Below, piece after piece: positions 1-64,000 of a stretch of 64,000 nucleotides of DNA. The stretch is taken from positions 1 through 64,000 of the forward strand of contig CAIQOV010000009.1 in NCBI GenBank assembly GCA_903873585.1, written 5' to 3'. Both the position numbers and the translations under genes were made by a program. The notes under the pieces are model-generated. The model searched no databases and had not been told where the DNA came from. It was given only the letters and a program-made list of their open reading frames with translations. The stretch is from an uncultured Rhodobacterales bacterium (lineage in GTDB: Bacteria; Pseudomonadota; Alphaproteobacteria; Rhodobacterales; Rhodobacteraceae). Within the stretch, counting starts at the first letter, position 1; each line of letters starts with the position of its first letter.

Positions 1-759
1 CAGGTCCACAGCGCGCTTCACAAGGGCGGCGTTTGACGGCGCCAAGCGGTCGCGATCTAGGCGCACGTTATCTTCCATCCCCGTACGGGTATGACCGCCC
101 TTGGCGATGGCCCATTCGTTGATGGTCAATTGCGCAGGGCCAATGCCTGCCGCACACCACAGCGCCGTGGGGGCAAGGCGGTTCAGGGTTTCGATGTAAA
201 AGTCAAAAATCCGCTCATCCGCTGGCATGGCATTTTTCACGCCCATGACGAACTGCACATAAAGCGGGTTCGCCAAGCGCCCATCCCGCGCCATGGATGC
301 AGCTTGCACGATATGCGACAGGTCGAAGCATTCGATTTCAGGCTTCACGTTGTATTTCAGCATTTCTGCCGCCAGCCAATCGACCAAATCCGGCGGGTTT
401 TCGTAAACGCGGGTAGGGAAGTTGTTTGACCCGACCGACAGGCTGGCCATATCGGGGCGCAGGGGCAGCATCCCACCCCGCGCCGCGCCAGCGCCTGACC
501 GCCCGCCCGTGGACAGTTGAATGATCATACCGGGGCAATGGGTCTTTAACCCCTCAACCAAGCGCGCAAAGCGGTCGGGGTCTGATGTCGGCTTGCCCTC
601 GTCATCGCGCACATGGCAATGGGCGATACTCGCCCCCGCTTCAAACGCCGCTTGGGTGCTTTCGATCTGCTCGGCAATCGTGATCGGCACGGCGGGGTTG
701 TTGGCTTTGGTGGGCAGCGACCCTGTGATCGCCACGCAAAGGATGCAGGGCTTTGTCAT
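1..759 (-). CDS. BKACE-family beta-keto acid cleavage enzyme (DUF849), partial
   Basis: The gene runs off the left edge; 253 codons are present from an ATG at 759. The family condenses a beta-keto acid with acetyl-CoA to give acetoacetate and a new CoA ester, using a zinc ion. Visible family residues are the zinc pair H47-C-H49 and the late motif RTGMEDN with R225, E229 and D230, spaced as in the characterised 3-keto-5-aminohexanoate cleavage enzyme. The start overlaps the dioxygenase stop (ATGA), so it is the last visible gene of the operon. Inference: the substrate is 3-oxoadipate, the product of the preceding enzymes, which would yield succinyl-CoA and acetoacetate. The family call is firm; the substrate is a guess from context. 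Confidence 0.9.
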   Translation of the reverse strand, partial: MTKPCILCVAITGSLPTKANNPAVPITIAEQIESTQAAFEAGASIAHCHVRDDEGKPTSDPDRFARLVEGLKTHCPGMIIQLSTGGRSGAGAARGGMLPLRPDMASLSVGSNNFPTRVYENPPDLVDWLAAEMLKYNVKPEIECFDLSHIVQAASMARDGRLANPLYVQFVMGVKNAMPADERIFDFYIETLNRLAPTALWCAAGIGPAQLTINEWAIAKGGHTRTGMEDNVRLDRDRLAPSNAALVKRAVDL

Positions 760-1628
760 GCTTTGGCCGCCAGAACGAAATCATGTTCAACCAAATGGAA
801 TGGCCCGTCCATCCCCTCGGCCGCGATGCGGGCGGGGTCGGTGATCAGGTCAAACTTCGCCAGCAGGCTTTGTTTGACACCAAACACCGCATCGGAATGG
901 ATATAGGGATCATCAGGGTCGAAGATATGGGTGACAAGCGTGTCAAACCCTTGGGCTTCCAAGATATAATGCAAATGCGCGGGGCGGAACGGGTGGCGGC
1001 CCAAAGCCCCTAGCAGCTTGCCCACAGGGCCATCATCGGGGATGGGATAGAACTTGGGCTTCACCCCCTTGAACCAATAGCGCCCATCACCGCCCGTGCG
1101 AAACACCCCGCGCAGGTTGAACTCGGGCTGGATGCCCTTTTGCTGGACATCGTAAAAGCCTTCGTCATTGGCTTGCCAGACATCAATCTTGGCTTGGGGG
1201 ATCGGGTTGCCCGACGTGTCAACAATACGCCCGCGCACCAGCATCGGTTCGCCCTTGGCATCAAGGCAGATATTCGCCCCCATGGGAAGTTCGGGGGCAT
1301 CGGCCAGATGGAACGGCCCCAAGACCGTGGATTCCGAAGCGCCCGAAGGTTTGCGGTTGTTGATCGCATCGACCAGCATCGACACGCCCATGATATCGGA
1401 AAACAGGATATATTCCTGCCGCCAATCGCTGCACATCTGGCCTGTGGCGGTGAGAAACTGCAACGCGGTCATCCATTCTTCGGTGGTCGGTTCAATCTCT
1501 TTGACCGCCGCATGGATGTGGCGCGTTAGCACCGCCATCACCTGTTTAAGCCGTTCCGATTTGGCGGCGGCGTTGCGGGCAATGACAACTTCGGCGCTGT
1601 CGCTTTCGGTGAAATATCCCGGTTCCAT
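756..1628 (-). CDS. Intradiol ring-cleavage dioxygenase, probably hydroxyquinol 1,2-dioxygenase
   Basis: A 290-residue protein with an N-terminal dioxygenase helical domain (about 20-95) and an intradiol catalytic domain. Expected non-haem Fe(III) ligands are visible: Y159 in GFYDVQ, Y194 in KFYPIPDDGP, and H218 and H220 in RPAHLHYI. The family opens catechol-type rings between the hydroxyls; hydroxyquinol would give maleylacetate. Hydroxyquinol rather than catechol is preferred because the operon also encodes a maleylacetate reductase and has no muconate cycloisomerase. It starts one base after the monooxygenase stop. Catechol 1,2-dioxygenase activity is the main alternative. Confidence 0.87.
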   Translation of the reverse strand: MEPGYFTESDSAEVVIARNAAAKSERLKQVMAVLTRHIHAAVKEIEPTTEEWMTALQFLTATGQMCSDWRQEYILFSDIMGVSMLVDAINNRKPSGASESTVLGPFHLADAPELPMGANICLDAKGEPMLVRGRIVDTSGNPIPQAKIDVWQANDEGFYDVQQKGIQPEFNLRGVFRTGGDGRYWFKGVKPKFYPIPDDGPVGKLLGALGRHPFRPAHLHYILEAQGFDTLVTHIFDPDDPYIHSDAVFGVKQSLLAKFDLITDPARIAAEGMDGPFHLVEHDFVLAAKA

Positions 1629-1629
1629 C

Positions 1630-3384
1630 TTAGCGCCCCAAGATTGATTTAAGCACGCGCTTCAGGTCGGCTAGGGGGTTATCCGTCAGGCTATCAGCGC
1701 GCCAAGCAACATGGTGGTCAGGGCGCACCAGCACGCAGCCCGCGTCTGACACTTCACGCGCGCGGGCCCAATCGCCGGTGTGATCCAGCAGGGCACGGCG
1801 CGGGCCGATCAGGCGCGTGTCGATCACAAGCCCCAGTTCCGCGCCAAGGCTGCGGGCGGCTTCAACCCATACTTCGCCACCGATGCCGGTGAACAGGGCA
1901 AAGCGACCATGGCCGCACAAATCAAGGGTGGAATGCTTTTTGCCCGAAGCGTCAAAGATCCACACATGGGGCAAGCGCGCGCCGGGCCATGTGGTGGGTT
2001 GGTAGTGCAACACCGCATCCAGTTCAAACGCGGGTTCCATCTGGCCATCGGTCACCACAGCGGTGCTGCGGTAGCGTTGGTTCATTTCGATCCCGTGGGC
2101 GTCGAATTCGTATTTCTTGAAAGCAATCGCCTCACGCAGGGCGGCGCGCTGCGCCTCACCCGCGGGGGTCGCATCGGCGCGGGCTTCCATATTGGCGCGG
2201 ATTTTGTCGTGATCGGTGCCGCCTGTCATGCCAAGGGCTTGGAAGATCGGGCCAAACTCGCCGATGGATTGGTTGGCACGGGTGACAATCTGGCGCGCAA
2301 TCGGCGCACGTTCGGTGGAATAGCTTTCCAGCAAAGCGGGTGCCGCCTGCCCCTTAACCACCATCGCCAGCTTCCAAGCCAAGTTGAACCCATCTTGGAT
2401 CGAGGTGTTCGACCCCAGCCCGTTTGACGGCGGATGGCGGTGTGCTGCATCGCCCATGATGAAGACACGGTTGTTTTGCATATGGGTGGCGAACATATTG
2501 TTCACCGTCCATGTATTGGCAGAGATCAGATCAATTTCCAGATCAGGGTCGCCCACCAACTGGCGCGCCACTTGGGTTGCCAAAGCCGCATCGACCACAG
2601 GTGCAGGCTGGGTGATGTCATAGCCCCAAACGATCAGCCATTCGTTCCACGGCCGCACCATCCGCACCAGCCCCATGCCGATGCCGCCCACATCTGCACC
2701 GGGCTGCATCACCCAATACAGAACCGACGGGCGGTGGGCGACATACTTTGACAGATCGGCGCGAAACAGAATGTTCATCGACCCGCCAACACCCATCTTG
2801 CCGTCGAACGGCAGGCCAGCGTGTTCCGCCACCAGCGAATTGCCCCCATCCGCCCCGACCAGATACTTCGAGCGGACGGTGAAATCCTTGCCCGTCAGCT
2901 TGTCGCGGCAAGTGGTCGTCACTCCGCTGTCGTCTTGCACGTGGTGCAGATATTCCACGCTCATCCGGCTTTGGCTGCCGCGCTGGCAGGCGGTTTTGAA
3001 CAAGAGCGGCTCCATAAAGGTTTGCGGCAGGTCGTTCATTTCGCAAGGCGAGGACAGCAGGTGTTCGGCCTTAGACATGGGATGTGTGCCCCATGAATTC
3101 ATCCGGCCAATCTCTTCGCCCGCAAGGCTGACGCAAAAGATGTTCTCGCCCATCTTTTCTTGCGGGGTGGCAAACAGATAGGCTTCGTCTTCCACCTCGT
3201 GGCCCAGATCGCGCAGCACCTCCATGCAGCGTTGGTTGGTGATATGGGCGCGCGGCGTGTTGGCCAGCCAGCGGTAGCGGTTGATCACCAAGTTTTCCAC
3301 GCCGTAACTGGCCAAAAGAGCCGCCGTGGCAGAGCCTGCGGGGCCGGTGCCGATGATAAGAACCTCGGTGGTGATGTCAGCCAT
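1630..3384 (-). CDS. FAD-dependent aromatic hydroxylase (PheA/TfdB family)
   Basis: A 584-residue flavoprotein monooxygenase. The Rossmann motif GTGPAG lies at about 11-16, an LVGADGGNS motif mid-protein, and the GD motif VFIMGDAAHRHPPSNG binds the ribityl chain; the C-terminus fits the thioredoxin-like domain of phenol hydroxylases. The family uses NAD(P)H and O2 to hydroxylate phenols. With a hydroxyquinol-type dioxygenase next door, a resorcinol-like substrate is inferred. The ATG at 3384 is chosen over an in-frame start 62 codons upstream because AGAGG precedes it and the fold begins immediately. It overlaps the reductase stop by 8 bases, indicating translational coupling. Confidence 0.88.
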   Translation of the reverse strand: MADITTEVLIIGTGPAGSATAALLASYGVENLVINRYRWLANTPRAHITNQRCMEVLRDLGHEVEDEAYLFATPQEKMGENIFCVSLAGEEIGRMNSWGTHPMSKAEHLLSSPCEMNDLPQTFMEPLLFKTACQRGSQSRMSVEYLHHVQDDSGVTTTCRDKLTGKDFTVRSKYLVGADGGNSLVAEHAGLPFDGKMGVGGSMNILFRADLSKYVAHRPSVLYWVMQPGADVGGIGMGLVRMVRPWNEWLIVWGYDITQPAPVVDAALATQVARQLVGDPDLEIDLISANTWTVNNMFATHMQNNRVFIMGDAAHRHPPSNGLGSNTSIQDGFNLAWKLAMVVKGQAAPALLESYSTERAPIARQIVTRANQSIGEFGPIFQALGMTGGTDHDKIRANMEARADATPAGEAQRAALREAIAFKKYEFDAHGIEMNQRYRSTAVVTDGQMEPAFELDAVLHYQPTTWPGARLPHVWIFDASGKKHSTLDLCGHGRFALFTGIGGEVWVEAARSLGAELGLVIDTRLIGPRRALLDHTGDWARAREVSDAGCVLVRPDHHVAWRADSLTDNPLADLKRVLKSILGR

Positions 3385-4462
3385 GATAACCTCTGGGTTT
3401 TGGGGGATAGCCCTCCCATGCGGCCTGTAACAGGGCGCGCAGGGCGGGCTTTTCCAAGGGGCTTGGGTTGGGATAGGGCGATTGCGTCGCAAGGTCTGCG
3501 GCGCGGTCAAGATCGGCTTCTGCCAGCCCAAGATCGCGCAGCGATTGCGGGGCGTGTAAGCTTTGGGCAAGGGTGTAAAGGCCCTGCCCTGCCGTTTCGG
3601 CCTTTAGGATAGCGGCCAAGGGGGCCAGAAGATCGGGCACAGCCGCCTCGTTATAGGCCACGGCATGGGGCAAGATGACGGCGTGGGTTTGCGCATGAGG
3701 CAGCCCAAAACTGCCGCCCAAAGTGTGGCACAGCTTGTGGTGCAAGCCCATGCCAACTTGGCCCAGAACAAGGCCGCAGAGGAATCCGCCATACTGGCAA
3801 TCCGCACGGGCTTCCAGATTGTTCAGGTTTTCCAGAACCTTGGGCAAAGCGGTGATCAACGCCTGCGCGCCTTGCAGCGCAAGGGTGCTGGTTAGGGGGT
3901 TGCGGTCGGGGGCGTAAAGCGCCTCGACCGCGTGGGCCAGCGCGTTCAGCGCCGAGGTGACGGTGATAGCGGCTGGCAGGGTGGCAATCAGGCGCGGGTC
4001 ATAGATGACAACCTGAGGTTGCAGGCGCGCATCGGTCATCGTGGTTTTGCGCCCCGCTTCGGTTTGGCCCAAAATGCCGGTCACTTCGGACCCCGAATGG
4101 GTGGTGGGCACGGCGATATGGGGCAAGTGGGTGTGCAGGGCCAACGCCTTGCCTAGGCCGGTGACAGACCCACCGCCTAGGGAAATCAACGCGTCGGCCT
4201 TTGCGGCCAGCACATGCGGCAAGGCGTGATGCGTCACCTCGACCGGTGTGTGCATTTGCGCCACGGGCAGAACGGCCACCACGCTAGGGCCGATCTGTGC
4301 GGCCATGTCGTGCGCTTGCTCAGCATGGCCGGGGGTGGCCAAAAGCACGGCACGGGTCAGCGACATTTGCTGCAAAGCCGCCGCTATCGCGGGTGCCGCC
4401 GCTTGCCCAAACTGTGCGCGCAGGGCGGATAGGCGCAGGGCAAAGGTTTGAATTTGGGTCAT
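3377..4462 (-). CDS. Maleylacetate reductase (iron-containing alcohol dehydrogenase family)
   Basis: A 361-residue protein of the Fe-ADH/maleylacetate reductase family, which reduces maleylacetate to 3-oxoadipate with NAD(P)H. Visible motifs are SLGGGSVTGLGKA (nucleotide binding), THSGSEVTGILG, and a histidine-rich segment HHKLCHTLGGSFGLPHAQTH. First gene of the operon, facing away from a LysR regulator. The ATG at 4462 is preferred to a GTG four codons upstream because GGAGG lies 5 bases before it and would fall inside the longer reading. Together with the next two genes it makes a complete route from a hydroxylated phenol to 3-oxoadipate. A different Fe-ADH substrate is possible but less likely here. 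Confidence 0.87.
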   Translation of the reverse strand: MTQIQTFALRLSALRAQFGQAAAPAIAAALQQMSLTRAVLLATPGHAEQAHDMAAQIGPSVVAVLPVAQMHTPVEVTHHALPHVLAAKADALISLGGGSVTGLGKALALHTHLPHIAVPTTHSGSEVTGILGQTEAGRKTTMTDARLQPQVVIYDPRLIATLPAAITVTSALNALAHAVEALYAPDRNPLTSTLALQGAQALITALPKVLENLNNLEARADCQYGGFLCGLVLGQVGMGLHHKLCHTLGGSFGLPHAQTHAVILPHAVAYNEAAVPDLLAPLAAILKAETAGQGLYTLAQSLHAPQSLRDLGLAEADLDRAADLATQSPYPNPSPLEKPALRALLQAAWEGYPPKPRGYHG

Positions 4463-4540
4463 CGCAGCCTCCACCCTCAGGCTAGCGGATAGAAATTTGA
4501 AACTTGATCGGATTATGCCGAGGCTTTATATCATTTTGGT

Positions 4541-5491
4541 ATGAAGATGGATCCAAGACAGCTCGAAATCCTCGCCGCCATCGTGCAAGCGGGTGGTTTG
4601 ACCGAAGGCGCAGCCCTTTTGGGCAAGTCGCAGCCTGCCCTGTCACGATCCGTTGCCGCACTTGAGGCGCGCTTGGGGGCTGCGCTGTTTGTGGCGGGTC
4701 GCCGCCCTTTGCAGCCAACCGAGCTGGGTGCGCGCTTGGCCGAGGAAGGGGCGCGCATTCTGCAAGCATCCCAAGCGGCGGGCCAAGCGGTGCAAAGCTT
4801 TCGGCTGGGCAAAGCGGGGGCGGTGCGCGTGGCGGGGACGCCGGTGTTTATGGATGGGGTGATTGTGGCGATGATCGCGGGGTTTCAGGCGCAAAACCCC
4901 GATGTGCGGCTGGAGCAAAGCTATGGCTATGCGCCCGATCTGGCGGCGCTTGTGCAAAGCGGGGCGCTGGATCTGGCGATTTGCCCGCTGCGGCCCGATG
5001 ATCTGCCCGAAGGCCTGGCCTTTGACACGCTATTGCCCGGCCGCAACGTAATTGCCGCACGCGAGGGGCATCCTTTGCTGCACGGCCATGCCATGACGGC
5101 GGCAGACTTGCTGCGCTTTCCGTGGATCGCCCCACCAGCGAACAGCCCGCTTTATGCCGATTTGCAGCGGGTGCTGTCGACGATCAGTTCTGAGCAAATC
5201 CGCATCAGCTATTCGGGCGGCAGTCTTTCTGCGGTGATGGGGATGCTGGCGGGGTCAGACAGTTTGACGGTGCTGCCCTATTCGGTGCTGTTCGCGCTGC
5301 GCCGCCAATACCACGTGGCGGCGCTGTCGATTCGCATCGAACACCCTGACCGCAAACTGGGGCTGCTGTACCGCAATGCTGCGGGCCTTAGCCCCGCCGC
5401 TCGGCGGTTGCGCAGCTTTTTGACAGGGCAGTTTGAAACCTTGGCCGCAACGATCCAGCACCACGAGCGGCAGTCTTTGTGGCGCAGATAA
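4541..5491 (+). CDS. LysR-family transcriptional regulator of the adjacent catabolic operon
   Basis: A 316-residue LTTR. The winged helix-turn-helix covers about residues 5-63, with a recognition region containing GKSQPALSRSVAALEARLG, followed by a periplasmic-binding-protein-like effector domain. Divergent from the maleylacetate reductase across about 78 bases, the classic layout for an LTTR controlling its target operon through a shared promoter. The effector is probably a pathway aromatic or its ring-cleavage product (inference). No strong Shine-Dalgarno separates the ATG at 4541 from the ATG at 4547. I found no convincing T-N11-A operator in the gap. Confidence 0.9.
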   Translation: MKMDPRQLEILAAIVQAGGLTEGAALLGKSQPALSRSVAALEARLGAALFVAGRRPLQPTELGARLAEEGARILQASQAAGQAVQSFRLGKAGAVRVAGTPVFMDGVIVAMIAGFQAQNPDVRLEQSYGYAPDLAALVQSGALDLAICPLRPDDLPEGLAFDTLLPGRNVIAAREGHPLLHGHAMTAADLLRFPWIAPPANSPLYADLQRVLSTISSEQIRISYSGGSLSAVMGMLAGSDSLTVLPYSVLFALRRQYHVAALSIRIEHPDRKLGLLYRNAAGLSPAARRLRSFLTGQFETLAATIQHHERQSLWRR

Positions 5492-5498
5492 GGGCCAC

Positions 5499-6572
5499 TT
5501 AAGCGGCGCGCACCTGATGCGTCAGCGCCACAGCCGTCACGGAGTGTTTGGCAAAGGGAAAGCCGGTGTCATAGCCCACATCGTCCAAATAGGGGCGCCC
5601 AAAGAACGGCGTTTTGATATAGCCCTCTGCCGCCTGCGACAACTCTGCCGCGAAGGCAGCGGTTTGGTGGGTTTGGTCGTTCAATTCATCCAGATCAAGG
5701 CGCATCTGGTGCAAGATCTTGGCGCGATAATCGCCCCGCGCCGCATTGGAAATGGCGCTTAAACGGGCAGATTGATCTTGCAAACAGCTTGCCAATTGGG
5801 TTGTCGCGGCGGCAAGGTCAATCTGGGTGAAGGCAGCAAAGCCTGACAGGTCGGTCAACCCGCCCCCGCGCTGTAGCTTTTGGGCCAATAGATCAATGGC
5901 CCATTCCACCTCGGCATAAGCAAAGGGAAAGGTGGTTTGGGTTGGCGCGGGACTAACGGGATTTCGCGCAAGGGCGGTGATGCGCTCAACCAAGGCGGCG
6001 ATGAACTGCGATTGAATGATTTGCGCATTGGTGCGGGCGTGCCAAAGGCTTTCCGCCTCGGCCCGTGCGGCGGCGGCTTGGGCTTGGGCGGTTTGCAGCA
6101 CATGGGCCAAGGCTTGGGCCAAACCGGCCAAAGTGACCGCTTGCACCGCCAAGAAAGGCCACGACCCTAGGTGCACAAAGGTCAATCCGTGGACCGCAAG
6201 ATCAGGCAACAGGGCCAAGCCGGCAAAGGCCAAAACGGCGGGGCCGCTGCATAGGGCTAGGGTCAGCGCCATCGCGGTCGCTATGTAAATCGGGCTTACC
6301 CCTAGCCATGGGGTTGATTGCAGCAATCCGACCACAACCGAAACCATACCGCCAAAAGCCAAAGCCACCAGCACAGAACCCAAAGGTGCAAGGCTGCGGC
6401 GCATCGCCACAAAGCTCGCCAAACCCGCCAAGACCAAACCCAAGGCCAAGGGCGCCACAAGATCGGTGTGGGTGAAGAAAGCCAAGCCCCAGATCAGCGG
6501 CAGGTGCAGCCATAGCACCCCAACCAGATACCGCGCCGCTTTCTGGCGCAAAGTTTCTAACGTCAGGCCCAT
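5499..6572 (-). CDS. Multi-pass membrane protein with C-terminal helical domain, function unknown
   Basis: A 357-residue protein. Roughly the first 180 residues hold five or six hydrophobic segments (for example VGVLWLHLPLIWGLAFF), followed by a long Ala/Gln/Glu-rich helical region that may form a coiled coil, and a C-terminal tail with GRPYLDDVGYDTG. The membrane part resembles the N-terminal sensor region of some alphaproteobacterial chemoreceptors, but no methyl-accepting signalling hairpin follows. Start at 6572 chosen for AGGGGG six bases upstream; a longer reading adds 32 Cys-rich residues with no ribosome site. The stop lies a few bases from the convergent LysR stop. Function not recognised. 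Confidence 0.7.
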   Translation of the reverse strand: MGLTLETLRQKAARYLVGVLWLHLPLIWGLAFFTHTDLVAPLALGLVLAGLASFVAMRRSLAPLGSVLVALAFGGMVSVVVGLLQSTPWLGVSPIYIATAMALTLALCSGPAVLAFAGLALLPDLAVHGLTFVHLGSWPFLAVQAVTLAGLAQALAHVLQTAQAQAAAARAEAESLWHARTNAQIIQSQFIAALVERITALARNPVSPAPTQTTFPFAYAEVEWAIDLLAQKLQRGGGLTDLSGFAAFTQIDLAAATTQLASCLQDQSARLSAISNAARGDYRAKILHQMRLDLDELNDQTHQTAAFAAELSQAAEGYIKTPFFGRPYLDDVGYDTGFPFAKHSVTAVALTHQVRAA

Positions 6573-6738
6573 ACCGTGCCCCCTGATACAGGAACACGCT
6601 GCCAACGTTGCGGGGTGGCAGGCGCAAGGCCAAGAAAACTGGGGCGAGTCGGACTGTTCATGGACCAAGTTTGGGCGAAAAATCTTAACCCAAGCCTAAC
6701 GCACCCCAAAAATCTGGCAAAATCCGAAATTTTGCGCC

Positions 6739-7239
6739 CTAAACCTTACTGCGCAACCGGCGCACCAAGGCTGCATCCACCGCCGGTGTTACAAATTTCG
6801 AAACATCCCCGCCCAAACGGCAAATCTCTTTGACCAGCTTTGACGCAATCGCCTGACGCCGCGCATCAGCCATCAAGAATACCGTCTCTATCGACGAATC
6901 CAAGGCGCGGTTCATGCCAACCATTTGGAATTCATATTCAAAATCCGCAACAGCCCGCAATCCGCGAATGATGATTCCCGCCCCCACATCGCGCGCGCAA
7001 TCAATCAGCAGGTTTTCAAACGGATGCACCACAATCTCGCCGCCCACGCGCGCCGCAATTTCGCGGCATTCTTCTTCGACCATGAACACCCGCTCTTCCA
7101 GCGCAAACAGCGGCGCTTTGTCGCGGTTGATGGCAACCCCAATCACCAAACGGTCAACCATCGCCATAGCGCGTTGGATGATGTCGATATGGCCCAAGGT
7201 GATCGGGTCAAACGTGCCGGGGTATAGGCCGATGCGCAT
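6739..7239 (-). CDS. coaD: Phosphopantetheine adenylyltransferase
   Basis: A 166-residue cytosolic enzyme, the usual length for CoaD, which transfers AMP from ATP to 4'-phosphopantetheine in the penultimate step of CoA synthesis. The N-terminus has the nucleotidyltransferase signature GTFDPITLGH, with the (T/H)xGH motif at 14-17, and a C-terminal IASKLVKEI segment matching the family's second motif. It is flanked by unrelated genes and appears monocistronic. Confidence 0.96.
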   Translation of the reverse strand: MRIGLYPGTFDPITLGHIDIIQRAMAMVDRLVIGVAINRDKAPLFALEERVFMVEEECREIAARVGGEIVVHPFENLLIDCARDVGAGIIIRGLRAVADFEYEFQMVGMNRALDSSIETVFLMADARRQAIASKLVKEICRLGGDVSKFVTPAVDAALVRRLRSKV

Positions 7240-7313
7240 GGGATGCTCCGCAAAATGATGCGCTTAAGCAACATGACCGTGGCATGGGGCGCAAGAGGAA
7301 AAGGCACAGTTGG

Positions 7314-8198
7314 TTAAGCGGCCTCAAGGCGCAACATCTCGGCGCGCACCTCTAGGTTCAGCAAAGCGGCAAACCGGTTAAGCCGATCAACCCGCCCGTC
7401 ATCGGCATGGCGGATCAGCCAAAAGCTGCGCTGCAGGCGGATTTGGTCGGGAATAACGCGCACCAATTCGGGGGCGGCGGGCAAAGCAAAATCATGCACC
7501 ACGCCCAAACCCGCGCCGTGGCGCAGGAAGTTCAATTGCACCGAGACAGAGTTTGACGCCAAAGGCGGCGGTTTCACCCCGATCTCGGCCAGATAATCCA
7601 GCTCTTTGTCAAAGATCATGTCGGGAATATAGCCCACAAAGCGGTGCGCTTGCAGGTCTTGCGGGCCATGGATCGGCGGGTGTGCGGCCAGATAAGCCTG
7701 TGAGGCCGCCAGATGCAGGCGATAATCTGTCAGCTTTTGCACGGTCAACCGCCCCGCCGTGGGGCGCGATACGGCGATGGCCATATCCGCCTCGCGCTTG
7801 GAAAGGTTGAACACGCGCGGCAGGGCGACCACTTGCACCTCTAGCCCGGGGTTGGCATCGCAGATGCGGGCCAGAACTTGGGGCAGCAAATAGTTGGCAC
7901 AGCCATCAGGCGCACCGATGCGGATTTGGCCTGTCAGACCCTCGGGGCCGCTTAACGCCTCGGCCGCGCCCTCCATCGCAGCTTCGGCGCGTTCGGCGTG
8001 GGTTAACAGGCGCGCGCCTTCGTCGGTTAGGGCATAGCCTTGCGGGCCTTTGGCAAACAGGCGCGCGCCTATCGCATCTTCCAGCCGCGCAATGCGACGA
8101 CCCACGGTGGCGGGATCAATCTTTAAGGTGCGCCCTGCGGCGGATAGGCTTTCTTGCCGCGCTACGGCCAGAAAGATGCGCAAATCGTCCCAATCCAT
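7314..8198 (-). CDS. LysR-family transcriptional regulator divergent from mmsA
   Basis: A 294-residue LTTR starting MDWDDLRIFL, a form common in alphaproteobacterial LTTRs. The helix-turn-helix lies in about residues 1-60 (SLSAAGRTLKIDPATVGRRI), followed by the effector-binding domain. The ATG at 8198 is supported by AGGAG six bases upstream; a longer in-frame reading runs 67 codons into the mmsA promoter region and is unlikely. It faces mmsA across 99 bases, so regulation of methylmalonate-semialdehyde oxidation is plausible but unproven. A 16-base dyad covers its own ribosome-binding region, suggesting autoregulation. Confidence 0.92.
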   Translation of the reverse strand: MDWDDLRIFLAVARQESLSAAGRTLKIDPATVGRRIARLEDAIGARLFAKGPQGYALTDEGARLLTHAERAEAAMEGAAEALSGPEGLTGQIRIGAPDGCANYLLPQVLARICDANPGLEVQVVALPRVFNLSKREADMAIAVSRPTAGRLTVQKLTDYRLHLAASQAYLAAHPPIHGPQDLQAHRFVGYIPDMIFDKELDYLAEIGVKPPPLASNSVSVQLNFLRHGAGLGVVHDFALPAAPELVRVIPDQIRLQRSFWLIRHADDGRVDRLNRFAALLNLEVRAEMLRLEAA

Positions 8199-8209
8199 CG
8201 CCCACTCCT

Positions 8210-8225
8210 TTTGCATTCCTGCAAA
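8210..8225. promoter_or_regulatory. Dyad in the LysR/mmsA divergent promoter, candidate LTTR operator
   Basis: TTTGCA and TGCAAA form a perfect inverted repeat around a 4-base spacer, just upstream of the LysR start and overlapping its Shine-Dalgarno. A related TGCAAGG lies about 30 bases further towards mmsA. LTTRs usually bind short dyads of this size in such gaps. Assignment to this regulator is inference. Confidence 0.4.
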
Positions 8226-8297
8226 GCCCCTTTGAAATCTTGCCCCTTTTATCCGCATTTGTGCAAGGCTATTGTGGTGCCAACCTAGGAGGATGCC

Positions 8298-9797
8298 ATG
8301 AAACATATCGGACACTGGATCAACGGCAAACATGTCGCCGGAACCTCGGGGCGCACCGCCCCCGTTTATAACCCCGCCACGGGCGAATTGCAGGCCCATG
8401 TCGCCTTGGCCAGCAAGGCAGAGCTTGACGCCGCCACCGCCGATGCGGCCGCCGCACAGGTGAAATGGGGTGCCACCAACCCGCAGCGCCGCGCGCGCGT
8501 GATGATGGAATTCGTGCGCCTGTTGAACCGCGATATGGACAAACTGGCCGTGGCGCTTTCGTCAGAACACGGCAAAACCGTACCCGACGCCAAGGGTGAC
8601 ATTCAGCGCGGCTTGGAAGTGATCGAGTTCTGCATCGGTGCACCCCATCTGCTTAAGGGCGAGTTCACCGATTCCGCAGGCCCCGGCATTGATATGTATT
8701 CGATGCGCCAACCCATTGGGGTTGCGGCCGGAATTACACCGTTCAACTTTCCGGCGATGATTCCAATGTGGAAAATGGGGCCAGCTTTGGCTTGCGGTAA
8801 TGCGTTTATCCTAAAGCCATCGGAACGTGACCCGTCGGTGCCAATGATGCTGGCAGAGTTGATGCAAGAAGCGGGCCTGCCAGACGGCGTGCTGCAAGTG
8901 GTGAACGGCGATAAAGAATCGGTCGACGCGATTTTAGACAATCCGCAGATTGCGGGCGTTGGCTTTGTGGGGTCCACCCCGATTGCCGAATATATCTATT
9001 CGCGCGGCACAGCCAACGGCAAGCGCGTGCAGTGCTTTGGCGGGGCCAAGAACCATATGATCATCATGCCCGATGCCGATATGGATCTGGCAGCGGATGC
9101 TTTGGTGGGCGCAGGTTATGGGGCTGCGGGCGAACGCTGCATGGCGATTTCAGTGGCCGTGCCTGTGGGTGATGAAACGGCAGACCGCTTGATTGCCAAA
9201 CTGATCCCGCGGATCGAAAAGCTGAAAGTCGGGCCCTATACCGGCGGCAATGATGTTGATTATGGCCCTGTTGTCACCGCCGCTGCCAAAGCCAATATCC
9301 TGCGGCTGGTTGAATCGGGTGTTGCGGCTGGTGCGAAGCTGGTGGTCGACGGGCGCGGCTTTAAAATGCAAGGCTATGAAGACGGCTTCTTTGTCGGCCC
9401 GCATTTGTTTGACCATGTGACCGCAGATATGGAGATTTACCGCAAGGAAATCTTCGGGCCGGTTCTGTCAACCGTGCGCGCCAAAACTTATGAAGAGGCG
9501 CTGAAGCTGGCGATGGATCATGAATATGGCAACGGCACCGCGATTTTCACCCGCGACGGTGATACCGCGCGCGATTTTGCCAACCGAATCAACGTGGGCA
9601 TGATCGGCATCAACGTGCCAATTCCCGTGCCACTGGCCTATCACACCTTTGGCGGCTGGAAGAAATCGGCCTTTGGCGATTTGAACCAGCACGGGCCGGA
9701 CAGTTTTAGGTTTTACACCCGCACCAAAACGATCACCTCGCGCTGGCCTTCGGGGATCAAAGAGGGCGCAAGCCTGAACTTCAAGCAGATGGACTAA
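8298..9797 (+). CDS. mmsA: Methylmalonate-semialdehyde dehydrogenase (CoA-acylating)
   Basis: A 499-residue aldehyde dehydrogenase of the MmsA clade. It oxidises methylmalonate semialdehyde to propionyl-CoA, and malonate semialdehyde to acetyl-CoA, in valine, inositol and beta-alanine catabolism. MmsA-typical sequence is seen in ITPFNFPAMIPMWK and around the catalytic cysteine in GERCMAISVAV. The start is preceded by AGGAGG. Transcribed alone, divergent from a LysR regulator, and followed by a strong hairpin terminator. The usual partner mmsB is not in the window. Confidence 0.96.
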   Translation: MKHIGHWINGKHVAGTSGRTAPVYNPATGELQAHVALASKAELDAATADAAAAQVKWGATNPQRRARVMMEFVRLLNRDMDKLAVALSSEHGKTVPDAKGDIQRGLEVIEFCIGAPHLLKGEFTDSAGPGIDMYSMRQPIGVAAGITPFNFPAMIPMWKMGPALACGNAFILKPSERDPSVPMMLAELMQEAGLPDGVLQVVNGDKESVDAILDNPQIAGVGFVGSTPIAEYIYSRGTANGKRVQCFGGAKNHMIIMPDADMDLAADALVGAGYGAAGERCMAISVAVPVGDETADRLIAKLIPRIEKLKVGPYTGGNDVDYGPVVTAAAKANILRLVESGVAAGAKLVVDGRGFKMQGYEDGFFVGPHLFDHVTADMEIYRKEIFGPVLSTVRAKTYEEALKLAMDHEYGNGTAIFTRDGDTARDFANRINVGMIGINVPIPVPLAYHTFGGWKKSAFGDLNQHGPDSFRFYTRTKTITSRWPSGIKEGASLNFKQMD

Positions 9798-9820
9798 ATC
9801 TGCGATTTACCCGCAAGATC

Positions 9821-9846
9821 AAGGCCCTCATCAGAGGGCCTTTTTC
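9821..9846 (+). terminator. Intrinsic terminator of mmsA
   Basis: A nine-base stem AAGGCCCTC/GAGGGCCTT with a 4-base ATCA loop runs into a T tract, starting 23 bases after the mmsA stop. Confidence 0.85.
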
Positions 9847-9927
9847 ATTTGAATGATGCAGATCAAGGCGTCACATTCAAAAGCGATTATATTTGGTGTC
9901 AGTTGAACCCTTTATAGGAGAATTGCC

Positions 9928-10125
9928 ATGTTCACCGCCAACGTCGGCACAACCGACCGCATCCTTCGCATCCTGATCGGGGTGGGGTTGTTGGTGTGGT
10001 TCTTTATGGATCACGGCATGGGGCCTTGGCATTGGGCCAAAGCGGTCTTTGGCGTGATTGCCCTTGGCACAGCGGTGCTAAACTTTTGCCCACTCTATCG
10101 GCTTTTGGGCACAAAAACCAACTAA
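9928..10125 (+). CDS. DUF2892 small inner-membrane protein
   Basis: A 65-residue protein with two hydrophobic segments (RILIGVGLLVWFFM and AVFGVIALGTAVLNFCPLY) and the family's N-terminal NVGTTDRILRI-type motif and late CPLY motif. DUF2892 domains also occur fused to rhodanese domains in YgaP-like proteins, and free-standing copies are often linked to sulfur metabolism. TATAGGAG precedes the ATG. A rhodanese gene is 4 kb away but not adjacent. Precise function unknown. Confidence 0.88.
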   Translation: MFTANVGTTDRILRILIGVGLLVWFFMDHGMGPWHWAKAVFGVIALGTAVLNFCPLYRLLGTKTN

Positions 10126-10150
10126 ACGTTCCCGCGTGGCGCGTGAATAA

Positions 10151-10177
10151 AAAAGCCCGGCGCTGTGCCGGGCTTTT
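10151..10177. terminator. Bidirectional intrinsic terminator
   Basis: An 11-base perfect stem AAAAGCCCGGC/GCCGGGCTTTT with a 5-base loop separates the convergent DUF2892 and outer-membrane protein genes. T runs on both strands make it able to serve either gene. Confidence 0.88.
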
Positions 10178-10198
10178 CATTTTGAAGCAGATTGCGAC

Positions 10199-10957
10199 TT
10201 AAAAGTGGTAATTGAAACCGATTCTGGCCTGATTGTCGGTATAGGTGCCTTCCGTAGAAATCGTTCTATCGGTGCCTTCCACAAACTCCTCTGTTTCAGA
10301 CCCGAAATCAAAGTGCAAATATTCAACCTTCATTGACCAATTTTGGGCAAGCATGAATTCAGCGCCAGCTCCGGCGACCCAACCACTTCTGGTTTCGGTG
10401 ACGGACGGCGTAAAAACCGTCTCACCGCCGTTATAGCTATCTGTCAACTGCGTTTCCAACCCAACGGCAGCGACGCCACCGGTGACATAAAAAAGAGAAC
10501 GGGCAGACGCGAATCCAAGGCGACCGCGTGCCGAGGCGATCCAATCCGCATTGGTTGATACAGAAAAGTTGGTTCCTTGGCCGTCATCAAGAAAGTTGGA
10601 AAGACTGCCGTCAATTGCAGCCTTTGATGCATCTAGTTCAAGGCCATATACTAAGGAATTCGATTAGAAGTTATACCCCACTTCAATCCCAGCAGACAGA
10701 CCGTCCGATGCATAACTGATTCCGGGAATGACAGCCAAAGGATCAGCAGTGATTGAAATATCACCTGTCGAGGATTCTGCCGAATTTGTAGCAAGAATCC
10801 CACCGACATAACCACCCGACCAATCAAAGGCCGGAGCAATCAGAACGGGGGCGACCGTAACAACGGGTTCGACCTGCACCAAGGTCACGCCACCAGCATC
10901 AGCCCCTGAAGCAAGGGCCAAGACTGCGGCGGCGCTGAGTAGAGAAGTTTTGATCAT
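10199..10957 (-). pseudogene. Omp25-like outer-membrane beta-barrel protein interrupted by an in-frame TAA
   Basis: One frame encodes a 252-position small barrel protein: a signal peptide (MIKTSLLSAAAVLALASGADA), repeated barrel strands, and a C-terminal FNYHF ending in the Phe expected of outer-membrane proteins. The frame is broken once by TAA at 10664-10666. Sequence on either side joins naturally (EVGYNF, stop, SNSLVYGLE), and homologous barrels commonly have Gln at this place, so a CAA-to-TAA change is likely. Codon use is AT-richer (TTA, CTA, GTA) than in neighbours. Possible readings are a recent nonsense mutation, stop readthrough or a sequencing error. No other lesion is visible. Confidence 0.8.
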
Positions 10958-11102
10958 ATGTCACCTTTTTGAACACGCACGCCGACCAATAATCACGCCT
11001 ATCAAGGTGCCGCATTAACCTGCAATTGGATTTGGGCAGAAAAAGGCAAAGTTGACAGATAACCTGTCGTTGGCATCACCGCAAAAGTGCTATCGCCAAC
11101 GT

Positions 11103-13964
11103 CTAAGCCACCCTGCCCCGCTTGGCTGTCGCCAGCATGGGTTTTAAATACCGCCCCGTATGGCTGGCCGCAATTTCTGCGACCTGTTCGGGCGTGCCGG
11201 TGGCCACAATCTCGCCACCGCCGTCGCCGCCTTCGGGGCCAATATCGATCAGCCAGTCAGCGGTCTTGATCACGTCAAGGTTGTGCTCAATCACGACCAC
11301 CGTATTGCCTTGATCCACCAAGGAATGCAGCACTTCCAACAACTTGCGCACATCGTCAAAATGCAGGCCGGTTGTGGGTTCATCTAATATATACAGCGTC
11401 TTACCCGTGGCGCGGCGTGACAGTTCTTTGGAAAGCTTCACCCGTTGCGCTTCGCCCCCCGATAGCGTTGTGGCTTGTTGGCCGACCTTAATATAGCCAA
11501 GCCCCACCTCACACAAAGCGTCCATCTTATCACGAATGGCGGGGACGGCTTGGAAAAATTGGGCGGCGTCTTCGCAGGTCATATCAAGAACATCGGCAAT
11601 GCTTTTGTTCTTGAACTTAATTTCCAACGTCTCGCGATTGTAGCGTTGGCCTTTGCAGGTTTCACAGGTCACATAGACATCGGGCAGGAAGTGCATTTCA
11701 ATCTTGATGACGCCGTCGCCCTGACAGGCTTCACACCGCCCGCCTTTAACGTTGAAAGAAAAGCGCCCTGACAAATATCCGCGCGCCTTGGATTCGGGCA
11801 GGCCGGCGAACCAATCCCGTATCGGGGTAAAAGCGCCGGTATAGGTTGCGGGGTTTGAACGAGGTGTGCGGCCAATGGCGCGCTGGTCAATGTCAATCAC
11901 CTTATCAAGATGTTCAAAACCCTTGATCGTTTCGCAAGGCGCTGGCGTTTCATGCGCGCCGTTTAGGCGCATGGCGGCGGTTTTGAACAGGGTTTCAATT
12001 GTCAGCGTTGATTTGCCGCCGCCGGAAACGCCTGTCACACACACAAACATCCCCAAGGGGAAATCCGCTGTCATCGCCTTAAGGTTGTTACCCGTGGCAT
12101 TCACCACCGTCAGCTTTTTGCCATTCCCCTTGCGGCGCACCTTTGCCACCGGAATTGCCCTTGCGCCCGACAGATATTGCCCCGTCATGCTGGCCGGATC
12201 GGCGGCAATCTCGGCCGGTGTGCCGCGCGACACCACCATGCCGCCGTGCACCCCCGCCCCCGGCCCCATGTCAAAGACATAATCCGCCTCGCGGATCGCG
12301 TCTTCGTCGTGTTCCACCACCAAGACCGTATTGCCCGCATCGCGCAGGTTTTTCAGCGTGGTTAAAAGCCTGTCATTGTCGCGCTGGTGCAGCCCGATTG
12401 ACGGTTCATCAAGCACGTAAAGCACCCCCGTCAACCCCGACCCGATCTGCGAGGCCAGACGGATCCGTTGGCTTTCCCCGCCCGACAAGGTGCCAGCATT
12501 GCGGCTCATCGTCAGGTAGTTCAGGCCGACGTTGACCAAGAACCCCAGTCTTTCGCGGATTTCTTTGAGGATCGCTTTGGCAATCTCGTTCTGCTGGCCC
12601 GTCAGCTTTTCGGGCACAGCGCCGACCCAAGCAAAGGCCTCGGCAATCGACATTTGCACCACTTGGCCCGCGTGCAGGCCCGCGATTTTGACGGCCAAAG
12701 CTTCGGGGCGCAGGCGGTAGCCGTGGCAGGTGCCGCAGGGGCGGTTGTTTTGAAAGCGCTCCATCTCTTCGCGGCTCCACGCCGAGTCGGTTTCTTTGTA
12801 GCGGCGTTCCATATTGGGAACGACCCCTTCAAAGATGCGCTTGACGGTATAGATGCGCCCGCCTTCGTCGTAGCGAAATTCGATCTCTTCCCCACCCGAA
12901 CCGCGCAGGAAAACCTCTTTCACCGCATCGGGCAGGTCTTTCCATTTCTTTTTCTTATCAAAGCCGTAGTGGGTGGCCATGGCGTCGATGGTTTGGGTGA
13001 AATAGGGCGATTTCGATTTGGCCCAAGGCGCTATTGCCCCCTGTGCAAGGGTTAGGCTTTGGTCGGGCACCACGAGGCGTTCGTCAAAGAACAGCTCCAT
13101 CCCCAAGCCGTCACAGGCAGGGCAGGCCCCGAACGGCGCGTTGAAGGAAAACAGGCGGGGTTCGATTTCGGCGATGGTAAAACCGCTGACGGGGCAGGCG
13201 AATTTTTCCGAATAGGTGATGCGCACAGGCTCACCTTCAGCGGGGGCGGTTTCGATCACGGCAATGCCGTCGGCAAGGTTCAGCGCCGTGCGGAAACTGT
13301 CGGCCAGCCGTGTCTGCAAGCCATCGCGCACCACGATGCGGTCCACCACCACGTCGATGTCATGGCGCAGTTTTTTATCCAGTGTGGGCGGTTCATCCAG
13401 ATCGTAAAAGGTGCCGTCGACCTTAACGCGCTGAAAGCCCTGCTTGCGCAAGTCAAGGAATTCTTTGCGATATTCGCCCTTGCGGTCGCGCACCAAGGGG
13501 GCCAGCAGATAGGCGCGCGCGCCTTCTTCCATCGCCATGACGGCATCGACCATGTCTTGCACCTGCATCGCGGTGATGGGCAGGCCGGTGGCGGGCGAAT
13601 AGGGAATGCCGACGCGCGCGAACAGCAGGCGCAGGTAATCGTAAATCTCGGTCACTGTGCCCACGGTCGAGCGCGGGTTTTTCGAGGTGGTCTTTTGTTC
13701 AATCGAAATGGCGGGCGACAGGCCGCTGATATGGTCAACATCGGGCTTGCCCGCCATATCAAGGAACTGGCGCGCATAGGCTGACAGGCTTTCAACATAG
13801 CGGCGCTGGCCTTCGGCATAGATCGTATCGAAGGCCAACGACGATTTGCCCGACCCCGACAGCCCCGTGATCACCACGAACTGGTCGCGCGGAATATCCA
13901 CATCGACGTTCTTTAGATTATGCTCGCGCGCGCCGCGCACTTCGATGAACTTCTGCTCTGCCAT
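11103..13964 (-). CDS. uvrA: Excinuclease ABC subunit A
   Basis: A 953-residue UvrA, the DNA-damage recognition ATPase of nucleotide excision repair. It has two ABC modules: Walker A motifs GLSGSGKSS (near residue 35) and GVSGGGKST (near 648), and signature motifs [12 protein letters not shown] and [12 protein letters not shown]. Both zinc-binding cysteine clusters are present, including [11 protein letters not shown] with [10 protein letters not shown]. It is divergent from the rhodanese gene across 164 bases. I did not recognise a LexA-type box upstream. Confidence 0.98.
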
Positions 13965-14074
13965 GATCTACCCCATAGGTCGCCGGAAGATAGGCTGCCG
14001 CGCGGCGGTTTCCAACCCGAAACTGTGAACGAAAGATGAACTGGGCGGTAAGAGGTGAAACTTCTTGCGCGGGC

Positions 14075-14102
14075 TTTACAAATTCATTTTTCTGAATATA
14101 TC
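14075..14102 (+). promoter_or_regulatory. Promoter with SqrR/BigR-type operator upstream of the rhodanese gene
   Basis: ATTC (14082-14085), eight bases, GAAT (14094-14097) matches the ATTC-N8-GAAT site of the persulfide-sensing repressors SqrR/BigR. It lies between a possible -35 (TTTACA, 14075-14080) and -10 (TATATC, 14097-14102) with a 16-base spacer, where a bound repressor would block RNA polymerase. The gene downstream is a rhodanese, a typical target. Promoter elements were assigned by eye. Confidence 0.6.
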
Positions 14103-14128
14103 TAAGTCATCGCAAGAAAGGCAAACCG

Positions 14129-14488
14129 ATGTTCAATTTCCTACGCTCTGCCCCCGCCCAACCCAAACTGACCATGGCCGAGGTGGCCGCCCAAGTTGCC
14201 GCAGGCCAGATGCTTTTGGTCGATGTGCGCGAAAAGGCGGAACTGCAAGCCTCTGGCACGGCCAAGGGCGCTATTCACATTCCGGTGTCGCTGATCGCGA
14301 TGAAAGCCAACCCCCAAGGCCCCGATTTCGACAAGCGGTTTGAGGGCAAAGCGATTGCCGTTTTCTGCGCTTCGGGCGGGCGGTCTGGCATGGCGGCACA
14401 GGCGCTGGAAAAGCTGGGCTACAGCGCACAGAACTTGGGCGGCTTTGCCAATTGGGTGCAAGGCGGCGGCGCGGTTGTGCGTGTGTAA
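14129..14488 (+). CDS. Single-domain rhodanese (sulfurtransferase)
   Basis: A 119-residue rhodanese-like protein with the active-site loop CASGGRS; C80 is the residue that carries persulfide sulfur. The early LLVDVREKAEL motif and the C-terminal LGGFANWVQGG complete the fold. There is no signal peptide, so it is probably cytosolic and handles sulfane sulfur or persulfide. AAGAAAGG precedes the ATG. The sulfide-type operator upstream supports a role in sulfide or persulfide homeostasis. The physiological acceptor cannot be read from sequence. Confidence 0.93.
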   Translation: MFNFLRSAPAQPKLTMAEVAAQVAAGQMLLVDVREKAELQASGTAKGAIHIPVSLIAMKANPQGPDFDKRFEGKAIAVFCASGGRSGMAAQALEKLGYSAQNLGGFANWVQGGGAVVRV

Positions 14489-14503
14489 GGTTGAAATGCA
14501 AAA

Positions 14504-14523
14504 CGGGGGGCTGATGCCCCCCG
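14504..14523. terminator. GC-rich hairpin between convergent rhodanese and lpd genes
   Basis: A perfect 8-base stem CGGGGGGC/GCCCCCCG with a TGAT loop. It lacks a long T run, so it is a probable but weak bidirectional terminator. Confidence 0.6.
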
Positions 14524-14549
14524 CTTGAAGCCTGTGGAATTGCAGCGCC

Positions 14550-15944
14550 TTACATATGCAGGGCGCGGCCGTAAGCATCCAACACCGACTCGTGCATCAT
14601 CTCGGACAGGGTTGGATGCGGGAAGACGGTGTTCATCAGGTCTTCTTCGGTCGTCTCTAGCTGGCGGCCTATGACATAGCCTTGGATCAGTTCTGTCACT
14701 TCCGCGCCGATCATATGCGCGCCCAACAGCTCGCCTGTTTTGGCGTCAAACACGGTTTTGATGAAGCCTTCCGCCTCGCCCAAAGCAATCGCTTTGCCGT
14801 TGCCGATAAAGGGGAAGCGACCCACTTTGATCTCAAATCCCGCATCCTTGGCCTTTTGCTCTGTCATACCCACCGAGGCGACCTGCGGATGACAGTAGGT
14901 GCAACCCGCGATGGAACCGGGTTTGATCGGATGCGGATGGCCGCCCGCGATCAGTTCGGCCACCATCACGCCTTCATGGCTGGCCTTATGCGCCAACCAC
15001 GGCGCACCGGCGATGTCGCCGATGGCGTAAAGGCCGGCCACGCCCGTGCGGCAGAATTCATCCGTCACCACATGGGTGCGGTCAATCTTAACGCCCAAAG
15101 CTTCCAGCCCCAGCCCTTCGACATTGCCCACAATCCCCACGGCAGAGATCACGGTATCAAATTCGGCCGTGGTCGTGCCATTGGCATCCTCTAGATGCGC
15201 GACCACCTTGCCAGCCAAACGATCCAGCTTTTTGACCGTGGTTTTTTCAAGGATTTTCATGCCTTGTTTCAAAAACGCCTTCTTGGCAAAGGCCGAGATT
15301 TCGGCGTCTTCCACTGGCAAAACGCGGTCCATCACCTCGACCACAGTCGTATCCGCGCCAAGCGTGTTAAAGAAGCTGGCAAATTCGATGCCAATGGCAC
15401 CCGACCCGATGACCAGCAGCTTTTTGGGCATCCGCTTGGGTTGCAAAGCGTGGCGATAGGTCCAGACCAGATCGCCGTCGGCCTCTAGCCCCGGCAATTC
15501 CCGCGCCCGCGCGCCGGTGGCGAGGATGATCGCCTTGCCCGTCAGTTCTTCCACGCCCTTATCGGTCTTGACCGACACAAGGCCCGCCTTGGGAATACTG
15601 GCAACACCCATGAAAACGGTGATTTTGTTCTTCTTCATCAGATGGCTGATGCCGCCCGACAGTTGCTTTGCCACCCCGCGAGAGCGTGCCACCACAGCCT
15701 CCAGATCAAAGTTGGCCCCCGTCACCGACAGGCCAAATTCCTTGGCGCGGTGCATCAGGTGAAACACTTCGGCAGAGCGCAGCAAGGCTTTCGTGGGGAT
15801 ACAGCCCCAGTTCAGGCAAATGCCGCCCAGATTTTCCCGCTCGATAATGGCGACCTTTTGGCCCAGTTGTGCGGCACGGATCGCGGCTACATAGCCCCCC
15901 GGACCAGACCCAATCACCACCACATCGAAGCTTTGCGCTGCCAT
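14550..15944 (-). CDS. lpd: Dihydrolipoyl dehydrogenase (E3)
   Basis: A 464-residue FAD disulfide oxidoreductase that reoxidises dihydrolipoamide in 2-oxoacid dehydrogenase complexes or the glycine cleavage system. The FAD motif GSGPGG is at 12-17, the redox-active pair is C43-LNWG-C48, the NAD motif is GSGAIGIEF, and the C-terminal active-site His lies in HPTLSEMMHE. No E1 or E2 genes flank it, so which complex it serves is not clear from the window. Confidence 0.95.
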   Translation of the reverse strand: MAAQSFDVVVIGSGPGGYVAAIRAAQLGQKVAIIERENLGGICLNWGCIPTKALLRSAEVFHLMHRAKEFGLSVTGANFDLEAVVARSRGVAKQLSGGISHLMKKNKITVFMGVASIPKAGLVSVKTDKGVEELTGKAIILATGARARELPGLEADGDLVWTYRHALQPKRMPKKLLVIGSGAIGIEFASFFNTLGADTTVVEVMDRVLPVEDAEISAFAKKAFLKQGMKILEKTTVKKLDRLAGKVVAHLEDANGTTTAEFDTVISAVGIVGNVEGLGLEALGVKIDRTHVVTDEFCRTGVAGLYAIGDIAGAPWLAHKASHEGVMVAELIAGGHPHPIKPGSIAGCTYCHPQVASVGMTEQKAKDAGFEIKVGRFPFIGNGKAIALGEAEGFIKTVFDAKTGELLGAHMIGAEVTELIQGYVIGRQLETTEEDLMNTVFPHPTLSEMMHESVLDAYGRALHM

Positions 15945-16019
15945 CTTGTCTCTCCCACCAAAAGTAGTTTGGCCTTAAACTATCTCAAAACCTCAAGCAA
16001 GCTTACCCGCGCCTAGGGC

Positions 16020-16607
16020 CTATGCGTCTTTTGCATGGCTGGCTTGAAGCGCTGCCACGACCGCGCCGTACCCGCCTTCGGCCAGAAACGCCGCTTCTGC
16101 CGAGGTGTTTTCACGCCCCAAAGCGGCATTGCGTGAAGGAAAGCGGCCAAAGCGGGTAATGATTTCGGCATGGGCCCGCGCGTGCAGGGCCATTTCGGGG
16201 TCAGAAGGCAAGCGTTCTTCCATCAACCGCACCGCGCGGGCTTGGTCGGCGGGGTTTTCGGAATGTTCAAAGGGCATGTAGAAAAACTGCCGCTCTGGTT
16301 CGGGCGCGCCCATATCCCAGCCTTCGTCCAAAGCGCGCCGCGCGGCAGACAGCGCCAAAGGGTCGCTCGCAAAGCTGTCAGCTTGGCCGCGAAACATATT
16401 GCGCGGCAATTGGTCGGTTAAGATCAAAAAGGCCAGCGTGCCAACCGTGCCATCGACCCAGTGATCCAAGCCTCCGTCCCGTGCTGCCTGCCACAGATCA
16501 AAGCAGTGGTCGCGGCACAAAGCGTCAAGCTCTTCACCGCCCGCATACCACCCTTCTGGCCCAACCGTGCCCAGCCAGAATTCCAAAACCTCAACCGGAT
16601 CATCCAT
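16020..16607 (-). CDS. DUF924 family protein
   Basis: A 195-residue protein matching DUF924, with the hallmarks LEFWLG near the N-terminus, LILTDQLPRNMFRG in the middle, and FFYMPFEHSE. The fold is all-helical and resembles tetratricopeptide-like proteins. No enzymatic role is established that I can name. It stands alone between lpd and the MFS gene. Confidence 0.9.
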   Translation of the reverse strand: MDDPVEVLEFWLGTVGPEGWYAGGEELDALCRDHCFDLWQAARDGGLDHWVDGTVGTLAFLILTDQLPRNMFRGQADSFASDPLALSAARRALDEGWDMGAPEPERQFFYMPFEHSENPADQARAVRLMEERLPSDPEMALHARAHAEIITRFGRFPSRNAALGRENTSAEAAFLAEGGYGAVVAALQASHAKDA

Positions 16608-16657
16608 GCCGCACCCCCACTTTACCGCAGGGTGACAGGTTCACGCCCCCCGCGCAA

Positions 16658-17896
16658 TCAACCTGCGCGGCGGGTGCGGGGTTCTTGCTCCATCACGGCA
16701 CCTACGGCAAGCGAACTGGCCGTGGGCGACAGGCCGGTGAAGCTGGCCTGCTCCACAGGGCCAGACCTGCGGGTGATGCGCCATGCGGCGTAACCGGCAA
16801 GGGCGGCAAACAGCAGGCCAAGGAACAGAAAATACCCCCCCGCCCCGATCTGCGCCATGAACCAGCCCGATACCAGCGGGCCAAAGATCGCCCCGAACCC
16901 GTTCAGAAAGATCAACCCAGCCGAAGCGCCGGGCATATCTTCTTTGTTCAGGTAATCATTCGTCAGCGCAATCAGCAGCGAATACAACGGGTTGATGATA
17001 CCGCCCAGCAGCAGCGCCACCCCCAAGATCAACGAGAAGGGCAAGGGCACAAAGCTTGCCATGACCATCAGCACAGCCCCAACCGCCGACAGCCCCATGA
17101 TCAAGGCGCGCCTGTCCATCCTGTCAGAGGCCCAGCCGATCGGATATTGCAACACCAGACCGCCCAGATACAGCGTAGCGCCGAAAGCCGCGATTTGGCC
17201 AAAGCTTAAGCCCTGCATCGCCCCCCAAACTGACGCCATGCCGAACATCCCCGCAAATATGCCCCCCGTTAGCAGCATCCCAATGCACCCCAGCGGAGAG
17301 GTTGCGAACAGCTTGGCAAAGCTGATGCGCTTGGCATCGTCAAACGTGGGTGCAGGTGTGTCGGCCAGCAAAATCGGCATGAACGCCAGCGACACCAGAA
17401 CGGACGGGATGATAAACAGCCCAAACCCCGCAGGGTCGCCCAAGGCCAGCAGCCCTTGGCTGGCGATGATGCCCAACATTTGCACGATCATATAGGCCGA
17501 CAGTGCTTGCCCACGGGTTTCATTCGTCGCTGTGTTGTTCAGCCAACTTTCCGCCGTCACATAGATGCCCGAAAAGCAAAAGCCGATCAGCACGCGCATA
17601 ACCGACCACGCCGTCCAATCCAGCACCAAGGGAAACAAGATCAGCACCGCCGAAATCAACGAGCCGAGTGCCGAAAACACCCGCACATGGCCCACCCGCC
17701 TGATCATCGAGGGCGCGATGCGCGACCCGCCTAAAAAGCCCACAAAATAGGCCGACATCACGATGGATAGCTGAAAGGTGGTGAAATGTTCCAACGCGCC
17801 GCGCACGCCCAGCAGCGTGCCCTGCACCCCGTTGCCCACCATCAGCAGCATCACACCCAGCAGCAGCGGCCAAGAATGGGCAAGAACTTTCAGCAT
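16658..17896 (-). CDS. Major facilitator superfamily transporter
   Basis: A 412-residue, roughly 12-helix MFS protein with no recognisable substrate signature. The ATG at 17896 has AAGGAG upstream and follows the queA stop by 17 bases; a longer in-frame reading would run 122 codons inside queA and is rejected. Family-type loop motifs are visible (GGSRIAPSMIRRVG after helix 2, GWASDRMDRRA in the second half). It is the third gene of the AsmA-like/queA/MFS run. Confidence 0.88.
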   Translation of the reverse strand: MLKVLAHSWPLLLGVMLLMVGNGVQGTLLGVRGALEHFTTFQLSIVMSAYFVGFLGGSRIAPSMIRRVGHVRVFSALGSLISAVLILFPLVLDWTAWSVMRVLIGFCFSGIYVTAESWLNNTATNETRGQALSAYMIVQMLGIIASQGLLALGDPAGFGLFIIPSVLVSLAFMPILLADTPAPTFDDAKRISFAKLFATSPLGCIGMLLTGGIFAGMFGMASVWGAMQGLSFGQIAAFGATLYLGGLVLQYPIGWASDRMDRRALIMGLSAVGAVLMVMASFVPLPFSLILGVALLLGGIINPLYSLLIALTNDYLNKEDMPGASAGLIFLNGFGAIFGPLVSGWFMAQIGAGGYFLFLGLLFAALAGYAAWRITRRSGPVEQASFTGLSPTASSLAVGAVMEQEPRTRRAG

Positions 17897-17913
17897 ATGC
17901 GCTCCTTGCGGGA

Positions 17914-18948
17914 TTATGGGATCAGCAGCGACGAATCGCCGTAAGAGAAGAAACGATAGCCGTTGGCCACCGCATGGGCATAAACTTGGCGCATCTGATC
18001 CATGCCGATCAGCGCGGAAACCAGCATCAGCAAGGTGGATTTGGGCAAGTGAAAGTTGGTCATCAAGGCATCTGTCACGGCAAAGCGAAAACCGGGGTAG
18101 ATGAAAATATCTGTAGGCCCGCGCCACGCCTGCACTTGGCCGCTGGCTAAGGCTGCGGTTTCGATCAACCGCAGTGCTGTGGTGCCCACCGGAATGATCC
18201 GCCCGCCTGCCTGTTTGGTTGCCGCAATCTCGTCCGCCGCTTGGGGTGTCACCTCGCCCCATTCGGCGTGCATTTTGTGGGTGGTTACGTCTTCGACCTT
18301 CACGGGCAAGAAAGTGCCAGCACCGACGTGCAGGGTGACTTCGGAGAAGGTCACGCCCTTATCGGCCAAGGCTTGCAGCAGCCAAGGTTCAAAATGCAAG
18401 CTCGCCGTGGGGGCCGCCACAGCGCCGGGGTGGCGGGCGAAGACGGTTTGATAATCGTCATTATCCTGCGCATCGGCAGGGCGTTTGGCCGCGATATAGG
18501 GCGGCAGCGGCATTCGGCCTGCCGCTTGCAAGGCGGCGTCAAAATCGGGGCCGGTCAGGTTGAAGGCCAGCGTCAGATCGGTTTGTGACTTTTCTGCCAC
18601 GATGGCCGACAGGTCATCGGAAAACCGGATCACCTCGCCCACCAGCACCTTGCGCAACGGCTTGGCCAAGGCGCGCCAGCCATGGGCCAAAGGTTCCAGC
18701 AGGGTCACTTCCACCTTGGCCACCGCATCCAACCTTTGGCGCGACCCGAACAGACGCGCGGGAATGACGCGGGTGTTGTTCAAGATCAGCCTGTCGCCCG
18801 CGCGAAACTGGTCAACCAGATCGCGCACATACAGATCGCGCAGCGCGCCGCCCTGCGACACCAGCAAGCGCGCCGCAGCGCGCGGGCGGGCGGGGCGGGT
18901 GGCAATCAGCGCTTCGGGCAGGTCAAAGTCGAAATCTGACAGGTTCAT
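17914..18948 (-). CDS. queA: tRNA preQ1(34) S-adenosylmethionine ribosyltransferase-isomerase
   Basis: A 344-residue QueA, which moves the ribosyl part of SAM onto preQ1 in tRNA to make epoxyqueuosine. Family motifs include [15 protein letters not shown] and [15 protein letters not shown], plus the late [15 protein letters not shown]. The start overlaps the stop of the large AsmA-like gene (ATGA), so the two are translationally coupled. The partner enzyme tgt is 23 kb away. Confidence 0.97.
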
Positions 18949-21900
18949 CCCGCCCCCCCCGTTTGCGCCGGACTGGCTGGCAGATCAAGCGACGGGGCGG
19001 GGGCGCGAAACAGATCGCGCACCAAACCGGGCGTCAAGATCGACAGCGGGTTGACCGAGACCTCAGCCGTCTTGGCAGGGCCTTTCAGCTTATAGGCAAA
19101 GCCAAAAAAACCCTCGCCGCGCCGCGTTAAGAATGACCCAATCCCGTTGAGCACATAGATCGGTGACACAACGCCGCGCATATCCAACCGGTCACTGTCA
19201 GAATGATACAGCCCTTCGAACGACACCCCCATTGACGCACCGATGGCCGACCCGCGCTGCACATCAATCGTTTTGGGCGTGACAACGAACTGCGCATAGG
19301 TCGTGTCAAACACAATCCCCGCGCCGCGCAACTGGTCTAGCAGACCCACCACCGAAATCGCCGACAACAGATCAACCATGACCGATCCGTTGTTCACCCG
19401 AATGTCCTTGATCGCGGCAGAGCCGTCATAGGTGCCCGCATCCGCCCTAGGAATAAGCGTCATCGACAAGCTGCCCCCTTGGGCCGAAGAAAAGACCCCC
19501 GCCGCTTTCAGCGCCACACCCGCGTTGTCAGACTTGATGCGCACCGCCGTGCCATAGCGGCTGGGAACGGCGATGCCGGTGATGGGGGCCGCATCGTTCA
19601 AAGAGCCGCTGAACGACCCGTTAAACCCGCCCTTGGTTGAAAACGCGCCCTCAAACCCGCTGATCCGCAGGCTGTCAGCCAGTTTGACCGACTGGGCCGA
19701 GATGCGGATCGGGTTGCCTTGCGTGGCATTGGCATCCGGCACGCTGGCGCTGGCTTGGGGGAAATGTTGCAGGTCAATCGTGCCCGATGTCATCGCCAAA
19801 CTGACCGGCTGACCTTCACCTTGGGCGGCGATTTCGGCAGTTCCCTCTAGCCACGGCGCAATCATCACCTTATCGAACTGTGCTACGTCCAATCGGCCAT
19901 CGGGATGCAGCAGCACCTTGCCCTTGGCGCTTAACCCTGTGCCCGACAGGTCAAGCCGCGTCACTTCGGGGGCAGCGCCAAGGCGAATGTCGGCCTCTAG
20001 CCGCCCCCTGTCGGTCGCGGGTTTGCGCCATCCCAGTTCCGCAATCGCCAATTCCATCCCGCCCAGATCAGAGCGCAGCGTTAACAAAGGCGCGCTGCCT
20101 TTGGGCAATTCCAACGTTATATCCGCTTGCGAAGCCCCCGATACCATGCTGGCGGGCAGACCAAGCCCGAACTCTGCCACAGCCGCTTGCGACAGGGTGA
20201 CTTGGCCGCTCACCTGCGCAGGCGGAACGGGGCGCGGGGCGGGGGTGATGTAGATGCCTTGCGTCAGACCGTCTTGCAGGGCTTGTTCTTGCGGTGTCAT
20301 CGCAGTCTCGGGCAGGTCTTGCATAAAGCGCCCGTCAAACGGCACCTTGCCGATCAACCCCTTGCCAGAAATCGTCAGCCCTTTGGGCGAGGCCGCAACG
20401 CTCAGCAGTGGCGAGGTCAGACGGTGCCCCTTGATCAAGACATCCGAGGCGAAATTGGCCACCTTACCCGCCACCTGAAAACTGACATCCCAAGCCATCA
20501 CCCGCCCCTTCATGGGCAAGCTGATCTGGGCGTTCAGGCTGGCTTGGCCTTCGCCCAAATCCACAGGCTGTCCGGCCTTTTGCAGGTAGTTGAAGGGCGG
20601 TTGATCCAGCAGCGATAAAACGCCGGTCAAAGCGCCTGCCATATGCAGGTCGATGTTGGCGATGGCAGGGTTGACCGAGATGTCAGGCACCGAAAACACC
20701 GTGCCCGCCACATTCAGCGCCCCGCCCTGCGGCGGCGTGACAATGCCCTTTGACATGACCAAGGTATACTTTTTGCCTTGAATGGCGGCATAGCCATTGG
20801 CCCCCGTCACGGGGGGCAACTTGGGCATTATGCGCAACTCTGCCTGCGAAAAGCCGTAAGATAGCTCTACTTTGGCCTCTGCCGCAGGTGCAAGGCGCAC
20901 GCTGGCGCGCAGGCCCGACAGGTCGGCGTTGCGGATGTTGCTTTCCACCCAATTGCGCGTGCCCGTCACCAAACGCAGCGGCCACAGGGCCAACAACCTG
21001 TCGCGCGAAATCTGGTTCAACGTTAGATCAAGGGCCACCCGCCAGCCCGCCGGATCGGTGCTGATCTGGCCCGACAGGCCCAAATGCTCGCCGCCTTCGG
21101 TCAAAGACAACTGCCCGATGTCGAGTGTAAAAGGGTCAAGCTTCAGACGCACATCGACAGCGCCTTGGTGAAAGGTCACAGGCGCTGCAAACAGGCCCGC
21201 AGGGTCAACCGACAGGTCAGAAATCTCGATCTGGCCCAAGAAGGCGGCGGGAATGCGGCCTGATAACGCGCCGGTGATCGTTTGGCCTGCGGCATCGACA
21301 AGGTAAGCTTGGCCCTTGGTCGTCAAACGCAGCGTGCGGCTTTGCACGGACAGATCGGTCAGCACAATGCGCCCCGCCGCAGGGTCATAGCCCAGCCCAA
21401 GGCTGGCGCGGTCAAAGGCAATCGGCGTGGCTTTGGGCGCAGGCTGCAAGGCCCCCGCGCCAAAGTCTAGCCGCCCGTCCACGGCCGAGACGCCCTTTAA
21501 ATCCAGCGTCGCCGCCAACCGCCCCGAGATGGGCGCATCCAGCACGCCAAGCCAGCCGAGCACCGGGGTTTGCGCCGCCAGATCCTTGGCCGCGACGTTT
21601 TCGACCTGTACCGACACGCGGGCCGATCCGGCCCCTTTGGCGGCGATGGCCGTCACCACGGCACGCGCGGGGGCCGTGCCGCCTGCGACCAAAGACAGGC
21701 TCATTTGGGCCGCAATCTCGGACTCGCGGTTTTCGATTGTCACCAGCCCGTCGCCGACCTGCCACGTGCGGCCTGCGCGCAAATCGGTCAAGGTCAGGCT
21801 GAGGCCTTCGACCTGAACGCGGGTCAGGTGGGTTAGGGCAGGCAAGGCAAAGGCGCGGTCAAGGCTGGCAAAGACAGCGGCAAGGTTGGTGATCTTTGGC

Positions 21901-22424
21901 CCTTCGCCGCTGCCCAAGGCCAACAGCAAATTGCCCTGATTGTCGCGCTTCAAGGCGATATGCGCCCCCACGATGCGCAGGCTTTTCGCGCGCAACTGGC
22001 CCTGCGGCAGCCCTGCGGGGTCAAGGCTGAAATAGGTTTCGGGCAAGGCCAACAGCGTCTGCCCGTCGGGCTGCAACAGGCGCAGGTCTTCCAGCACCAG
22101 ATGGGGCGCCCAATCCTCGCCCAGTGTCATGTCAATACCGCCCAGCGACAAGGCCCCCCCGGGCAAAGCATCGGCCAAGCTGCGGTTCAGCCGCGCCTCT
22201 ACCTCGGCCACGACCCAGACGGGCATGGGCAAGGTGCGGCCCAAAAGCTGCAAGGTCAGCGCGCCTAGGCCAAAGACCAGCGCCAGAAACACCAGCCGCC
22301 CCAAAAGCCCGCTGCGATGGCGGCGCGGCGGCTTGGCGCGCTTTTTGCGCGCGCCCTTGGCAGGGTCTGTCACAGCGGCTTTGGGCCCATGCCCCGCCCC
22401 CTCGCCCTGCCCTGCCGTTGTCAT
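18945..22424 (-). CDS. Large AsmA-like/DUF3971 envelope protein (YhdP-TamB superfamily type)
   Basis: A 1159-residue protein with a basic cytoplasmic stretch ([11 protein letters not shown]), one N-terminal membrane helix ([20 protein letters not shown]) and a long periplasmic region of repeated beta-rich segments ending in an AsmA-like domain. Such proteins bridge the periplasm and are implicated in phospholipid transport to the outer membrane. The ATG at 22424 is chosen because the cytoplasmic segment and helix follow at once; a 40-codon upstream extension overlaps the divergent peroxiredoxin promoter. It lies directly upstream of queA with a 4-base overlap. The specific subfamily is uncertain. 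Confidence 0.85.
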
Positions 22425-22523
22425 GCCTGCCTCATTTAACCCTTGCACAGCGGTTGCCTTTATCTTTGCCAAAAGGCAACTAGATCGCCTAGATGTGATC
22501 CCCAAAAAGGCAAGGAGCCGCCC

Positions 22524-22991
22524 ATGACCGCCCTCGTCACCCAAGGCCAGATGGCCCCGGATTTCACCCTGCCGCGCGACGGCGGTGCCCTTGTGACCCT
22601 ATCAGCCCTGCGCCCCGCGCGCGTGGTGGTCTTCACCTACGGGGCCGATGGCACCCCCAGTTGCACCAATGAGGTGATGGATTTCAACGCCCTTTTGCCC
22701 GAGTTTGCGGCCCTTGGCGTTGTCGTTTTGGGCCTGTCGAAAGACAGCGTGGCCAAGCATGACAAGTTTATCGCCAAGATGGGCATCAAAATGCCGCTCT
22801 TATCTGACAAAGACAGCCAGATGATGGAAAGCTGGGGCGCTTTTGGCGAAAAGCTGTTCTTTGGCAAGTTGGTGCAGGGCGTGCTGCGGTCAACCTTTCT
22901 GATCGACGAGGCGGGCAAGATTGCGCATATCTGGAAGGTGGATAAGGTCAAAGGCCACGCAGATGCGGTCTTGGCCCATCTTAAGGGCTAA
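22524..22991 (+). CDS. Peroxiredoxin, Bcp/PrxQ-like
   Basis: A 155-residue thiol peroxidase. The peroxidatic cysteine is C47 in GTPSCTNE, a variant of the usual TPGCT motif. The resolving cysteine found five residues later in many PrxQ proteins is absent (Val/Met here), so a 1-Cys mechanism or an external thiol is likely. AAGGAG precedes the ATG. Followed closely by the DUF455 gene, possibly as an operon. Confidence 0.9.
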   Translation: MTALVTQGQMAPDFTLPRDGGALVTLSALRPARVVVFTYGADGTPSCTNEVMDFNALLPEFAALGVVVLGLSKDSVAKHDKFIAKMGIKMPLLSDKDSQMMESWGAFGEKLFFGKLVQGVLRSTFLIDEAGKIAHIWKVDKVKGHADAVLAHLKG

Positions 22992-23000
22992 GCGCCCCCT

Positions 23001-23858
23001 ATGAAAGAAACGCCCATGCCCCAAACGCTGTCGCAGATGGCTGTCGCGGTGCTGACCACCGCCGATGGCCGCGCAAAGACTGCCCTTGGGCGCAAATATG
23101 CCGCCGAATGGTTTGCCGCCCGTGCGGCAGGCCAGCCCCTAGTGATCGGCGACACGCAGCCCCCGATGCAGCCCGCGCGGCCACAAAAGCCTGACCTGTT
23201 GTCACCGCGCGATGTGCCGCGCCGCAGGCCCTCTAGCGCCTTGGGGCGCACCGCTATGCTGCACGCCATTGCGCATATCGAGCTGAACGCCGTCGATCTG
23301 CATTGGGATATCATCGCACGCTTTGCCCATATCCCGATGCCGTTGGGCTATTACGACGACTGGGTGAAAGCCGCCGATGACGAGGCCAAGCATTTCAACC
23401 TGCTGTGCGATTGCCTTGAAAGCTTGGGCAGCTTTTACGGCGCTTTGCCCGCCCATGCCGGCATGTGGCGCGCCGCCGAAGACACCGCCGATGATTTCAT
23501 GGGCCGCTTGGCCGTTGTGCCCATGGTGCTGGAAGCGCGGGGCTTAGATGTCACACCGGGGATGATCGCTTTGTTCGAAAAAGCGGGCAATGCGCAGGCC
23601 CTTGCGGCCTTGGGGGTGATTTATGCCGAAGAGGTGGCGCATGTGGCCTATGGGTCAAAGTGGTTCAACTGGCTGTGCGGGCGTGACGGGCTTGACCCTA
23701 AAGAAGCCTTCCACACCCTTGTGCGGCGCTATTTTCATGGGTTGTTAAAGCCGCCCTTCAACGAGGAAAAGCGCGCCGAAGCAGGACTGCCGCCAGATTT
23801 TTACTGGCCTTTAACCCAAGACGAGGATGGGGCCACCCCCGATCCGCGCATCCAGTAA
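23001..23858 (+). CDS. DUF455 ferritin-like protein
   Basis: A 285-residue protein of the DUF455 group, which adopts a ferritin-like four-helix bundle. Candidate di-iron ligands appear as AHIELNAVD, DDEAKHFNLL and EEVAHVAYG, the expected ExxH-type pattern. Only 9 bases separate it from the peroxiredoxin stop, suggesting co-transcription and a possible oxidative-stress or redox role (inference). The start may be at 23001 or at the ATG five codons later; neither has a strong ribosome site. Confidence 0.87.
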   Translation: MKETPMPQTLSQMAVAVLTTADGRAKTALGRKYAAEWFAARAAGQPLVIGDTQPPMQPARPQKPDLLSPRDVPRRRPSSALGRTAMLHAIAHIELNAVDLHWDIIARFAHIPMPLGYYDDWVKAADDEAKHFNLLCDCLESLGSFYGALPAHAGMWRAAEDTADDFMGRLAVVPMVLEARGLDVTPGMIALFEKAGNAQALAALGVIYAEEVAHVAYGSKWFNWLCGRDGLDPKEAFHTLVRRYFHGLLKPPFNEEKRAEAGLPPDFYWPLTQDEDGATPDPRIQ

Positions 23859-23940
23859 CGGCGGATTCCCGCAAAGCTTGGGGGCCACGGTGTCAAATTT
23901 GTTGAAAGGCTAAGGCGCGCTGGCTACTTGGCCTGAACGC

Positions 23941-23972
23941 CCGTTCTGGGCGATGCCCCTGTCCCAGAACGG
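23941..23972 (+). other. Perfect hairpin just upstream of the M23 peptidase start
   Basis: CCGTTCTGGG and CCCAGAACGG form a perfect 10-base stem around a 12-base loop, ending nine bases before the ATG at 23982. No T tract follows, and no clear Shine-Dalgarno lies between hairpin and start. It may control translation of the M23-bactofilin pair or end the upstream transcript. Confidence 0.55.
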
Positions 23973-23981
23973 ACCCATGCC

Positions 23982-25322
23982 ATGCTTCTTAGGTTGTCTC
24001 ACCGGATCGACGCCGCCTTGACGCCGTGGTTTCCCGAACAGCGCCTGTTTTTGAAATCCGATGCCACCACCCGCTTTGTGCGCCTGCGCCCACTGACCCA
24101 AGCGATCAGCGCTGCGGTGGGCATCTTGGCTGTCAGCTGGCTTATTCTGGCCTCGGCCATTTTGCTGATGGATTTTATCAACGCCGGATCGTCGCGCCAG
24201 CAAGCGCGGCGCCAAACCAGCCTGTTTGAACAGCGCTTGAACGATCTGTCCAACGACCGCGATCTGCGCGTGGCCGAGGCGGCGGGCGCGCAAGAGCGGT
24301 TCAATCTGGCGCTTGGCCAAGTCTCGGCCATGCAAGAGCGGCTTTTGACGTCAGAAACCCGCTTGCGCGAGTTGGAAACCGGAATTGACGTGATCCAGAA
24401 CACCCTGCGCCGCACCATCAAAGAGCGTGACGCAGCCCGCGCCGAAATCGCCCAAGCCAACGCCGCGCAGACCGCGCAGGCCGGATCCGACCACACCGAT
24501 CTGGGCGAAGCGCGCGATGTGGCGGCCACCTTGGGCCTGATGGCCGATGCGTTAAGCGAAACCGCCAAAGACCGCGATGCGCAAGCCGCCAAAGTTACCG
24601 CCGAACAGGCCAAAACCGCCGCCGTGGCCAAGCAAAAACAACAAATGGAATCGCGCAACGCCATCATCTTTGGCAAGCTGGAAGAGGCGCTGACCGTCTC
24701 TGTCGAACCGCTCAACAACATGTTCAAAGCCGCCGGATTGAACCCCGATGATCTGATAGCCACCGTCAAGTCGGGCTATTCGGGCCAAGGCGGGCCGCTG
24801 TCGCCCATCTCTTTTTCGTCGATGGGGCTGGCCAACAGCGCTGACCAATCGCGTGTGAATGCAATTTTGCAGGGGCTAGACACGCTGAACATCTACCGCA
24901 TCGCGGCGTATAAGGTGCCTTTGGGCCTGCCGTTGAAAACAAGGTTCCGCCTGACCTCGGGGTTTGGCGGGCGCAATGATCCGATCAACGGGTCAGCACG
25001 GATGCACGAAGGGCAGGATCTGGCGGGCGATTACGGATCACCGGTCTATTCCACCGCCGATGGCACCGTGACCTATGCCGGATGGGAAAACGGCTATGGT
25101 CGCCTGATCAAGATCCGCCATCTGTACGGTATCGAAACCCGTTATGGCCACTTATCGCAAATCGACGTAAAAGTGGGTCAAAAGATATCGCGCGGCGACA
25201 AGATCGGTGATATGGGCAATTCAGGCCGTTCGACTGGCACACACCTTCATTACGAGGTACGGCTAAGCGGCAAAGCCGTGAACCCGATGACCTTCATAAA
25301 GGCAGCGAGAGATGTTTTCTAA
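23982..25322 (+). CDS. Membrane-anchored M23 (LytM) peptidase with DUF5930-like N-terminus
   Basis: A 446-residue cell-wall endopeptidase candidate. A cytoplasmic start is followed by one membrane helix (AAVGILAVSWLILASAILLM, about 45-65), a long coiled coil (about 70-230), and a C-terminal LytM domain. Zinc and catalytic motifs are MHEGQDLAG and THLHYEV, both intact, so it is probably active on peptidoglycan peptide bridges. It overlaps the bactofilin gene by 11 bases; M23 peptidases paired with bactofilins shape the cell wall in other bacteria. Its start lies directly after a strong hairpin and has no clear ribosome site. Confidence 0.93.
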   Translation: MLLRLSHRIDAALTPWFPEQRLFLKSDATTRFVRLRPLTQAISAAVGILAVSWLILASAILLMDFINAGSSRQQARRQTSLFEQRLNDLSNDRDLRVAEAAGAQERFNLALGQVSAMQERLLTSETRLRELETGIDVIQNTLRRTIKERDAARAEIAQANAAQTAQAGSDHTDLGEARDVAATLGLMADALSETAKDRDAQAAKVTAEQAKTAAVAKQKQQMESRNAIIFGKLEEALTVSVEPLNNMFKAAGLNPDDLIATVKSGYSGQGGPLSPISFSSMGLANSADQSRVNAILQGLDTLNIYRIAAYKVPLGLPLKTRFRLTSGFGGRNDPINGSARMHEGQDLAGDYGSPVYSTADGTVTYAGWENGYGRLIKIRHLYGIETRYGHLSQIDVKVGQKISRGDKIGDMGNSGRSTGTHLHYEVRLSGKAVNPMTFIKAARDVF

Positions 25323-25818
25323 AACCCGCACCAACGACGCCGGCGCTAAGCCGGGCGAAGCCGAAAAGCCCAAAGTGGCCGAAACCGCCCTGACCAAGAC
25401 GGCAACCGATGTGGCACCGACAGCGCCCAAAGGCAAAGTCGGCGCGTCAATTCTGGCAGCCGATCTGACCGTGGTGGGCAATCTGAAAACCTCAGGCGAT
25501 ATTCAGGTTGAAGGCACGATTGAAGGCGACATTCGCGCCCATATGCTGGTTGTGGCCGAAAGTGCAACGATCCGCGGCGAGATTGTGGCCGATGACATCG
25601 TGGTCAACGGGCGGGTGATTGGGCGGGTGCGCGGGCTAAAGGTGCGCCTGACCTCTACCGCGCGGGTCGAGGGCGATATCATCCACAAGACCATCGCCAT
25701 CGAATCGGGTGCGCATTTCGAAGGATCGGTGCAACGCCACGATGATCCGCTGACCGCCAGCCGTACAGCCCTGCCTGCGCCAAGCGCGGATAAAGACGAC
25801 CAAACCGCGCAGGCCTGA
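25312..25818 (+). CDS. Bactofilin cytoskeletal protein
   Basis: A 168-residue bactofilin. A flexible Ala/Lys/Thr-rich N-terminus (about 1-45) precedes the beta-helical core with regular Gly-spaced strands (NLKTSGDIQVEGTIEGDI, GEIVADDIVVNGRVIGRV) and a disordered tail. Bactofilins polymerise without nucleotide and recruit wall enzymes at the membrane. The start lies inside the end of the M23 peptidase gene, so the pair is almost certainly co-translated and acts together in morphogenesis. Confidence 0.95.
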   Translation: MFSKTRTNDAGAKPGEAEKPKVAETALTKTATDVAPTAPKGKVGASILAADLTVVGNLKTSGDIQVEGTIEGDIRAHMLVVAESATIRGEIVADDIVVNGRVIGRVRGLKVRLTSTARVEGDIIHKTIAIESGAHFEGSVQRHDDPLTASRTALPAPSADKDDQTAQA

Positions 25819-25827
25819 CGCAAGCGG

Positions 25828-25855
25828 ACGGGCACAGGCGAAGCCGTGCCCGTTC
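25828..25855 (+). terminator. Hairpin after the M23-bactofilin operon
   Basis: ACGGGCAC/GTGCCCGT (8 bases) with an inner GGC/GCC pair around a GAA loop, ten bases after the bactofilin stop. The trailing T run is short, so termination strength is uncertain. Confidence 0.6.
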
Positions 25856-25929
25856 ATCGCAGCGAAAGTCGCCACCGCTAGGTCGCGAAACGCCTAGACG
25901 GGCGGGGCCTGTCGGGCCACCTTTGCCCC

Positions 25930-27351
25930 ATGAACACCCCCCCACCGCTCACGCGCAGCAAACCGGGCTATTTGTTGGCCGCCGCTGTCATGGCATCGGC
26001 CATGGGGTTTATAGATTCGTCGGTGACAGCCATCGCCCTGCCCGCCATCCGCGCCAGTTTGGGCGGCACGCTGGCCACGGCGGAATGGGTGCAGGCGGGG
26101 TATTTGCTGGCTGTCACCTCGCTGGTGCTGGTGGGCGGGGCCATGTCAGACCGCTTTGGCGTGGTGCGGGTGTTTCAAGGCGGGATCGCGGCGTTTATGG
26201 CGGCCTCGCTTTTGTGCGCCCTTGCGCCTTCGATGCCGCTGATGATCGCGGCACGGGTGCTGCAAGGGTTGGGGGCGGCGTTTATGGTGCCCGGGTCGAT
26301 GACCCTTGTGTCGCGCGCCTATGACCGCGCCGATCGGGGCCGCGCTTTGGGGCTTTGGGCTGCGGCCTCTACCGCCACGACGGCGGCGGGGCCGATCTTG
26401 GGCGGCTTGGTGCTGACCTTGGGCGGGGCAGAGGTGTGGCGGGTGATCTTTGCCCTGAACCTTGGCCTTGGCGCGGGGGCGCTGTGGCTTTTGGCGCGCC
26501 ATGCCATTCCCGATGCAGGGCGCCCCGGCACGCCGGTCGATCTATGGGGGGCGGTGCTGGCAACCGTGGGCTTGGGTTCCATGGCCGTGGCCCTGACCGA
26601 GGGTGAGGCTGTGGCCCTGCCCGCCGCAGCGCTGGCCGTTGCTGCCGCCGTGGCCTTTGTGTGGCTAGAATCCCGCCTGCGCGCGCCGATGATACGGCTT
26701 GATCTGTTCCACAACCGCCAGTTCAGCGCGGTCAACTTGGCGACGCTGTTGTTGTATATCGGGCTGAACGGGGTCAGCTTTTATCTGCCCATGACGGCGA
26801 TTTCGATCTGGCACATCACGCCCCTAGGGGTGACGGCGGCGTTCTTGCCGATCTCGATCAGCATCGCACTTTTGTCGGGCCGCGCGGGGCGCTTGGCGGA
26901 ACGGGTTGGCTTTGGCTGGCCCTTAACGATTGGCAGCCTGATGGTGGCCTTGGCCTATGGATTGATCGCCCACTTTGCGCCTGAGCAAGATTTTTGGCAC
27001 CTGACCGCCCCGTTTTGCCTGCTGACGGGCCTTGGTTTGGCCTTGGTTGTCGGCCCGCTGACCGCTTGCGTGATGGCCGCAGCGCCCGAAAGTGACCAAG
27101 GGGCAGCCTCTGGCATCAACAACGCGACAGCGCGGGCGGCGGGGTTGATTGCGGTGGCGCTGATGGGGCGGATTGCGCTGTGGTCTTACGGGCCTGTCAG
27201 TGCCGATAAGCCGGGCTTTGCGCTGGCCCATGCGTCAACGGCGCATAACGCGGCCAGCAGTCTGGCTTTTGGCCATATTGCCGCCACCTGTTCGGTGCTG
27301 GCACTGGCCGCAGCCGCCGTATCTGCCTTGGGCCTGATCCGGCGCGCTTAG
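25930..27351 (+). CDS. MFS drug/proton antiporter, DHA2-like (14 helices)
   Basis: A 473-residue transporter with about 14 hydrophobic segments. The first half carries SDRFGVVRVFQGG (motif A region), ARVLQGLGAAFMVPGSM (motif B) and a motif C-like AAGPILGGLVLT, which together mark drug-export MFS proteins of the DHA2 type. Substrate unknown. Its stop overlaps the convergent prfB stop, leaving no room for a dedicated terminator between them. Confidence 0.9.
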   Translation: MNTPPPLTRSKPGYLLAAAVMASAMGFIDSSVTAIALPAIRASLGGTLATAEWVQAGYLLAVTSLVLVGGAMSDRFGVVRVFQGGIAAFMAASLLCALAPSMPLMIAARVLQGLGAAFMVPGSMTLVSRAYDRADRGRALGLWAAASTATTAAGPILGGLVLTLGGAEVWRVIFALNLGLGAGALWLLARHAIPDAGRPGTPVDLWGAVLATVGLGSMAVALTEGEAVALPAAALAVAAAVAFVWLESRLRAPMIRLDLFHNRQFSAVNLATLLLYIGLNGVSFYLPMTAISIWHITPLGVTAAFLPISISIALLSGRAGRLAERVGFGWPLTIGSLMVALAYGLIAHFAPEQDFWHLTAPFCLLTGLGLALVVGPLTACVMAAAPESDQGAASGINNATARAAGLIAVALMGRIALWSYGPVSADKPGFALAHASTAHNAASSLAFGHIAATCSVLALAAAAVSALGLIRRA

Positions 27352-28475
27352 TCTTCGCCCATCGCATCAGCGCGGCTTTTGCCTGACACATCTTTGGCCA
27401 AGGTCGCGGCCATGAACTTGTCCAAATCTCCGTCCAGCACGCCTTGGGTGTCGCTGGTTTCCACATTGGTGCGCAGGTCTTTGACCATCTGGTAGGGTTG
27501 TAGAACGTAAGAGCGAATTTGGTTGCCCCAGCCCGCCTCGCCCTTGCTTTCATGCGCTTCCAAGATGGCGGCGTTGCGCTTATCCAATTCCTGCTGATAC
27601 AGGCGTGATTTCAAAGCCTGCATCGCGATGTCGCGGTTTTGGTGCTGCGATTTCAGCGACGATGTCACCACAATGCCGCTGGGAAAGTGGGTGATGCGCA
27701 CAGCCGAGTCGGTTTTGTTAACGTGCTGCCCACCTGCCCCTGACGAGCGGTAGGTATCAATGCGGATGTCTTTATCCTGCACCTCGATCTCGATGTTGTC
27801 ATCCACCACCGGATAGACCCAAACCGAACTGAACGAGGTGTGCCGCCGTGCTGCCGAATCAAACGGGCTGATCCGCACCAAACGGTGCACCCCCGCTTCT
27901 GATTTCAACCAACCATAAGCGTTCTTGCCGCTGATCTTATAGCTGACAGAGCGTATCCCCGCCTCTTCGCCCGCCGTTTCAGACTGAATCTCGACGGTGT
28001 AGCCCTTTTTCTCGGCCCAACGCACATACATCCGCGACAGGATCGACGCCCAGTCACAGCTTTCCGTGCCGCCCGCGCCTGCGTTGATTTCCAAGAAGGT
28101 GTCGTTGCCATCGGCTTCGCCGTCAAGCAGCGCTTCAAGCTCTTTTTGCGCCGACAGGTCCATCAGCGCCTTTAGGGCCGCTTCCGCTTCGGCAACAATC
28201 TCGGCATCAGCCTCAGCCTCGCCCATTTCGATCAGTTCGACATTGTCGCGCAGGCCAGAAGAGATGAGATTATAGGTCGATTGCGCGTCGATCAGCCCTT
28301 GGCGTTCGCGCATCAGCTTTTGCGCCTTGGCGGGGTCGTTCCACAGATCGGGGTTTTCGATCAAGGCGTTGAACTCTTCCATCCGGTGCGGGGCGGTTTC
28401 AATATCCATCCGCTGCCCCAAGAGCGTCAGCGACTTTTTGATCGCGTCGACATGATTTTGGGTTTCAGAGCGCAT
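27348..28475 (-). CDS. prfB: Peptide chain release factor 2
   Basis: A 375-residue RF2 that ends translation at UGA and UAA. The SPF tripeptide that reads the stop codon (RISPFDSA) and the GGQ catalytic motif (GAGGQHVNKTDS) are both present. The reading frame is continuous, with no sign of the programmed +1 frameshift that autoregulates prfB in many bacteria. ATG at 28475 is preceded by GGAAGG; a longer in-frame reading adds 35 low-quality residues. Probably co-transcribed with the PBP1A gene upstream. Confidence 0.96.
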   Translation of the reverse strand: MRSETQNHVDAIKKSLTLLGQRMDIETAPHRMEEFNALIENPDLWNDPAKAQKLMRERQGLIDAQSTYNLISSGLRDNVELIEMGEAEADAEIVAEAEAALKALMDLSAQKELEALLDGEADGNDTFLEINAGAGGTESCDWASILSRMYVRWAEKKGYTVEIQSETAGEEAGIRSVSYKISGKNAYGWLKSEAGVHRLVRISPFDSAARRHTSFSSVWVYPVVDDNIEIEVQDKDIRIDTYRSSGAGGQHVNKTDSAVRITHFPSGIVVTSSLKSQHQNRDIAMQALKSRLYQQELDKRNAAILEAHESKGEAGWGNQIRSYVLQPYQMVKDLRTNVETSDTQGVLDGDLDKFMAATLAKDVSGKSRADAMGED

Positions 28476-28588
28476 GAAAGACCTTCCCGATTGCGGCGTT
28501 GCGCCGGATTTAGCGCCGGATTTAGCGACAGACGGCGGGCGGGGCAAGGCCGCGTCATGGGGTTTTGCCAACCGCTGCACCTGACGCG

Positions 28589-31150
28589 TTAATAAAGCCC
28601 GCCAGAACTAACGCTGCCAAAGCCCGCCTTATCGTCGGCACCCTCTATCGGGGCCGGTGTATCGGGTTGCGGCATCGCGGTTGGTTGATCAGGCGGGGCG
28701 AGTTCTGACGTTTCGCCGGGTGCAAAAGCCGGCAAATCTTGGCCCATGGCAAAGCCGCCATCCACCGTAGCCCCCGCGCCGTAGACCACATCTTGGCCAT
28801 CGCGGAAATATTCGGCCTGCACATTGGCACCGCTGGCATCATCGGCCAGATGTTCGCCGGTATAGCGGTCGATCTTCACAAAATGCCCGCCGGGGGGCAC
28901 TTTGAAATCAGTCCCGCCATAGCGTTTGACCGCCTCTTGCATGAAGGCTTGAAACACCGGCACGCACAAGGTGCCACCAAAGGCCTTGGGGCCAAGGCCG
29001 CGCGGATTGTCATAGCCCATGTAGCAGCCTGCAACGACATTTGACGTGAAGCCGATGAACCACACATCCTTGGCGTCATTGGTCGTGCCCGTTTTGCCCG
29101 CCACCGGCACAGGAAGTTTCACGCCCGTGGCTGTGCCGCGTTGGATCACGCCTTCCAACATCGAGGTCAACTGATAGGCGGTGATGGCGTTCATCACCCT
29201 TTCGCGGTTGGTGGTGATGTCTAGCCCCATGCCTTGCGGCAGGCTGTCCATGCCGCAGTTCACACAGGTGCGCGCATCGTGGCGGTAGATCGTGGCACCG
29301 TAGCGGTCTTGCACACGGTCAACCAAGGTGGGTTCCACCCGCTCGCCGCCATTGGCGAACATCGCATAGGCGGCCACCATCTTGAACAAGGTGGTTTCCT
29401 GCGCGCCCAAAGAATTGGCGAGCAAGGGTTGCAAATGGTCATAAACCCCAAAGCGTTCGGCATAGCCTGCGATTGTATCCATGCCGACCTCTTGGGCGAT
29501 GCGGATCGTCATCAGGTTGCGGCTTTGCTCAATGCCGGTGCGCAGGGGGGCGGGGCCAAAGAACTTGTCGTGGCTGTTCTTGGGCGTCCACAGACCTTGC
29601 GGGGTGTTGACCATGATCGGGGCATCCACGACCATCGTGGCAGGGGTAAAGCGCGAATCAAGCGCTGCGGCATAAACAAAGGGTTTGAACGACGAACCGG
29701 GTTGGCGTGCGGCTTGGGTGGCGCGGTTAAACACCGAATCCTGATAGGAAAAGCCGCCCTGCATCGCCATAACGCGGCCGGTGTTCACATCCATCGCCAT
29801 AAAACCGCCCTGCACCTCGGGCACTTGGCGCAGCGACCAGTGATCTAGGCTGCCATCGTCGGCCAGTTCGGGGCGCACCATGACAATATCGCCGATCGCG
29901 ACCAAATCAGCGGGCACCTTGGCTTTGCGGCCCAAAGTGCCATCGGCAAGGCGCTTCTTGGCCCAAGTCACATCTTTGGCGGGGATTTTGGCGGTGTCGT
30001 CTTCGCCCTCGATCCCGACCGTCGCGGTGGATTTGCCCAAATCCAAAACCACGGCAGCGCGCCAGCCTTCCACATCGCGCGGCAGGCCCGCGACATCGGC
30101 AAGGGCGGCGCGCCATGTGTCGGGGGCTAAGGCTTCGGCGGGCAAGGTCTTGCCCGTGCCGCGCCACACGCCTTGATCGCGGTCATAGGTTTCCAAGCCA
30201 TCGCGCAGGGCTTTGGCGGCGATTTTCTGCATCTGCGGGTCTTCGGTGGCGCGGATCGACAGGCCACCCGAAAAGAACTCGTTCTCGCCAAAGGTGCCCG
30301 ACAATTGGCGGCGGATTTCGTCGGTGAAGTAATCGCGCGGCGGCATATCGGTGCGGAACGTGGGAATATCGCCGCCCTGCACGGTGCGCAAAGGCTCGGC
30401 TGCGGCAGATTTTCCCACGGCGGGGTCAAGGTAGCCGTTTTGCACCATTTCGTTGAGCACATAGTTGCGCCGTTCAACCAAGCGGTCTTTAGCGCGCACA
30501 GGGTGAAATTCGGAAGGCGCTTTGGGAAACGAGGCCAGCGTTGCGGCTTCGGCGGGGGTCAGCTCATCAAGGGTTTTGTTGAAATAGGTTTGGGCTGCGG
30601 CGGCGACACCGTAGGAATTCTGGCCCAAGAAAATCTCGTTCAGGTACAGTTCCAGAATGCGGTCCTTGGACAGGGTCTGTTCTAACCGTGTCGCCAGAAT
30701 GATTTCCTTGATTTTGCGCGCCACAGTCTTGTCGCCCGACAGCAAGAAGTTCTTCGTCACCTGCTGGGTGATGGTAGACGCCCCCCGCGTGGTGTGGCCG
30801 CGCGTCTTGATCGCCTCAAGTGCTGCGGCGACCATGCCTTGCATGTCATAACCGGCATGGGTGTAAAAATGCTTATCTTCGGCCGAGATGAAGGCGTCTT
30901 TGACCAGTGCGGGAATGTCACCAATCGGCACGAACAGGCGGCGTTCGGTGGCGAATTCATCCATCAGCTTGCCCTCAGCCGAATAGATTCGGCTGATCGT
31001 GGGCGGGGCATACTGCGCAAGGCTTTCATGGCTGGGCAGATCGCGGCCATAGATGGAAAAGATGCCGCCCACGGTCAGGGCCGCAAACAACAACCCCAGC
31101 GTGACCGTCGAGAAGATGGCCCCGAAGAACGACACGATAAAACGCAGCAC
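28589..31150 (-). CDS. mrcA: Penicillin-binding protein 1A (bifunctional peptidoglycan synthase)
   Basis: An 853-residue class A PBP anchored by one N-terminal helix. The GT51 glycosyltransferase shows the catalytic region SAEDKHFYTHAG (near residue 93) and RGASTITQQVTKN. An OB-like insert follows, then the transpeptidase with SxxK in QPGSSFKPF (near 485), SRN, and KTG in AGKTGTTNDAKD (near 685). It builds and crosslinks glycan in the periplasm. The Pro/Asp-rich C-terminus is variable. It precedes prfB on the same strand and diverges from the DsbA-like gene. Confidence 0.96.
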   Translation of the reverse strand: MLRFIVSFFGAIFSTVTLGLLFAALTVGGIFSIYGRDLPSHESLAQYAPPTISRIYSAEGKLMDEFATERRLFVPIGDIPALVKDAFISAEDKHFYTHAGYDMQGMVAAALEAIKTRGHTTRGASTITQQVTKNFLLSGDKTVARKIKEIILATRLEQTLSKDRILELYLNEIFLGQNSYGVAAAAQTYFNKTLDELTPAEAATLASFPKAPSEFHPVRAKDRLVERRNYVLNEMVQNGYLDPAVGKSAAAEPLRTVQGGDIPTFRTDMPPRDYFTDEIRRQLSGTFGENEFFSGGLSIRATEDPQMQKIAAKALRDGLETYDRDQGVWRGTGKTLPAEALAPDTWRAALADVAGLPRDVEGWRAAVVLDLGKSTATVGIEGEDDTAKIPAKDVTWAKKRLADGTLGRKAKVPADLVAIGDIVMVRPELADDGSLDHWSLRQVPEVQGGFMAMDVNTGRVMAMQGGFSYQDSVFNRATQAARQPGSSFKPFVYAAALDSRFTPATMVVDAPIMVNTPQGLWTPKNSHDKFFGPAPLRTGIEQSRNLMTIRIAQEVGMDTIAGYAERFGVYDHLQPLLANSLGAQETTLFKMVAAYAMFANGGERVEPTLVDRVQDRYGATIYRHDARTCVNCGMDSLPQGMGLDITTNRERVMNAITAYQLTSMLEGVIQRGTATGVKLPVPVAGKTGTTNDAKDVWFIGFTSNVVAGCYMGYDNPRGLGPKAFGGTLCVPVFQAFMQEAVKRYGGTDFKVPPGGHFVKIDRYTGEHLADDASGANVQAEYFRDGQDVVYGAGATVDGGFAMGQDLPAFAPGETSELAPPDQPTAMPQPDTPAPIEGADDKAGFGSVSSGGLY

Positions 31151-31348
31151 AGCGCACCCCTGTATGAAGCGCCTTTATACAGGCAAGCGGCGGCATTGGT
31201 CAAAAAACTTGACGTGAACGGGCCCAAAAGGCGGTGCAATCTTGCCGACGGCGCGCGCCTGACGGGCTTGCGCTTGGGCTGGTCCTGCATCATCTTAAAC
31301 GCCACTCCCCCGCGGCGAGCCGTTTGCTGCGCTGATCAAAGGTTCCCC

Positions 31349-32092
31349 ATGCGCCGCATCGCCCTTGCCCTTACGCTGTGCCTTTCGCCCCTGACCACCC
31401 AAGCCGGAGGTTTGGGCGAGATGACGCCCGCCGAAAAAGACGCCTTTCGCGCCGAGGTGCGGCAATATCTGCTGGAAAACCCCGAAGTGATCATCGAGGC
31501 GATGGATGTGTTGCAAAGCCGCAAGGCCGATGCGCAGCAACAAGCCGATGTGGATTTGCTGCACTCCAACGCCGACGCGATTTTCAAGGATCCGGCCAGT
31601 TGGGTGGGCGGCAATCCGAACGGATCCGTCACCATCGTGGAATTCATGGACTATCGCTGCGGCTATTGCCGCAAAGCCTATAGCGAAGTGGAAGATCTGG
31701 TGAAAACCGACGGCGATATTCGCTTTGTGGTCAAAGAATTCCCGATCTTGGGCGACGATTCGCTGATCTCGTCAAAATTCGCCATCGCGGTGCGGATGCT
31801 GCACGGCGACGAAGCCTATAAAACCGCCCATGACGCGCTGATCGCCCTGCGCGGTGCGCCTGATGCCGAAACCTTGGGCCGCTTGGCCACCGAGATGGGC
31901 TATGACGCGGCAGAGGTGACGGCCAAAATGGAAAGCCCCGATGTGATGGCGGTGATCCAAGCCAACCACGCGTTAGCGGGGGCTTTGAACATCACCGGCA
32001 CACCGACCTTTGTGATCGACACGCAAATGCTGCGCGGCTACGTGCCCGAGGCGGATATGCAGCAAATCGTCAATCAAGCCCGCGCAGGCTGA
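31349..32092 (+). CDS. Periplasmic DsbA-family thiol-disulfide oxidoreductase (Com1-like)
   Basis: A 247-residue exported thioredoxin-fold protein. The signal peptide ends near TTQAGG; an N-terminal helical segment (about 25-80) resembles the oligomerisation arm of ScsC/Com1-type proteins. The active site is C-G-Y-C in YRCGYCRKAY, and the cis-Pro loop is GTPTFVID. ATG at 31349 chosen because the signal peptide starts there; the frame is open far upstream but overlaps the PBP1A gene. It probably oxidises or isomerises cysteines in exported proteins; no DsbB-like partner is nearby. Confidence 0.92.
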   Translation: MRRIALALTLCLSPLTTQAGGLGEMTPAEKDAFRAEVRQYLLENPEVIIEAMDVLQSRKADAQQQADVDLLHSNADAIFKDPASWVGGNPNGSVTIVEFMDYRCGYCRKAYSEVEDLVKTDGDIRFVVKEFPILGDDSLISSKFAIAVRMLHGDEAYKTAHDALIALRGAPDAETLGRLATEMGYDAAEVTAKMESPDVMAVIQANHALAGALNITGTPTFVIDTQMLRGYVPEADMQQIVNQARAG

Positions 32093-32118
32093 GGCCCAAG
32101 GGCGCGCGGCGGCCCCGG

Positions 32119-32140
32119 CTGGGGGGCTGCCGCCCCCCAG
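32119..32140. terminator. GC-rich hairpin between convergent dsbA-like and ispG genes
   Basis: CTGGGGGG/CCCCCCAG with a 6-base loop, followed by ACCCCCAG, which can pair as an alternative 3' arm. It looks like a multi-copy intergenic element type common in this bacterial family (memory, not checked). Termination is plausible but no T run follows. Confidence 0.5.
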
Positions 32141-32179
32141 ACCCCCAGCGTGTCGGTATGCTTTGGGTGAGGAGGCGAG

Positions 32180-33295
32180 TTAGTCGGCCTTGGCGGCTTC
32201 CAGCTCGGCAGCCTTTTGTTCGACCAGCTCGACAATGTGGTCGATCATTTTGTCATTGCCCAAGGTGTGCGCCTGTTTGCCCGCCAGATAAACCATGCCC
32301 TTGCCAGCCCCGCCGCCGGTAAAGCCAATGTCGGTCATCAGCGCCTCTCCGGGGCCATTGACCACGCAGCCGATGATCGACAGGCTCAGCGACGTGGTGA
32401 TATGGGCAAGGCGGTCTTCAAGGGCCGATACGGTTTTGATCACATCAAACCCTTGGCGCGCGCAAGACGGGCAAGAAATGATCGTCACACCGCGATGGCG
32501 CAGGCCAAGGCTTTTAAGGATTTCAAAGCCAACCTTCACCTCTTCCACCGGATCAGCCGACAGGCTGACGCGGATCGTGTCGCCGATGCCAGACCAAAGC
32601 AGGTTGCCCAGACCAATGGCAGATTTGACCGTGCCCGATGTTAGGCCCCCCGCCTCTGTGATGCCAAGATGAATCGGCGCATCGGTGACAGAGGCAAGTT
32701 GTTGATAAGCGGCGGCGGCCATGAAAACATCTGACGCTTTGACCGAGATCTTGAATTCATGAAAGTCGTTGTCTTGCAACAGCTTGATATGATCCATCCC
32801 GCTTTCGACCATCGCGTCGGGGCAAGGCTCGCCGTATTTATCCAGCAGGTGCTTTTCCAAAGACCCCGCGTTCACCCCGATGCGGATAGAGCAGCCGTGG
32901 TCTTTGGCCGCTTTCACCACTTCGGCCACGCGCTTGGCATCGCCGATATTGCCGGGGTTGATGCGCAGGCAAGCAGCGCCTGCCTCGGCAGCCTCGATCG
33001 CGCGTTTGTAGTGGAAATGGATGTCAGCCACGATCGGAACGGGGCTTTCGGCCACGATGGCCTTTAACGCGCGGGTGGCGTCTTCATCGGGGGTTGAGAT
33101 GCGCACGATGTCAGCGCCCGCAACGGCGCAGCGCTGCACCTGTTCCAAGGTCGCCTTCACATCCGAGGTGATGGTGTTGGTCATCGTCTGCACCGAGATC
33201 GGCGCATCGCCGCCCACCAGCACGCGGCCCACGCGGATTTGGCGGCTGACACGGCGGTCAATGTTGCGCCACGGACGGATCGGGTTATGGGTCAT
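32180..33295 (-). CDS. ispG: 4-hydroxy-3-methylbut-2-en-1-yl diphosphate synthase (flavodoxin/ferredoxin)
   Basis: A 371-residue IspG of the bacterial MEP isoprenoid pathway, converting MEcPP to HMBPP with a [4Fe-4S] cluster. Cluster cysteines appear in [10 protein letters not shown] and [10 protein letters not shown]. The TIM-barrel start has [18 protein letters not shown] at 33295 chosen, with GAGG upstream; a 13-codon extension is possible but less likely. Directly follows rodZ, an arrangement also seen in enterobacteria. Confidence 0.97.
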
Positions 33296-33367
33296 GCGGG
33301 CCTCGTGCTTTTTGTCAGCACGATAGGCGCACATAAGCGCGGCTGCAACTTGAGACAGGCGAAAAAG

Positions 33368-34585
33368 TTAGTTTTGCGGAACCGTCGCCGCAGGTTCGGC
33401 GGCGGGGGTGACCTGCGTCGCCTCGGCCACATCGACAAAATGCGCCAGATCGGCATCGCCCGACGGATCAGCCACTTTGAAAGCGGCGGTCAAATCAGTG
33501 GCTGCCAGCGACAGGTTCTTAACCACTGCCGAACCGGGCGAGGCGGGGCCGTAGGTCTTGCCATTGACCGCGAAGTAAACCGAAGCCGAATTCCCGGCGC
33601 GCAGAACCGGCGCTTGGGCCAAGGCGGGCACGCTGTAACGCTCGCCCGCATCCAGCACCTTTTCAAACAGCACAGTGCCGTCCGCAGCAGACACCCGAAC
33701 CCAAGCGGGGCGCACGGCCAGAATTTCAACGCCGGGGGCAACATCAGCCACCACCTGCACCGCAGGCTCTGCCGTCACGGCTTGGGCGACCGCGTCGTTC
33801 ACAGCGGTTTGGCTGGGCAACGCTGCGGCATCGGGGTTGATGGCGGCAATCGGGCCATCGCGCGGCGTCATAACCGGCACGGACAGCGCTTGCGGGCGAT
33901 ACAGCATATCCGCCGCAGCACCGCTTGCGACCTTATCCGCCTCTTGGCCCGACAGGCCGGACGAGACGGCCAAAGGCGCATCGACCTTAACATTGGCCAA
34001 GGGATCAATTTCGGCCACAACGGCCGGCGCTTCGTTCACTGGCGCCAGTTGCACACGCTGCACTTCTTGCAACAGCGACCAGCCACCGTAGCCCAAAGCG
34101 CCCAGCAATGCGATCAGCACGGCAAAAGAGCCTATGGCCCCAGCTTCCACCTTGGAAAACATCCCCTCGCTTTTCGGCACAAAGCTGGCATGCACAAAGG
34201 GGTCGCGCTTTTCAACCGGCACACGATTGCGCGCCGCCTTGATCATCTGCCCCGAAGCCGCCGCCGACATGCCATGCGACACGGCAAAGCCCGCCTCACG
34301 ACAAAAATGGGCGAAAACGTCGTCAGGGTTCATGCCAAGGTAACGGGCATAAGACCGCACATAGCCCGATACAAAACTGGGCGATTCGAAGGCCGTCGCA
34401 TCGGCATTTTCAATCGCGGCAATGTAGCTGGCTTTGATCTTCAATTCGCGCTGCACATCCAGGAGCGACTTGCCCAAGGTGGCGCGTTCGCCGCGCATCA
34501 GGTCGCCAAGGCGCAGTTCGAAGTCGTCAAAGCCTTTCGGCTTGTCCACTTCCGCCATCGGAGTGCGGATTTTCCGCCCGATCAT
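33368..34585 (-). CDS. rodZ: RodZ-like cytoskeletal adaptor (HTH plus DUF4115)
   Basis: A 405-residue bitopic membrane protein. The cytoplasmic helix-turn-helix (LRLGDLMRGERATLGKSLLD to about residue 115) fits the RodZ domain that binds MreB; one membrane helix (AGAIGSFAVLIALLGALGYG) is followed by an Ala/Pro/Val-rich linker and a periplasmic DUF4115 beta domain with RPAWVRVSAADG. It links MreB to the elongasome. Start uncertain: ATG at 34585 has AAGG four bases upstream, while an ATG 25 codons earlier lacks a ribosome site. The ispG neighbour supports the call. Confidence 0.88.
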   Translation of the reverse strand: MIGRKIRTPMAEVDKPKGFDDFELRLGDLMRGERATLGKSLLDVQRELKIKASYIAAIENADATAFESPSFVSGYVRSYARYLGMNPDDVFAHFCREAGFAVSHGMSAAASGQMIKAARNRVPVEKRDPFVHASFVPKSEGMFSKVEAGAIGSFAVLIALLGALGYGGWSLLQEVQRVQLAPVNEAPAVVAEIDPLANVKVDAPLAVSSGLSGQEADKVASGAAADMLYRPQALSVPVMTPRDGPIAAINPDAAALPSQTAVNDAVAQAVTAEPAVQVVADVAPGVEILAVRPAWVRVSAADGTVLFEKVLDAGERYSVPALAQAPVLRAGNSASVYFAVNGKTYGPASPGSAVVKNLSLAATDLTAAFKVADPSGDADLAHFVDVAEATQVTPAAEPAATVPQN

Positions 34586-34821
34586 GCGCCTTGTCCCATC
34601 TCTGCCCCAGAGCCTGTTCAAAATCGCCTCGTTGGACGACCTATTACGTTGCGTATTCATGAAAATCTGTCATTTGGCAAGCCATTTTGCATCTATAGTT
34701 CAAATTAAGCACAAAGGCGCGCAGGGTTTTGAACTTTTCGTGACAAACAGGCGTTGCGGATTTGGGTTAAAATTAAAACAACTTTGGGCAGTAATTGAAA
34801 ACGGCCCTTCAACCCGTGGCG

Positions 34822-35229
34822 TCACGGTGCGGGGCCGACCTCTAGCACCACGACGCAGGGCGCTGTGGCGGGGTCGCGCTTGGCGTCGCAGGCAGCCAAT
34901 GTGGCGGTGGCTGCGGCGGCGGCATCGGGAAAATCGCTTAGCGCAATCGCTGTGGCGGCAGGCGCGCCGTCTTGCAAGAACCCATCGGCGGGCGAAAGGG
35001 CAAGGGCCGCAAAATGGCTGGTGTCTTTCGAGGGCACAAACACACTCAGCGCGTCGCGGTTGGTGGCCACAAGGCGTAGAGTGCGCAGATCATCGTCTTT
35101 CAAGAACGGGTACAGATGCAGGGTCACTTGGCTGGCATCCAGCACGCTGACCTCAACCGGCACGTCTTGCGCCGCAGCCATGCCACCGGCCACAGCGGCG
35201 GCCAGCGCCCATCCAATCCATTTGCGCAT
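34822..35229 (-). CDS. Small exported protein, function unknown
   Basis: A 135-residue protein with a clear signal peptide (MRKWIGWALAAAVAGGMAAA) and a mature part of about 115 residues containing two cysteines (ACDAKRD and APCVVV) likely to form a disulfide in the periplasm. No family recognised. It is divergent from the M20 peptidase gene and separated from rodZ by 236 bases of AT-richer sequence in which I see no gene. Confidence 0.7.
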   Translation of the reverse strand: MRKWIGWALAAAVAGGMAAAQDVPVEVSVLDASQVTLHLYPFLKDDDLRTLRLVATNRDALSVFVPSKDTSHFAALALSPADGFLQDGAPAATAIALSDFPDAAAAATATLAACDAKRDPATAPCVVVLEVGPAP

Positions 35230-35344
35230 CCGAGCTTTCCTTATCTTGTCCGACCTATGCCTTCTTTTAGCGCGAAAATCGGCGGCTGGACAGTCCCTGT
35301 GCGCCTGTTAGGGTTGGGCAAACTTACACAAAGCACAGGTAGAT

Positions 35345-36730
35345 ATGCCCACGTCCCCCACACTTGACGCCGTTTTGGCCCGCATCGACGCAGACCTGCC
35401 CCAAGCGCTTGACCGCTTGATTGACCTGCTGCGAATCCCCTCTATTTCCACCGATCCGGCCTACAAGGCCGATTGCGCCCGTGCCGCTGATTGGCTGGTG
35501 CGTGATTTGGGCGATTTGGGCTTTGCGGCCACATCGCGCCCCACGGCGGGCCATCCGATGGTGGTAGGCCATGGCGGAACAGGCAGCGGGCCGCATCTGC
35601 TGTTTTACGGGCACTACGATGTGCAACCTGTTGATCCCTTGGCCTTATGGGCGCGCGATCCCTTTGATCCGGCGATTGAAGAAACCCCCAAGGGAAAAGT
35701 GCTGCGCGGGCGGGGCACGTCGGATGATAAGGGCCAGTTGATGACCTTTATCGAAGCTTGCCGCGCGTGGAAGGCGGTGCATGGCACCTTGCCCGGTAAG
35801 CTTACGATCTTTTTGGAGGGCGAAGAAGAATCAGGCTCGCCCTCGCTGATCCCTTTCCTGAAAGCCAACGCAACCGAACTAAGCGCCGATGTCGCCCTGA
35901 TCTGTGACACGGGGATGTTTGAAGGGCGCACCCCTGCCGTCACCACCATGCTGCGCGGGCTTTTGGGCGAAGAGCTGACCATCCACGCCGCCAACCGCGA
36001 TTTGCATTCGGGCATGTATGGCGGGCTTGCACAAAACCCGATCCATATTCTGACCCGCATTCTTTCGCGCCTGCATGACGCCGAGGGCCATGTCACCGTG
36101 CCGGGGTTTTATGACGGTGTGGGCGAATTGTCCGATGATCTGCGGGCGCAGTGGCAGAACCTGTCCTTCGATCATGCGCGGTTTTTGGGCGATGTCGGCC
36201 TGTCGGTGCCTGCGGGCGAACAAGACCGCACGCCCTTGGAAAAGCTATGGTCCCGCCCCACGGCCGAGGTGAACGGCATCTGGGGCGGCTATACCGGCGA
36301 CGGCTTTAAAACCGTCCTTCCCGCGCAAGCGCAAGCCAAAGTCAGCTTCCGCCTTGTGGGTGACCAAGACCCCCATGCGCTGCGCCAAGCCTTTCGCGCT
36401 TGGGTGCAAGCCCAATTGCCCGCCGATTGCACGGTGGACTGGAAAGGCCACGGCAATTCCCCCGCTTCCGTGATGCAAATCACCCATCCCGCCTTTGCCG
36501 CCGCCCGCCAAGCGCTGACGGAAGAATGGGGGATTGCGGCGGCCTTTGTCGGCGCGGGGGGGTCGATTCCCGTGGCGGGCTATTTCAAGACCTATCTGGG
36601 CATGGATGCGATTTTGATGGGCTTTGCCAAGGATGACGACCAAATCCATTCGCCCAATGAAAAATATGACATTTCCAGCTTCCACAAAGGCATCCGCTCT
36701 TGGGCGCGGGTGTTGGAGAAGCTGGCATGA
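35345..36730 (+). CDS. M20-family metallopeptidase (dipeptidase-like)
   Basis: A 461-residue cytosolic M20 hydrolase. Metal-site motifs are GHYDVQPVD, the bridging Asp in RGTSDDKGQLM, and EGEEESGS with the catalytic Glu. The family removes residues from dipeptides or N-acyl amino acids; M20 proteins of this length often act on dipeptides. Substrate not determinable. Translationally coupled to the downstream GNAT gene by an ATGA overlap. Confidence 0.92.
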   Translation: MPTSPTLDAVLARIDADLPQALDRLIDLLRIPSISTDPAYKADCARAADWLVRDLGDLGFAATSRPTAGHPMVVGHGGTGSGPHLLFYGHYDVQPVDPLALWARDPFDPAIEETPKGKVLRGRGTSDDKGQLMTFIEACRAWKAVHGTLPGKLTIFLEGEEESGSPSLIPFLKANATELSADVALICDTGMFEGRTPAVTTMLRGLLGEELTIHAANRDLHSGMYGGLAQNPIHILTRILSRLHDAEGHVTVPGFYDGVGELSDDLRAQWQNLSFDHARFLGDVGLSVPAGEQDRTPLEKLWSRPTAEVNGIWGGYTGDGFKTVLPAQAQAKVSFRLVGDQDPHALRQAFRAWVQAQLPADCTVDWKGHGNSPASVMQITHPAFAAARQALTEEWGIAAAFVGAGGSIPVAGYFKTYLGMDAILMGFAKDDDQIHSPNEKYDISSFHKGIRSWARVLEKLA

Positions 36731-37161
36731 TCCGCGACGCTGTGGCCGCAGACAAAACCGCATGGGAAAGGTTGTGGCAAGGCTACCTTGACTATTACCA
36801 GCACCCGCTTGCCCCCGCCATCACCGCCCACACTTGGGCCCGCCTGATGGACCCCGCCAGCCCACTGGGCTTGCGCGTGGCCGAGGTGGACGGTGTGGTT
36901 TTGGGCTTTGCGCTGCACAACCATCACCCTTCTAGCTGGGTGATGGGCGAAGACTGCTATCTTGAGGATATGTTCGTCGCACCAGAAGCGCGGGGCCAAG
37001 GGCTAGGCCGCGCCCTGATCGCCGATCTGGCAGACCTTGCCCGCGCGCGAGGCTGGCACCGGCTGTATTGGCACACCGATGAAGGCAACGCGACCGCGCG
37101 CAAGCTTTACGACAGCTTTGTGCTGGCCGATGGCCATATTCGCTACCGCCTGACCCTGTAG
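36727..37161 (+). CDS. GNAT-family N-acetyltransferase
   Basis: A 144-residue GNAT enzyme with the acetyl-CoA binding motif (motif A) EARGQGLGRALI preceded by CYLEDMFVAPE. It transfers an acetyl group to an amine on an unknown acceptor. Its ATG overlaps the M20 stop, so the acceptor may be an amino acid or small peptide released by the peptidase (inference). Confidence 0.88.
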   Translation: MIRDAVAADKTAWERLWQGYLDYYQHPLAPAITAHTWARLMDPASPLGLRVAEVDGVVLGFALHNHHPSSWVMGEDCYLEDMFVAPEARGQGLGRALIADLADLARARGWHRLYWHTDEGNATARKLYDSFVLADGHIRYRLTL

Positions 37162-37172
37162 GCCCCAAAACG

Positions 37173-37201
37173 AAACGCCCCCCGTTGCCGGAGGGCGTTT
37201 T
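37173..37201 (-). terminator. Terminator between the GNAT gene and tRNA-Asp
   Basis: A 12-base stem (AAACGCCCTCCG paired with CGGGGGGCGTTT on the minus strand, one G-T pair) with a 4-base loop. It pairs better on the minus strand, 14 bases past tRNA-Asp, but may serve both genes. Confidence 0.75.
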
Positions 37202-37214
37202 CATTTGGGGCAAA

Positions 37215-37291
37215 TGGCGCGGTGGACGGGGCTCGAACCCGCGACCCCCGGCGTGACAGGCCGGTACTCTAACCAACTGAGCTACCACCGC
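37215..37291 (-). tRNA. tRNA-Asp (anticodon GTC)
   Basis: The 77-base minus-strand sequence folds as a cloverleaf. The acceptor stem GCGGTGG/CCACCGC, the D-loop AGCTCAGTTGG, an anticodon loop CTGTCAC with GTC, the T-arm GGTTCGAGCCC and an encoded 3' CCA are all visible. Confidence 0.96.
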
Positions 37292-37415
37292 AAAGCCATC
37301 CGGGCCCGCCCGAACGTGTGGCGGTATTACGGAAGCATGACAGCGGCGTCAAGCGCCCTTGGGCCAAATTTCTGCCGCAAGGCGCCTTTCGTGTAGCGAG
37401 CTGATGCGAGCGCCC

Positions 37416-38351
37416 TTAGCGGTCAGGTGCAGGGATGAATTCCGCACTGTCGCCGGGGGGCAGTTGAAAGCGCCCATGCTGCCAATCGCCCGCGCGCCAA
37501 GCTTCCTTAGCCGCCTCGATCCGCTCTTTGGAAGAGGCAACAAAGTTCCACCAAATATGGCGCGGCCCTTCCATCGTGGCCCCACCCAAGACCATCACCC
37601 GCGCGCCCTGAGCACCCGCTGTGACGCCAAGCCGATCGCCGGGGCGAAACACCAGCATTTCACCGGCCTGATGGGTCACCCCGCCCACAGAAACCGCACC
37701 TTGCAAGACATAAACGCCGCGATCTTCGTGATTGTCAGGCAAGGGCAAAACTGCGCCCGCAGCTAGGGTGGCATCGGCATATAGCGCATCAGACGGCGCT
37801 TGCGCCCCTTTAACACCCCAGGCCTCACCCAAAATCAGGCGCACCTGTTTGCCCTCAGCCTGTAGCAGTGGCAGTTCGGCTTCGGGCACATGCACAAAGG
37901 CAGGCGCGTCATCTTCGCGGTGCAGCGGCAGGGCCAGCCAAGTTTGCAAGCCAAACAGGCTTTGTGGCGCTTGGCGGGCTAGGCCGTCCATCCGTTCAGA
38001 ATGGGTGATCCCCTGCCCTGCCACCATCAGATTGACCGAACCGGGTGCAATCCACGCATCTGTGCCCAGCGAATCGCGGTGATGGATGCGGCCTTTCAGC
38101 AGATAAGTCACGGTCGCCAACCCAATATGCGGATGCGGGCGCACATCTATGCCCTGCCCTGTCAGAAACTCTGCCGGACCCATTTGGTCAAAAAAGATGA
38201 AAGGCCCCACCATTTGGCGCTGGGTCGAGGGCAAAGCGCGGCGCACTTCAAACCCGCCCAAATCGCGCGCACGCGGGATGATGACGGTTTCAATCGCGTC
38301 AACACCGTCGCCCAGCGGAATAGAACGGTCAAGGTCGGGGTTCCAGCTCAT
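37416..38351 (-). CDS. Pirin family protein
   Basis: A 311-residue bicupin. N-terminal cupin metal ligands fit DVRPHPHIGLATVTYLLKG with THSERM further on; the C-terminal cupin follows (QAGEMLVFRPGD). Some pirins show quercetin 2,3-dioxygenase activity, others act as regulators, so function is open. ATG at 38351 has AGGAG upstream. Flanked by tRNA genes on both sides. Confidence 0.92.
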   Translation of the reverse strand: MSWNPDLDRSIPLGDGVDAIETVIIPRARDLGGFEVRRALPSTQRQMVGPFIFFDQMGPAEFLTGQGIDVRPHPHIGLATVTYLLKGRIHHRDSLGTDAWIAPGSVNLMVAGQGITHSERMDGLARQAPQSLFGLQTWLALPLHREDDAPAFVHVPEAELPLLQAEGKQVRLILGEAWGVKGAQAPSDALYADATLAAGAVLPLPDNHEDRGVYVLQGAVSVGGVTHQAGEMLVFRPGDRLGVTAGAQGARVMVLGGATMEGPRHIWWNFVASSKERIEAAKEAWRAGDWQHGRFQLPPGDSAEFIPAPDR

Positions 38352-38447
38352 CTTAACGCTCCTGTCTTTGGCGATATATAGGCGCAAAATGGCAAAGCCA
38401 AAGGCGCGCCCGCGCACAGGGGCTGTTCAAAAGGCTTGAGGATAGGA

Positions 38448-38523
38448 TGGTGGGTCGTGACGGGCTCGAACCGCCGACATTCTCGGTGTAAACGAGACGC
38501 TCTACCAACTGAGCTAACAACCC
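38448..38523 (-). tRNA. tRNA-Val (anticodon TAC)
   Basis: A 76-base minus-strand cloverleaf with acceptor stem GGGTTGT/ACGACCC (one G-T pair), anticodon loop TTTACAC with TAC, T-arm GGTTCGAGCC, and encoded CCA. Confidence 0.95.
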
Positions 38524-38577
38524 GTGAGGTGCGATTTAGCCAAGGTCGGCGGCCAACGCAATCCCTTTTAACGCACA

Positions 38578-38602
38578 AAGCGCGCCCTTATGAGGCGCGC
38601 TT
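38578..38602 (-). terminator. Hairpin after tRNA-Val(CAC)
   Basis: Nine-base stem AAGCGCGCC/GGCGCGCTT with a 7-base loop, nine bases past the tRNA on the minus strand and followed by TTTG. Probable terminator or processing boundary between the two tRNA-Val genes. Confidence 0.6.
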
Positions 38603-38610
38603 GGCTAGGA

Positions 38611-38685
38611 TGGTGGGCGATAACGGATTTGAACCGCTGACATCTTCGATGTGAACGAAGCGCTCTACCGCTGAGCTAATCGCCC
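38611..38685 (-). tRNA. tRNA-Val (anticodon CAC)
   Basis: A 75-base minus-strand cloverleaf with acceptor stem GGGCGAT/ATCGCCC, anticodon loop TTCACAT with CAC, T-arm GGTTCAAATCC, and encoded CCA. It lies upstream of tRNA-Val(TAC) on the same strand. Confidence 0.95.
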
Positions 38686-38776
38686 GATGCAGGCTCATTA
38701 GTAGGGTTCGAAATAAGCTGCAAGGGGCCTGTGACAGATGGCTTGGGAAAAACGCAGTTGCTGGAAGACTATGTGC

Positions 38777-38830
38777 TGATTTTTCGCAGAAAAATCGTAA
38801 GCGCTGACACGATTTTTCTGCGAAAAATCA
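38777..38830. repeat. Nested 21-bp perfect inverted repeat
   Basis: Arms 38777-38797 and 38810-38830 are perfect reverse complements around a 12-base spacer that itself holds AGCGCT. Each arm is also a small palindrome (GATTTTT, five bases, AAAAATC), so two small hairpins or one large cruciform can form. It lies beyond the lon terminator and about 90 bases upstream of tRNA-Val(CAC). It is AT-rich, unlike its surroundings. No function recognised. Confidence 0.85.
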
Positions 38831-38833
38831 AAC

Positions 38834-38861
38834 AAAAGGCGCCCCACAGGGCGCCTTTTTT
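38834..38861 (-). terminator. Intrinsic terminator of lon
   Basis: Stem AAAAGGCGCCC/GGGCGCCTTTT with a 4-base loop and T runs on both sides, directly after the lon stop. Confidence 0.88.
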
Positions 38862-38863
38862 CG

Positions 38864-41272
38864 TCAATGTGCCGTCGGCGTTGCCACCTCGTCGCGCCGC
38901 GCTTGGCGGGCAAGGGCTGCGGCTTCTTCTGCCGCCTCGTCCCATTCCACTGGAACGGGATCGCGCACCAAGGCAATTTTCAGCACTTCACGCACATGGC
39001 TGACGGGGATGATCTTCAAGCCCTGTTTCACATTTTCAGGAATGTCGATCAGATCCTTGGCGTTTTCTTCCGGGATCAACACCGTCGTCATCCCCGCCCG
39101 CAACGCTGCCAGCAACTTTTCTTTCAACCCACCGATGGGCAAAGCATTGCCGCGCAGGGTCACTTCACCCGTCATGGCCACATCTTTGCGCACCGCAATG
39201 CCGGTGATCACCGACACAATCGATGTCACCATCGCCAAACCTGCCGAGGGGCCATCTTTGGGCGTCGCCCCTTCAGGGACGTGCACGTGAATGTCCATCG
39301 TTTCAAACTTGGGCGGCTTCACCCCCAGTTCGGGGCTGATAGAGCGGACATAGGACGCCGCCGCATCAATCGATTCCTTCATCACATCGCCCAGCTTGCC
39401 GGTGGTCTTCATCCGGCCCTTACCGGGCAGGCGCAGGGCTTCGATCTGCAAGATCTCTCCCCCAACCGAGGTCCAGGCCAATCCGGTGACAACGCCCACC
39501 TGATCTTCCTTTTCCGCCAGCCCATGGCGATAGCGCTGCACGCCCAGATACTCTTCCACCTTGGCCACATCGACATCGACCGACGTGGTCTTGGCTTTAA
39601 GAATATCCGTGATCGCCTTGCGCCCCAGCTTGGCAATCTCGCGCTCAAGGTTCCGCACGCCGGCTTCGCGGGTATAGTAGCGGATCACATGGGTCAAAGC
39701 GGCGTCCGACACGGCAAATTCACCGCGCTTTAGCCCATTGGCCTTGACCTGCTTGGGCAACAAGTGGCCCTTGGCGATTTCCAGCTTTTCGTCTTCGGTG
39801 TAACCCGACAGCGGGATAATCTCCATCCGGTCCAGCAGCGGGCCGGGCATGTTGTAGGAATTGGCCGTGGTGATGAACATCACGTTGGACAGGTCGTATT
39901 CGACCTCCATGTAATGGTCGGTGAAGGTGGCGTTTTGTTCCGGGTCCAACACCTCTAGCATGGCTGAGGCTGGGTCACCGCGGAAGTCTTGGCCCATTTT
40001 GTCGATTTCATCGAGCAAGATCAGCGGGTTGGTGGTTTTCGCTTTTTTTAACGCCTGAATGATCTTACCGGGCATTGAGCCGATATAGGTCCGCCGATGG
40101 CCGCGAATCTCCGATTCGTCGCGCACACCGCCCAGCGAGATGCGGATAAACTCACGCCCCGTGGCCTTGGCAACTGACCGGCCAAGGCTGGTCTTACCCA
40201 CACCCGGAGGGCCGACAAGGCACAAGATCGGCCCTTTCAACTTGGCCGAACGCGCTTGCACCGCCAGATATTCCACGATGCGCTCTTTGACCTTGTCCAA
40301 GCCGTAATGGTCTTGGTCCAGCACCTTTTGCGCCTCGATCAGGTCTTTCTTCACACGGCTTTTGACACCCCATGGAACCGACAGCAGCCAGTCAAGGTAG
40401 TTGCGCACCACGGTGGCTTCCGCACTCATCGGGCTCATGGATTTGAGCTTTTTGAACTCGGCTTCCGCCTTTTCGCGCGCTTCTTTGCTGAACTTGGTCT
40501 TGAAGATGCGCTCTTCCAGCTCGTCCAGCTCGTTTTGGCCTTCTTCGCCGTCGCCCAATTCCTTTTGAATGGCCTTCATCTGCTCATTCAAATAGTATTC
40601 GCGCTGGGTCTTTTCCATCTGGGTTTTCACCCGCGATTTGATCTTTTTCTCGACCTGCAAGACAGACATTTCGCCCTGCATATGGCCGAAGATCTTCTCT
40701 AGCCGCTCGGCCACGTCCAGCGTTTCCAAGATGTCTTGCTTGAGCGCCACATCCGCGCCCAAGTGGCCTGCGACCAAGTCGGCCAGACGCGCCGGTTCGG
40801 TCGTGTCAGCCACAGCTTGCAGGGCTTCTTCGGGGATGTTCTTTTTGATCTTGGCGTAGCGTTCGAATTCATCGGTGACAGACCGCAGCATGGCATCCGA
40901 TGCCATTTTGTCGCCGGGAACTTCGGTCAAACGTGACACACGCGCCTCGAAGTAAGACGGATTTTCGACAAACTCGGTGATCTTCACACGGCCCTTGCCT
41001 TCGACCAGCACCTTCACCGTGCCATCGGGCAATTTGAGCAGTTGCAGCACATTGGCCAAGACGCCAACGCGGTAAATGCCATCAATCGCTGGGTCATCGA
41101 CCGACGGGTCAATCTGGCTGGACAGCAAGATTTGCTTGTCATCGGCCATCACCTCTTCCAAGGCGCGAACCGACTTTTCGCGGCCCACAAACAAGGGCAC
41201 GATCATATGGGGAAACACCACAATGTCGCGCAGCGGCAACACGGGGTAACTGGGGGACAACTTGTCCGTCAT
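38864..41272 (-). CDS. lon: ATP-dependent protease Lon
   Basis: An 802-residue LonA. The N-terminal substrate domain begins LPLRDIVVFPHMIVPLFVG; the AAA+ module has Walker A GPPGVGKTS (near 357) and Walker B LILLDEIDKMG; the protease domain has the catalytic Ser in KDGPSAGLAMV (near 674) and Lys in GGLKEKLLAALR. It degrades misfolded and regulatory proteins in the cytosol. A candidate vegetative promoter and a strong terminator frame it as a single-gene unit. Confidence 0.98.
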   Translation of the reverse strand: MTDKLSPSYPVLPLRDIVVFPHMIVPLFVGREKSVRALEEVMADDKQILLSSQIDPSVDDPAIDGIYRVGVLANVLQLLKLPDGTVKVLVEGKGRVKITEFVENPSYFEARVSRLTEVPGDKMASDAMLRSVTDEFERYAKIKKNIPEEALQAVADTTEPARLADLVAGHLGADVALKQDILETLDVAERLEKIFGHMQGEMSVLQVEKKIKSRVKTQMEKTQREYYLNEQMKAIQKELGDGEEGQNELDELEERIFKTKFSKEAREKAEAEFKKLKSMSPMSAEATVVRNYLDWLLSVPWGVKSRVKKDLIEAQKVLDQDHYGLDKVKERIVEYLAVQARSAKLKGPILCLVGPPGVGKTSLGRSVAKATGREFIRISLGGVRDESEIRGHRRTYIGSMPGKIIQALKKAKTTNPLILLDEIDKMGQDFRGDPASAMLEVLDPEQNATFTDHYMEVEYDLSNVMFITTANSYNMPGPLLDRMEIIPLSGYTEDEKLEIAKGHLLPKQVKANGLKRGEFAVSDAALTHVIRYYTREAGVRNLEREIAKLGRKAITDILKAKTTSVDVDVAKVEEYLGVQRYRHGLAEKEDQVGVVTGLAWTSVGGEILQIEALRLPGKGRMKTTGKLGDVMKESIDAAASYVRSISPELGVKPPKFETMDIHVHVPEGATPKDGPSAGLAMVTSIVSVITGIAVRKDVAMTGEVTLRGNALPIGGLKEKLLAALRAGMTTVLIPEENAKDLIDIPENVKQGLKIIPVSHVREVLKIALVRDPVPVEWDEAAEEAAALARQARRDEVATPTAH

Positions 41273-41345
41273 CTTCGTTCCTTTCTAGCAGGAAGGCCCT
41301 GTCCCGATCGTCGGCAACCTTTGGGCCTTCCCCTGCTCGCCAACT

Positions 41346-41375
41346 TTATCTGGTGTGGCGGGGGGGCCATGTCAA
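41346..41375 (-). promoter_or_regulatory. Candidate promoter of lon
   Basis: On the minus strand, TTGACA (41375-41370), an 18-base spacer and AGATAA (41351-41346) resemble a sigma-70-type promoter about 75 bases upstream of the lon start. I did not recognise a heat-shock sigma-32 pattern. Assigned by eye. The rest of the gap to tgt shows no gene. Confidence 0.45.
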
Positions 41376-41485
41376 CCATCCCTGCCCTTCTCATTTTCAC
41401 GATCATGAGACGGCGGCCGCAAAGTCGCAAGGGCCCGTTTGGATAGGCCAAAGCGCAAACAGAGTGCGCCGAGGCGCAACTGGGG

Positions 41486-42616
41486 TTAGAGCGGTTCTAT
41501 ATCGCCTTGCGCGCGCTGTGCGTGAAACTGGGCGACAAAGGCGCCCAGTTCGCCTGCCGCAATCGCACCCCGCAGGCCCTGCATCAACTCTTGGAAATAA
41601 TGCAGGTTGTGCCATGTCAAAAGCATGCTTGAGATGATTTCTTCGGCCTTGAACACGTGGTGCAGATAGGCACGGCTGTAGCCTTGGCAGCAAGGGCAGG
41701 TGCAGGCTTCATCAATCGGGCGCGGGTCGTTCTGGTGGCGGGCGTTCTTGATCGCCACGGGGCCACGCCGTGTCCAAACCTGCCCCGTCCGACCAGAGCG
41801 CGAGGGCAGCACGCAGTCCATCATATCAATGCCGCGTTCCACTGCGCCCACGATGTCATCAGGCTTGCCCACGCCCATCAGGTAGCGTGGCTTGTCGTCG
41901 GGCAGCATGTCGGGGGCATAGTCTAGCACGCCAAACATCGCCTCTTGCCCCTCGCCCACAGCCAGCCCGCCCACGGCATAGCCGTCAAAGCCAATCGCCC
42001 GCAGGGCATCGGCACTTTCGCCGCGCAGATCGCGGTTCACGCCGCCTTGTTGAATGCCAAACAACGCGTGCCCCGGCCTGTCGCCAAAGGCTTGGCGCGA
42101 CCGATCGGCCCAGCGCATCGACATCCGCATAGATTGCGCCACCGCCGCATCTGTGGCGGGCAAGGCGGGGCATTCGTCAAAGCACATCACAATGTCAGAC
42201 CCCAGCAGGCGCTGAATCTCCATGCTGCGTTCGGGGGTCAGCATATGTTTTGACCCGTCGATATGCGATGAAAAGCGCACCCCCTCTTCGGTCAGTTTGC
42301 GCAAAGCTGACAGGCTCATCACCTGAAACCCGCCGGAATCGGTCAGGATCGGGCGCTGCCAGTTCATGAATTTGTGCAACCCGCCCAAAGCCGCGATGCG
42401 TTCCGCCGTGGGGCGCAGCATCAGGTGATAGGTGTTGCCCAACAGAATATCCGCCCCCGTGGCGCGCACCGAACCTGGCATCATCGCCTTGACGGTCGCC
42501 GCCGTGCCCACAGGCATAAAGGCTGGCGTGCGAATATCGCCCCGCGGGGTTGAAATCACCCCAGTGCGCGCGCGGCCATCTTTGGCGTGAATGTCAAAAG
42601 CAAAGCGTTGGGTCAT
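41486..42616 (-). CDS. tgt: Queuine/preQ1 tRNA-guanine transglycosylase
   Basis: A 376-residue TGT, which swaps guanine 34 for preQ1 in tRNAs with GUN anticodons. The [12 protein letters not shown]-like segment ([12 protein letters not shown]) holds one active-site Asp, and zinc ligands lie in [20 protein letters not shown] at 42616 has ACGGAG upstream; an in-frame reading that extends 141 codons further would run across the divergent TetR gene and is rejected. It acts in the same pathway as queA at 18 kb. Confidence 0.97.
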
Positions 42617-42685
42617 GGCGGTCTCCGTTCGCTTGCCCTTCTGCGTCAGACGCGCCAAAAAGCCAAGAGGAGCCATCGCACCATC

Positions 42686-43276
42686 ATGCCAGACCCAAGC
42701 CCCCGCGCCAAAGCCCGCCGCCTTGCGATTGCGCAGGCCGCGTTGACCTGCCTGCAACGCGGAGGTTACGCCAAACTGACCGCGCGCAAAATCGCGGCGC
42801 AAGCGGGGATGTCGCCCGGCCATATTTCCTACCACTTCGCCAATATGGACGAGGTGCTGTCGGAAGCCTACATTCTCGCCTCCAGCCGCCTGCGCCAAGC
42901 CGAAGAGACGCTGCTTGCCAGCACTTTCACCCCCGCCCTCCGGCTTGAGGCCTTTCTCGCCGCAGGCTTCACGCCGGATATTCTTGCGCCAGATCATCTG
43001 CGCATGCGGGTGGATTTGTGGAGCGTGGCCCTGCAACACCCCACCATCGCCGCGACCGAACGCGCCCTATACGACCGCTACCGCACAGCCCTGACCCAGC
43101 ATTTGACGGCCCTGTCTTCGCCCGCCAAAACCGCGCAAATCCCTGCTGTGGCCGACCTGATCATGGCCACCTTGGATGGGCTGTGGCTAGATTGGCTGCG
43201 CCGCAATGATGCAGGGGCGGTGGCCAACGGGTTGCGGCTGTGCTTGGCGCTGGCGAGGGCAGAGTTGGGCGCTTAG
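42686..43276 (+). CDS. TetR-family transcriptional regulator
   Basis: A 196-residue TetR/AcrR protein, BetI-like in overall layout. The N-terminal helix-turn-helix is [31 protein letters not shown], of which the core [14 protein letters not shown] contacts DNA; a ligand-binding helical domain follows. Divergent from tgt and upstream of the ubiquitin-fold gene on the same strand. Its target is unknown; the GTACA-TC-TGTAC dyad 3 kb away is a candidate only by operator type. The nearest Shine-Dalgarno (AGAGGAG) is further than usual from the ATG. Confidence 0.9.
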
Positions 43277-43375
43277 GTTGGCGAGCCTCGAAAGAAAAAC
43301 TATTGGGCTGCTTTTCTTCACCCCTGCCCCGCCTTAGCGTTTTTCGATCTTATCCCGATCTATAGGACCAAGCCA

Positions 43376-44442
43376 ATGTTTCGCACCTGCGCGCTGAGCG
43401 CCGCTGTCATGATCTGCGCCGCACAGGCGGTTGAGGCGATGACGATATTTGTCGTGCAGGCCGACGGCGTTTCCCATGCTCTAGAAGTGGAACCTTCAGA
43501 TACAATTGACAACGTCAAACAAAAAATCTCGGATGAGGGCGGGCAAGGGTTAGGCATACCACAAGACAAGCAAAGACTGTTTTTTGGCGGCCAGTTGCTT
43601 GAAGATGGGCCAACGCTTTCTGACTATGGGATCGGGAACCAAGCCACGATTTGGCTAAACCCCTCCACCGTATCCAACACAATCGCCTATCGCAGCGCCA
43701 TCGCACAGCTTGGCGCTGTCACTGATGCCATCAAAACGCGGGTGCGCGGTGGTGCAGGCAAGGGTGGCTTTTGGGCGTCAAGCACCGCCTTGGCGGCGGA
43801 TCAGGGACAGGGTGGCGCGTTGACCTTTGGCCTTGATCGCCCCTTTGGCGCGCAGGGCCTGATCGGGGTTTACGCCAGCATGGCTGGGCACAGGGCACCG
43901 ATGCCATCGCCCAATCCCCCGCTCTTGGCCTGTACATCGGCCTGCCCATTGCCCCCAATTGGGCACTGGATGGGCAGATAGGTACAGCGCGACCAGAGTA
44001 TAAGGGGGGGAAGGGCAGCTTTTCCAGCGACCGCCTTATGGGTTCGTTCGGGGTCACGGGCCGTTGGGCCACCGCCAGCCTAACGCTAGACCCCAGCCTG
44101 CGCGTGTCTTTCACCGATGAAACCATCCCGACCCATGACGAAGGCGTGGTGACACTGGCCGAAGATCACCAGCACACCACCCACGCCGCAGCCACTTTGC
44201 GCGCGACAGGGTTGCGGGCTATGGGCACAATGGGCCTGACGCCCTATGCCGAGGTCAGCCTTGCGCGCACCAGCCTGTCGTCGACCATCCAAGGCGACCA
44301 GATACAGGCCACAGGTGCCGCGGTACTGGGTGTTGGCACCTTTCTCGGTACGGGCAGCGTAACGGCTGACCTGTCAGCCACCGCCCAAAATGGCAGCGCA
44401 CCGACGATCAGCCTAAGCACCACCTACAGCGTCAGCTTCTAA
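43376..44442 (+). pseudogene. Exported ubiquitin-fold protein fused to an outer-membrane beta-barrel, frameshifted
   Basis: Order: signal peptide (1-21, ending AAQAVEA), ubiquitin domain (22-96), helical linker with SAIAQLGAVTDAIKTRV and a Gly-rich RGGAGKGG, then a beta-barrel ending in YSVSF with the terminal Phe of outer-membrane proteins. The ubiquitin part has LEVEPSDTIDNVKQKI and LEDGPTLSDYGI, with 41 of 72 positions identical to eukaryotic ubiquitin by hand alignment plus a 4-residue insert. It lacks the C-terminal Gly-Gly; the Lys48 position is Gln, while Lys27 and Lys29 are kept. The layout fits an autotransporter with ubiquitin as passenger. A one-base loss near 43883-43896 shifts the barrel frame: GLIGVYASMAG before, GTDAIAQSPALGLYIGLPI after. 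TATAGGA precedes the ATG. Real pseudogene, phase variant or sequence error cannot be told apart here. Confidence 0.85.
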
Positions 44443-45212
44443 CGCCCCGCATCCTGCGCCAGCAAGAACTGGCGCACATGGGGTAGAACCACCTCGCTCG
44501 CCTCGATGAAGATCGCGTGTTTAAGCTTGTCTAGGATCACCAATTCCGACCCCGGCAGGGCCTGATGGATAAGCATGTTCAGGCGCGGGTTGCAGCCGCC
44601 GTCCAACTCGCCCGTGATGATCTGACAGGGGGCTTTCACCTGATGCAGCCACGGGGCCATTTCGGTTTCGGCATAGATATCAAAGACATTCAGGAAAACA
44701 TCAGCGTCCGTGTCCATCACTTGGGCCTTGCGCCAGTCAATCACATCGGGGCGCGCAGCACAAAACGCATCGGTGAACCAGCGCGCGGTCAGCGTATCCA
44801 GCACCGGACCGATACCCTTTTCGCGCATCAGTTTCACCACGCCCATGACCTTGGCGCTGTCATCTTCGGTGCGAAAGGCGGCAGTTGACCACAGGCCCAG
44901 CGACAGCACCCTGTCAGGATAGCGCAGCGCATAGCGCGGGCCGATCATGCCACCCAAGGAATGCCCCGCGAAATGCGCCTGTTCGATGCCAAGGCGCGCG
45001 CGCAGCTCCTCTAGATCATCCACCAGATCATCCAAGCCAAACTGGCCCGCAGGTAAGGGCGACAGCCCATGCCCGCGCAGATCGTAAGATATGCAGGTGA
45101 ACCGATCGCGCAAGCCTTCGACCAGCCGATCAAACGTGGCCCGCCGCGCGCCAATGCCGTGGATCAAGAACACAGCAGGCCCCTCGCCCGCCACCGAATA
45201 GGCGCTGCGCAT
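44439..45212 (-). CDS. Alpha/beta hydrolase
   Basis: A 257-residue alpha/beta-fold hydrolase with the oxyanion segment FLIHGIGARR, the nucleophile elbow GHSLGGMIG and late Asp/His candidates (ELDGGCNP, DKLKHAIF). It resembles enol-lactone hydrolases and C-C hydrolases of aromatic degradation, but the substrate is open. Third gene of the LLM/tautomerase/hydrolase operon, three bases after the tautomerase. Its stop overlaps the stop of the convergent ubiquitin-fold gene. Confidence 0.88.
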   Translation of the reverse strand: MRSAYSVAGEGPAVFLIHGIGARRATFDRLVEGLRDRFTCISYDLRGHGLSPLPAGQFGLDDLVDDLEELRARLGIEQAHFAGHSLGGMIGPRYALRYPDRVLSLGLWSTAAFRTEDDSAKVMGVVKLMREKGIGPVLDTLTARWFTDAFCAARPDVIDWRKAQVMDTDADVFLNVFDIYAETEMAPWLHQVKAPCQIITGELDGGCNPRLNMLIHQALPGSELVILDKLKHAIFIEASEVVLPHVRQFLLAQDAGR

Positions 45213-45215
45213 GGG

Positions 45216-45407
45216 TTATTCCTTGGGGTCGCAGGCCAAGCGCCCCGCCGTGGCCCAATCGCTTTTGGCCACATCGCCAAAGATGATCGTCACCGAAGCA
45301 GGCGTGCCACCGCAGGTATCGACCCAAGCTTTGGTCACAGCCTCGGCACAGGCGCGCTTTTGCTCAGTTGTGCGGCCTTCAAACATTTCGATACGGATCA
45401 CGGGCAT
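45216..45407 (-). CDS. 4-oxalocrotonate tautomerase-family protein
   Basis: A 63-residue protein starting MPVIRIEMFEGRT. Removal of Met exposes the N-terminal Pro that acts as general base in this family, and the EGR segment with the basic residue is typical. It interconverts keto and enol forms of an unknown oxo acid. It sits between LLM oxidoreductase and hydrolase genes with gaps of 9 and 3 bases, implying a shared catabolic route. Confidence 0.9.
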   Translation of the reverse strand: MPVIRIEMFEGRTTEQKRACAEAVTKAWVDTCGGTPASVTIIFGDVAKSDWATAGRLACDPKE

Positions 45408-45416
45408 GGCTTCTCC

Positions 45417-46436
45417 TTAAGCAGCGATGGGGTGGGGGCGAAACTGCGGCATAATCTCGGCCGCGAATTGGGTCATCATGGCCAGCGTTTCCTCTTGTGG
45501 CTGGCCGAAGTTCGAGGTGACGATGATCTCGTCAATCCCAAGGGCAGCATATTCGGCCAAACGGTCGAGCATCTGATCCTTTTGGCAAATGAGGATGTTC
45601 TGGCCCAGTTCTTCAGCGGTTTGGGCGCGTGGCAAGGGGCGAATGATGCCTTGATCCACAATCCCCGGCCCGCCAAACACGTTGTCAAAGCTAGAGTAAT
45701 AGCGGTGCGCAAAGGCCACCATGCGGCGGCGTTCAGCTTCGGAATTCACCAGATACACCCCGCGTTGCAGCGACAGGCGATTGGCATGCCCCCCCGCTTC
45801 GCGCCCACGATGAAACGCCGATACCTGCGCTTCAAGCTGGCCATGTGCCGCCCCCAAGGGCGTGGTTTGCACATGATAGCCCTTGGCTGCGGCGGCTTCG
45901 ATCCCCGCAGGCAGCATGACACCCAGCATCAAGGGGATGGGGTCTTCGGGGCGCGGCATGATCGTCAGCGCGTCAAACTTGTAATGTTCCCCGTCCCACG
46001 CCACATCTTCGCGCGTTAGCAAAGCTTCCAGCACCGCCAGCGCCTCTTCAAAGCGCGGCTTGGTTTCGCCAAAGGGCACTTGCATCAGGTCGGTTTCATA
46101 ACCAAACGCCCCCTTGCCCACGCCCAGCATCAAACGACCGTCGCACAGGGCTTGGGCCTGAATAACCTCTCCGGCAAAGACGCGCATATCGCGCAGCGGC
46201 AGTTGGCAGACTGACGTGACCAAGCGCACCCGCTTGGTGTGTGCTGCAATCTTGACCGCCATCTGTAAGGGCGACGGGATGAGCAGAATGTTGACCAAAT
46301 GGTGTTCCGGCAGGCCCACGCCGTCATAGCCCACCGCTTCGGCATGCACCGCCTGCGCCACGACGTTTCGATACAACGCCTTGCCACCCAAGGACGGGTC
46401 CAGCATGTGGCTTGACAGAAAATGCACAAAGTCCAT
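45417..46436 (-). CDS. LLM-class flavin-dependent monooxygenase
   Basis: A 339-residue bacterial luciferase-like TIM-barrel protein with GLPEHHLVNILLIPSP near the start and DGRLMLGVGKGAFGYE. The family uses reduced FMN or F420 to oxygenate diverse substrates. First gene of an operon with a tautomerase and a hydrolase, a set suited to opening and processing an oxo or cyclic compound (inference). Divergent from an EamA exporter; a 12-base dyad lies in the shared promoter. Confidence 0.9.
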   Translation of the reverse strand: MDFVHFLSSHMLDPSLGGKALYRNVVAQAVHAEAVGYDGVGLPEHHLVNILLIPSPLQMAVKIAAHTKRVRLVTSVCQLPLRDMRVFAGEVIQAQALCDGRLMLGVGKGAFGYETDLMQVPFGETKPRFEEALAVLEALLTREDVAWDGEHYKFDALTIMPRPEDPIPLMLGVMLPAGIEAAAAKGYHVQTTPLGAAHGQLEAQVSAFHRGREAGGHANRLSLQRGVYLVNSEAERRRMVAFAHRYYSSFDNVFGGPGIVDQGIIRPLPRAQTAEELGQNILICQKDQMLDRLAEYAALGIDEIIVTSNFGQPQEETLAMMTQFAAEIMPQFRPHPIAA

Positions 46437-46462
46437 TGGATCCTCCGCTTTGGGGCAGAGTT

Positions 46463-46474
46463 GTACATCTGTAC
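46463..46474. promoter_or_regulatory. Dyad operator in the LLM/EamA divergent promoter
   Basis: GTACA-TC-TGTAC is a perfect 12-base inverted repeat 27 bases upstream of the LLM start and 49 bases upstream of the exporter start. Short GTAC-type dyads are typical for TetR- or GntR-family repressors. The regulator is unknown. Confidence 0.5.
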
Positions 46475-46522
46475 GACTGCGTCAACACTTCCCTTTCGCG
46501 CCAAGACCTGATTTCTGGCGGC

Positions 46523-47392
46523 ATGACCCAAAGCTTCACCCCAAATCCCCGACTTGGCCTTGCCTTCACACTGGCAGGGGCTGCGCTGTTTGTGCCTGAT
46601 GCGCTGCTGGTGCGGATGATTGGCGGCGATGTGCTGGATGTCGCCGTCTGGCGCGGGATCATCGGCGGCGTGACAACGCTGGTCGGCACAGCGCTGTTTG
46701 CGCCGCAGCTGATCCCGTCATGGCGGGCCTTGCTGTCATGGCCGTCGCTGCTGTTGATCCTTGCGCAGGGGTTAGGGTCGTTTTTGTACCTCATGGCGTT
46801 GGGGCAAACCAGCGTTGCCAACACCATGCTGCTTTACGCCTCTTCGCCCTTCCTGTCGGCCCTTCTGGCCTTTGCCGTGCTGCACGAGCGTATTCCCCGC
46901 ATGACGGTGCTGTGCATGGCGGCAGTCTTTGCGGGCGTGGTGATTATCGCCAGTGGGTCGCTGGGCGGTGGGCATCTGTGGGGCGATTTGATCGCGTTCC
47001 TGAATGCAGGCTCAGCGGCGGCTTACTACGTCATCTTGCGCAAAACTGGCGCGCAAAGCCTGATCATCTCGGCCGCCCTTGGCTTTTTCGCCACGGCCCT
47101 GCTGGCCTATCCTTTCGCCCCACACCACAGCTTTGATGCGGCCCAAATCGGCCTTGTGACGATCAACGGCGCAATCGGCCTTGCCCTTGGCTGTGCTTTG
47201 CAAATGATCGGCCCGCGCCACCTGCCCGCCGCAGAAGTGTCGATGATCACCATGCTGGAAATCGTAGCCTCGCCCCTGCTGGTTTGGGCGGTGCTCAACG
47301 AAGCGCCCACCCCGCTTACCCTGATCGGCGGCGGCGTTATCCTTGCCGCCCTGATCACCCACGGCATCTGGCGCCTGCGCCAATCCGCCTAA
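46523..47392 (+). CDS. EamA/DMT-family transporter
   Basis: A 289-residue protein with about ten hydrophobic helices and two EamA repeats, the second ending in VSMITMLEIVASPLLVWAVLNEAP. It probably exports a small metabolite. ATG at 46523 chosen because the membrane fold starts soon after; a 37-codon extension crosses the divergent promoter. Shares a promoter region with the LLM operon, so may export a related compound. Confidence 0.88.
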   Translation: MTQSFTPNPRLGLAFTLAGAALFVPDALLVRMIGGDVLDVAVWRGIIGGVTTLVGTALFAPQLIPSWRALLSWPSLLLILAQGLGSFLYLMALGQTSVANTMLLYASSPFLSALLAFAVLHERIPRMTVLCMAAVFAGVVIIASGSLGGGHLWGDLIAFLNAGSAAAYYVILRKTGAQSLIISAALGFFATALLAYPFAPHHSFDAAQIGLVTINGAIGLALGCALQMIGPRHLPAAEVSMITMLEIVASPLLVWAVLNEAPTPLTLIGGGVILAALITHGIWRLRQSA

Positions 47393-47410
47393 TCGCCCCC
47401 CCGCACCCCC

Positions 47411-47443
47411 CTTTCATACGTGCCCAAATATCCCCGCCGGAGG
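47411..47443. repeat. Interspersed repeat, copy 1
   Basis: CTTTCATACGTGCCCAAATATCC followed by a GCCGGAGG box, between the convergent EamA and nrdJ genes. Shared with the elements at 58959 and 61329. Confidence 0.7.
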
Positions 47444-47470
47444 CAGCAACGCCCCCCGCACCCACAACGC

Positions 47471-47500
47471 AAAAGGGGCAAGACCCTTCGGTCCTGCCCC
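47471..47500 (-). terminator. Intrinsic terminator of nrdJ
   Basis: On the minus strand, GGGGCAGGACC pairs with GGTCTTGCCCC around a GAAG loop and is followed by TTTT, 26 bases after the nrdJ stop. Confidence 0.85.
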
Positions 47501-47525
47501 CAAAACTTGCGCGCGCTAAGACAGA

Positions 47526-50500
47526 TCAGCTACACCCGCTTGTCCCGCCACAAGTGTTGCACTTCATGCAGGTGCCGTTGCGCACCAGCGTGTAGTTGCC
47601 GCACTCACCACACGGGTCGCCCTCATAGCCTTGCATCTTGGCCTTGGTGCGTTGGTCAATGCCGACCGTGCCCGACGACAGCGCGGTTGAAGACCCGCCG
47701 CCCACAGCCAGCTTGGCGGTTTCGGGCATCAACAGGGTCGTCGACACATCGCCCGCAACCCCCATGCCCGAAAAGCCGGTCATCCCCATGCCGCCTTGCA
47801 GCACCACCAAGTCTTGCGGCACGCGCTTGCGCAGGTAGCCGGTGGACGAGATTTGCTTGATCACTTCCAACCCGCGCGTGGCTGCCGTTTCCGACAGGTC
47901 AGCGATGTTGCGCTTGCCCTCTTCATCGCCCCGCCCAAGATCGTCGAACGAATGGCCCGTGGGCTTCACATGCGCCAGATCGGTGCGGTCAAGGTAGGAA
48001 ATCGCCAGTTCGCGGAAGATGTAATCCAAGATCGAGGTGGCGTTCTTGACCGAGTCGTTGCCCTGCACCATGCCCGCCGGTTCAAAGCGGGTGAAGGTAA
48101 ACGCCTCGACATATTCTTCCAAGGGCACGCCGTATTGCAGACCGACCGAGATCGCGATGGCGAAGTTGTTCATCATGGCGCGGAAGCCCGCACCTTCCTT
48201 GTGCATGTCGATGAAAATCTCGCCCAAGCGGCCATCGCCGTATTCGCCGGTGCGCAGGTACACCTTATGCCCGCCGACAATGGCCTTTTGGGTATAGCCC
48301 TTGCGCCGTTCGGGCAGCTTTTCGCGGTTGGTGCGGATGATTTCCTTGATGATGATCTTTTCAACGATCTTCTCGGCAATCACCGCCGCTTTTTCCTGAT
48401 TAGACCCCGATGTCAGGATTTCTTCGGCCTCTTCATCGTCTTCGATCAGGGCCGAGGCCAGCGGTTGGCTGAGCTTTGATCCGTCGCGGTACAGCGCGTT
48501 GGCCTTGATGCCCAAGGAATGCGACAGCTCGTAAGCGGCCAGCGTTTCAGAGATGCTGGCAGAGTTGGGCATATTGATCGTTTTCGAAATAGCGCCCGAG
48601 ATGAACGACTGTGCTGCCGCCATCATATAGATATGGCTTTCCACCGACAGGTAACGCTTGCCCTTTTTGCCGCAGGCATTGGCGCAATCGAACACGTTGT
48701 AGTGGTGCTGTTTCAGGAACGGTGCGCCTTCTAGCGTCATCGTGCCGCAAACGTGGTCGTTGCAGGCATCGATCTGGGCCTTGGTAAAGCCCAAATGGCG
48801 CAGCAGGTCAAAGCTGGGGTCGGCCATTTTGTCAGCCGGAATGCCCAAGGTGCCCTTGCAGAAATCTTCACCCAGCGTCCACTGGTTAAAGACAAAGCGG
48901 ATGTCAAAGGCACTGGGCAGGGCCGCTTCGATCTTTTCAATCTCGCGCGGGCCAAAACCGTGGCCGATCAGCGAGGTGTGGTTGATCGCAGGGGCCTGCG
49001 CGATAGAGCCGTGGCCCACCGCATAGGCCACCATCTCGGCGATTTGATGGCTGGGATAGCCCAAGGTTTCCAAAGCGCCCGGAACCGATTGGTTGATGAT
49101 CTTGAAATACCCACCCCCCGCCAGCTTCTTGAACTTGACCAAGGCAAAGTCAGGCTCGATGCCGGTGGTGTCACAATCCATCACCAGCCCGATGGTGCCC
49201 GTGGGGGCGATAACGGTGGTTTGCGCGTTGCGAAACCCGTTGGCTTCGCCCAAGGCCAGCGCTTCATCCCAAGCCGATTTGGCCAAGGCCACCAGCGTCT
49301 GGTCGGGGCAGTTGCGGTGATCCAGCGTGACCGGATCAACATTCAGCCCTTCATACCCACCCGTACCATGGGCAGCCGCGCGGTGGTTGCGGATCACGCG
49401 CAGCATGTGCTTGGCGTTGCGCTCATAGCTGGGGAAAGCGCCCAATTCCTTGGCCATCTCGGCCGAGGTGGCATAGGAAACGCCCGTCATAAGGGCTGTC
49501 AGCGCCCCGCACAAAGCGCGGCCCTCTTTGCTGTCATAGCCAAGGCCCATGTTCATCAGCAAACCGCCGATGTTGGCATAGCCTAGGCCCAACGTGCGGA
49601 AATCATAAGACAGTTGGGCAATTTCCTTTGACGGGAACTGCGCCATCATCACCGAAATTTCCAGCGTGATCGTCCAAAGCCGTGTCGCGTGCATATAGGC
49701 TTCGGCGTCAAACTTGGCGTTCTTTTGGAAGGTCAGCAGGTTCATCGAGGCCAGATTGCAGGCCGTGTCATCCAAGAACATATATTCCGAACACGGGTTC
49801 GATCCACGGATCGGCCCATCTTCGGGGCAAGTGTGCCACGCATTGACCGTGTCGTGAAACTGGATGCCGGGGTCAGCGCAGGCCCAAGCGGCGTGGCCGA
49901 TCTGGTCCCACAGCTCGCGCGCCGAGATGGTCTTGGCCACTTTGCCATCGGTGCGGCGGATCAATTCCCACGGCTTGTCTTCTTTGACGGCCTTCAAAAA
50001 GGAATCCGTCACCCGCACCGAGTTGTTCGAGTTTTGGCCCGACACCGTCATATAGGCTTCAGAATCCCAATCGGTGTCATAGGTGGGAAACTCGATCGAG
50101 GTGAAGCCTTGCTTGGCATATTGCAGGATGCGGAAGGTGTAAGTGTCGGGGATCATGGCCTTTTTGGCCGACTTGATCGCCGCTTTCAGCGCGGGGTTCT
50201 TGGCCGGATCAACCGAATCTTCCGACGACCCATCCCAAGTGCGAATGGCGGTGAAAATCTCGTTCAAACGCGCTTCATGCGCCTTGGAACCGGCGACCAG
50301 CGAGGCCACCTTTTGCTCTTCGATCACTTTCCAGTTGATGAAGGCTTCGACATCGGGGTGATCCATATCGCAGATCACCATCTTGGCGGCACGGCGCGTG
50401 GTGCCGCCCGATTTGATAGCGCCCGCCGCACGGTCGCCGATTTTCAAAAAGCCCATCAGGCCCGAAGACTTACCGCCGCCCGACAGATGCTCTCCCTCGC

Positions 50501-51218
50501 CGCGCAGTGACGAGAAGTTGGTGCCGGTGCCCGAACCGTATTTGAACAGGCGTGCTTCACGCACCCACAGATCCATGATCCCGCCGTCGCCCACCAAATC
50601 ATCGCGCACCGACTGAATAAAGCAGGCGTGCGGCTGGGGGTGTTCGTAGGCCGAGTTCGACTTGGTCAGCACCTTGGTCTGGTGATCGACGTAGTAGTGG
50701 CCCTGTGACGGGCCATCAATGCCGTAAGCCCAATGCAGACCGGTGTTGAACCATTGCGGAGAGTTGGGGGCCGCCATCTGACGCGCCAGCATAAAGCGCA
50801 TCTCGTCGAAATAGGCCTTGGCATCGGCTTCGGTGGTGAAATAGCCGCCCTTCCAGCCCCAATAGGTCCAAGCGCCGGCCAAACGGTCAAACACCTGCTT
50901 GGCGCTGGTTTCACCGACATAGCGCTTGTCGGCAGGCAGTTGTTCCAAAGCTTCCAGATCGGGCACTTGGCGCCACAAAAAGCGCGGGACGCCTTTTTCA
51001 GACACGCGCTTGGTGATCGCAGGAATCCCCGCCTTGCGGAAGTATTTCTGCGCCAGAACGTCGGCGGCGACTTGGCTCCACCCGTCGGGCACCTCAACCG
51101 CTTCATTGCGGAAAACGACCTTGCCATCCGGATTGCGAATTTCCGAGGTGGTCACCTGAAAACTCAGCGCCCCATAGGCACCGGTGTCGGTCGATGTAAA
51201 CTTGCGCTCGATCTGCAT
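47526..51218 (-). CDS. nrdJ: Adenosylcobalamin-dependent (class II) ribonucleotide reductase
   Basis: A 1230-residue class II RNR, reducing ribonucleotides to deoxyribonucleotides with coenzyme B12 and needing no oxygen. Active-site sequence NPCSEYMF and [11 protein letters not shown] is present, and the C-terminus carries a Cys-rich tail ([18 protein letters not shown]) typical of the long alphaproteobacterial form and likely used for thiol re-reduction. ATG at 51218 has AAGGAG upstream. No B12 riboswitch was recognised, but two NrdR-like boxes lie upstream. It is the only RNR in the window. Confidence 0.97.
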
Positions 51219-51407
51219 TGCCCCGTCACTCCTTTTTGTGGCGAGGCTCGTTTGGCCCCGTCCTTCGCTGATCCACGGGCCAAGACAGCACACCATAGAC
51301 CGCCCCCTTCAGCAGGTGCGGTCCCTTAATCAAGGGTATGGCGTATCTAACTTGTCCCCGTCAGCGCCCCGCCTGTTTTTCGGCTTTGACCTGACCTATC
51401 CAAAGTG

Positions 51408-51463
51408 ACGCAAGATTTTGTGATCGGCAACGAATTTATTGCAAAACTCCCCATATTTTGTGC
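51408..51463 (-). promoter_or_regulatory. Tandem NrdR-box-like sites upstream of nrdJ
   Basis: Boxes at 51408-51423 and 51448-51463 share the core ATTTTGTG (CACAAAAT on the coding strand) and match the palindromic NrdR consensus at about 12 and 11 of 16 positions by hand. Their centres are 40 bases apart, near four helical turns. They fall in the 418-base gap between nrdJ and the EamA gene, in which I see no gene. Confidence 0.5.
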
Positions 51464-51636
51464 TTGACGCAAAAGCCATGTCTAGCTGTGGCTGTTGCGT
51501 CCCTGTGGACAAAGCGGGGGATGATCGGCTTGGCGTGGCGCGGGGTTGCCAAAATTGCCATGCAGAATGCCCACTTGGCATGGGCCAAACGGATACACCA
51601 CTCATCCACATCGCACCTTTAGAATCGGGTTTTGGG

Positions 51637-52524
51637 TCAGCGGGGCTTTTGGTTGATCAAGATAATCCCCACCGAAACCAAGGCCGCCGCCCCCAAAAGG
51701 GTCAGGCTTAGCACCTCGCCAAACACGAAGTGGCCCAGCAGAATCGCCAGAATCGGAGTCAGGAAGGAAAACGAGGCAACGGTGGATGTGGGGTAAACCG
51801 ACAAAAGCCACATCCACGTCACAAAACCGCCCGCCACAACCACGCCCGATTGTATCACCAACCACACCCAATCCATCGGCGTGACATCGCGGATAAGCGG
51901 GCCGAACAGGGGCGAAACAGCCAGCAGAATCGGGGCTGACACGATCACCATCCAGAACAACTGCGCCTCTGGCCCTGCGTGGCGCAAGCGCGAGGTGCGC
52001 GCGATAAAGGCCGTGCCCGCCCAGCCCAGCGCACCCACCAGCGCAAAAGCATCGCCCAGCCAGCTGACCTGCCCTGCATTTGCCCCCCCGCGCGACGTGA
52101 TGGCCCAAGCCGTGCCCAAAAACGCCAGCGCCAACCCTGCGGCTTTAAGCGGCGTGGCGCGTTCACCGGGAATGAAAAAATGCGCCAGAATGCCCATCCA
52201 AACCGGCATGGAATACATGATCAAAGCAGCATGGCCGACAGTTGTTAGGTCAAGGGCCAGAAACAATCCGATGAACTCAATCGCAAAGACCGTGCCGATC
52301 AACACCCCCGGCCTCAGATCGGCCCAGCGCATCCGGCCCAACAGACCACGGTAGGCCATCCATGCCGCGACAAACAAAATGGCAATGGCAGACCGCGCGC
52401 CCGCGAAGAACACCGGTTGCAGGCCCTTGTCGACGATCTTGATGATAATCTGGTTGGCCGCCAGAATGCCTGCCACCGCCAGCAGCGTTCCAAACCCCAA
52501 GCCGTCCAACCTGTCTTTGCGCAT
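51637..52524 (-). CDS. EamA/DMT-family transporter
   Basis: A 295-residue ten-helix protein with two EamA repeats (LLAVAGILAANQIIIKIV at the start; STVASFSFLTPILAILLGHF near the end). Likely exporter of small metabolites, substrate unknown. ATG at 52524 preferred, with a G-rich stretch upstream; an ATG 17 codons earlier is possible. Divergent from the Fur-family gene. Confidence 0.88.
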   Translation of the reverse strand: MRKDRLDGLGFGTLLAVAGILAANQIIIKIVDKGLQPVFFAGARSAIAILFVAAWMAYRGLLGRMRWADLRPGVLIGTVFAIEFIGLFLALDLTTVGHAALIMYSMPVWMGILAHFFIPGERATPLKAAGLALAFLGTAWAITSRGGANAGQVSWLGDAFALVGALGWAGTAFIARTSRLRHAGPEAQLFWMVIVSAPILLAVSPLFGPLIRDVTPMDWVWLVIQSGVVVAGGFVTWMWLLSVYPTSTVASFSFLTPILAILLGHFVFGEVLSLTLLGAAALVSVGIILINQKPR

Positions 52525-52657
52525 ATTCGCCCCCAAATTTCGCGCCACCCTTTCTGCGTTACCCTTCAGCGTCAAGCGCCCAATCTGTGCTATTGCATCA
52601 ATCCTCTGGCTGTGGGGGCGGGTTTGTCATAAAGCCCTGTGAACAAAAGGACGCGCC

Positions 52658-53080
52658 ATGACCGACATCATCACCCGCTCTGTGGCCAAGGGCCTGCGCA
52701 TGACCGACCAGCGCCGCGTCATCGCCCGCGTGGTGGGTGAGGCCGAAGATCACCCCGATGTCGAAGAGCTTTACGCCCGCGCCGCACGCATCGACGCGCG
52801 CATTTCGTTGGCCACGGTCTACCGCACCGTCAAACTGTTCGAAGAGGCGGGGTTGCTGGAACGCCACGAATTCGGCGATGGCCGCGCGCGCTATGAAGAT
52901 GCCGAACGCGACCATCACGACCATTTGATAGATGTCACCACCGGCCAAGTGATCGAATTCGTCGACCCTGACATTGAAGCCCTGCAAGAAAAAATCGCCG
53001 CCCGCTTGGGCTACCGGTTGATCGGCCACCGTTTGGAACTGCTCGGTGTGCCCGCCCGCACACAGGACAACCAGCCATGA
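52658..53080 (+). CDS. Fur-family metalloregulator (Fur/Mur/Irr type)
   Basis: A 140-residue Fur-fold repressor. The winged helix has the typical GLRMTDQRRVI and SLATVYRTVKLFEEAGL segments; the dimerisation domain has the metal-binding HHDHLIDV. The C-terminal Cys pairs of some Fur proteins are absent. Alphaproteobacterial members may respond to iron, manganese or haem, and sequence alone does not separate Fur from Mur or Irr. It is coupled to a downstream EamA exporter by an ATGA overlap. Confidence 0.92.
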   Translation: MTDIITRSVAKGLRMTDQRRVIARVVGEAEDHPDVEELYARAARIDARISLATVYRTVKLFEEAGLLERHEFGDGRARYEDAERDHHDHLIDVTTGQVIEFVDPDIEALQEKIAARLGYRLIGHRLELLGVPARTQDNQP

Positions 53081-53955
53081 CCCCCGCCGACAATCTGCGC
53101 GGCATTGGCCTGATGACAGCGTCAATGGCGCTGTTCGGGCTGGAGGATATGTTCCTGAAATTCGCCGCCCGCGATATTCCCCCGGGCGAGATTTTGCTTG
53201 TGACCTGCCTGTTCAGTTGGGCCTTTTTCGCAGCCCTCGCCCGCTTTGAAGGCAAGCGCACCTTCACCCGCGATGCGCTGCACCCGTGGGTGATGGCGCG
53301 CAACGCGGGTGAGATGGTGGGAACTTTGGCCTATATCACGGCACTTGCCTCGGTGCCCTTGGCCACGGTGTCAGCGGTGCTGCAAGCCATGCCCTTGGCC
53401 GTGACGATGGGGGCGGCACTTTTCATGGGCGAAAAGGTCGGCTGGCGGCGGTGGAGTGCGATTGCTTTGGGCTTTTGCGGTGTGATGCTGGTGATCCGCC
53501 CGGGGATGGATGGCTTTAGCCCTGCCGCTTTGTGGGTGTTGGTGACGGTCGCGGGCCTTGGCTTGCGTGACTTGGCCTCGCGCATGGTGCCGCCCACGTT
53601 TTCGACCACACAGGTTTCGGCTTGGGGCATAGCCTCGGTCGCGGTTTTGGGCGCAGGGATGTTGGTGTTTCAAACCCCTGTCATGCCCGATTTTGAACAA
53701 TCCGGCATGATGGTGGGCGCTTTGGTGGTAGGCACCGCAGGCTATTGGGCCATCACTTCGGCTGCGCGCACGGGCGAGGTGTCGGTGGTATCCCCCTTCC
53801 GCTACGCCCGACTGGTCTTTGCGATCTTGCTGGGCGTCATCGCCTTTGCCGAATTCCCCGACCGCCTGACCCTGCTGGGTGCCACCATCATCATCGGATC
53901 GGGCCTATATTCCTTCGCCCGCGAACGTGCCCGCGCGCGGGCAAAGCGCGCCTAA
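53077..53955 (+). CDS. EamA/DMT-family transporter coupled to the Fur-family gene
   Basis: A 292-residue protein with ten predicted helices in two EamA halves (GLMTASMALFGLEDMFLKF; VSVVSPFRYARLVFAILLGV). The ATG overlaps the regulator stop, so both are translated from one message. The coupling hints at a metal-, haem- or siderophore-related export role, but this is inference. Confidence 0.88.
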   Translation: MTPADNLRGIGLMTASMALFGLEDMFLKFAARDIPPGEILLVTCLFSWAFFAALARFEGKRTFTRDALHPWVMARNAGEMVGTLAYITALASVPLATVSAVLQAMPLAVTMGAALFMGEKVGWRRWSAIALGFCGVMLVIRPGMDGFSPAALWVLVTVAGLGLRDLASRMVPPTFSTTQVSAWGIASVAVLGAGMLVFQTPVMPDFEQSGMMVGALVVGTAGYWAITSAARTGEVSVVSPFRYARLVFAILLGVIAFAEFPDRLTLLGATIIIGSGLYSFARERARARAKRA

Positions 53956-53994
53956 CCCCCGCCGCCTCTTCCCCTTGTTACAATCCACGGGTAA

Positions 53995-55314
<1,320 letters not shown>

Positions 55315-55333
55315 TCTATCCGCCAAGATGTCG

Positions 55334-55370
55334 AAACGGCGCGCCCCAGTGGCGCGCCGTTTTCGTTTTT
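55334..55370 (+). terminator. Intrinsic terminator of eno
   Basis: A 12-base stem AAACGGCGCGCC/GGCGCGCCGTTT with a 5-base loop and T tracts after it, 19 bases past the eno stop. Confidence 0.88.
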
Positions 55371-55451
55371 TGGCCCAAGGCCCGCCGTTGCAGCCCCCGA
55401 CCCTTTCAGTCGATCTGCGGCGCATTGGCGCAAAAACGAACCTAAAGATTA

Positions 55452-55531
55452 AACTTAAACCTTGAAAAGCTAACTTAAACTAATTTCATGACCAAAGTGT
55501 GACTTATTTGCCCGCGAATCTTTAAAGATTC
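55452..55531 (+). promoter_or_regulatory. AT-rich porin upstream region with direct repeats and a 16-bp palindrome
   Basis: AACTTAAAC occurs at 55452-55460 and again at 55472-55480, exactly 20 bases apart, as expected for side-by-side binding of a response regulator. GAATCTTTAAAGATTC at 55516-55531 is a perfect palindrome with GANTC (CcrM methylation) sites at both ends. This occupies most of the 323-base gap before the porin; no gene is seen in it. Confidence 0.5.
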
Positions 55532-55637
55532 CGGAATTTCACCCTTTAAGATTGTTATTCACCTCTTTGAGTCGCCCATGTGGCGAGCAGCAACACACCT
55601 TAGGGTTGCGCACCCCCGAAGTCTCATGAGGTTCATT

Positions 55638-56817
55638 ATGAAAAGTTTCCTTCTTGCCACCACGATGCTTGCCAGTGTGACAGGTTACGCCGCAGCCGAT
55701 GTGGCCCTGTCGGGGCGACGCCCGCATGGGCATTGTTTCCAGCGACAACACCACCACGTTTGAATCGCGTATGCGCATCAAATTCACCGGCTCGGGCACA
55801 ACCGATGGCGGGTTGGCCTTTGGTGGATCGTTCCGCGCCCAAGACGCGCAAGGGGCAGAAGATGGCACCTCGGGCACGGTTTACATGTCGGGCGCTTTCG
55901 GCAAAATCGCCTTTGGTGACGTTGACAGCGCTGATCTGGCGTCAACCGGCCAGTTGGCCAGCGTTGGCTATACCGGCCTTGGCAGCACAAACGAGATCAA
56001 CTATGCAGCCGACGGCTTTGATGCTTGGGGCCTGCCTGCCAAAATCCACGCTGTCCGCACGCTGCCAGATTTCGAAAACACCTCCGACAATCGCTACGAC
56101 CTGACGACCGATGTGGCTGGCGGCGCGGCGTCGAAGGTACTGTACACCTATTCGGCTGGCAATGTGACGCTGAACGCCTCGGTTGGGCAGCTGAGCAATG
56201 GGTCGGCCAACCACGATTCTTATGCCGCAGGCGTCGATTATGTCATGGGCAACCTGACCTTGGCAGCAGGCTACGGCAAGAACGAGCTTGATTTTGAAAC
56301 GATGGGCACGCTCAGCGGCTTTGAAACGGTTGACTCTGTGACACTGCCCTATTCGACCGTTGTCGACGCTTACTCTGTCTCGGCTGACGTGACCGATATG
56401 ACCGCTTCGGCCACTTATGTGATGGGGGCGACCACGCTCAAAGGCATCTACCAAGACAAGCAATTGGATGCTTCGGTGCGCTACACCAACAATGGCACCT
56501 ATGTCGGCACAACCGACGAATCCCTGACGGCGCAAAGCTACGGCCTGTCGGTGCAGCACACGATGGAGGCGCTGACCCTGACCGCCTTTGGCGTCACCAC
56601 CCGTCTGAAAGACGGCATTCTGTCGGACAGCGACAACACCGTCGACCTGAACCGCTACGGCCTTGGCGCTTCTTATGACTTGGGCGGTGGTGCAAGCTTC
56701 TTGGCCGGTGCGGTTCGGGTGGAAACCCCTGATCTGAACGTGACAGGCAACAATGTCATTTCGGTGGGCAAGACTTCTTACAGCGCGTTTGACGTGGGTG
56801 TGAACTTCTCGTTCTAA
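55638..56817 (+). pseudogene. Rhodobacter-type porin with a one-base frameshift after the signal peptide
   Basis: A porin gene of about 392 codons. The signal peptide (MKSFLLATTMLASVTGYAAA) and the mature start DVALSG are in one frame; the barrel, beginning GDARMGIVSSDNTTTFESRM and ending GVNFSF, is in another. The shift lies at GGGG (55712-55715), where three G's would restore a continuous ADVALSGDARMGI. GAGG precedes the ATG. The barrel shows porin features (GGLAFGGSFRAQD, FGKIAFGD, terminal Phe). A G-run indel may be a mutation, slipped-strand phase variation or a sequence error. Confidence 0.85.
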
Positions 56818-56838
56818 GCTTTGGTGTGATCGGCAACG

Positions 56839-56863
56839 AAGGGCGGGCGCAAGCTCGCCCTTT
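56839..56863 (+). terminator. Terminator after the porin
   Basis: AAGGGCG/CGCCCTT stem extended by three inner pairs (one G-T) around a GCAA loop, with a short T run, 22 bases past the porin stop. It may also serve the convergent FAD oxidase gene. Confidence 0.75.
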
Positions 56864-56912
56864 GGCTTTGGAGCTTTTGGCCAAGCGCGTAGCGTTAAGG
56901 CCCAAACCGCAC

Positions 56913-57989
56913 CTACAGCGCAAAGCGGGCGGGTCGGAAAGGGGCAAGTTGCGGGGCTGCGGGTGCGCCTAGAACCTCGGCAGCCAGAAGCTCGGCGACA
57001 AGCGGGCCCAAGGTGACGCCCGAATGCAGCACGGCCAGCCACAACCCTTTGCCAACAGGGCCCACGGCGGGCAGCCCATCACCGGGCACGGGGCGAAAGG
57101 CCGCGCCCCAATGATCGGCCCGCAAGACAGGCGGGCCTTGGAACAGCGCGTTCAGCGCTGCAAGCGCCGCATCGACGCTGGCCTTGGGGTCAGCGGGCAG
57201 CATTTCTGCCGCATCAGATTGATGATGGGCCGCGACAGGCAACCAGACCCGCCCCTGTCGATCTTGCCGCAGCTCTTGGCCATGCAGCGCCAAGATGGGT
57301 GCCAGCCTGTGCGACAGGCTTTGGGTGGCCAAGATGACACCGGGCCGTTGCAGCATCGGCAGGGCAAAGCCACTCCCCGCCAGCAGCGCAGCCGCCCCCG
57401 TTCCGGCGGCAACAATAACCTGATCCGCCTCGATGCGCCCTTGCCCCAAGCGCACCCCGCAAACGCCGTCACCGCGCTGAAGCAATTCTGACACCTGCGC
57501 ATTCAGCACCACCTTAGCCCCCGCCGCTTCGGCCTTGGCCAGCAAAGCGTGCGTCAGGGCGGCGGGGTCAACCGCGCCTTCTTGGGCGAAATACAGCGCG
57601 CGGGGTGGCGGGGTGGCCAAGGCAGGCACCAAGGCTGCAACCCTGCTTTGCGCCAGATCCTGAAAGGCATAGCCAAAGTCGGCCAGTTCAGCGGCCATCT
57701 GCTCTAGCGCAGGCGCGTCCTCGACCCATAGGCAGCCCTGCCACTCCCACAGGTCAGCCGCCAAATCCCGCGCCAAGCGGTGATGGGCTGCCATCCCCGC
57801 CACGCGCAGGTGGTGATGGGCAGGGCTTAGGTAGTAACTGGCGTTGATCCACCCGAACGAATGGCCCGAGGCCATTGTGGCAGGCGCGCCGCCCGCCTCA
57901 ACCACAGTCACGCGCGCGCCCGCTTGGGTCAGCCGATAGGCCAAGCCCGCGCCGATCACTCCGGCCCCGATGATCACCACATGCTGCAT
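56913..57989 (-). CDS. FAD-dependent amine/amino-acid oxidase (DadA/glycine-oxidase family)
   Basis: A 358-residue flavoprotein starting MQHVVIIGAGVIGAGLAYRL with the FAD-binding GxGxxG and the acidic VVEAGG end of strand 2. The C-terminal half has the family's GAAFRPVPGDGLPAVGPVG and LHSGVTLGPLVAELLA. It probably oxidises a secondary amine or D-amino acid. ATG at 57989 chosen because the fold begins there; the frame is open 71 codons further but overlaps the divergent rarD gene. Confidence 0.88.
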   Translation of the reverse strand: MQHVVIIGAGVIGAGLAYRLTQAGARVTVVEAGGAPATMASGHSFGWINASYYLSPAHHHLRVAGMAAHHRLARDLAADLWEWQGCLWVEDAPALEQMAAELADFGYAFQDLAQSRVAALVPALATPPPRALYFAQEGAVDPAALTHALLAKAEAAGAKVVLNAQVSELLQRGDGVCGVRLGQGRIEADQVIVAAGTGAAALLAGSGFALPMLQRPGVILATQSLSHRLAPILALHGQELRQDRQGRVWLPVAAHHQSDAAEMLPADPKASVDAALAALNALFQGPPVLRADHWGAAFRPVPGDGLPAVGPVGKGLWLAVLHSGVTLGPLVAELLAAEVLGAPAAPQLAPFRPARFAL

Positions 57990-58079
57990 AGCCCCAAGAC
58001 TTGCACAGCCCCCCGCCCCTGTCGAGAGGGTGCGCAGTTTGCCATAGCAGCCCCCCAAGCAATCCGCTAAGCCCGTGCC

Positions 58080-58955
58080 ATGAAATCGCATGACACCCCC
58101 CGCGGCTTTGCCTTCGCCCTTGCAGCCTATTCGATTTGGGGCTTTTTGCCCTTTTTCATGAAGGCCTTGGGCCATATCCCACCCCCCGAAGTCATCGCCC
58201 ACCGCGTGGTGTGGAGCGTGCCGATCGCAGCCCTTGTCCTAGCCTTGCGCGGCGAGTTGACGGGTCTTTGGCCCTTGCTAAGACAGCCAAAGATGCTGGC
58301 GATGGGGGCGGCAACGGCGGCGCTGATCTCGGTCAACTGGGGCATTTATGTCTGGGCGATTGGCGCGGGCCATGCGTTAGATGCCGCCTTGGGCTATTAC
58401 ATCAACCCCTTGTTCAGCATCTTTCTGGGCGCTGTGTTGCTGAAAGAAAAGCTCGCGCCCCGCCAGATGGCCGCCATCGGCCTTGCCGCCATAGCCGTCG
58501 CCTTGCTGACGTTTGAGGCGGGAAAACTGCCGCTGGTGGCCTTGGGCTTGACGGTCACTTGGGGCTTTTACGCCTACCTCAAGCGCCGCCTGCCCTTGGG
58601 CGCGAACCAAGGCTTCATGCTGGAAATCTTGATCATGACGCCCTTTGCCTTGGCCTATATGGCTTGGATCGGCGCACAAGGCTCGGGCCACTTTGCCGCA
58701 GACAGCGCAACCGACACGGTGCTGCTCTTGGCCTGCGGGTTGGTTACAGCCGTTCCCTTGATGCTTTATGCCAACGGCGCCAAGGGCTTGCGCCTGTCGA
58801 CCATCGGCATCTTGCAATATATCTCACCCACCATGATCCTGATCATCGCCATTGTGGCCTTCAAAGAGCCCTTCGGCACAGCCCAGATGCTGGCCTTCCC
58901 GATGATCTGGGCGGCCCTAGCGCTCTATACCTCGGCCCTCATGGGCAAATCTTAA
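58080..58955 (+). CDS. rarD: RarD protein, EamA/DMT-family transporter
   Basis: A 291-residue, ten-helix permease of the RarD subfamily. Characteristic are the early YSIWGFLPFFMKALG and HRVVWSVP, VNWGIYVWAI, LGYYINPLFSIFLGAVLLKE and the late LSTIGILQYISPTM. Substrate unknown despite the historical chloramphenicol-sensitivity label. Followed four bases later by repeat copy 2. Confidence 0.93.
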   Translation: MKSHDTPRGFAFALAAYSIWGFLPFFMKALGHIPPPEVIAHRVVWSVPIAALVLALRGELTGLWPLLRQPKMLAMGAATAALISVNWGIYVWAIGAGHALDAALGYYINPLFSIFLGAVLLKEKLAPRQMAAIGLAAIAVALLTFEAGKLPLVALGLTVTWGFYAYLKRRLPLGANQGFMLEILIMTPFALAYMAWIGAQGSGHFAADSATDTVLLLACGLVTAVPLMLYANGAKGLRLSTIGILQYISPTMILIIAIVAFKEPFGTAQMLAFPMIWAALALYTSALMGKS

Positions 58956-58958
58956 CGA

Positions 58959-58989
58959 TTTCACATGTGCCCAAATATCCCCCGCGGAG
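58959..58989. repeat. Interspersed repeat, copy 2
   Basis: TTTCACATGTGCCCAAATATCC plus a CCGCGGAG box, four bases after rarD and between the convergent rarD and gatB genes. Differs slightly from copy 1 in the CATACGTG part. Confidence 0.65.
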
Positions 58990-59034
58990 CGTCCAACGCG
59001 GCAACCCGCGGGGCATATCAAACCATTTGCCGCG

Positions 59035-60546
59035 TCAAAGCCCCAGCTTTTGCGCGACCAAAGCATTAACCGCCGCCGGATTGGCCTTGCCCCCCGTGGC
59101 CTTCAACACCTGCCCCGTGAACCAGCCCGCCAGCTTGGCATTAACCTTGGCCTTTTCGACCTGATCGGGGTTGCCCGCAATCAGCGCGTCAAGGGCTGCT
59201 TCAATAGCCCCCATGTCGGTCACTTGTTTCATGCCGTGCTTGGCGGCCTGCTCTGCCGGATCCCCACCTTCGGTCCACAAGATCTCGAACAAGTCCTTGG
59301 CCATCTTGCCACTGATCTCGCCCGCGCCGATCAAGTCGAGCACGCCGCCCAGTTGAGCGGCAGATACGGGCGTGTCGGCAATGGCGCGACCTTCCTTGTT
59401 CAGGCGGCCGAACAGCTCGTTGATCACCCAGTTCGCGGCCATCTTGCCATCGCGGCCAAAAGCCACCGCTTCAAAGAAAGCGCCGGAATCCAGCTCGGCC
59501 GTCAGCACATTGGCGTCATAGTCGGTCAGGCCATAATCGCCCATAAACCGCGCCTTCTTGGCGTCGGGCAGTTCGGGCATGGTGGCGGCTATGTCATCGA
59601 CCCAAGCCTGCTCAATCTCTAGCGGCAACAGATCGGGGCAGGGGAAATAGCGGTAATCATGCGCCTCTTCCTTAGAGCGCATCGACCGCGTTTCGCCCTT
59701 GTCGGGATCATACAAACGGGTTTCTTGCGTCACCGACCCGCCATCTTCGACAATGGCAATCTGGCGGCGTGCTTCATAGTCGATCGCTTGCTGAATGAAC
59801 CGCAACGAGTTCATGTTCTTGATCTCGCACCGCGTGCCCAGATGCGAGAAATCCTGCGTGGCTTGATATTTTTCATACTGGCCCGCACGGCACACCGACA
59901 CGTTCACATCGGCGCGCAGGTTGCCGTTTTGCATATTGCCATCGCAGGTGCCCAAATAGCGCAGGATCTGGCGCAGCTTGGCGACATAGGCCGCAGCCTC
60001 TTCCGGCCCGCGAATATCGGGGCGGCTGACGATTTCCATCAAAGCCACGCCCGTGCGGTTGAAATCGACGAAGGACATGGCAGGGTCCATATCATGGATC
60101 GACTTGCCCGCGTCTTGTTCCAGATGGATGCGCTCAATACGCACCAAACGCGCCACACCGGGCGACATTTCGACCAGCACTTCCCCCTCGCCCACGATGG
60201 GGTGGTAAAGTTGGCTGATCTGATAGCCCTGCGGCAGGTCGGGGTAGAAATAGTTCTTGCGGTCAAAGGCCGAACGCAGATTGATTGCTGCCTTCAGCCC
60301 CAGCCCCGTGCGCACGGCCTGTTCGATGCAAAAGGCGTTGATCACAGGCAACATCCCGGGCATGGCCGCATCGACAAAGGCCACGTTGGAATTGGGTTCC
60401 GCCCCCACTTGGGTCGAGGCGCCCGAGAAGAGCTTGGAGTGTGAGGCGACTTGGGCATGGATCTCCATCCCGATCACCAGTTCCCAATCGTGCTTGGCCC
60501 CGGCAATCACCTTGGGGGTAGGCTGGGTATAGGTCAGGTCAAGCAT
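59035..60546 (-). CDS. gatB: Aspartyl/glutamyl-tRNA amidotransferase subunit B
   Basis: A 503-residue GatB, which with GatA and GatC converts Glu-tRNA(Gln) (and often Asp-tRNA(Asn)) to the amide. Diagnostic segments are [35 protein letters not shown] and [17 protein letters not shown]; the C-terminal tail domain that binds tRNA is complete. ATG at 60546 chosen because GGAGG lies just upstream, inside a 4-codon longer reading. gatA and gatC are not in the window. Confidence 0.97.
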
Positions 60547-60722
60547 GAAAACCTCCATCCGTGTTCAGGGCCTTTTAGGCAGGGGGCGGGGGCGGTTCAA
60601 GGCCAAAGGCGGCGGAAACCCGCCACTTGGGCTGCCAAGCGCGCGCCCTTGGCTTGGCTTTTGCACCTTTGGCCCGCAAAACCCACCCGTCACGCGCGGT
60701 GTGACGGCAACTTTTCGGTTCC

Positions 60723-61325
60723 ATGCAAGTTTTCGACCCCCTGCGTCTGACGCTCTCCGCCCTCGCCTTGGCCCTGCTGTGCAGCGGCGCTGCAAGTGCC
60801 AACGAAGTCAAAAAAGCTTCCGACTTGCCCGCCATGCGCTGGGATCACGCCGCCAAAGCCGCCGAATGGACGGCAGAAGCTTTGGCCCAAGTGGCAGAAC
60901 ATGACGCCGAACTGACGCATCTGATTCCCAAGGATATCGAGGTTTATTGCCCAGGCTATGCCAAAGCCTCGGCCGAAGACCGCCGCGCGTTTTGGGTGTC
61001 GGTGCTGTCGGCGACGGCGAAGTATGAAAGCGGCTTTAACGCCAAAGCGGTCGGCCTGCATGGCCGCTATGTGGGGCTGATGCAGATCACCTTGGCAACC
61101 GCGCGCCATTCGGGCTGCGATGCGACCACGACCGCCACCTTGAAAGATGGCAAAGCCAACCTGTCGTGTGCCATCGACATCGTGGCCCCCCGCGTGGCCG
61201 CCGACGGCATGGTGGCAGGCGACGGCAACAAGGGCATCGCGCGCGATTGGGGCCCATGGGCCAAAGCGCGCACCCGCGCCACCATCGCCAAATGGACCCG
61301 CGCGCAGGATTATTGCCAAGGCTAA
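60723..61325 (+). CDS. Exported lytic transglycosylase (SLT domain)
   Basis: A 200-residue periplasmic muramidase-like protein. The signal peptide ends near SGAASA. The SLT fold is marked by the catalytic Glu in TAKYESGFNAKAVG and by GLMQITLATAR. Two Cys pairs may form disulfides. It cleaves glycan strands with 1,6-anhydro product formation (family knowledge). Divergent from gatB. Ends at repeat copy 3. Confidence 0.9.
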   Translation: MQVFDPLRLTLSALALALLCSGAASANEVKKASDLPAMRWDHAAKAAEWTAEALAQVAEHDAELTHLIPKDIEVYCPGYAKASAEDRRAFWVSVLSATAKYESGFNAKAVGLHGRYVGLMQITLATARHSGCDATTTATLKDGKANLSCAIDIVAPRVAADGMVAGDGNKGIARDWGPWAKARTRATIAKWTRAQDYCQG

Positions 61326-61328
61326 CCC

Positions 61329-61404
61329 CTTTCATACGTGCTCAAATATCCAAATCCTCCGCTTTGGGCTGCGGGGGTTATGGATATTTAGACACGTATG
61401 AAAG
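61329..61404. repeat. Interspersed repeat, copy 3, arranged as an inverted pair
   Basis: Left arm CTTTCATACGTGCTCAAATATCC (61329-61351) and right arm (61382-61404) are reverse complements at 20 of 23 positions, able to form a large hairpin between the convergent transglycosylase and pepN genes. It may act as a bidirectional terminator. Confidence 0.75.
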
Positions 61405-61407
61405 ACA

Positions 61408-63951
61408 TCAGCCGATCATGCGGACAACCATCTCGGCCAGATTGCGGCTGATACCGGGGCTGGCTGCGATTCGCTCAAGTTGGGCCTTGATCAGCGCCTG
61501 ACGGCCCGCATCGTAGCGCGCCCATGTCTCATAAGTGCTAGACATGCGGGCCGCAGTTTGCGGGTTTAAAGGATCAAGCTTGATCAACCAATCTGCCAGC
61601 AAAGCGTATCCCGCACCAGAGGCGTGGTGAAAACCCGCATGATTGCCCGACAGCGCGCCAAATACCGCGCGGAAGCGATTGGGGTTTTTCCAGTCAAACA
61701 GCTTGTGCTGCGTCAGCTTGGCGGTGACGCTGGCCGCTTGATCGGGGGCGGCACACAGGATTTGCAGGCTGAACCACTTGTCCATCACCAACCGCTCGCC
61801 CTGCCAGCGGGCCTCAAACCGTGCAACCTCGTCTTGCCCCGCGCCGTTTTCCAGCAAAGCGGCCAAGGTGCCGACCTCTTCGGTCATGTTGTTGGCCGCT
61901 TGATGGGCTGCGCGCAGCGGGGCTAGATCCAACCGCGCCCAAAGCCCCAAAGCCACCAACCGCAGCGCGCGTTGGCCAGCCTGATCCGCAGCAGGGCTAA
62001 AGGGGCCTGCGATGGGGGCTGACAGAGCAGGCAGGTGCGGCGCCAGCTTTTGCGCAATGGCAAGGTGCAGATCGCGCCGCGCGCGGTGGATGGCATCAGG
62101 GTCAGGCACACCGCCTGCAGCAGCAATAGTCGCCGCCATGTCATCATCCCCCGCCAAACGCAGTGCTAACGCGCGAAAGGCCGGATCAAGGCTACCCTCC
62201 AGCGCCACCCGCGCCAACCCGTCAACCAAGGGCGCGGCTTCGGCCTGCCCCATCAGCACCTCTTTGCCCAAAGACCGCCCCGCCTCCCACCGGTTGAACG
62301 GGTCGGTGTCATGCGCCAGCAAGAACGCCCGCTCAGTGGCCGCAACCTGCCGGTTCAGCACCACGGGCGCAGAAAAGCCGCGCAGGATTGAGGCGGTCGG
62401 GCGCGCAGCAAGGCCCGTGAAGTCAAACGCCTGTTCGGTCTGGGTCAGTTCCAGCACCGTGGTCGGCACAACCTCGTCCCCGTTGGGGTTCAGCAACCCG
62501 ACCGCCACCGGAATAACCTTGGGGTCTTTATCCGCCTGCCCCGGCGTGGGCGGATTGTCTTGGCGCAGCGTTAGGCGAAAGGTGCCGCTTTCGGCCAGCC
62601 AATCCTCAGTCACCGACACGCGCGGCGTGCCCGCTTGGCCATACCAGCGCTTGAACTGGGTCAGATCGCGGCCTGTGGCGTCTTCAAACACGCGCAGCCA
62701 ATCTTCAATCGTCGCGGCCTGCCCGTCATGCCGGTCAAAATACAAATCCAGCGCCGCTTTATAGCCCGCATCCCCCACCAAGCGCTTAAGCATCCCAATC
62801 ACTTCCGCGCCTTTTTCATAGACGGTGGCGGTGTAGAAATTGTTGATCTCGACAAAGCTTTCCGGCCGCACCGGATGCGCCAAAGGCCCTGCATCCTCGC
62901 GAAACTGGCGCGCGCGCAGGGTCAGCACATCTTCGATGCGCTTGACCGCGGCTGAGCGCATATCGCCTGTAAACTGCTGGTCGCGAAAGACCGTCAGCCC
63001 CTCTTTCAGGCACAGTTGAAACCAATCGCGGCAGGTGATGCGGTTGCCTGTCCAGTTGTGGAAATACTCATGCGCTATGACAGATTCAATCCGGCCATAA
63101 TCATCGTCGGTCGCCGTCTGCGGGCTGGCCAGCACGAGTTTAGAGTTGAAGATGTTCAGCCCCTTATTCTCCATCGCGCCCATGTTGAAATCGTCAACCG
63201 CCACGATGTTGAAGATATCCAGATCGTATTCGCGCCCATAGACTTGCTCATCCCAGCGCATCGAGCGGATCAAACTGTCCATCGCATAGGCGCAGCGGTC
63301 TTCGTCGCCGGGGCGGACGTAGATGTTCAGATCAACCTTGCGGCCGCCCATCGTGGTGAAGGTGTCGCTGTGGGCCAAAAGATCGCCCGCCACCAGCGCG
63401 AACAGATACGCAGGCTTGGGCCAAGGGTCGCCCCATTCTGCCCATCCCGCACCCTGCGCTATCGGATTGCCGTTTGACAACAGCACCGGCAAATCGCTTT
63501 CGATCCGCACGGTGAAAGGGGCCATCACATCGGGCCGGTCGGGGTAGAAGGTGATATGGCGAAAGCCCTGCGCCTCGCACTGGGTGCAGTACATGCCGTT
63601 CGACATATACAGCCCCTCAAGCGAGAAGTTGCCCTCGGGGGCAATTTCAACCTCAGTCTCAAGCGTGAAGTCGCCCTGCGGCAGCAGGTGGGCTGCGATG
63701 GTCAGGCCGGCATCATCGGGGGTCACATCCAGCGCAGCCCCGTTCAGCCTCGCCCCGATCAGGCGCAGCCCCTCGCCATCCAGCCGCAGATCGTGGCCAT
63801 GGCCCCGCGCGGGGTTGGGTTGCAGATCAAGGCGCGCCAGCACCCGTGTGGCTTTCGGCGCAAGGCGAAAGGTCAGATGCACGCCCGTCACAAGATGAGT
63901 GAAGGGCTGGTAATCGGCCAGATAGACCGTCTTGGGGCTTTCGGCGTTCAT
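61408..63951 (-). CDS. pepN: Aminopeptidase N (M1 family)
   Basis: An 847-residue cytosolic M1 zinc aminopeptidase. The exopeptidase motif is GAMENKG, and zinc ligands fit HEYFHNWTGNRI with the downstream Glu in CLKEGLTVF. The C-terminal helical domain is complete. It trims N-terminal residues from peptides. The start is close to the right edge; only 49 bases of upstream sequence remain. Confidence 0.97.
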   Translation of the reverse strand: MNAESPKTVYLADYQPFTHLVTGVHLTFRLAPKATRVLARLDLQPNPARGHGHDLRLDGEGLRLIGARLNGAALDVTPDDAGLTIAAHLLPQGDFTLETEVEIAPEGNFSLEGLYMSNGMYCTQCEAQGFRHITFYPDRPDVMAPFTVRIESDLPVLLSNGNPIAQGAGWAEWGDPWPKPAYLFALVAGDLLAHSDTFTTMGGRKVDLNIYVRPGDEDRCAYAMDSLIRSMRWDEQVYGREYDLDIFNIVAVDDFNMGAMENKGLNIFNSKLVLASPQTATDDDYGRIESVIAHEYFHNWTGNRITCRDWFQLCLKEGLTVFRDQQFTGDMRSAAVKRIEDVLTLRARQFREDAGPLAHPVRPESFVEINNFYTATVYEKGAEVIGMLKRLVGDAGYKAALDLYFDRHDGQAATIEDWLRVFEDATGRDLTQFKRWYGQAGTPRVSVTEDWLAESGTFRLTLRQDNPPTPGQADKDPKVIPVAVGLLNPNGDEVVPTTVLELTQTEQAFDFTGLAARPTASILRGFSAPVVLNRQVAATERAFLLAHDTDPFNRWEAGRSLGKEVLMGQAEAAPLVDGLARVALEGSLDPAFRALALRLAGDDDMAATIAAAGGVPDPDAIHRARRDLHLAIAQKLAPHLPALSAPIAGPFSPAADQAGQRALRLVALGLWARLDLAPLRAAHQAANNMTEEVGTLAALLENGAGQDEVARFEARWQGERLVMDKWFSLQILCAAPDQAASVTAKLTQHKLFDWKNPNRFRAVFGALSGNHAGFHHASGAGYALLADWLIKLDPLNPQTAARMSSTYETWARYDAGRQALIKAQLERIAASPGISRNLAEMVVRMIG

Positions 63952-64000
63952 CGGGTCTATCCTTCAGGAAGGCTGAGGCGACACCCCAGCAAAGGTCACA

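What the first reader, a model, noticed from the sequence alone, without database searches (positions are those of the whole stretch)
43376..44442. Ubiquitin as the passenger of a bacterial autotransporter-like protein
Seen: a signal peptide, then a domain identical to eukaryotic ubiquitin at about 41 of 72 hand-aligned positions (including LEVEPSDTI and LEDGPTLSDY), then a C-terminal barrel ending in Phe. Known: bacteria rarely carry true ubiquitin; an exported copy in Bacteroides fragilis is one precedent. The Gly-Gly tail is missing, Lys48 is Gln and Lys63 is Asn, and the Ile44 hydrophobic patch is changed (8 Ala, 44 Phe, 70 Asn), so normal conjugation is unlikely. Inference: a surface-displayed or released ubiquitin mimic that binds host or protist ubiquitin-recognising proteins. 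A TRVRGG stretch 26 residues past the fold recalls the ubiquitin tail and could be a cleavage site, or chance. I know of no described ubiquitin-autotransporter fusion.
Basis: partly seen in the sequence, partly recalled or inferred. Interest (0 to 1): 0.95.

Follow-up and report, generated by a model that had tools for sequence, protein, structure and literature searches.

The report
Outer-membrane-anchored ubiquitin in bacteria
This bacterium carries a (here broken) gene for ubiquitin, the tag protein of animals and plants, joined to a signal peptide and an outer-membrane anchor; unbroken relatives show that several bacteria and a phage-like contig have such exported, anchored ubiquitins, whose job is unknown.

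Summary
Window 43376-43978 encodes a signal peptide directly followed by a true ubiquitin domain (PF00240 62.4 bits; ubiquitin fold predicted) and the start of an outer-membrane barrel. The rest of the barrel lies in another frame, so the gene is broken here near 43.88 kb. Intact relatives exist in two genomes of the genus at the same locus. The architecture recurs: nine genomes and two IMG/VR contigs, with at least three barrel groups not alike by BLASTP; several match curated autotransporter models. One copy sits in a phage tail-gene module. Two other exported ubiquitins end in T9SS or PEP-CTERM sorting domains. The closest studied protein is BfUbb, the secreted antibacterial ubiquitin of Bacteroides fragilis. 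Best reading: an outer-membrane-tethered, non-conjugatable ubiquitin acting on neighbouring cells. Architecture near certain, surface display likely, target unknown. The ubiquitin core is kept while the Ile44 face varies, which weakens simple host mimicry. TRVRGG lies in the barrel linker. My searches of open-licence papers found no such fusion described.

The parts
43376..43438 (+). Signal peptide (21 residues), predicted cleavage directly before ubiquitin residue 1
   Evidence: Hydrophobic run and small residues at -3/-1 (a simple rule, no dedicated predictor)
43439..43660 (+). Ubiquitin domain with a 4-residue insert after the helix and no Gly-Gly tail
   Evidence: PF00240 E 3.3e-17; 41 of 69 identical to eukaryotic ubiquitin; AF2 model and PDB Foldseek
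43661..43744 (+). Linker with a predicted helix (residues 106-123) before the barrel; holds the TRVRGG stretch
   Evidence: AF2 helix at low confidence; aligned in kin
43745..43880 (+). First part of the outer-membrane barrel, in the frame of the ubiquitin
   Evidence: Linker plus this part (43661-43873): 58.6% identical to G015 over 70 residues
43876..44442 (+). Rest of the barrel in another frame, ending Ser-Phe-stop; gene broken near 43.88 kb
   Evidence: 64.7% identical to G015 over 187 residues; the G015 barrel finds the two pieces in the own genome
42587..43276 (+). TetR-family regulator directly upstream, same strand (true start probably further in)
   Evidence: PF00440, PF13977; found at the same site in G002 and G006
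44439..45212 (-). Alpha/beta hydrolase, convergent neighbour, used as site marker
   Evidence: PF00561
41486..43039 (-). tgt-like neighbour (longest ORF; true start probably lower), used as site marker
   Evidence: ORF, synteny; the name is recalled from the sequence, no family search was run on it

Best explanation
The locus encodes an exported ubiquitin tethered to the outer membrane. Shown: the arrangement signal peptide + ubiquitin + autotransporter-type barrel in intact relatives, and that it is broken in this assembly. Inferred: Sec exports the protein; signal peptidase cuts directly before ubiquitin Met1, as in BfUbb; the barrel inserts in the outer membrane and leaves a folded ubiquitin without a free C-terminus at the cell surface (or on vesicles). 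There it cannot be conjugated and works as a binding module that acts by contact on neighbouring cells, most likely other bacteria in the manner of BfUbb. A changing binding face, gain and loss at one locus and a phage-borne copy fit a trait used in antagonism. My odds: architecture 0.93, surface exposure 0.7, action on other bacteria 0.35.
For: Ubiquitin and barrel in one intact ORF: L038 (PF00240 6.6e-30, PF03797 1.1e-27) and L041 (1.6e-16, 1.8e-24); L039 (PF00240 1.2e-26; TIGR01414 47.3 bits, cut-off 16); L080 (5.5e-24, 3.5e-17); L002 and L003 (PF00240; barrel). Signal peptide cut directly before ubiquitin residue 1 in 24 of 27 loci, all ten fused ones included. Barrel groups window/G002/G015/G202/G220, G571/G748 and G669/G573 share no BLASTP match at E 0.01 with each other; L080 matches G669/G573 at 25-27% and the window piece weakly, E 5e-4. 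Other exported ubiquitins end in a T9SS (L012, 29.9 bits, cut-off 23) or PEP-CTERM domain (L017, 19.0, cut-off 16). Selection, window against G015: omega 0.23 in ubiquitin, 0.32 and 0.39 in the barrel pieces. Core positions kept 12-14 of 14 in the ten fused ubiquitins (core list recalled). Patchy locus. Phage tail genes around L080. BfUbb is secreted, starts at ubiquitin Met1, lacks the terminal Gly and inhibits other B. fragilis strains (PMC5705921 abstract and discussion; PMC3352274 abstract and passages).
Against: The window gene is broken, and so are two further members: G202 within the barrel and G748 between ubiquitin and barrel; this could mean decay after little use. The gene evolves faster than its neighbour (hydrolase omega 0.07). 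I recognised no immunity or toxin gene beside it, but only the two direct neighbours were scanned against families. Surface exposure is not shown: ubiquitin folds fast and stably, and autotransporter passengers cross the barrel unfolded (both recalled), so it may stay in the periplasm. AF2 of L080 gave no barrel (block means 22-35 beyond residue 110; 8-row alignment). The window barrel profile does not match a profile of five other autotransporter barrels directly (hhalign probability 1.3%). BfUbb is free, not tethered.
Confidence: 0.45

Rival explanations
1. Host or protist ubiquitin mimic: the displayed ubiquitin engages ubiquitin-binding proteins, deubiquitinases or E1 of a eukaryotic predator or host, as a decoy or inhibitor.
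For: Some copies keep L8, I44 and H68 (G002, G202, G571). BfUbb binds human E1 in vitro (PMC3352274 abstract). A sponge-symbiont alphaproteobacterium is reported to have ubiquitin-like proteins with signal peptides (PMC10947273, passages).
Against: All three of these residues are changed in the window (A8, F44, W68), G573 and L080, and in G220 (M8, F44, Q68). Several carriers named are soil or water bacteria without a known host (habitats recalled). I know of no protist receptor for outside ubiquitin.
Confidence: 0.2
2. Periplasmic, not surface: the barrel anchors a ubiquitin that folds in the periplasm and acts within its own cell, for instance on an envelope folding factor.
For: Stable, fast-folding domain (recalled). 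A paper on the BfUbb target is cited; that the target is a PPIase is recalled only.
Against: Two other exported ubiquitins carry surface-sorting domains (L012, L017), which points outward.
Confidence: 0.2
3. Neutral passenger: ubiquitin genes caught by horizontal transfer became fused to export signals and drift towards decay without a function of their own.
For: 3 of 9 genomes have a broken gene (a fourth, G220, ends at a contig end). Rarity: 3 of 394 family, 6 of 385 class (one under the cut-off), 2 of 398 phylum genomes. The ubiquitin part has low GC, 0.49 against 0.64 in the barrel.
Against: Core conservation, omega or pN/pS under 0.5 in all comparisons, the same precise cleavage site in 24 of 27 loci, and at least three unlike barrels.
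Confidence: 0.15

Closest known systems
BfUbb, secreted ubiquitin of Bacteroides fragilis (PMC3352274, PMC5705921; structure 8hm1 is listed)
   Same: Signal peptide cut directly before ubiquitin Met1; no terminal Gly-Gly; present in some strains only
   Different: BfUbb is a free 76-residue protein; here ubiquitin is the N-terminal part of an outer-membrane barrel protein
Classical monomeric autotransporters (PF03797, TIGR01414)
   Same: Signal peptide, N-terminal passenger, linker, C-terminal barrel ending in Phe in most; model cut-offs passed in L038, L041, L080 (PF03797) and L039, G748, L080 (TIGR01414)
   Different: Passenger is a ubiquitin of about 75 residues; the window subfamily stays below the PF03797 cut-off
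Secreted ubiquitins of plant-parasitic nematodes (named in the PMC5705921 discussion)
   Same: Signal peptide plus ubiquitin plus a C-terminal extension, used against another organism
   Different: Eukaryotic, extension of 12 residues, no membrane anchor

Membership tests
Ubiquitin (PF00240) | Sequence over the curated cut-off | tested here: met
   62.4 bits, cut-off 25.4
Ubiquitin (PF00240) | Beta-grasp ubiquitin fold | tested here: met
   AF2 prediction; Foldseek PDB: rmsd 0.7-1.6 in 49 of the 50 rows listed, one 4.7. A prediction, not a structure
Ubiquitin (PF00240) | C-terminal Gly-Gly for conjugation | tested here: not met
   The domain runs into NPSTVSN and the barrel
Ubiquitin conjugation system | E2 enzyme in the genome | tested here: inconclusive
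   PF00179: no match in the own genome, but none of the 14 control genomes gave one either
Autotransporter | PF03797 over cut-off in the window protein | tested here: not met
   Window pieces no match; relatives G015 22.7 bits, G202 18.3, G002 none; cut-off 26
Autotransporter | Homology of the barrel to accepted autotransporter barrels | tested here: met
   hhalign 99.4% to a family holding L031 and L025; the direct test against A6 was negative, 1.3%
Autotransporter | Sec signal peptide | tested here: met
   Simple rule only
Autotransporter | Predicted barrel fold | tested here: inconclusive
   AF2 of L080 failed in the barrel; the window barrel piece was not folded on its own
Autotransporter | Passenger on the cell surface | not testable with these tools
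   Needs protease or antibody access on cells
BfUbb-type antibacterial ubiquitin | Mature protein starts at ubiquitin Met1 | tested here: met
   predicted only
BfUbb-type antibacterial ubiquitin | Free secreted single-domain protein | tested here: not met
   Fused to a barrel in intact relatives
BfUbb-type antibacterial ubiquitin | Inhibits bacteria | not testable with these tools
   Bench assay needed

The most novel reading that the evidence does not exclude
Ubiquitin-autotransporters are one branch of a wide, little-noticed class of exported, envelope-anchored bacterial ubiquitins (autotransporter barrels of at least three kinds, T9SS, PEP-CTERM-like anchors) that use the ubiquitin fold as a tethered recognition or antagonism module, exchanged by horizontal transfer and also carried by a phage; ubiquitin would then be a repeatedly recruited bacterial surface weapon or receptor without conjugation.
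Probability: 0.4. Interest if true: 0.9.

Novelty: new variant of a known kind. Interest (0 to 1): 0.78.

Why it matters
Ubiquitin is the emblem of eukaryotic cells. Finding it repeatedly as an exported, anchored protein in bacteria points to a second life for the fold that needs no conjugation, places BfUbb in a wider class, and gives intact genes (G002, G015, G669, G571, L080) on which surface display and the target can be tested directly.

Tried and rejected
TRVRGG as a ubiquitin tail: rejected (see the first-reader field). Phase variation at the break: no run of six or more equal bases at the break of the window or of G202; in G748 a run of seven A lies near the ubiquitin-barrel junction, so slippage is possible there only. 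Passenger swapping between window and G015: synonymous divergence is higher in the ubiquitin part (pS 0.707 on 70 codons against 0.425 on 247; 4 of 20,000 permutations), but with identical residues only it is 18 of 31 against 55 of 156, p 0.026, and against G002 20 of 36 and 62 of 102, p 0.69: suggestive, not claimed. Enrichment of changed positions on the Ile44 face: 5 of 9 against 9 of 46, p 0.037; the face list is recalled and the test was chosen after seeing the data. Ubiquitin tree of 28 rows: 1 of 25 inner branches starred; one or many origins of the fused ubiquitins cannot be decided. AF2 of the L080 protein: barrel not predicted. PHROGs: no family for the L080 fused protein. GenBank phages: no match to L080 at 1e-5. 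Plasmids: 2 records match L038, over signal peptide and ubiquitin only. Promoter and terminator scan: nothing beyond chance. Set aside: L004 (66 of 69 identical to eukaryotic ubiquitin, no signal peptide; possibly contamination), L015 and G837/L084 (no signal peptide; L084 judged by eye); L018 failed my cleavage rule though it has a strong hydrophobic run; G780/L042 is under the cut-off and was not studied; L082 was not followed.

Full report
What is there. ORF 43376-43981 on the + strand starts with a 21-residue signal peptide and goes straight into a ubiquitin domain: PF00240 E 3.3e-17, 62.4 bits; 370 distinct PDB sequences match at E up to 0.01, the 60 shown being ubiquitins or engineered forms; 41 of 69 positions identical to eukaryotic ubiquitin. 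AlphaFold2 on a 16-row alignment predicts the ubiquitin fold, with block means of 94-97 except 76 at the insert and 84 at its end, and low confidence beyond residue 100. Foldseek against the PDB lists ubiquitins, and the B. fragilis protein 8hm1 at rank 48. The own genome holds one PF00240 match.

The barrel and the break. After roughly residue 166 the homology to relatives continues in another frame to 44442, where the product ends in Phe. A search of the own genome with the barrel of G015 finds these two pieces, 51% and 64% identical. So the gene is broken near 43.88 kb in this assembly; mutation or sequencing error cannot be told apart here. Intact relatives exist in G002 (371 aa) and G015 (371 aa from the first start codon, 350 from the likelier one) of the same genus.

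Is it an autotransporter barrel? The window pieces give no Pfam match. The G015 barrel gives PF03797 22.7 bits, under the cut-off of 26; the G002 barrel gives none. Barrel relatives occur in 12 of 394 family genomes. Besides the window and G202, which have ubiquitin, there are ten genomes (11 loci): none has a ubiquitin match in the locus (tblastn) or in the PF00240 search of 394 family genomes. In nine loci another N-terminal part, 103-308 residues, stands before the match; L029 is cut by a contig end and L023 is open for only 43 residues upstream. Of three scanned, L031 and L025 pass the PF03797 cut-off and L026 does not match. A profile of the window group matches a profile of five of them at 99.4%, E 3.8e-21, over 216 columns. 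A direct comparison with a profile of five other barrels (two of the own genome, L038, L041, L080) was negative, 1.3%. I take the barrel as an autotransporter-type beta-domain by transitive homology.

The architecture recurs. PF00240 matches over the cut-off: 3 of 101 relatives, 3 of 394 family genomes, 5 of 385 class genomes plus one under it, 2 of 398 phylum genomes; the sets overlap. These are ten different genomes. Nine (G000, G002, G015, G202, G220, G571, G573, G669, G748) have a signal peptide, ubiquitin and a following barrel sequence; in G220 the contig ends within it, in G000, G202 and G748 the frame is broken. The tenth, G837, has a weak match (26.6 bits) and no signal peptide by eye. 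G669 and G573: PF03797 1.1e-27 and 1.8e-24. G571: TIGR01414 47.3 bits, cut-off 16. G748: 44.4 bits for the barrel frame next to the ubiquitin frame. G202: PF03797 18.3 bits for the first piece, under the cut-off. By BLASTP at E 0.01 the barrels fall into groups without matches to each other: window/G002/G015/G202/G220; G571/G748; G669/G573. IMG/VR contigs L080 and L081 carry an intact version, 481 aa in L080 (PF00240 5.5e-24, PF03797 3.5e-17), whose barrel is 25-27% identical to G669/G573.

A phage-borne copy. In L080, 11.2 kb of a 50.5-kb contig, the fused gene lies between a tail assembly chaperone and a tape measure protein, after a tail terminator and a minor tail protein (PHROGs; 6 of 7 proteins matched, the seventh being the fused protein). 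A 167-bp direct repeat, 87% identical, flanks it, and L081 is 96.8% identical DNA over 4.4 kb. No GenBank phage record matches.

A wider class of exported ubiquitins. The one genome-contig scan with the window ubiquitin gave 17 loci from several phyla. By a simple rule (small residue at -1, permitted residue at -3; hydrophobic run printed beside it) 24 of 27 loci have a signal peptide ending directly before ubiquitin residue 1, all ten fused ones included; exceptions L004, L015, L018. Sorting signals among eight non-barrel proteins scanned: L012 T9SS (29.9, cut-off 23) and L017 PEP-CTERM (19.0, cut-off 16) pass; L010 IPTL-CTERM (19.4 against 20.5) and L013 VPLPA-CTERM (24.9 against 25.35) fall just short; L005, L006, L008 and L019 give none.

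Locus. In the genus, 16 of 16 genomes hold some homologue of the neighbouring hydrolase; I examined the site in the nine with a close one. Three carry the fused gene: window and G002 with TetR, G015 without a TetR match. In G004, G005 and G013 the hydrolase and tgt matches lie about 100-125 bp apart, with no room for TetR or the fused gene; G006 has TetR only; G003 and G014 show neither tgt nor the fused gene within 1.5 kb. So the gene is gained or lost at one place.

Evolution. Window against G015: omega 0.23 in ubiquitin (dS 2.14, near saturation), 0.32 and 0.39 in the two barrel pieces, 0.07 in the neighbour hydrolase. Fused ubiquitins keep 12-14 of 14 core positions (list recalled), while L8, I44, K48, Q49 and H68 are among the 14 positions kept in 5 or fewer of 10. 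The ubiquitin part has GC 0.49, the barrel 0.64, and 1.5% of 862 stretches in the window are as low; the ubiquitin composition itself may add to this. The ubiquitin tree is unresolved.

How it works. The best reading is an outer-membrane-tethered ubiquitin that cannot be conjugated (no free C-terminus, no Gly-Gly) and acts as a binding module at the cell surface. The studied exported bacterial ubiquitin, BfUbb, antagonises other B. fragilis strains and starts exactly at ubiquitin Met1 (PMC5705921, abstract and discussion read; PMC3352274, abstract and passages read). That its target is a PPIase is recalled; of that paper I saw only the citation. Ubiquitin has been displayed on E. coli with OmpA, OmpC and InaZ anchors in the laboratory (PMC11015686, passages read), so display is possible, though by other anchors. 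Action on bacteria, mimicry towards protists or hosts, and a periplasmic role all remain open.

Literature. Searches (open-licence PMC papers; only 12 of 1,202 and 25 of 57 papers were listed) showed no description of a ubiquitin-autotransporter. The nearest is a sentence that a sponge-symbiont alphaproteobacterium has signal peptides on ubiquitin-like proteins (PMC10947273, passages read).

Noticed in passing
window 10199-10957 (-): A second outer-membrane barrel-like gene in two pieces with a stop inside (PF03797 20.6 bits, under the cut-off), next to a uvrA-like gene 11103-13964 (name by eye).
   Followed up: partly
L080 1038-10897: Fused ubiquitin-barrel gene inside a phage tail module with a flanking 167-bp direct repeat; a further 221-bp repeat, 90% identical, begins in the tail terminator gene.
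   Followed up: partly
L085 2498-3238 (Ruminococcus albus 7 plasmid pRUMAL01): Annotated 'ubiquitin family protein', 62.9% identical to the signal peptide and ubiquitin part of L038, among hypothetical genes, a PI-PLC-domain and a dockerin protein.
   Followed up: no
L014 3983-4246: Signal peptide plus ubiquitin at a contig end in a MAG labelled Methanothrix, an archaeon; may be misbinned.
   Followed up: no
L015 5001-5219: Pseudomonas capsici ubiquitin-like ORF, 45 of 69 identical, no signal peptide by the rule used.
   Followed up: no
L071 7169-8170: Integrase-like gene (by eye) directly beside the fused gene of G573; polA-like, ABC ATPase and amidohydrolase neighbours (names by eye) are shared with G669.
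   Followed up: no
L024-L028, L030-L032, L035: Barrel family in the same bacterial family with a different N-terminal part instead of ubiquitin; unknown passenger.
   Followed up: partly
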